A DNA stretch of 20,602 nt from a virus: positions 1-20,602 of IMG/VR virus record IMGVR_UViG_3300043409_001629; one strand, written 5' to 3'. The notes under the pieces were generated by a model, which saw only the letters and a list, made by a program, of their open reading frames with translations, was not told where the DNA came from and made no database searches. This document shows, one piece after another, positions 1 through 20,602 of the stretch. Numbering within the stretch: the stretch's first letter is position 1; each line of letters starts with the position of its first letter. Made by a program: the position numbers and the translations under genes.

Positions 1-829
1 CCTGGAGTCTATCGCTGTAACGTACACCCATCTTCATTGCCAACTCTGCTACTCTACGATTGTTCAGACTATATACACTTTCAACTCCACCCACAGGCAT
101 CAAGTAAACTGGACCTTTAAATCCTGCGGCACGATATGATTCTGTAGCATATGCGGCTTCTTCAGCATCTGCCTCTGTTTCTACAACAAATTTTAAATAA
201 GTATATCCAACAGATTCGTAATCACATACAATCTCAGGACAAATAGATTCTTCTAAATTCTCACCACTAACACTGAGTTTGGGACTCACACTAAATGTAA
301 TTTCTCTATCAAGATGCTGGTTAGCACTACGCCATTGATCCAAATATTCTTTAAACTTTGGTGTTAGCTTTTGAGTACCATTGGTTTCAAATGTAATCTC
401 TTTTAGTTCATTCATACTGGAATGTTCCAATAAGTCTGGGTAAGCACGTTGCCACCCTAGCAAAGGTTCACCACCAGTAATAACAAGATGCTCATCTTGC
501 CAAGTTTTGTTTGGTAGCAATTCCATAATACGTTCTGCGATAGCATCTGTGGTTAGCATTGGGCTAAGGTGTTTAAACTCTGGATGCCAACTAGCATAAC
601 TATCACAACCTGTGCTGACTAACGGTAATTCATTATATGTTTTGTATAGATTAAATCCATTAAGTTCTACAATGCGTTCTGCTTCTGGGCTTTTCTCGCC
701 GCGTGGCATACCAAATCCAGCACACGTAAAATTGCAACCAAATGTACGTAAGAATACACTGGGCACTCCCATATATCGGCCTTCTCCCTGAATACTATAA
801 AACAACTCTGCAATTTTAATTTTACTCAT
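1..829 (-). CDS. queE: 7-carboxy-7-deazaguanine synthase QueE, C-terminus off the window
   Basis: Radical SAM enzyme that converts 6-carboxytetrahydropterin to 7-carboxy-7-deazaguanine (CDG). I translated it by hand; 276 codons are open to the window edge, so the C-terminus is missing. The N-terminus SIQGEGRYMGVPS is the typical QueE start. The 4Fe-4S cysteines appear as C32 and C36 in GCNFTCAGFGMP, with the likely third ligand C75 in STGCDSYASW after a long insertion. The SAM-binding ITGGEP follows near residue 110, then FETNGT and FSVSPKLS, both typical of QueE. The ATG overlaps the stop of the upstream gene as ATGA, so translation is probably coupled. It is the last gene seen in the queD transcription unit. 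The family call is firm; the third cysteine is inferred. Confidence 0.93.
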   Translation of the reverse strand, partial: MSKIKIAELFYSIQGEGRYMGVPSVFLRTFGCNFTCAGFGMPRGEKSPEAERIVELNGFNLYKTYNELPLVSTGCDSYASWHPEFKHLSPMLTTDAIAERIMELLPNKTWQDEHLVITGGEPLLGWQRAYPDLLEHSSMNELKEITFETNGTQKLTPKFKEYLDQWRSANQHLDREITFSVSPKLSVSGENLEESICPEIVCDYESVGYTYLKFVVETEADAEEAAYATESYRAAGFKGPVYLMPVGGVESVYSLNNRRVAELAMKMGVRYSDRLQ

Positions 830-1149
830 CGTCTAATTCCCCTTAAACACTCCAATGTTACTATCTTGGATATCGTATCTGAAAACTCTTGGTCTTCTGG
901 TATAACATGCATACTGCTAACTGAGCGATCAGTGCTGGGATCGTAACTACGAAATTCTACCACATGTCCACCGTTGGCTGTATATACTGTAAATGTCATA
1001 CCATGCGTCGAAAAACGCTCAGGCTCTGCCCTTAACTTCATAGATTGGGGGTACTCAGCCAGCGTATTACCTCTTTCATTTCGGCTGCTAATTTCCTTGC
1101 TGAAATCCCAACCCCATTTCATTATCATGCTCCACAAATATCTGATCAT
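826..1149 (-). CDS. Unknown 107-residue protein between the membrane protein and queE
   Basis: Not recognised. I chose the ATG at 1149 because it forms an ATGA overlap with the stop of the preceding gene; a longer reading from 1248 would run far into that gene. The stop in turn overlaps the queE ATG, so it is locked between two coupled neighbours. The protein opens with aromatic residues (RYLWSMIMKWGWDF), has a charged middle and ends in a basic LRGIRR tail. The centre (GMTFTVYTANGGHVVEFRSY) looks like paired beta strands. No catalytic motif is visible. Position inside a queD-queE unit suggests co-expression with 7-deazaguanine synthesis, but no role can be assigned. Confidence 0.7.
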   Translation of the reverse strand: MIRYLWSMIMKWGWDFSKEISSRNERGNTLAEYPQSMKLRAEPERFSTHGMTFTVYTANGGHVVEFRSYDPSTDRSVSSMHVIPEDQEFSDTISKIVTLECLRGIRR

Positions 1150-1358
1150 TTTAATAATCCTATAACGTAAATTAATCCGCAAAATATGTTCAATGTCCAC
1201 AAACTGGGTTGACGCCATATAACACCAACCCAGGCCCACAATATACATCCTGTAAGGAATAATAACTTATTCAGTGGTATGATGTCAAGTGCTGTGGTGA
1301 TAGTGGCCGCCACAATTACTGCGTGGGCGGCCCATTTGAGTAAGAAATCTTTATTCAA
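1146..1358 (-). CDS. Small hydrophobic membrane protein, about 70 residues
   Basis: Predicted inner-membrane protein with two or three hydrophobic stretches: AAHAVIVAATITTALDIIPL, LLFLTGCILWAWVGVIW and LNIFCGLIYVIGLL. The start is uncertain. The open frame reaches a GTG at 1412, which would overlap queD by about 60 bases. A TTG at 1358 overlaps the queD stop by only 8 bases, has AGGGAAG upstream, and gives MNKDFLLKWAAHA, which resembles small membrane proteins I recall from marine phages. The 3' end overlaps the next gene as ATGA. Function unknown; it is translated between queD and queE. Confidence 0.7.
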   Translation of the reverse strand: MNKDFLLKWAAHAVIVAATITTALDIIPLNKLLFLTGCILWAWVGVIWRQPSLWTLNIFCGLIYVIGLLK

Positions 1359-1827
1359 ACTCTCGATCTTCCCTGTGACCAACACGCATAGCCATATTGT
1401 TATCGGTTTCACGTACTTCTACACGGCAACACCAAATACGATCTGCTTCGGCTCTGCCATAATCAGGCAGGAATATAGTGTTGATATATTCGTAAAGAAA
1501 GTCTGATAATCCTTCACATCCAGTTTTTTCAACCTCTGTGATCTTGGCTAATCCCAGTTTACCTAAGTTTATTAATGCATCACGTTGGGGGTCGTCTTGT
1601 GCTACCAATAATGTATGATCAAACCAATCTTCTAGTTTATCTTTAAGGGGCTTAAGGCCACCAAAGTCCATACACCAATTACGTGCATCTAGCGTATCAC
1701 ATTCAAACTCAAAGTGAAATGAAAGTGCATAACCATGTATATGATGACAATGACTGTCTGCTCTCCATTGTCTATATGCAACCGGACCTATTTGACGATA
1801 GGTTTTAGTACTGATATATTTTGCCAT
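1351..1827 (-). CDS. queD: 6-carboxytetrahydropterin synthase-like protein, QueD/PTPS family
   Basis: Converts 7,8-dihydroneopterin triphosphate, the FolE product, toward 6-carboxytetrahydropterin, the QueE substrate. The 158-residue protein has the family features in order: nucleophile C27 in SHCHHIHGY, the FDH pair (WFDHTLL) near residue 70, and the substrate-binding Glu in GCEGLSDF. The zinc site is atypical: the usual CxxxHGH reads CHHIHGY and the usual first His (AHRL in Escherichia coli) reads AYRQW, so H26 or H28 may serve instead. The ATG at 1827 has a strong AGGAGA ribosome site. It is the first gene of a unit with its own promoter and a late-type box upstream. QueD is more likely than eukaryotic-type PTPS because queE and folE are close. 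Confidence 0.88.
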   Translation of the reverse strand: MAKYISTKTYRQIGPVAYRQWRADSHCHHIHGYALSFHFEFECDTLDARNWCMDFGGLKPLKDKLEDWFDHTLLVAQDDPQRDALINLGKLGLAKITEVEKTGCEGLSDFLYEYINTIFLPDYGRAEADRIWCCRVEVRETDNNMAMRVGHREDREFE

Positions 1828-1844
1828 TATTTTCTCCTATGTTA

Positions 1845-1874
1845 ATTATAGCATAGGCTTACAGAATTTGTAAA
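1845..1874 (-). promoter_or_regulatory. Sigma70-type promoter for the queD-queE unit
   Basis: On the minus strand, TTTACA (1874-1869), an 18-base spacer, then TATAAT (1850-1845) preceded by TGC, an extended -10. The -10 is a perfect consensus. The start point would fall just upstream of the AGGAGA ribosome site of queD. It lies in the longest intergenic gap of the window (1828-1921). Confidence 0.75.
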
Positions 1875-1907
1875 GCGGGATGAAAACCACAAAGGCCGCT
1901 GGACTAC

Positions 1908-1915
1908 TATTTATA
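1908..1915 (-). promoter_or_regulatory. Late-promoter-like TATAAATA box upstream of queD
   Basis: Exact match to the T4 late consensus TATAAATA on the minus strand, about 80 bases before the queD ATG and just after the PPase-C stop. With the sigma70-type promoter downstream it would give queD both early and late expression. Box recognised by motif only. Confidence 0.5.
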
Positions 1916-1921
1916 GTAATA

Positions 1922-2800
1922 CTATAACATATCTAATAGTTGCTGTCTACTAAAACTAGCATGTATAAATTTTTTATTTCGAGCAAATCTCTTAGTAATT
2001 TCGCCGTAGACTTTGTTCTTTCTCCCCAACGCATCGTTAATATAATAAAAAGCTGAAAATGTTTTTGATCTAAATTGCAAGCCATACAACGTTGACTTCG
2101 AACTTTGACTGTTTTTGTTAACATCAATATCAGTAATTATGGCCTTAAAAATTTCAGGGGTGAACGTGAAAAATGCTCCTGGGTGACTATCACCATACTC
2201 TAAATTTAAATAAAACTCATGATCAGTAATCTCAAACACATCGCCCATAGGTTCACTGAAACGATCTGAGTTATGACCCGAATCTCCATATCCTGTTAAT
2301 ACATTGGCAGTAGGATCTAACAACAGTTTTACTATAATGTTAGGTATTATCGACTCATCAATTGGTATTTTAAGTACGGTAGCATTTTCAATTATTTGTA
2401 TTACTAAGTCCTCTATAACAAATTTAGTATCTGCTGTTCTAATGCTACTTGTAAAGTCAAAAACTACTGGAGTTAATTTATGCTCATCACAAAATTTAAA
2501 AGCATACCAACTCTCGTGGTTATTTCGCGTTGATAGTATAACCGGAACGAAGGGAATCCGGTTGCGTAGTAAAACTACTGCCACAAACTCACTATCTAAC
2601 CCTCCACTAAGACATAAATGCAAGTTCGTATATTTGTCGGCTATTAATTTGGCTGTGTAATCAGCGGCTGAATTAAAATCTAAATTTAATACTGGAGCCT
2701 TAATATCAAACTTTACTGCAAACGGGTCAGTAATATTATTTTTAACCGACCCTGCCTCGAGATTGGTATGTAACCAGTGTTGGTGTCCTATTTTAAGCAT
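1922..2800 (-). CDS. PP-loop ATPase, asparagine synthase-like (PPase-C)
   Basis: N-type ATP pyrophosphatase domain protein, 292 residues. The PP-loop is CLSGGLDSEF, with S65 to S70 contacting ATP phosphates. Such enzymes adenylate a carboxylate or carbonyl and then attach nitrogen or sulfur. No glutaminase domain (no N-terminal catalytic Cys) and no QueC-type zinc cysteine cluster is present. The start at 2800 is set by homology: MLKIGHQHWL matches MLSLGHNHWL of PPase-B, and the ATG overlaps the preceding stop by 8 bases; the longer reading to 2866 is rejected. The conserved HPGAFFTFTPEIFKA block and QQLL-ML end are shared with PPase-B, its closest paralogue here. Substrate unknown. Confidence 0.8.
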   Translation of the reverse strand: MLKIGHQHWLHTNLEAGSVKNNITDPFAVKFDIKAPVLNLDFNSAADYTAKLIADKYTNLHLCLSGGLDSEFVAVVLLRNRIPFVPVILSTRNNHESWYAFKFCDEHKLTPVVFDFTSSIRTADTKFVIEDLVIQIIENATVLKIPIDESIIPNIIVKLLLDPTANVLTGYGDSGHNSDRFSEPMGDVFEITDHEFYLNLEYGDSHPGAFFTFTPEIFKAIITDIDVNKNSQSSKSTLYGLQFRSKTFSAFYYINDALGRKNKVYGEITKRFARNKKFIHASFSRQQLLDML

Positions 2801-3260
2801 TTTTTGCAGTTCCAAAAACTTTATCCCATAATATAACAAATGGACCAAAGTTTTTTGTTGTATCATTTAAATGATGATGCAAGTGCCACTTACCAGCAGA
2901 TAACCACGGATACCATGAGAACGTAGGATTGTGTTCTGTTTGTTCCTGTACTGTTGCCGAGTAGACGTAATGAAATACTGCTATCCACCATTGCCCAGTT
3001 ATTAAACAAAAAACCACTGTTGGTATAACTTCAGTAAACCACCAATCTAAAGTACTCATCCAATTGTCATTAAACAATAACAAATTATTCCAACTCCACC
3101 GCGGTGGAGAGTGTGTTAATATATAGTGATGATGGTGCTGATGTACTTTCTTTATTCCTGGTATATGATGGGCCAATCGGTGTGCCCAGTATAGCCAGCA
3201 AGTCCATAGTAGGAAATAAAGTACAACATGAATTACCAAAAGTAACATAGATTCTATCAT
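2793..3260 (-). CDS. Fatty acid hydroxylase/sterol desaturase superfamily membrane protein
   Basis: Integral-membrane diiron oxygenase family, about 155 residues, shorter than most members. The histidine clusters are visible in order: HRLAHH (H27, H31, H32), HQHHHH (40-45), H97 and H110 in HNP, and KWHLHHH (126-130), followed by the family-like NFGPFVILWDKVFGT end. Hydrophobic segments cover residues 5-25 and about 78-97. Members insert oxygen or a double bond into lipid-like or terpenoid substrates; the substrate here cannot be read. It sits between PPase-B and PPase-C, 7 bases after one and overlapping the other, so it belongs to the same unit. No clear ribosome site precedes the ATG at 3260; the ATG at 3248 is an alternative start. 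Confidence 0.85.
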   Translation of the reverse strand: MIESMLLLVIHVVLYFLLWTCWLYWAHRLAHHIPGIKKVHQHHHHYILTHSPPRWSWNNLLLFNDNWMSTLDWWFTEVIPTVVFCLITGQWWIAVFHYVYSATVQEQTEHNPTFSWYPWLSAGKWHLHHHLNDTTKNFGPFVILWDKVFGTAKNA

Positions 3261-3267
3261 ATATAAA

Positions 3268-4131
3268 CTATAACATAGTTAATAATTGTTGTCTATCCAA
3301 GGTAACATATTTTAAATGTTCTTCTCGAGAAAACTTTTTGTTAAGGTCATTTATATGCCCGTGTTGATACCCCATAATATCTTTAGTATATTCAAAAACA
3401 GAATAGCTCTTGGCACGTTCTGATAAACTATACAATTTAGATTTGGCCAATTGGCTGTTCAAGGCACAATCGATGTCAGTAATCATTGCCTTAAAAATTT
3501 CAGGAGTGAACGTAAAAAATGCACCAGGATGCCGATCACCATATTCCAGATTTAAATAACAATCACGATCCCAAATTTCAAACACATCGCCTATGGGGTC
3601 ATCAAAATGATCTGACATACGTAATGGTTCCCCACAGCCAGTTATTACGGTAGCAGACGAATCTGATAATAACTTAGACACAACATTGGATATTAATGCT
3701 TCCGTAACCGGCAACTTTATTGCGGCGGCGATTTGATATGCTTTGATCAATAACTCAGTGACATTATTCGCTGATCCAGTTTTACTAGAGAAATCAAATA
3801 CTACTGGAGTCAGATTGTTAAATTTACAAAATTTAAAAGCATACCAAATCTCAGCATTGTTGGGGGTCAATATTATAACTGGAGTAAAAGGTATCTTGTT
3901 GCGACATAACACTGCGGCGACATACTCACTATCTAACCCTCCACTAAGACACAAGTGTAAATTGTTGTAATTATTTGCTATTATAGTAGCGGTATAATCG
4001 GCCGCAGAATTGAAACTCATCTCCATGACATGGTCGATATTAAATTCCGCAGTAAACGGTGCAGATAGATTGCTATCTGATCCAGCAATCAAATTGGTTG
4101 TTAGCCAATGGTTATGCCCTAGACTAAGCAT
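3268..4131 (-). CDS. PP-loop ATPase, asparagine synthase-like (PPase-B)
   Basis: 287-residue N-type ATP pyrophosphatase protein; PP-loop CLSGGLDSEY with S63 to S68. It is clearly homologous to PPase-C along its whole length (shared FNSAADYTA, IPFTPVI, WYAFKFC, LTPVVFDF, HPGAFFTFTPEIF, RQQLL-ML) and more distantly to PPase-A. No QueC zinc site and no amidotransferase domain. The ATG lies inside the 96-bp direct repeat, and the first 24 bases overlap the end of the fusion remnant in another frame. A truncated copy of this start survives at 5114, marking a duplication joint. The likely reaction is adenylation of an acid or carbonyl; substrate unknown. Confidence 0.8.
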   Translation of the reverse strand: MLSLGHNHWLTTNLIAGSDSNLSAPFTAEFNIDHVMEMSFNSAADYTATIIANNYNNLHLCLSGGLDSEYVAAVLCRNKIPFTPVIILTPNNAEIWYAFKFCKFNNLTPVVFDFSSKTGSANNVTELLIKAYQIAAAIKLPVTEALISNVVSKLLSDSSATVITGCGEPLRMSDHFDDPIGDVFEIWDRDCYLNLEYGDRHPGAFFTFTPEIFKAMITDIDCALNSQLAKSKLYSLSERAKSYSVFEYTKDIMGYQHGHINDLNKKFSREEHLKYVTLDRQQLLTML

Positions 4132-4202
4132 TCTTGATTTACCGTAGTAGTTAACGTAATTTTTTCTTTATTAAAGGCGTGGGACAATAATTGCGTTTTG
4201 TT
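4107..4202. repeat. 96-bp exact direct repeat, copy 1
   Basis: Identical, by eye, to 5090-5185 over all 96 bases. This copy holds the 3' end of a PPase-A gene (in the fusion remnant) and the first bases of PPase-B. It diverges immediately outside both edges. Confidence 0.93.
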
Positions 4203-4250
4203 ACACCCAAAGCAATCCAGTAATAAATGATATCCCCAGAATATAGTCAT
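4119..4250 (-). pseudogene. In-frame remnant: SpeD N-terminus fused to PPase-A C-terminus
   Basis: A 43-residue ORF not longer than a small peptide. Residues 1-16 (MTIFWGYHLLLDCFGC) match the first 16 of the SpeD at 5955-6311, with differences. Residues 17-43 (NKTQLLSHAFN... to ECLV) are identical to the last 27 of PPase-A. The ATG overlaps the Rieske stop as ATGA, exactly as intact speD overlaps the other Rieske gene. Compared with the intact unit about 1,078 bases are missing, covering most of speD and nearly all of PPase-A, yet the frame stays open. It is most simply a deletion scar. Whether the peptide is made is unknown; it lacks the SpeD Ser, His and Cys and the PP-loop, so enzymatic activity is not expected. 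Confidence 0.85.
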
Positions 4251-4300
4251 TTAATTAAATTCTCTTGGTACCAGTTTCCAAAATGCACACAATGATCTTC
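4224..4300. repeat. 77-bp near-identical direct repeat, copy 1
   Basis: Matches 6285-6361 with two differences by eye (A/G at 4243; C/T near 4286). It spans the start of the SpeD-derived remnant and the 3' end of the Rieske gene, encoding CVHFGNWYQENLIK in both copies. Confidence 0.9.
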
Positions 4301-5086
4301 TAATCTATTTTGCGAGTTCTTCAATGGGAAATATGGTCCTTTTTGTGCCTCAATAGCAGTAACATCTTCATGAAACACATCTTCTAATTTTTCAAACTCA
4401 GCTCTGCAGGATTGCGAGGTATTGGGATCATAGTAGAATTGTGTAGCCCAAGTAAATCCAAATTCATTATTTACATCCTTGGGCACAGTATAATTAATTG
4501 ACAAGCACCCTTTACTCCATTCAACAAAAGTATACGGATAGATAAACAACCACCACCCAGTGCTACATGTTTGAATAATCCAGCCATCACCAGAATCCAT
4601 ATTAACTTGCTCTAAATTTTCAAGTGATGACAACTCTGGATGAATAACGTCGTCGCCAGTCCTAACATGTAAAAGATCTGCTTGTATCTCCATCATCCAC
4701 AACCAGCTACCACTACTGGATCCTTGAGTGCAATGTGAATAGGTTAACTCTTTTTCTTTTACCAAATCATCAACCCAGTGATGCGATGGCTCAACTAAAT
4801 CTTTTAGAATCAATCCAGATTTTCCAATATCAGCTTCACCACACTTAAGTTTTTTGTTATTGTTAAGTGGTTTCCCATTTATATCCCATTCATATCCATG
4901 ATATTTACATACAACGTTCTGTATATTCCTTCCAATTTCTGACAGCGGATACATTCTGTGCGGACAGAATCGGTGATGTAGGTCAATATGATCTCCTGCA
5001 GAATGTAAAATGTATTCTGGTGTTACTAAGTTGCCAGCATTCAATGCCGCAACATGAGCCAAAACCTTAGGAGATCTTTTAAACAT
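4247..5086 (-). CDS. Rieske non-heme iron oxygenase, second copy
   Basis: 279-residue Rieske oxygenase of the ring-hydroxylating alpha-subunit type. The 2Fe-2S site is C41-P-H43 and C60-x-x-H63, 16 residues between the pairs. The mononuclear iron site is D137 with H140 and H149 (ADLLHV...VIH), and HEDVTAIEAQKG near residue 240 supplies the usual C-terminal acidic ligand. All metal ligands are present, so it should be active given a reductase, which is not in the window. It aligns end to end with the Rieske protein at 6308-7144, at roughly half identity, but the last residues are identical at protein level. The ATG at 5086 lies three bases beyond the 96-bp repeat, and the stop overlaps the fusion remnant. 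Substrate unknown. Confidence 0.88.
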   Translation of the reverse strand: MFKRSPKVLAHVAALNAGNLVTPEYILHSAGDHIDLHHRFCPHRMYPLSEIGRNIQNVVCKYHGYEWDINGKPLNNNKKLKCGEADIGKSGLILKDLVEPSHHWVDDLVKEKELTYSHCTQGSSSGSWLWMMEIQADLLHVRTGDDVIHPELSSLENLEQVNMDSGDGWIIQTCSTGWWLFIYPYTFVEWSKGCLSINYTVPKDVNNEFGFTWATQFYYDPNTSQSCRAEFEKLEDVFHEDVTAIEAQKGPYFPLKNSQNRLEDHCVHFGNWYQENLIK

Positions 5087-5114
5087 ACAAATGGTTATGC
5101 CCTAGACTAAGCAT
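5079..5114 (-). pseudogene. Truncated PPase-B start, 11-residue relic
   Basis: Reads MLSLGHNHLYV then stop. The first eight residues and their bases are those of the PPase-B start; homology stops four bases before the Rieske ATG at 5086. It overlaps the Rieske gene in another frame. It marks the joint of a tandem duplication rather than a working gene. Confidence 0.75.
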
Positions 5115-5185
5115 TCTTGATTTACCGTAGTAGTTAACGTAATTTTTTCTTTATTAAAGGCGTGGGACAATAATTGCGTTTTGTT
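5090..5185. repeat. 96-bp exact direct repeat, copy 2
   Basis: Identical to 4107-4202. Here it holds the genuine 3' end of PPase-A and the first bases of a PPase-B gene, which then breaks off into the second Rieske gene. Confidence 0.93.
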
Positions 5186-5950
5186 TCCCATGTAAAAATT
5201 ATAATGTATATGTTTTTTCTGCGTTTCAAAAAATTTATCTTTTATTGTTTGATTTAAAAATATAGTTTGCATTGGAGTACATTTTGGTCTAGGCGAAACG
5301 TTATAATATTCAGCTATAGCTATCTGTGCTGGTTTACTATAGTCCATGCTACTTGCTAGATTAATGAATAACTCTGGTGTAAAACTTATAAATTGAACCG
5401 AATGGTCATGCTGATTAAAATCAAAGCTATTAAAATCCAGCTCAATACTAATATTTTCCATTAGCTTATCTTTACTGGCTGATATTCTAGAAAAGGGTTG
5501 GGCATCACCAGTAATTGTTGTTGCCTCAGGTTCCAAGAGCGACAATATTAAAAACTCAAATACTGACATAAATGACGATCCTGGAAATTTAGCAACCTCT
5601 CTTGGCAATAGGTTAACCATAATGTCTGGTGTTAATTTAAAAACCTTTGGTGTTATTTTATTTCGATAACACCAATAATAAGCGTACCAAACCTCTGCTC
5701 CATTGTAATTGTAATCTACTATTACTGGAGTAAATGGTACATTTCTTTCTAGCAAACAGTTAGCCACAAATTCACTGTCAATACCACCGCTAAGACATAC
5801 ATATAGGTTAGAATAATTCTCAATTAATTTATTAACAGTATGATCAATAGCATCTTGCTTAGACATAACAGTTAAGTTTGAAAAATTCATAGTACAGGTC
5901 GGTAATTTAGTTGACCAGTCTATGTTAATCCAATTATTTAATCCTGACAT
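5102..5950 (-). CDS. PP-loop ATPase, asparagine synthase-like (PPase-A)
   Basis: 282-residue N-type ATP pyrophosphatase protein, PP-loop CLSGGIDSEF with S54 to S59. It shares the PFTPVIV, VWYAYYWC and FISFTPELF blocks with PPase-B and -C, but is clearly more distant, with a shorter N-terminus and a different C-terminal third. No glutaminase domain and no QueC-type zinc cysteines. The ATG at 5950 has AGGA about 8 bases upstream, 4 bases after the speD stop. Its last 27 codons recur exactly in the fusion remnant at 4119-4250. The family's usual chemistry is adenylation followed by amidation or thiolation; the substrate is unknown. Confidence 0.8.
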   Translation of the reverse strand: MSGLNNWINIDWSTKLPTCTMNFSNLTVMSKQDAIDHTVNKLIENYSNLYVCLSGGIDSEFVANCLLERNVPFTPVIVDYNYNGAEVWYAYYWCYRNKITPKVFKLTPDIMVNLLPREVAKFPGSSFMSVFEFLILSLLEPEATTITGDAQPFSRISASKDKLMENISIELDFNSFDFNQHDHSVQFISFTPELFINLASSMDYSKPAQIAIAEYYNVSPRPKCTPMQTIFLNQTIKDKFFETQKKHIHYNFYMGNKTQLLSHAFNKEKITLTTTVNQECLV

Positions 5951-5954
5951 ATAG

Positions 5955-6311
5955 TTATCCTGCCTGTCTAGTCAGGAAGTTGACCTTTACTTGTTTGGGG
6001 GCGAAGTATTTGTGAACAACATTTTGCGCTACTGTTAAGTCAAACTCCTTACAAGAAAATATATCAAAATAAGCAGTGCCATCTAGTTCCATAAAATGAC
6101 CACAAATATTACTAGTTGTTATTAATTGCATTAAACTATAACCTTGCTTTGGATCACCAGGGAGAAGATATTCAATAATAGGTTCTCCATGAGCCGTCAT
6201 CTCAATTTGGGTTACTAAATCTTTAACAAATTGATATATATTGTCTCGACTATCTATTTTAGAACAGCCAGCACAATCTAACATTAAATGATATCCCCAG
6301 AATGTAGTCAT
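5955..6311 (-). CDS. speD: S-adenosylmethionine decarboxylase-like protein, SpeD family
   Basis: 118-residue protein of the small prokaryotic AdoMet decarboxylase family, which makes decarboxylated SAM as aminopropyl donor for spermidine. The MTTFWGYHLMLDC start and NFLTRQ end resemble SpeD proteins I recall from marine cyanophages. By alignment with the Thermotoga enzyme, the pyruvoyl-forming Ser is S67 (TTSNIC), the processing His is H72 (GHF) and the catalytic Cys is C87 (DIFSC). The residue before the Ser is Thr instead of Glu, so self-cleavage may differ. The ATG overlaps the Rieske stop as ATGA, and PPase-A follows after 4 bases. It may serve polyamine synthesis or donate aminopropyl groups within this cluster; the second is speculation. 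Confidence 0.85.
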   Translation of the reverse strand: MTTFWGYHLMLDCAGCSKIDSRDNIYQFVKDLVTQIEMTAHGEPIIEYLLPGDPKQGYSLMQLITTSNICGHFMELDGTAYFDIFSCKEFDLTVAQNVVHKYFAPKQVKVNFLTRQAG

Positions 6312-6361
6312 TTAATTAAATTCTCTTGGTACCAGTTTCCAAAATGTACACAATGATCTTC
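6285..6361. repeat. 77-bp near-identical direct repeat, copy 2
   Basis: Partner of 4224-4300, spanning the start of intact speD and the 3' end of the first Rieske gene. The two copies differ at two positions by eye. Confidence 0.9.
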
Positions 6362-7144
6362 GTATCTATTCATAGCCTTAGCTAAAGGAAAGTAATCGCC
6401 TTTCTGTAACTCAGCGGTAGCTATATCTTCGTTAAAAACAGTTTCTAATGTTTCAAAAATGGCTCGTCTATCGGGTGTTACAGTTGGATCATAATAAAAT
6501 TGACTAATCCAATCAAACCCGTACTCGCTATTTTTACTATGTGGAGTTACTGTATTAACCATAACCATACCTGAATTGCCGTATTCAACAAACGAAAATG
6601 GAAATATGTATAGCCACCACCCATTGGGATGATTTTGTAAAATCCAACCATCACCTTGATCTAATTTAATATCTTCTAGATTAATTTGCTGTGATAAAAA
6701 TGGGTGGATGCCGCCTTTATACACATGGAGCAAATCTGCTTCAGCATCCATTAACCATAACCAACTTCCTTTACTCGATCCAGTAAAGCTATGACTATAT
6801 TTTAGATTTGTTTCTTTGGTAAGATCAGTTACCCAACGGTGGTTAACTTCATCAAAATCTTTAAAAATTAAACCAGATTCTCCTACTGTAGCAGTACCGC
6901 AGGATATTTTTTTATTGTTGTTTGTGGGTGTACCATCAGCAGTCCAATGTAACCCGTGAAACTTACAGGTTATTTCAGTAGTAAGTGTTCCTGGAGTTGC
7001 CAGAGGATACATTCTATGAGGACAAAATCTACGGAATAAGTCAACTCCTGTCTCGGTTTTGTGCAGTATATATTCAGATATAACAAAGTTTTCCGTAGTT
7101 ACAGCGGATACATGAGCTAACACCCTAGGAAATTTTTTAAACAT
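6308..7144 (-). CDS. Rieske non-heme iron oxygenase, first copy
   Basis: 278-residue Rieske oxygenase. The 2Fe-2S ligands are C41-P-H43 and C60-x-x-H63; the catalytic iron ligands are D137, H140 and H147 (ADLLHV...GGIH) and the acid in FNEDIATAELQKG near D240. This is a complete oxygenase alpha-type subunit; it needs a ferredoxin or reductase from the host or elsewhere in the phage. I chose the ATG at 7144 because MFKKFPRVLAHV aligns with MFKRSPKVLAHV of the second copy. The longer reading from a TTG at 7204 would overlap the MazG-like gene. There is no ribosome site, but a TATAAATA box ends 5 bases before the ATG. The stop overlaps speD as ATGA. Confidence 0.88.
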   Translation of the reverse strand: MFKKFPRVLAHVSAVTTENFVISEYILHKTETGVDLFRRFCPHRMYPLATPGTLTTEITCKFHGLHWTADGTPTNNNKKISCGTATVGESGLIFKDFDEVNHRWVTDLTKETNLKYSHSFTGSSKGSWLWLMDAEADLLHVYKGGIHPFLSQQINLEDIKLDQGDGWILQNHPNGWWLYIFPFSFVEYGNSGMVMVNTVTPHSKNSEYGFDWISQFYYDPTVTPDRRAIFETLETVFNEDIATAELQKGDYFPLAKAMNRYEDHCVHFGNWYQENLIK

Positions 7145-7148
7145 AAAA

Positions 7149-7421
7149 TTATTTATAGATGTTAGACCACAGCTTGAGTTTTTCTTTTTTGTTTTGTGTG
7201 GCAATGTCTAACTCATCACGATCTAATACACCCTGATCAACCAGGATATCCACCATGGCTAATACATCACCAATTTCCATCTCCAACATTTTACTGTGCT
7301 GAATGCCAGTTTTGTAATGCTTGCTACTCATGCCAAAGCGGTTGCATTTACTGACTTCAACAATGACCTCGGCACATTCCTCTTGCAATATACCCAATGC
7401 TTCTTTAATTTTGTCGTTCAT
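7149..7421 (-). CDS. MazG-like nucleotide pyrophosphohydrolase
   Basis: 90-residue all-alpha protein of the MazG/NTP-PPase type, which hydrolyses NTPs or dNTPs to NMP and pyrophosphate. The metal-binding signature is EECAE (E14, E15, E18) and EIGD (E49, D52), with a WS near the end as in many phage members. The ATG at 7421 forms ATGA with the phosphoribosyltransferase stop; the longer reading to 7442 has no support. It ends 4 bases before the first Rieske gene. In this context it could clean up modified or host nucleotides; substrate unknown. The last codons (TAT AAA TAA) also spell the late-type box at 7150. Confidence 0.82.
   Translation of the reverse strand: MNDKIKEALGILQEECAEVIVEVSKCNRFGMSSKHYKTGIQHSKMLEMEIGDVLAMVDILVDQGVLDRDELDIATQNKKEKLKLWSNIYK
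7150..7157 (-). promoter_or_regulatory. Late-promoter-like TATAAATA box abutting the Rieske start
   Basis: Exact T4 late consensus on the minus strand, made by the last codons of the MazG-like gene. Five bases separate it from the Rieske ATG, so a transcript from it would begin at or next to the ATG and lack a leader. No other ribosome site is visible for that gene. Confidence 0.45.
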
Positions 7422-7978
7422 CGTGTCCACCACTCTTCCCAAGGAAATACAACCCAGGACGGTTCTTGATGTTTATTAATCTCTTTGGCGGCATACGTAA
7501 CTTCTTTAAAATTGCTGGCCTCGTTGTTTACCAACACCGCAAACTTTACATTGGTTGCCCAGATCTCCTGCCAAATATCAGTGGCAACGGTTCCCATACA
7601 ACCACTTTCCCAGTCATTTTTAATCCAATTGAATGTGGCACCAGTATCATTGATATCGTCCACAATTAGAATGTTTTTACGTTTATTAAAATCAGTCCAG
7701 GATACATCCTCATCACGATCTCGTTGCTCTACATATCCAAAAGCTTCTTCCGCCATCCAAAGATTGCTTTCAGTATCTTCTGATTCATGACGCAATGTAA
7801 CCTTTAACGTATGCATTGGTAAATTAAAATAATGACTCATGTATACTGCTGGCATTAACCCACCGCGTGATATACCCACAATGTAGTCGGGTTTCCAATC
7901 ACTGATAGTAATCTGTCTACATAAATCGTTTATTAATCCCAACGTCTTTTTATAATCAATCTCAATGATCTTTGTCAT
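7418..7978 (-). CDS. Type I phosphoribosyltransferase
   Basis: 186-residue protein with the PRPP-binding loop ILIVDDINDTGATF at residues 103-116 and an early GISRGG loop (35-40), as in xanthine-guanine and hypoxanthine phosphoribosyltransferases. It would join a purine-like base to PRPP. The FPWEEWW end resembles that of the xanthine-guanine type. Its place between folE and a MazG-like gene raises the possibility that it handles 7-deazaguanine or salvaged guanine bases; that is inference. The ATG at 7978 has GAGGT upstream, 2 bases after the folE stop; the gene ends in an ATGA overlap with the MazG-like gene. Confidence 0.85.
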   Translation of the reverse strand: MTKIIEIDYKKTLGLINDLCRQITISDWKPDYIVGISRGGLMPAVYMSHYFNLPMHTLKVTLRHESEDTESNLWMAEEAFGYVEQRDRDEDVSWTDFNKRKNILIVDDINDTGATFNWIKNDWESGCMGTVATDIWQEIWATNVKFAVLVNNEASNFKEVTYAAKEINKHQEPSWVVFPWEEWWTR

Positions 7979-7980
7979 TA

Positions 7981-8724
7981 TTACCTCGGAGCAAAGTCTT
8001 GTTGTAGTTTAATATTGTCCATAAATTCTTTCTTAGTTCCCATATCGTTGTGAAATGCACCTTTTAATACTGTTGTTTGTGTAAGACTACTGTGTGCCAT
8101 AATACCACGATTCTCACAGCAACCATGCGTAGCTTGGATGTAAACACCCACATTCTCTGAGTCTGTGGCCTTCATTATTTCTCGTGCAATGTCATTGGTA
8201 AGTTCTTCCTGTAACGTACCACGGCGAGCACACCACTGTGCTATTCTGGTATATTTGCTGAGACCAATTAATTTATTAGCGGCAATGATACCAATATAAG
8301 CAATACCAGATACAGGCTGATGATGATGACTACACATGCTTCGTAACTCACTACGCACAACAAGCATGCCTTCATATCTATCTTCTGAATCATTTGGAAA
8401 AGCAGTAGCACCTGGAATTGGATCATATCTACCAGCCATGACTTCGTTAAAATACATCTTTGCTAATCGTCTGGCAGTACCACGACTATTGGGATCGTTC
8501 TCACGATCAATAAGTAATGTATCTAACACTCGTTCAAAGGCTACAGAAGCTTCTGCAATTAGTTTTTCTTTATCGCCTTCGTGCAAATAATCGCTAATGT
8601 TATCTCCCGCCCAAAAACGTTTCTTGTCACGTTTCATTTTAAAGCGGAGAGCGTCTGCTAGGTTACATACTTCATAGTCCTGGTCATAGCTCAAATCGTT
8701 TACTTGTGCAAATTCAGTAGTCAT
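7981..8724 (-). CDS. folE: GTP cyclohydrolase I, FolE
   Basis: Converts GTP to 7,8-dihydroneopterin triphosphate, the entry step for folate and for 7-deazaguanines. The catalytic zinc ligands are seen as C131 and H134 in MCSHHHQP and C202 in THGCCENRG. Also present are the TARRLAKMY block, GLSKYTRIAQ and QEELTNDIA, all family hallmarks. At 247 residues it is a little longer than the 222 of the Escherichia coli enzyme, with the extra at the N-terminus. The ATG overlaps the preceding stop as TAATG. With queD and queE in the same window it most likely supplies CDG rather than folate. Confidence 0.95.
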   Translation of the reverse strand: MTTEFAQVNDLSYDQDYEVCNLADALRFKMKRDKKRFWAGDNISDYLHEGDKEKLIAEASVAFERVLDTLLIDRENDPNSRGTARRLAKMYFNEVMAGRYDPIPGATAFPNDSEDRYEGMLVVRSELRSMCSHHHQPVSGIAYIGIIAANKLIGLSKYTRIAQWCARRGTLQEELTNDIAREIMKATDSENVGVYIQATHGCCENRGIMAHSSLTQTTVLKGAFHNDMGTKKEFMDNIKLQQDFAPR

Positions 8725-8939
8725 TAAGCACTTTCCAATAGGTCACGTAAGTTTTTAATTCCATCTGACCGAAGGAAGAACGAACACAAACGTTGTTCTT
8801 CATTAGGCATAGTACTATGTGATGATTTAGTTGTAAATACCACCTGCTTAACTCCCGGCAGACCACCGTCAGTTACTTCGCCATAAAGTTGGTATACTGA
8901 TTTATTTGTATCTAATACTTCATGTATCAATTTTTTCAC
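8724..8939 (-). CDS. Unknown 71-residue protein upstream of folE
   Basis: Not recognised. It starts at a GTG (8939) preceded by AAGGGGA at a good distance; an ATG a few bases upstream is in another frame and closes after eight codons. Predicted mixed alpha/beta: MKKLIHEVLDTN helix, a VKQVVFTTKSS strand and a charged C-terminal helix (GIKNLRDLLESA). No cysteine cluster or catalytic motif. It lies 22 bases after the glycosyltransferase and overlaps folE as TAATG, so it is translated with folE. Confidence 0.72.
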   Translation of the reverse strand: MKKLIHEVLDTNKSVYQLYGEVTDGGLPGVKQVVFTTKSSHSTMPNEEQRLCSFFLRSDGIKNLRDLLESA

Positions 8940-8961
8940 TATGCATCCCCTTTGTGTTATT

Positions 8962-10032
8962 CTAACTTAAATTTAATATACTGTCAAACATTACATTAGC
9001 ATTTAGATAATCAGTTTTTAAAATTTGTATTTGCTCTTGCATTGCTTTGGCATAGGCTTGGGGGTTATTGACACGCTCGGCAATGAATCCCAATAAATTA
9101 ACTTTATTCTTATGGTACGAGTCAATACTACTAGTCCATTCAGTAGGATACTTAAACTCTGGCAAATACATTTCTTTATAACTGCACCTGTCTGGTACAA
9201 TAGGGATAGCACCAGCCAAACAACCTTCCATCATGCTAATACCCAAATTCTCATGTAGACTACAACTGAATACCGCCGCGGCACTACCTAATGTTTGATA
9301 GTATTGTTCTTTATTGAGGTTAGCTTTTTGTGTGATTACTACATCAAAAACTAAATCATTTTTAAGATCTTCAATAATCTCTGGTTGCTTGTCGGCATTA
9401 TATCTGTGTGGCCAGATCAACATACGTTCTTTGGGATTATCAAAATACTGCCCGCAATGATCAATCACGCTGATATGTGGTTGTCCACTTACTACTGCAC
9501 GACCAGTATCTTGATACGAAATATCTAGGTTACGCAAGAACATGGAACGGTGGAAATTGGTAGCATAATAGTTCTTATCGCAACTGTAATACCAACTACG
9601 TTCTGCATGAAACGGCCAAGGCTTTTGCATCTTCATACCCAATATGTCACTGGGGTCGTATGCACCAGCATGCCATATACTATGTATCTCTACTGGTATA
9701 TCCAACAAATCACTTTGATATTTAATTGCGGTAATAGCAAAATTCCAAGCATCTGTTACTAGGAATTTGTCACCGGGTTTTACTTCACCACGTTGAAACA
9801 TCTGACTAATAAATTCAACTTGACTGGCTTTATATGCATTGGTAGTGGAAAAGTCTAGAAAAGCACCAGCAGTTGTTCCACCGGTGCTTTCCCTGCCAGC
9901 AACATTAACAATAGATAAGTTAATGTTCTTTTCCACTGCCCGCCGTTTAATTAGAACCGGTATATTGTCAAACCACTGTTTAGTATATCGTTGATCAATT
10001 GGTTCGATGGGAACAATAAATAGTGTAGGCAT
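8962..10032 (-). CDS. GT-B fold glycosyltransferase, GT4-like
   Basis: 356-residue protein with a Rossmann-like C-terminal half carrying the nucleotide-sugar motif SLHENLGISMMEGCLAG, the E-x7-E pattern at E261 and E269, followed by GAIPIVPD, as in retaining GT4-type enzymes. The N-terminal half has a less conserved fold with VTDAWNF and SIWHAGAY segments. No membrane segment or signal peptide. It could glycosylate phage DNA bases, as T-even phages do, or a surface glycan or protein. Its place between a DpdA-like enzyme and folE leans toward DNA modification, but nothing in the sequence proves it. The ATG overlaps the preceding small gene as TAATG. Confidence 0.8.
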   Translation of the reverse strand: MPTLFIVPIEPIDQRYTKQWFDNIPVLIKRRAVEKNINLSIVNVAGRESTGGTTAGAFLDFSTTNAYKASQVEFISQMFQRGEVKPGDKFLVTDAWNFAITAIKYQSDLLDIPVEIHSIWHAGAYDPSDILGMKMQKPWPFHAERSWYYSCDKNYYATNFHRSMFLRNLDISYQDTGRAVVSGQPHISVIDHCGQYFDNPKERMLIWPHRYNADKQPEIIEDLKNDLVFDVVITQKANLNKEQYYQTLGSAAAVFSCSLHENLGISMMEGCLAGAIPIVPDRCSYKEMYLPEFKYPTEWTSSIDSYHKNKVNLLGFIAERVNNPQAYAKAMQEQIQILKTDYLNANVMFDSILNLS

Positions 10033-10220
10033 TATCTGATTTTCTGTTGTGTCTTTAGATAGTTTTTCCAGTTTTGACTACGCATATTGTTTACATCAAC
10101 AGGGTTAAACGGCAACAACTCCCACCTACAATGATTATGATATGCTTCAATCGCTTCGAATAGTTTTGTAACCTCAGGCTTCATTACAAGGTATTTTTTA
10201 ATCCAAGCTGGTTGCGACAT
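10032..10220 (-). CDS. Unknown 62-residue basic protein
   Basis: Not recognised. A good ribosome site (AGGAAG) precedes the ATG at 10220, and the stop overlaps the glycosyltransferase ATG as TAATG, so it is a credible gene. It is basic and tryptophan-rich (PAWIKKYL, HNHCRWELLPF, SQNWKNYLK), apparently mostly helical. No known motif. Confidence 0.72.
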   Translation of the reverse strand: MSQPAWIKKYLVMKPEVTKLFEAIEAYHNHCRWELLPFNPVDVNNMRSQNWKNYLKTQQKIR

Positions 10221-10240
10221 TTTACTTCCTTTGTGAAAAA

Positions 10241-10729
10241 TTAATAGGATTTAAATTTTGGTACATTAGTGTCTGGGATATTGTATTCCACATAACATCC
10301 GTTTTCACCATCTTCACTTACTTCAACCCAAACATCTCTATTTGGATATCGGTCAGTGATCTTTGAATAGAGCTGATCAGCTAGCATTTCACAGCTTTGA
10401 TTATTCAGCTCTAAAATTCCTTCCGGTAGACCGGAATTATTACTGGTGTACAAGGACTGGCACCAGCGTTTGAACAAGATGAATTCAATGTCTCGGTCTT
10501 CATGAAAGACCTGAATCCACACCCGGAAATGGAACATATGACGATGAGGGTAACCCAAAAATTTAACTTCTGCAAGAGCAGGATCCTCCAATGCTTGTGG
10601 GTACTTATGCATACCCTCAAGAGCAAAGGTTACCCAAATCATCTTCTTTGCTGATTCCCTAATCTGAGAGGACTTTTCAAGTAATGCGACTTTACGTTGA
10701 TCCATAATTGATATAATGTTATCGTTCAT
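10241..10729 (-). CDS. T-fold protein resembling 6-pyruvoyltetrahydropterin synthase/QueD
   Basis: 162-residue protein with a pattern like the PTPS/QueD family: a beta strand with a His (FALEGMH), a paired-His motif PHRHMFHFRVWIQV in place of HGH, a SCEMLAD segment where QueD has its substrate Glu, and a final VEVSEDGENGC strand-turn. The DH pair and the nucleophile Cys of QueD are not evident, so it is probably not a second QueD. I recall similar phage proteins of unknown function. It starts 52 bases after dpdA behind its own promoter. The ATG at 10729 has AGG upstream; the ATG at 10705 is less likely. A role in pterin or deazaguanine chemistry is inference. Confidence 0.6.
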   Translation of the reverse strand: MNDNIISIMDQRKVALLEKSSQIRESAKKMIWVTFALEGMHKYPQALEDPALAEVKFLGYPHRHMFHFRVWIQVFHEDRDIEFILFKRWCQSLYTSNNSGLPEGILELNNQSCEMLADQLYSKITDRYPNRDVWVEVSEDGENGCYVEYNIPDTNVPKFKSY

Positions 10730-10755
10730 TTTATTTTACCTGCAAGTGATGTGTA

Positions 10756-10784
10756 AGTATATAGTGAATAGGCGAAACTATCAA
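10756..10784 (-). promoter_or_regulatory. Sigma70-type promoter downstream of dpdA
   Basis: Minus strand TTGATA (10784-10779), a 17-base spacer, and TATACT (10761-10756): five of six matches in each box at ideal spacing. The -35 overlaps the dpdA stop. It would drive the T-fold gene and those after it, through folE. Confidence 0.7.
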
Positions 10785-12388
10785 CTGTTTGTTTCTTCAA
10801 TCTGTTCTAGTTTTTCTAATTTAACCAAATCTAGACCATCTTCGTTTGTTTCTGGTGCAGTAACCGTAGTAAATTCAAAATGCTCACCAAACTTAGTTGA
10901 AGCATTAATTGCCTTCTTGCCTATAAATCCATTGGCACTGCTGCCTATTACTTTAGTACACCATTTGTCCAAGAAAGGATCTGTTGCCAATTCCCAAGCC
11001 GTGGCATAACTAGGTGCGCTGAAAATTGCGTCAACCAATTCACGGAAATATACGCGATCATGTTCTTCCTTTACCAACGACTTTGGAATAGTTCCACTGG
11101 CATATTTTTCATTGCCATCTTGAACTGATTTAATATGAGCATGAACATTATGACCCATTAATATAGCATAACTAAAACTATCCCAAGATGTTCTGCCTTC
11201 TTTCTTGATCTTATTTAGATCGCCCGGAGCATACCAGCACACATCACTAATTTTAGTACGTTGCATAATCGGGCTGTCAATAAACGTCTTGGCAATTTTG
11301 CCGTTTATCTTTTCAGTCAACATGACATCTCTAAACAATCGGTTATCATGTGCATACTTCTTGTCATCCACGGCTTTGGTCATATGATATCCCCAATTGC
11401 CGCGATTCTCTAACCGGTTCTCATCATACACTTGTCCATTGGCAGTAGCCAGGAATGGTGATGCACAGTCAAAACTAATGGTAAAGTTGGGATTATGATT
11501 TTTACGTATCGCTCTCTGAATGTCTGTGAACATCATTGCCCACTCCAGTTTACTGGTACCCAGATAGTGTACCCAGTCCTGTTTGCCAGTCTCCAACAAG
11601 CCGTCATAAATTAATGTAACAAGACGTTTAAGTACCAAGTGAGCATCACATTTGTTTTGTGATCCCATGGCCCAACCGTTGAAGTGATCATTGGGATAAA
11701 CTTTTGGATCACAGAAATGTTTCATCTCATTATACCATTGATCCGCTTCGGTGTGACTATCACCCTGCAATACTGTTAGGAATTTGCAATTGCCACGACG
11801 ATTTTTAAGCCAATATTCAAAGTTATATTTGGTGGCTTCAACTGCTTCTTCATAACTAGAAATCTTTGTTGCGGCAACACCAGACGGAGTTCTAGATACC
11901 CAACCTGGCACATCTAATGTCATGCCATAGTCCATGTAACTTTCCATCCAGTCTAATACTTGAGTTCTTTTTTTATGTGCTTTGGCACAGCCACTACCGG
12001 CACGCCAGTCACCTTCCCACACACCCTTGCCAATCTGGAACCCTCCGCTATCACCCAATATAAAACTACCAGGGTCACGGTTACGAATCATATCTTCTTT
12101 GGGATCAAACTTAGCAGTATCCAAGTTGGCATGCCCTGCACTATACAAGCCCCACTTATAAGGAAAGTAGGCTTCTTTGGGATTAAGAAAATTTAAGCCC
12201 TCAATACCATTCTCAAACCCTGTAGGTATACGTTCATCCTCAATGTGTTTAGAATGGCGCTGTTTGCCTACATATCCGCTATAAAAACCACTGATTGCTG
12301 GCAGAAAGATTGCATAATCCTTCTGTTTTGCTGTTAAATCGTCAATGGTTGGCTCAGGCACAGCGGGATTGTGTTCAGTTTGGCTCAT
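10781..12388 (-). CDS. dpdA: DpdA-like DNA/tRNA guanine transglycosylase
   Basis: 535-residue protein of the TGT superfamily, which swaps guanine for a 7-deazaguanine base. Visible in order: GDSGGFQ with D113, TLDVPGW (158-163), VLQGDS (207-211), GWAMGSQ (238-244), HYLGTS (274-279) and SFDCASP with the presumed nucleophile D307. These match the TGT series DSGGFQ, QGG, GxxIGG, H-MG and D-D. The zinc-binding CxCxxC plus His of bacterial tRNA TGTs is absent, as expected of DpdA proteins acting on DNA. The ATG overlaps the sliding-clamp stop as TAATG. With FolE, QueD and QueE nearby, insertion of a 7-deazaguanine into phage DNA is the most likely role; action on tRNA is the alternative. Confidence 0.87.
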   Translation of the reverse strand: MSQTEHNPAVPEPTIDDLTAKQKDYAIFLPAISGFYSGYVGKQRHSKHIEDERIPTGFENGIEGLNFLNPKEAYFPYKWGLYSAGHANLDTAKFDPKEDMIRNRDPGSFILGDSGGFQIGKGVWEGDWRAGSGCAKAHKKRTQVLDWMESYMDYGMTLDVPGWVSRTPSGVAATKISSYEEAVEATKYNFEYWLKNRRGNCKFLTVLQGDSHTEADQWYNEMKHFCDPKVYPNDHFNGWAMGSQNKCDAHLVLKRLVTLIYDGLLETGKQDWVHYLGTSKLEWAMMFTDIQRAIRKNHNPNFTISFDCASPFLATANGQVYDENRLENRGNWGYHMTKAVDDKKYAHDNRLFRDVMLTEKINGKIAKTFIDSPIMQRTKISDVCWYAPGDLNKIKKEGRTSWDSFSYAILMGHNVHAHIKSVQDGNEKYASGTIPKSLVKEEHDRVYFRELVDAIFSAPSYATAWELATDPFLDKWCTKVIGSSANGFIGKKAINASTKFGEHFEFTTVTAPETNEDGLDLVKLEKLEQIEETNS

Positions 12389-13122
12389 TATTTAATTTGC
12401 GCTGGCAAGAAGTAATTGTATTCTGCAACGCCACTGTCTATGGTAATTTGCAGAACACCTTCATCGCTAATCATCATGGTTTTATCACCAACTAGATTAA
12501 GGATATCAATAACTGACTTAACTGGCCAATTCCATTCTTTATCCAATGTACCTGTCACGTTGGGTTCAAAAATACAGTTACCAGCATGACTACCAGGATC
12601 ACCAAAGTAAAACTTTAGATGCTTGTCTTCTGTCTTGGCAATGAAATGTGGCTCTTCTACATTTGCTTGGGCTTGGAATTTAAACTTTTGAATGCCAGTT
12701 ACTGATGGGGTAAATGTAACATTCCATTTCTTTACGCCTTTAAATTTCAATTCACCAAGTTTTTCATTAACAATTTCTGTTGTCATAAAACGATAATCGT
12801 TTTTAAAGTCACCAGCTTTGTTTTCAAAATGTAATCCTGATGGCACAGTTTCACCATTGCGTATTTTAGTAGTTACTGAAATTTTTGCATTTTCAGCATA
12901 TTCAGGAATGTTAAGAACAATGTTCAATTTGCCCAAGTTAGGGAAACCAAACACACCAATAAAATCTGCAATGGGATTTTTGTATTTGCCTTGAATAATA
13001 ACATCCTTGTCATCACTTAGTGATTCTATAACTGTTGACTCTTCGGTACCGGTAATTTTGACAAAACTGATGTTACCCAATACTTGAGTATGTGCTACTA
13101 GCTCGCTTAAACAATCTTTCAT
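12388..13122 (-). CDS. 45: DNA polymerase sliding clamp, gp45-like
   Basis: 244-residue processivity clamp of the T4 gp45 type, which as a trimer tethers the polymerase to DNA and, in T4, also activates late transcription. The C-terminus (ISDEGVLQITIDSG...YFLPAQIK) and the WNWPVKSVIDIL segment resemble marine T4-like clamps I recall. Length is near the 228 residues of T4 gp45. I chose the ATG at 13122 because GGAGAT lies just upstream; the ATG at 13134 has no ribosome site. It follows the methyltransferase-like gene after a short gap with a TATAAT box and overlaps dpdA at its end. Confidence 0.82.
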   Translation of the reverse strand: MKDCLSELVAHTQVLGNISFVKITGTEESTVIESLSDDKDVIIQGKYKNPIADFIGVFGFPNLGKLNIVLNIPEYAENAKISVTTKIRNGETVPSGLHFENKAGDFKNDYRFMTTEIVNEKLGELKFKGVKKWNVTFTPSVTGIQKFKFQAQANVEEPHFIAKTEDKHLKFYFGDPGSHAGNCIFEPNVTGTLDKEWNWPVKSVIDILNLVGDKTMMISDEGVLQITIDSGVAEYNYFLPAQIK

Positions 13123-13144
13123 TGATATCTCCATTAATAAGGTT

Positions 13145-13150
13145 ATTATA
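13145..13150 (-). promoter_or_regulatory. Consensus -10 box upstream of the sliding clamp
   Basis: Perfect TATAAT on the minus strand in the short gap before the clamp gene, with the start point expected about 15 bases before its ATG. No good -35 hexamer or recognisable MotA box is visible upstream, so it could need an activator or be chance. Confidence 0.45.
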
Positions 13151-13170
13151 CAACATGTATTTAGAAAATG

Positions 13171-14214
13171 CTAGCCTTGCTGATATTTTATTTCACCAGA
13201 TGCTTGCAATGCTTTAACAGTGACCAAGTCACCACTTTGTTTTACTACCACAACTGAATGCCTATTAAATCGACTGTAATTTACTAGACGTAATCCCACT
13301 GTTTCCAATAACTTTGAATAGGTTAGTAACTCTTGGCAACCAGGATATGGCGCAAGATGACGCCACCACTGCATGTCAATCTCATGTGTTACTTTAATTC
13401 TATTTCTTTCATTAGTATAGTGGAGTTCAAAATCCAACAATGAATCCCGTATACCAATATCATAAAAACTAAACACAAATGTTCCACCAGGCCGAAGCAG
13501 AGTTTTAACTTTATTTAAATATGTGAGTATCCCATGACTTGGCATCATATCAATATGACATAAAGACATTATAAAACCAAACTGTGCTGTTGGTAATGCA
13601 TTTAGTGAATCAACTGTAAACTCGTCATAATTATATTGTCTTAATCTGTTGTCAAAATAGAAGTCATTGTTAATACATTTACGTAACCCAGCAACATGAG
13701 TATTGTTTACACAGGTATACAGAGGATCACACCCAACCATTAACCCAATAACATCCGACAATTCTCCACCAATCAGTAAGCCTGGATATTTAAAGTCTAC
13801 ATTGCTTGATATTATACTACTAATGTAATTTATTAAGTCAGTATCGCTAGTTAATGAGGTTGCTAAATCTGGTGGATAAGTAGTAACTGCTTTGAAGTTT
13901 AGTGCTTGGTTTTGTGCAAATATCGAAGTTAACTCTTGTATATACTTTTTGATTCCTGCCTCAATACCCCAGGATAGTTTAGTTAGGTTACCAACAATTT
14001 CCGAATCAATCTCCAACAGTTGATTAATCAATACATGTATAGCAGAAAGCTCTTGTATATTGGCATCACTATTACGCAAATTCCACAAACGTTGAATTAA
14101 ATCCAGATACTCAACTCTGGCGGAATCGCGCTTATCGGGGTATTGCGATAGTATTTCTAATACGTCTTTTTCATAACGTATTAGCTCAGTTAACGGACGT
14201 CGTATTGAATTCAT
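13171..14214 (-). CDS. SAM-dependent methyltransferase-like protein
   Basis: 347-residue two-part protein. Residues 1 to about 110 are helical with no known motif. The rest resembles a class I methyltransferase: a modified SAM loop (LLIGGELSDVIGLM near residue 148), an acidic strand region, LRPGGTFVFSFYD near residues 240-252 as the post-I strand, and a C-terminal VGLRLVNYSRFN strand. The usual GxGxG loop is weak, so SAM binding needs proof. No DNA-methylase motif such as DPPY is present. It sits between polymerase (1-base gap) and clamp, as part of the replication unit. Target unknown. Confidence 0.65.
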   Translation of the reverse strand: MNSIRRPLTELIRYEKDVLEILSQYPDKRDSARVEYLDLIQRLWNLRNSDANIQELSAIHVLINQLLEIDSEIVGNLTKLSWGIEAGIKKYIQELTSIFAQNQALNFKAVTTYPPDLATSLTSDTDLINYISSIISSNVDFKYPGLLIGGELSDVIGLMVGCDPLYTCVNNTHVAGLRKCINNDFYFDNRLRQYNYDEFTVDSLNALPTAQFGFIMSLCHIDMMPSHGILTYLNKVKTLLRPGGTFVFSFYDIGIRDSLLDFELHYTNERNRIKVTHEIDMQWWRHLAPYPGCQELLTYSKLLETVGLRLVNYSRFNRHSVVVVKQSGDLVTVKALQASGEIKYQQG

Positions 14215-14215
14215 G

Positions 14216-16873
14216 TTAACCGAAACTAAAGAATGAATTAATTGTAGACTTGCTGTTTGACGCGGCGTTTAGATCCCAGTTCAATGGTCCCAATAGGTTT
14301 TCAATTTTTTGATCCACAATCGCTTCTTCCATATCAGCAACATCAAAGGATAGCTCTTTGTACCAATCTGGCAACGATAGTTGATCAATTGGATATGCTA
14401 CTGAAGTAAATCCCATGGGATTGTTTTTAACCTTACATACAATAGTTTTCATACCATCAGTAATTTTAATACTGTGGTTGTCACCATTCATACGTAGTAG
14501 TGTATTCCAATTCATCGCCGCTCTAACATGTCCTGGTAAATTGGCTTTGCCCAATTGCTTTTCTTTTTTAGTATAGTTTGTTAAGTTGTTGACACGTTTG
14601 GGTGTGCCTTTTTCCCAAGGCGGCAAATCATTAAATTTAAGTTTAAACTCTTTAACCGTTTCCAATACATCTTCCCTAGTAGCACCTTGTAATACTTCCA
14701 TCAATATAGCACTAAGAAACTCTTGAACAATCTTGGGTGTATCACTACGCTTAAGATCCAAGCCCATTGCTTTTACTTTACCATGACTACCTTCAACATC
14801 CAATCGCTTGCCTTCTAGATCAAATATCAATACTGCATATCGTTTCTTGGTAATATACAGACCCTTGACTGCGATCAATTCTCGCCCACCGCGAATCAAT
14901 TCACCCAATCGTGTTGGACAATGAAAGTTTTGTTTCATAAACTCTGGGAAACTCTCATTGACTTGCTCTGCAATAGCATCGTATACCTGTATACAAGTGT
15001 CTTTGTTCCAGGTCATATTTCCACTTTCTACATCTGACTTAATAATAGGCCACATACTGAAATATGCACTATCAGTGTCAGCATATATATTAGCAATACC
15101 AGTATGATCGTATTCCCCAACTGCCAATTCATTTATCTTGGCATTCATGTGTTTAACCACCTGCCGACCAGTCAATGTTGTACTTTGTCCAATTCGCCCA
15201 TCATAAAAACGACAGTGAGGATTAAGAATAGCACCATACAAACTGTTTAGGTTAATCTTCTTAACCAATTGACGTTTGTCCCAGAATGCAATATCTTCTT
15301 TGGTAGTAGCGTTTTTCTTTTTATCTTGAAGCTCTTTACGCTCAGCATACCAACGCTCTAGCAATCCTGGTATAATACCTTTCTTATCATATGTAAACAA
15401 GGTACCATTTGCACTAAGCGTCCATTGATTGTTACTATCAAAGACCATCTTCCAGATCTCGGCAGCACTATGAATTGAGGCAACTCCTGATTCCCAATCA
15501 ATGGTAATCTCGGTACCGCGTTCTTGATTCATAACCGCAGTATATTCCAAACTACCAAATATGTTTTCCCATGCGCCAGCAAACGAGGAACCACCATCCA
15601 TCTTTTGCTTTATATATTGTTCAGTCATTACTGGACGTAATTGACCTGCAATAGTTTCTGGTGCCATGTTCAACGCACGAATAGCACTGGGATATAGACT
15701 GTTAATATCGATTGCGCCAATCCATTCATGCAATCCTTTCTTTGGATATGCAACATACGCACCGGCCGCTTGCGTATCATCGTCTGTCAGACGCTGTTTT
15801 TTATTTGGGACGATTAGATTCTGTTCATGAGCTTCGTTGATAATTGCTTGCTCAGTTACAGCAACCGCACCCATGGTAGTCTGCAATAATACTGTGTTGT
15901 CATGAGCCAGTTCGTTAGCCAAATCTAGGAAACGTAATTTCTTATCCAGTTTGGCCAGCAACATGGTATCTTGACGGTTATAGTCAATAAACTTTTTAAA
16001 GTCTTTATTGTATAGTTGATCTAGGGTACCTTCATATTGGGTCTTATGCTCGCCCAATTCATATTCACTAATCGCATCTAGACTATAACTATGACGTTCT
16101 TCATATGTGTATTTGCGATACAATTGCATATAGTCCATATGAACCCGTCCAACCAAGTCATATGTATTTTGCTCGTTACCATATCGTTCAAAGGTTCGCT
16201 TCTTGGGCATTTCATCCCACAAACAAAACCTTCTAATATCATCTTTACTTAAAACTTTAATAGTTCGGTTAATAGTATAAGGTATGTCATATCCTTCACT
16301 ATTCCACCCGCTTAACACATCAGCATCTTCTATGATGTCCAGAAATGTTTTAATCATATCTGCTTCATGACTAAACACCAAACAGTTTTCAAATTCACTA
16401 GCTATTTGTTCTGCGGTTTCCAGACTGGTTTTCTCTGGAGGTATTACCAAGGTAATAAGTTGGTCCAACCAATCCAAATAAACACTGATACTAGTTATGG
16501 GATTAAACGGATCATCAGGTGTGCTGTATCCACGTTCCTTATGAAAGTCCACCTCAATGTCAAAAAATGCTGTATGTAATTTGGGTGATCCTTTGTTTAG
16601 ATAATTCTCACTCAAACATCTAAACACAGGGTTGATATCGCTTTCCCAAAGAGTTGTTCCACTATTAACTCGCATCTCTTTATGAAACTCTTTTCCGTTG
16701 TGAGTACTAAATCTACTGACTGGAGTTCCATATATGGTGCGATACTTACCACGTTGGTCGTCAAAGTAAAACACGTAGTTGGTGCGATACTCCTGGAATA
16801 CACGTTTACCATCCACACGTTCTACTACATGGATACGGTCGTGTTCGCGGTCCAATAATGCGTCAACATACAT
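14216..16873 (-). CDS. 43: Family-B DNA polymerase, gp43-like
   Basis: 885-residue replicative polymerase with proofreading. Exonuclease motifs: FFDIEVDF (about residue 103), LSGWNSEGYDIPY (about 185) and YNRQDTMLL (about 295). Polymerase motifs: A, DINSLYPS (about 387); B, KKINLNSLYGA (about 537); C, YADTDSAYF (about 595). All catalytic acids are present. The extreme C-terminus INSFFSFG looks like a clamp-binding peptide, as at the end of T4 gp43, and fits the gp45-like clamp encoded two genes on. The N-terminal MYVDALLDRE resembles T4-like marine phage polymerases. The start lies 3 bases after the dsbA stop and the end 1 base before the methyltransferase-like gene. Confidence 0.96.
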   Translation of the reverse strand: MYVDALLDREHDRIHVVERVDGKRVFQEYRTNYVFYFDDQRGKYRTIYGTPVSRFSTHNGKEFHKEMRVNSGTTLWESDINPVFRCLSENYLNKGSPKLHTAFFDIEVDFHKERGYSTPDDPFNPITSISVYLDWLDQLITLVIPPEKTSLETAEQIASEFENCLVFSHEADMIKTFLDIIEDADVLSGWNSEGYDIPYTINRTIKVLSKDDIRRFCLWDEMPKKRTFERYGNEQNTYDLVGRVHMDYMQLYRKYTYEERHSYSLDAISEYELGEHKTQYEGTLDQLYNKDFKKFIDYNRQDTMLLAKLDKKLRFLDLANELAHDNTVLLQTTMGAVAVTEQAIINEAHEQNLIVPNKKQRLTDDDTQAAGAYVAYPKKGLHEWIGAIDINSLYPSAIRALNMAPETIAGQLRPVMTEQYIKQKMDGGSSFAGAWENIFGSLEYTAVMNQERGTEITIDWESGVASIHSAAEIWKMVFDSNNQWTLSANGTLFTYDKKGIIPGLLERWYAERKELQDKKKNATTKEDIAFWDKRQLVKKINLNSLYGAILNPHCRFYDGRIGQSTTLTGRQVVKHMNAKINELAVGEYDHTGIANIYADTDSAYFSMWPIIKSDVESGNMTWNKDTCIQVYDAIAEQVNESFPEFMKQNFHCPTRLGELIRGGRELIAVKGLYITKKRYAVLIFDLEGKRLDVEGSHGKVKAMGLDLKRSDTPKIVQEFLSAILMEVLQGATREDVLETVKEFKLKFNDLPPWEKGTPKRVNNLTNYTKKEKQLGKANLPGHVRAAMNWNTLLRMNGDNHSIKITDGMKTIVCKVKNNPMGFTSVAYPIDQLSLPDWYKELSFDVADMEEAIVDQKIENLLGPLNWDLNAASNSKSTINSFFSFG

Positions 16874-16876
16874 CCG

Positions 16877-17137
16877 TTAAATCGTCCTGCCGACGGTGGT
16901 AAGGATTGTTTCAAGTTCTTCGTGATCAGCTGACTCTTGGCCAAACTGACTCTTCTTGGCAATCTTAATTGCCTTCTTCAAGATACCTGGTTTAATTTCC
17001 ATTTCTTCTGCAATGGCTTTAATTGTATCGTTTAAGCCAGCGGTCAAATCTTCAACTTCTGTAAGGATTTGGATACCTTCAGTAAAAATTTGATTCAGTT
17101 TGGCTTTTTGCTCTGCGGTAATAACTCTGTTTGACAT
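16877..17137 (-). CDS. dsbA: DsbA-like dsDNA-binding protein (T4 late transcription family)
   Basis: 86-residue helical, charged protein. The pattern EQKAKLNQIFTEGIQ... helix, a DTIKAIAEEMEI turn, then PGILKKAIKIAKK resembles the T4 DsbA family, small proteins that bind double-stranded DNA near late promoters. I recall similar proteins beside gp43 in marine T4-like phages; identification is by pattern, not alignment. The ATG at 17137 has an AGGAG ribosome site, so the longer reading from 17188 is rejected. It is the first gene after the promoter at 17160-17188 and leads the polymerase-clamp unit. Confidence 0.65.
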   Translation of the reverse strand: MSNRVITAEQKAKLNQIFTEGIQILTEVEDLTAGLNDTIKAIAEEMEIKPGILKKAIKIAKKSQFGQESADHEELETILTTVGRTI

Positions 17138-17159
17138 AAAAATCTCCTTGTAGTTGGCT

Positions 17160-17188
17160 AGTATAACAGCATTTGTGTCGTAACACAA
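17160..17188 (-). promoter_or_regulatory. Promoter with overlapping inverted repeat before dsbA-gp43
   Basis: Minus strand TTGTGT (17188-17183), 17-base spacer, TATACT (17165-17160) with an upstream TG (extended -10). The weak -35 is one arm of a perfect 6-bp inverted repeat, TTGTGT-TACG-ACACAA (17173-17188), which could be an operator or a hairpin ending the previous transcript. A second TATAAT (17208-17203) lies just upstream, without a clear -35. Confidence 0.6.
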
Positions 17189-17203
17189 TAGTTATTTCAC
17201 ACA

Positions 17204-17710
17204 TTATATCAATTTAATTTCCATCAGAGTAGTTGTAGTGCTACCAGCATCAATCAATTGTCTACGTTGCCGATATGTTTTCGCAGTCTTATCAAACGTA
17301 GCACTAATTACATCACGCATTTTGCCAAAATTAATAGCCAATGCATTCATAAACTCATCTGTGGGTCGTGTACAATGTGCCGCTTGATTATACAACAGTT
17401 GTCCACAATAAGTAAAGTGCTTTGGTGGGATTCCACGTCGTTCAGCTACAAATGGAGAAATGCCGCTAATCATCAAACAACGTTCAGCGGCATCAATGAA
17501 TTGTGTTTTGGCCAAGAACCCTTGCTCTTGGTGTTTTGCGGTTGCTAAAAAATCATAATTGTAAGTGATAGCATTAACACAATCAAAATTTCTAGCTAAC
17601 AGGGATATTAGATAACCATTAACTGAATCATGTAATTCAACCTCTACGGTTGCCTCTACTTCAATCACCAACTCTCTGCAAGTTTGTAAGTAGATTTGAT
17701 GATTGGTCAT
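17204..17710 (-). CDS. Unknown 168-residue protein upstream of dsbA
   Basis: Not recognised. The open frame reaches a TTG at 17764, overlapping the previous gene; I prefer the ATG at 17710, 16 bases after that gene's stop, although neither start has a clear ribosome site. The protein looks mostly alpha-helical (YLQTCRELVIEVEATVEVEL; FMNALAINFGKMRDVISATF), with a basic TYRQRRQL segment and three scattered cysteines. No membrane segment or catalytic signature. Its place next to the replication genes in a dense operon suggests a conserved phage protein, but no function can be assigned. Confidence 0.72.
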   Translation of the reverse strand: MTNHQIYLQTCRELVIEVEATVEVELHDSVNGYLISLLARNFDCVNAITYNYDFLATAKHQEQGFLAKTQFIDAAERCLMISGISPFVAERRGIPPKHFTYCGQLLYNQAAHCTRPTDEFMNALAINFGKMRDVISATFDKTAKTYRQRRQLIDAGSTTTTLMEIKLI

Positions 17711-17726
17711 GCTACTGGCTTTATAA

Positions 17727-18197
17727 CTACTTACCGTTAAGAGCTGGGGTTTCTTCTTGGCCAACTATCTTGTCATAGTCGTGCATGGTTAATGTATTAC
17801 CACGCTTGCACATACTGGTAAGTTTCTCAGTAACATCATGTAATTCCATGTCAGTTTTGGCATCTTCTCTAGCAAATTCTATCAGTCTGATAAACAACGG
17901 AACATCCATTTTAAGGATATCGGTAGGGTTGAATTGGCTACCTTTGCTGCCAATCACATCCTCACGCAACTTCATTACATTGCCCAGTCTAGTACGATAT
18001 AATTTATTGGATACTGAACAGCGGAAAAATACATAGTCAACACCATCAACTTCTTTAACTTTCTCTACCATACCACTCATATTACCCTTGCGAGTTTCAA
18101 TTTGATCTCCGGGTTTGACGTTGGGAAATCCTGCTCTGATCATGTCAGCAAATGGTGGCGGGCTTGCAAATGATTCTTCTATTTCACGTGTGTTCAT
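17727..18197 (-). CDS. Unknown 156-residue protein with an SH3/KOW-like core
   Basis: Not recognised. The central part (VKPGDQIETRKGNMSGMVEKV, then VDYVFFRCS and LYRTRLGNVMKL) has the alternating strands and Gly turns of a KOW/SH3-like small barrel, as found in nucleic-acid or polymerase-binding proteins; this is a pattern reading only. The C-terminal half is helical (PLFIRLIEFAREDAK; LHDVTEKLTSMC). The ATG at 18197 has AGG 6 bases upstream, and a CATAAATA box lies about 26 bases before it. The end is close to the next gene with a short gap. Confidence 0.72.
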   Translation of the reverse strand: MNTREIEESFASPPPFADMIRAGFPNVKPGDQIETRKGNMSGMVEKVKEVDGVDYVFFRCSVSNKLYRTRLGNVMKLREDVIGSKGSQFNPTDILKMDVPLFIRLIEFAREDAKTDMELHDVTEKLTSMCKRGNTLTMHDYDKIVGQEETPALNGK

Positions 18198-18223
18198 AAT
18201 GGCCTATCCAAGTTATATAATGA

Positions 18224-18231
18224 TATTTATG
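18224..18231 (-). promoter_or_regulatory. Late-promoter-like CATAAATA box
   Basis: Seven of eight to T4 TATAAATA and a full match to NATAAATA, the form I recall for cyanophage late promoters. It overlaps the SGNH gene stop and lies about 26 bases upstream of the next ATG, a normal leader length. Confidence 0.4.
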
Positions 18232-19030
18232 CTGGAGCAAAATCTTTGGTGATGCGCTGATACCAGTTATCCGCGATATATCGTTGCCCTTCAGCACTGG
18301 TGTGATAGCCTGGATCACCCCCCACATGTGGAAACCTACCAGATACGCTAGTCTGCGATTGCATGGGATTTTGCATAATAAAGCGATCTGGAATTACTCT
18401 AGGAAATATATCTCTCCACAGTGTTAGCTTGTTGTGCCATAGCAAACTAGGGACTACCAAGAAGTTAAGATTGTCATGGAACATCTGCATCACCCCATCG
18501 CTCATGATCCATTCATCCATTTGCTTTTTCCAATTACTATCGTATATGCTGTCAATCCAATACCGTATACCAGTCTGTGCTTCTTTGGATATTTTTACTG
18601 AACGATATGGGTGATCATAATTTTCTGCCAGACTAAAAATAGTTTCGCAAATCATATTATAGTTATTATTGCCATAATTCACATTGTTGATACCATCATC
18701 GCGATCGTATCCATTTTTTATTTTGCGATCTTGTAAGTGTTGTTGTAGTGGAGGATTCCATCCGCCTGACTTTTGAGTCCAATCATACGGTGCGGCTGTG
18801 GCTGGAATTTCCATACGATCCCAAAACGTTGGAGTTACGATGGCAAAGTCTGGTTTTTGTCTACGGATCTCTTCAATTTGAATCCTAATACCGCCATTGC
18901 TACATCCTTGTCGTGCCAGGTTAACCAATTCCCATCCCAATTTTTCAGCAAGGATTTCACTCCAACTAGTGCCAGGTTGGGTAATACTTACTGCTGAAAA
19001 ACTACATCCAGCGACCATTAATTTTTTCAT
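18227..19030 (-). CDS. SGNH/GDSL-type hydrolase-like protein
   Basis: 267-residue protein. The N-terminal LMVAGCSFS carries the likely nucleophile S10 in the position of the GDSL Ser, NLARQGCSNGG gives the block II/III Gly-Asn, and GDPGYHTSAEGQ near residues 238-249 provides the D-x-x-H pair (D239, H243), so the triad looks complete. Members remove acetyl or acyl groups from sugars or lipids. No signal peptide. It directly follows a PIG-L type deacetylase, so both may act on surface glycans. The ATG at 19030 has no visible ribosome site; an AATAAATA box ends 5 bases before it. Confidence 0.72.
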   Translation of the reverse strand: MKKLMVAGCSFSAVSITQPGTSWSEILAEKLGWELVNLARQGCSNGGIRIQIEEIRRQKPDFAIVTPTFWDRMEIPATAAPYDWTQKSGGWNPPLQQHLQDRKIKNGYDRDDGINNVNYGNNNYNMICETIFSLAENYDHPYRSVKISKEAQTGIRYWIDSIYDSNWKKQMDEWIMSDGVMQMFHDNLNFLVVPSLLWHNKLTLWRDIFPRVIPDRFIMQNPMQSQTSVSGRFPHVGGDPGYHTSAEGQRYIADNWYQRITKDFAPA

Positions 19031-19035
19031 AGTAA

Positions 19036-19043
19036 TATTTATT
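19036..19043 (-). promoter_or_regulatory. Late-promoter-like AATAAATA box abutting the SGNH start
   Basis: Full match to NATAAATA, overlapping the stop of the PIG-L gene and followed by 5 bases and the ATG, the same geometry as at 7150-7157. Confidence 0.4.
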
Positions 19044-19578
19044 TCAAGATAAACAAGTGTTTTAAATAGTTTGGAATTGTATATCCGTTGGTATGTGTAT
19101 GCTTGTGAAAACTGGATATTACTTCACGATGTAACGGCAACTCATCCAGATCATATAACCTTGGTGGCAACGTAATTTTAATATCGGCAACATATAATGA
19201 AGCAAAGGTAACTAGGTTATTTTTGTCGTGTAGACATTGGTTAACAAATTTGTGATGTAAATGACCATATTCACCATCACTGTTATGCGAAAGTATTATG
19301 TCTTGTCCCTCAACACAATCTTCAATTGCCTGTTGCGCTATTAGTACATCAAAACTTATAGCATCGTTCTCTATATCATTCCAATCGTCTTTAAATCCAA
19401 GAAATTTAGTAGAGATGTTTCTTTTTTGCCAAAAGCGAGATATTTCTTCGCCACGTGGTGAGTCATCAGTATACGTTAGGTAACATATAGTCCAATTTAG
19501 ATTCTGAAACTGATTTATTAACCCATATCCAAATATTATACAATCATCAGGATGTGCCACCACACATATAGCGTTCAT
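19039..19578 (-). CDS. PIG-L/LmbE family deacetylase
   Basis: 179-residue member of the GlcNAc de-N-acetylase family, zinc enzymes that remove acetyl from N-acetylated sugars. The signature AHPDD is at residues 8-12 (H9, D11 and D12 at the metal and catalytic site) and the second block SHNSDGEYGHLHH at 97-109 gives the remaining His ligands. Slightly shorter than most members but with both motifs intact. The substrate may be a host or phage glycan or an amino sugar. It overlaps the previous gene as ATGA and is followed by the SGNH hydrolase after 8 bases. Confidence 0.87.
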   Translation of the reverse strand: MNAICVVAHPDDCIIFGYGLINQFQNLNWTICYLTYTDDSPRGEEISRFWQKRNISTKFLGFKDDWNDIENDAISFDVLIAQQAIEDCVEGQDIILSHNSDGEYGHLHHKFVNQCLHDKNNLVTFASLYVADIKITLPPRLYDLDELPLHREVISSFHKHTHTNGYTIPNYLKHLFILK

Positions 19579-20000
19579 GATTCATCACAATCCAATACTA
19601 AAAAGTAAAAATCTTTAATTCCTGCTTTGCTTATATTTAATTTGTAATCTTTGTTGCCTGAGAACACGTATGCATTGCCATACACCAATCGCATACTGTT
19701 ATATTGTGATAGCTGTAAGTGATAGGTACCGTTCAGTGTCAATGGAATTACTAGAGTAAGACTACCTGAACTGGATACCCACGATTGCTCCATTGGATCT
19801 TTTTTGTATTGTTTAACTGACACCTTGCGTAGTTCTGCTGAATTTATAAGAGCAGGAAAACCTGTAAATGCTGACAGGTTTTTCAAGGTACAATTATATA
19901 ACCAAGGCACAGAACCCTTAGTATATCCTTTACGGATTTTCTTTAAGTCTGCTATTTCGATTAACAGGGGTTGGGCAATTGAAGTTGAAATTATCGACAC
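19575..20000 (-). CDS. Unknown 141-residue beta-rich protein
   Basis: Not recognised. The second half alternates strands and turns (LTLVIPLTLNG, YHLQLSQYNSMRLVYGN, DYKLNISKAG, FYFLVLDCD), suggesting a beta-sandwich or jelly roll. The start is a GTG at 20000 without a clear ribosome site; no ATG occurs early in the frame, so the exact N-terminus is uncertain. It lies 12 bases after a GC-rich hairpin and overlaps the PIG-L gene as ATGA. A structural or carbohydrate-binding role is possible but unproven. Confidence 0.65.
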   Translation of the reverse strand: MSIISTSIAQPLLIEIADLKKIRKGYTKGSVPWLYNCTLKNLSAFTGFPALINSAELRKVSVKQYKKDPMEQSWVSSSGSLTLVIPLTLNGTYHLQLSQYNSMRLVYGNAYVFSGNKDYKLNISKAGIKDFYFLVLDCDES

Positions 20001-20011
20001 TGTAGAATACT

Positions 20012-20029
20012 ACGGGGCTTTCGCCCCGT
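20012..20029 (-). terminator. GC-rich hairpin with GAAA tetraloop
   Basis: On the minus strand ACGGGGC-GAAA-GCCCCGT, a perfect 7-bp stem in an AT-rich window, starting 5 bases after the stop of the acidic gene. No U-run follows, so it is either a weak or factor-assisted terminator, or an mRNA-stabilising or processing hairpin. Confidence 0.6.
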
Positions 20030-20033
20030 GTAC

Positions 20034-20602
20034 TTATTGATTTTGAAACTTTCTCCAGAGACTTTCTTCAAGCTCTGTAGTTGCGGCCAAAGGACTGTCA
20101 CCATTATGGTAACCACCCAGGGTGTGTTTTTGTACACCAGTTTGTGTTAACACTGGATTCTCATCATACACTAGCGCATCTGGTTGTGTAGTAGCATCTG
20201 CAAATCCACCAGCATCGCCAGTTTCATCAACTACTTCTTCTCCACCCAACATTGCGGCCAATTCTTCTGCACCACCAGCATCCATAGTACCATCAATTGC
20301 CACAACACCTGGCTCATGCATATGTGTATCAGCATTTTCTGGACGACCGGCTAACTTTAACAAGTCATTGATCATGGCAGCAACTTCACCACCACTGGCA
20401 GCACTGGCTGAAATGTTGATGTTAGCTGGTGTATTGGGTTGCATCGAGCCGCCCATCATACCACATTCATCTACTATCTGCTTGCTTTCTGTTACACCCA
20501 TTGCATCAACCTTTTGTCCGGCCATTTTAATTTCTCCAGGATTCATTTGGTTGATTTTCTTTCCTGACACTGCTTCAATACCTTGTGCTTTTTGTGCAAC
20601 TT
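20034..20602 (-). CDS. Unknown acidic Ala/Gly-rich protein, N-terminus off the window
   Basis: Not recognised. The frame is open to the right edge (the residues before the GTG at 20570 read VAQKAQGIEA), so the true start is probably outside and the protein partial. At least 189 residues are visible. It is low in complexity: Gly/Ala/Met-rich and acidic (GGAEELAAMLGGEEVVDETG), with a helical segment AAMINDLLKLAGR and an ordered C-terminus (ELEESLWRKFQNQ). It has no transmembrane stretch and no enzyme motif. Its composition is like disordered phage structural or scaffold-type proteins, but that is only an impression. Confidence 0.72.
   Translation of the reverse strand, partial: VAQKAQGIEAVSGKKINQMNPGEIKMAGQKVDAMGVTESKQIVDECGMMGGSMQPNTPANINISASAASGGEVAAMINDLLKLAGRPENADTHMHEPGVVAIDGTMDAGGAEELAAMLGGEEVVDETGDAGGFADATTQPDALVYDENPVLTQTGVQKHTLGGYHNGDSPLAATTELEESLWRKFQNQ

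Follow-up and report, generated by a model that had tools for sequence, protein, structure and literature searches.

Genes for a Rieske oxygenase and for a stand-alone PP-loop protein resembling asparagine synthetase form a real, previously undescribed gene pair that recurs in about 30 other phages. In the window (the whole stretch of viral DNA that was analyzed, 20,602 nt), this pair is part of a seven-gene cassette within a 7-deazaguanine (Que) operon; the source is a large uncultured phage, and the enzyme set inside this operon is swappable. We tentatively interpret the cassette as a gene set that tailors a 7-deazaguanine DNA base, with ATP-dependent amide ligases at its center.

Organization of the cassette

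The seven genes are all open, lie on the minus strand and are tightly spaced. They encode a Rieske oxygenase, R1 (6308..7144; complete, 278 aa); a SpeD homologue (5955..6311), which overlaps R1 by 4 nt; a predicted AsnB-type PP-loop ligase, PP3 (5102..5950); a second Rieske oxygenase, R2 (4247..5086), 56% identical to R1; a second ligase, PP2 (3268..4131); a small membrane diiron protein of the fatty acid hydroxylase superfamily, FAH (2793..3260); and a third ligase, PP1 (1922..2800), which overlaps FAH by 8 nt and lies directly upstream of QueD. The first-pass annotation had recognized seven enzyme genes in one tight unit, and both the spacing and the clustering of the Rieske and ligase genes (see below) uphold this description.

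FolE, PRTase and MazG genes precede the unit and QueD and QueE follow it in one operon; FolE, QueD, and QueE are likewise on the minus strand. FolE (GTP cyclohydrolase I, 7981..8724) was detected with PF01227 (7.4e-39), QueD (6-carboxytetrahydropterin synthase, 1351..1827) with PF01242 (1.6e-16) and phrog_2389 (6.1e-40), and QueE (7-carboxy-7-deazaguanine [CDG] synthase, 2..829), which is truncated by the record end, with phrog_2076 (4.2e-50). The product of the gene at 10781..12388 (minus strand) is a DpdA-like DNA-guanine transglycosylase. Its TGT motifs DSGGFQ, LQG, GWAMG, and FDCxxP are invariant or nearly so in eight relatives, and hhalign aligned it with E. coli Tgt (E value 0.0016) over the QG / GG.A.G / FDC..P region; because a search of the DpdA profile against PDB sequences gave no match, its assignment is based on the motifs and this alignment. 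The same FolE-QueD-QueE-DpdA operon is found in phages L001 and L073. Phage 7-deazaguanine DNA modification involves DpdA, FolE, QueD, QueE, and QueC, and 7-amido-7-deazaguanine is among the bases known from phage DNA (PMC6884629). Judged by gene content, the window appears to encode such a system, with DpdA accompanied by FolE, QueD, and QueE. As in the known system, these genes share one operon, but the window has no QueC and instead carries predicted AsnB-type ligases beside QueD, together with oxygenase and decarboxylase tailoring genes.

The near-identical sister phage L001 has exactly 3.9 kb fewer, corresponding to the segment R1-SpeD-PP3-R2-PP2 (3224..7140), and the two sequences are collinear on both sides of this gap, with 94.9% and 85.3% DNA identity. 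The cassette was gained or lost recently. Within it, R2 is flanked by two copies of a 96-bp perfect direct repeat (4107..4202 and 5090..5185).

Rieske oxygenases

Both Rieske genes matched PF00355 (1.4e-06 and, for R1, 2.9e-06). No substitution occurs in 33 Rieske relatives at the [2Fe-2S] ligands C41/H43/C60/H63 (CxH...CxxH), at the iron ligands H140/H147/D240, or at the bridging D137. The AlphaFold model of R1 (pLDDT 94.7) had carnitine monooxygenase CntA as its top PDB match (Z 22.1, rmsd 3.1, 268 residues), and on this model R1 and R2 are assigned to the Rieske non-heme iron oxygenases (RHO alpha subunit) with a full catalytic-domain fold, in agreement with the earlier call of two complete Rieske oxygenases. 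CntA, stachydrine demethylase, and TPADO have the same RHO alpha fold, CxH-CxxH cluster, 2-His-1-Asp iron site, and bridging Asp. In contrast to these enzymes, R1 is viral in distribution and short (278 aa versus approximately 310-450 residues in the matched PDB chains), is only 16-17% identical to them, and has no Fer2 reductase or ferredoxin beside it: PF00111 gave no match in 22 contigs, many of which are fragments, and a host partner is possible. A BFVD fold search with R1 yielded no homologue from a named phage, its two weak matches (TM near 0.5) being unnamed.

PP-loop ligases

The PP proteins matched PF00733 (Asn_synthase) weakly, under the cut-off (0.0051 for PP3), and their fold assignment was settled by the AlphaFold model of PP2 (pLDDT 94.2). 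Its structural matches were human ASNS (Z 14.8), beta-lactam synthetase (14.3), and AsnB (14.1), with a clear gap between these synthetases and the next group, LarE/NadE (Z near 9.5). Residues S63, G64, G65, S68, and K241 are invariant across 76 PPs, and the P-loop reads SGGLDSE in PP1 and SGGIDSE in PP3. By modeled fold, SGGxDS P-loop, and catalytic Lys, the PPs are predicted to be amide ligases of the AsnB/beta-lactam-synthetase type. Asparagine, beta-lactam, and carbapenam synthetases share the synthetase-domain fold (Z 13-15) and the invariant P-loop and Lys, but they carry an N-terminal Ntn glutaminase(-like) domain. The PPs, at 280-295 aa, have the size of the synthetase domain alone, and neither the models nor the fold matches revealed a glutaminase domain; three asparagine-synthase-type PP-loop ATPases without an amidotransferase domain are what the first-pass annotation had proposed. 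The oxygenase partners differ as well, being a Rieske or FAH protein for the PPs and a 2OG oxygenase in the compared synthetase systems.

PP1 and PP2 are 55% identical, whereas PP3 is 35% identical to PP2 and forms its own clade in the tree; the nearest relative of PP2 is the single PP of L001 (77%). The start of PP1 was moved to an internal Met, guided by the alignment with PP2. PP relatives were found with a Que-specific alignment subset (A8), the full alignment (A7) being too divergent for searching. Identity of the PPs with QueC was rejected: the zinc motif C(x)8CxxCxxC is absent in all 76 PPs, and PF06508 stayed under the cut-off, aligning with the P-loop region alone. QueC was not among the PP structural matches listed, which is no evidence by itself.

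FAH and SpeD

FAH matched PF04116 over the cut-off (5.6e-13) and has the His boxes HRLAHH, HQHHHH, and WHLHHH, which supports the earlier description of a fatty-acid-hydroxylase-like diiron membrane protein. A homology search with FAH gave the sister phage as the sole match; FAH relatives lie beside PP or QueD in the Que operons of L001, L073, L080, and L085.

The SpeD assignment stands at the level of family (PF02675, 2.6e-18), although not at that of aminopropyl chemistry. The motif Q..TS..HF..Y..FSC is present in 5/5 SpeDs linked to R or PP. Gln, Thr, Phe, and Tyr around the cleavage Ser, His, and Cys are described as diagnostic of SpeDC ornithine decarboxylases (PMC10407285); their exact positions were inferred from the text of that report. 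On these residues, SpeD is probably a pyruvoyl L-ornithine decarboxylase (SpeDC type) rather than an AdoMet decarboxylase. Production of decarboxylated AdoMet is disfavored, as the linked SpeDs bear all four residues as that text gives them, so that of the oxidized, amidated, or aminopropylated product suggested earlier the aminopropylated option is unlikely. Freshwater-phage SpeDCs are similar in size (approximately 120 aa), self-cleavage Ser, catalytic His and Cys, and, as far as that text allows, the four diagnostic residues (PMC9992855, PMC10407285). Unlike them, the window SpeD, with its predicted activity, is linked to R and PP, and linkage of ODC-type SpeD to R or PP also occurs in L026, L038, and L108.

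Distribution of the Rieske-PP pair

PP is the immediate neighbor of R in 28 of the 33 non-redundant phage R genes, against 7.3 expected (0/10,000 shuffles). Co-occurrence of the two families, which the first-pass annotation had named as a check, is thus strongly confirmed, and the homologues are not scattered. Most pairs lie outside Que operons, in variable regions, among genes for FA desaturases (35 genes, 15 loci), TctC-type binding proteins (15 loci), and radical SAM, 2OG-oxygenase-like, GNAT, and glycosyltransferase-like proteins. One 149-kb genome (G027) has the pair and no match to DpdA, QueE, or QueD. Within Que operons, R is found next to PP or close to it in no fewer than five arrangements (window, L008/L045, L012, L031, and L087), and three PPs stand in tandem in the window, L008, L031, and L045. 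This DpdA is encoded by six of the nine R-bearing contigs of at least 130 kb, and one more carries FolE/QueD/QueE at its terminus.

When named phages were searched with the R1, PP2, and L083 PP sequences, no match was returned. Paride and PA5oct have the same DpdA and QueE, and the stretch read from them contains neither PP nor R. Among PHROGs, neither R nor the Asn-type PPs had an informative match, and the pair is missing from current phage family libraries. A single pattern scan of 84,980 bacterial and archaeal species returned 72 matches and no relatives, which is not proof of absence. The earlier remark that no phage pathway with this enzyme set was known agrees with the literature, where we found no described pathway with exactly this set.

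The PP-QueD link

In 20/21 loci that have both genes (approximately 20 independent operons), the distance from QueD to an upstream PP is at most one gene. These operons also hold QueE, along with FolE if the contig extends that far, and DpdA on longer contigs. The QueD-adjacent PPs fall into at least three deep clades, yet they are clustered in the tree (6 changes versus 19.9 when shuffled) and have label-specific residues in common in the 76-PP alignment. No QueC over the cut-off (TIGR00364) was detected in 26 PP-bearing Que contigs, among them contigs of 180 and 178 kb; R-bearing Que phages of 240, 321, and 354 kb likewise yielded no bona fide QueC. A 7-deazaguanine step, suggested earlier, is therefore supported for PP but not for the Rieske genes, which are mostly outside such operons.

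In an unbiased set of DpdA-lineage loci, PP was present in 1/80; PP was therefore rejected as a conserved core gene of this lineage and does not belong to the core of the modification system. In several related phages the Que operon lacks PP and an R-PP pair is located elsewhere in the genome, and some relatives have neither QueC nor PP.

Possible function of the cassette

FolE, QueD, and QueE are expected from known enzymology to produce CDG, which has a free carboxylate. With no QueC to convert CDG to preQ0, PP1 could adenylate this carboxylate on its P-loop and couple the activated CDG to an amine; in this phage the amine would be putrescine, made from ornithine by SpeD. PP2 and PP3 might catalyze additional amidations or accept different partners, and R1 and R2, fed by a host reductase, would oxidize the attached group together with the diiron FAH. 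DpdA would then insert the base into phage DNA in place of guanine; alternatively, exchange may come first and tailoring take place on DNA. The substrate and product that we infer in this way would lead to a bulky, charged, hypermodified guanine resistant to host nucleases.

The closest precedent for the ligase step is phage CmoY, an asparagine-synthetase homologue of Synechococcus phage S-B43 that couples glycine to the carboxylate of carboxymethylcytosine in DNA (PMC12783734). Like the PPs, CmoY is a stand-alone asparagine-synthetase-type ligase (271 aa), forming an amide on a base carboxylate. The two belong to the same P-loop superfamily but are only remotely related, their alignment being confined to the P-loop region; moreover, the proposed handle here is CDG, and the CmoA-CmoX-CmoY system lacks Rieske, ODC-type SpeD, and FAH partners. 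The CmoA/CmoX 5cxmC system itself was rejected as the pathway, as neither CmoA (TIGR00740) nor a C5-methyltransferase (PF00145) was detected in 37 R/PP contigs.

The tailoring interpretation is favored by the amide-synthetase fold of PP, its adjacency to QueD, the absence of QueC, and the CmoY precedent, as well as by the recurrence of R, FAH, and ODC-type SpeD with PP and of DpdA in the large R contigs. It is weakened by the location of most R-PP pairs outside Que operons, by G027, by the rarity of PP in DpdA-lineage loci and the Que operons without PP, by the usual action of the FAH family on lipids, and by the possibility that a host QueC finishes preQ0. Rather unlikely is a more specific version, in which DNA hypermodification couples CDG to putrescine or another amine through the AsnB-type ligase, the Rieske enzyme oxidizes the product, and R-PP is a general, exchangeable amide-plus-oxygenation unit acting on base carboxylates in large phages.

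It is possible, though doubtful, that the R-PP pair is mobile and serves to modify a small molecule, lipid, or surface glycan, with its two enzymes forming an acyl or amino amide and then oxygenating it; its place in the Que operon of this phage would then be incidental, the operon offering an insertion site. The neighborhoods of most pairs, the clean presence/absence of the 3.9-kb segment, and the perfect repeats around R2 agree with this, as does the fact that lipids are the usual substrates of known FAH-family enzymes. However, random insertion is disfavored because PP adjoins QueD so regularly across its clades, and no complete lipid or glycan pathway recurs in 30 R loci or in the roughly 25 loci with PP and QueD. 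Improbable is the replacement of QueC by PP1, which would make 7-amido-7-deazaguanine for DpdA from CDG and ammonia while R, SpeD, and FAH have separate roles. The missing QueC, the position of PP beside QueD, and the existence of this base in phage DNA argue for it; against it, no Ntn glutaminase domain or separate amidotransferase is seen in the operon, three tandem PPs exceed the need of one amidation, and a QueC substitute is not obligatory because some relatives lack both. Very improbable are loose auxiliary metabolic genes, with SpeD feeding host polyamine pools and Rieske and PP acting on host metabolites: in marine and freshwater phages, SpeD homologues often occur as stand-alone genes (PMC9992855), but the strict R-PP adjacency and repeated R-SpeD linkage argue for a joint product.

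If the tailoring interpretation is correct, carboxylate/amide-ligase chemistry, whose recognition in phage DNA modification dates only from December 2025 and concerns cytosine, would extend to the 7-deazaguanine pathway, where CDG offers a ready-made carboxylate, and oxygenases would join the toolbox. To our knowledge, there is no earlier case of a Rieske enzyme in DNA modification; this would be the first, and a new kind of DNA disguise. The large phages with the R-PP pair have DpdA and polymerase genes in common with the P. aeruginosa phages Paride and PA5oct.

Gene content and origin of the cassette

The 20.6-kb window comes from a virus record of IMG/VR, and all genes of interest in it lie on the minus strand. 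In the direction of transcription, a family-B DNA polymerase is followed by a DpdA-like (DNA-guanine) transglycosylase, a glycosyltransferase-like gene, FolE, a phosphoribosyltransferase, and MazG; then come R1-SpeD-PP3-R2-PP2-FAH-PP1, QueD, and QueE, where the record stops. The first-pass annotation had placed seven enzyme genes at 1922-7144 (two Rieske oxygenases, three PP-loop ATPases, FAH, and SpeD), and gene calls in the window agree with it in both genes and coordinates. Alignment to PP2 places the most likely start codon of PP1 at an internal Met (2800) rather than at 2866. The glycosyltransferase-like gene (8962-10032), which may glycosylate the modified base, is kept close downstream of DpdA across the DpdA lineage, Paride included. 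A PIG-L family deacetylase (19039-19578; PF02585, 3.5e-08) lies upstream of the polymerase region.

The sister phage L001 is collinear with the window (94.9% as far as the end of MazG, 85.3% from FAH onward) and lacks exactly the 3.9-kb segment R1-SpeD-PP3-R2-PP2, having FAH and one PP only. In the window, R2 is flanked by perfect 96-bp direct repeats (4107-4202 and 5090-5185), which points to very recent recombination; recombination between the copies would excise R2. FAH-PP is therefore a minimal unit, to which the cassette is an optional addition.

Protein identities

The top solved match of the predicted R1 structure (pLDDT 94.7) is CntA, a Rieske monooxygenase acting on carnitine (VIA Z 22.1, rmsd 3.1, 268 residues); NagG, TPADO, and stachydrine demethylase come next. 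The cluster and iron ligands do not vary across 33 relatives. For the PP2 model (pLDDT 94.2), Z is 14.8 against human ASNS, 14.3 against beta-lactam synthetase, 14.1 against AsnB, and 13.4 against carbapenam synthetase, and then falls to about 9.5 at LarE and NadE; as modeled, PP2 is an amide-forming synthetase domain without glutaminase. All 76 PPs compared share the same P-loop residues and one Lys, and the zinc motif of QueC is missing from every one of them. FAH is a small member of the fatty-acid-hydroxylase superfamily. The window SpeD retains the cleavage Ser and the catalytic His and Cys, and it shares with four other R- or PP-linked SpeDs the arrangement of Gln, Thr, Phe, and Tyr that is diagnostic of ornithine decarboxylases among SpeD homologues (PMC10407285); in phage phiN3, whose enzyme is a bona fide AdoMetDC, Asp stands where these proteins carry Thr. 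For SpeD homologues from freshwater phages (117-122 aa), ornithine decarboxylase activity has been demonstrated (PMC9992855).

The Rieske-PP pair

Relatives of R were found in 41 viral loci, and a pattern scan of 84,980 species of bacteria and archaea returned none. In non-redundant loci, PP is the direct neighbor of R for 28 of 33 R genes (7.3 in shuffles). The two genes are either co-directional, overlapping by 1-68 nt, or tail-to-tail on opposite strands, overlapping by 9-95 nt; because both arrangements occur, the pair is not just a single operon that has been conserved. The R proteins are highly similar to one another (mostly 46-82% identity to R1); most PPs are only 15-30% identical to PP2, and the PPs paired with R belong to many clades (the tree forces at least 11 label changes). 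Outside Que operons (FolE/QueD/QueE-type 7-deazaguanine operons), the neighbors of the pair differ, comprising fatty acid desaturases, TctC, radical SAM, GNAT, and 2OG-oxygenase-like genes, and therefore substrate classes may vary from phage to phage.

One viral locus has eight desaturase-family genes, mostly in tandem, around its R-PP pair (L016:2-5692 and 9767-11869), which is unusual in a phage. At L005:5010-5918 and 14 other loci, PP genes adjoin genes for solute-binding proteins of the TctC type that apparently have signal peptides; these may point to Burkholderiales-like hosts.

Association with 7-deazaguanine operons

Searches with PPs from Que operons identified about 25 further contigs whose operon includes QueE and has one PP upstream of QueD; the longer ones carry FolE and DpdA as well. 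PP adjoins QueD or stands one gene away in 20 of the 21 loci carrying both. QueD-adjacent PPs fall into at least three deep clades, yet they cluster by label on the tree and have label-specific residues in common. QueC was not detected above the cut-off in any of 26 PP-QueD contigs, nor was a bona fide QueC found in the Que phages that carry R (240, 321, and 354 kb). One PP-loop protein that resembles QueC and has a Cys-rich C terminus (G013:2067-2651; L046:1510-2100) is encoded beside tail-fibre genes, distant from any Que operon.

Some operons have extra genes between QueD and QueE, namely those for a Vut_1 (YhhQ-type) transporter, a B12-radical SAM enzyme, a methyltransferase, and GT2; thus, the operon is a site of varied tailoring. 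The Vut_1 gene, of the queuosine-precursor transporter type, adjoins QueD in L091 (9255-9881), L093, L101, and L083. The B12-binding radical SAM enzyme (L091:10703-12676, L095:10251-12233), with the accompanying GT2 and methyltransferase genes, is possibly another tailoring branch. An isocitrate lyase family protein (PF00463, 1e-105) is encoded inside a phage Que operon at L083:9701-10909.

The association has its limits. Among 80 loci of the DpdA lineage sampled without bias, most clusters are FolE-QueE with QueD not in view, PP is present in only one, and two others have a NadE-like PP-loop gene beside QueD; at L161:18410-19177 such a gene lies directly upstream of QueD, at the place of PP. 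In four R-bearing contigs (G004, G016, G019, and G031), the Que operon lacks PP, and R-PP is located elsewhere. Window-type DpdA is present in six of the nine R-bearing contigs of at least 130 kb, and FolE/QueD/QueE stand at the end of a seventh, G031; G013 (208 kb) has QueD and lacks DpdA of this type, and G027 (149 kb) has neither.

Proposed role of the cassette

The only obvious carboxylate handles in the window operon are 7-carboxy-7-deazaguanine (CDG) and the pterin product of QueD. An AsnB-type ligase beside QueD, the missing QueC, and a putative putrescine source (SpeD) next to R and PP suggest that PP would couple an amine to CDG as an amide, with oxygenation next. Electrons for R would be supplied by the host, since no Fer2 protein was found in 22 contigs, many of them fragments. 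We tentatively read the product as a DNA base, in keeping with the place of PP beside QueD; a non-DNA metabolite, which the varied neighbors of R-PP would fit, is only slightly less likely, and the PP-free Que operons speak against the DNA-base reading. The proposed coupling is analogous to that by CmoY, which couples glycine to carboxymethylcytosine (PMC12783734), but similarity to PP is restricted to the P-loop region; we rejected PP as a member of a CmoY system, CmoA and the C5-methyltransferase being absent from 37 R/PP contigs. In the literature, where known 7-deazaguanine derivatives were covered in part, we found no report of this gene set or of a Rieske protein in phage DNA modification.

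DpdA relatives in Pseudomonas jumbo phages

A homologue of the window DpdA, 37% identical and annotated as hypothetical, is encoded by Paride (OR805295, 94273-95895; L149:12001-13623), and others by PA5oct, Callisto, and MIJ3, jumbo Pseudomonas phages of the Arenbergviridae. The synteny in these phages is as in the window (polymerase-clamp-like-DpdA-GT-QueE), and the DpdA-QueE locus is apparently an unrecognized 7-deazaguanine DNA-modification operon.
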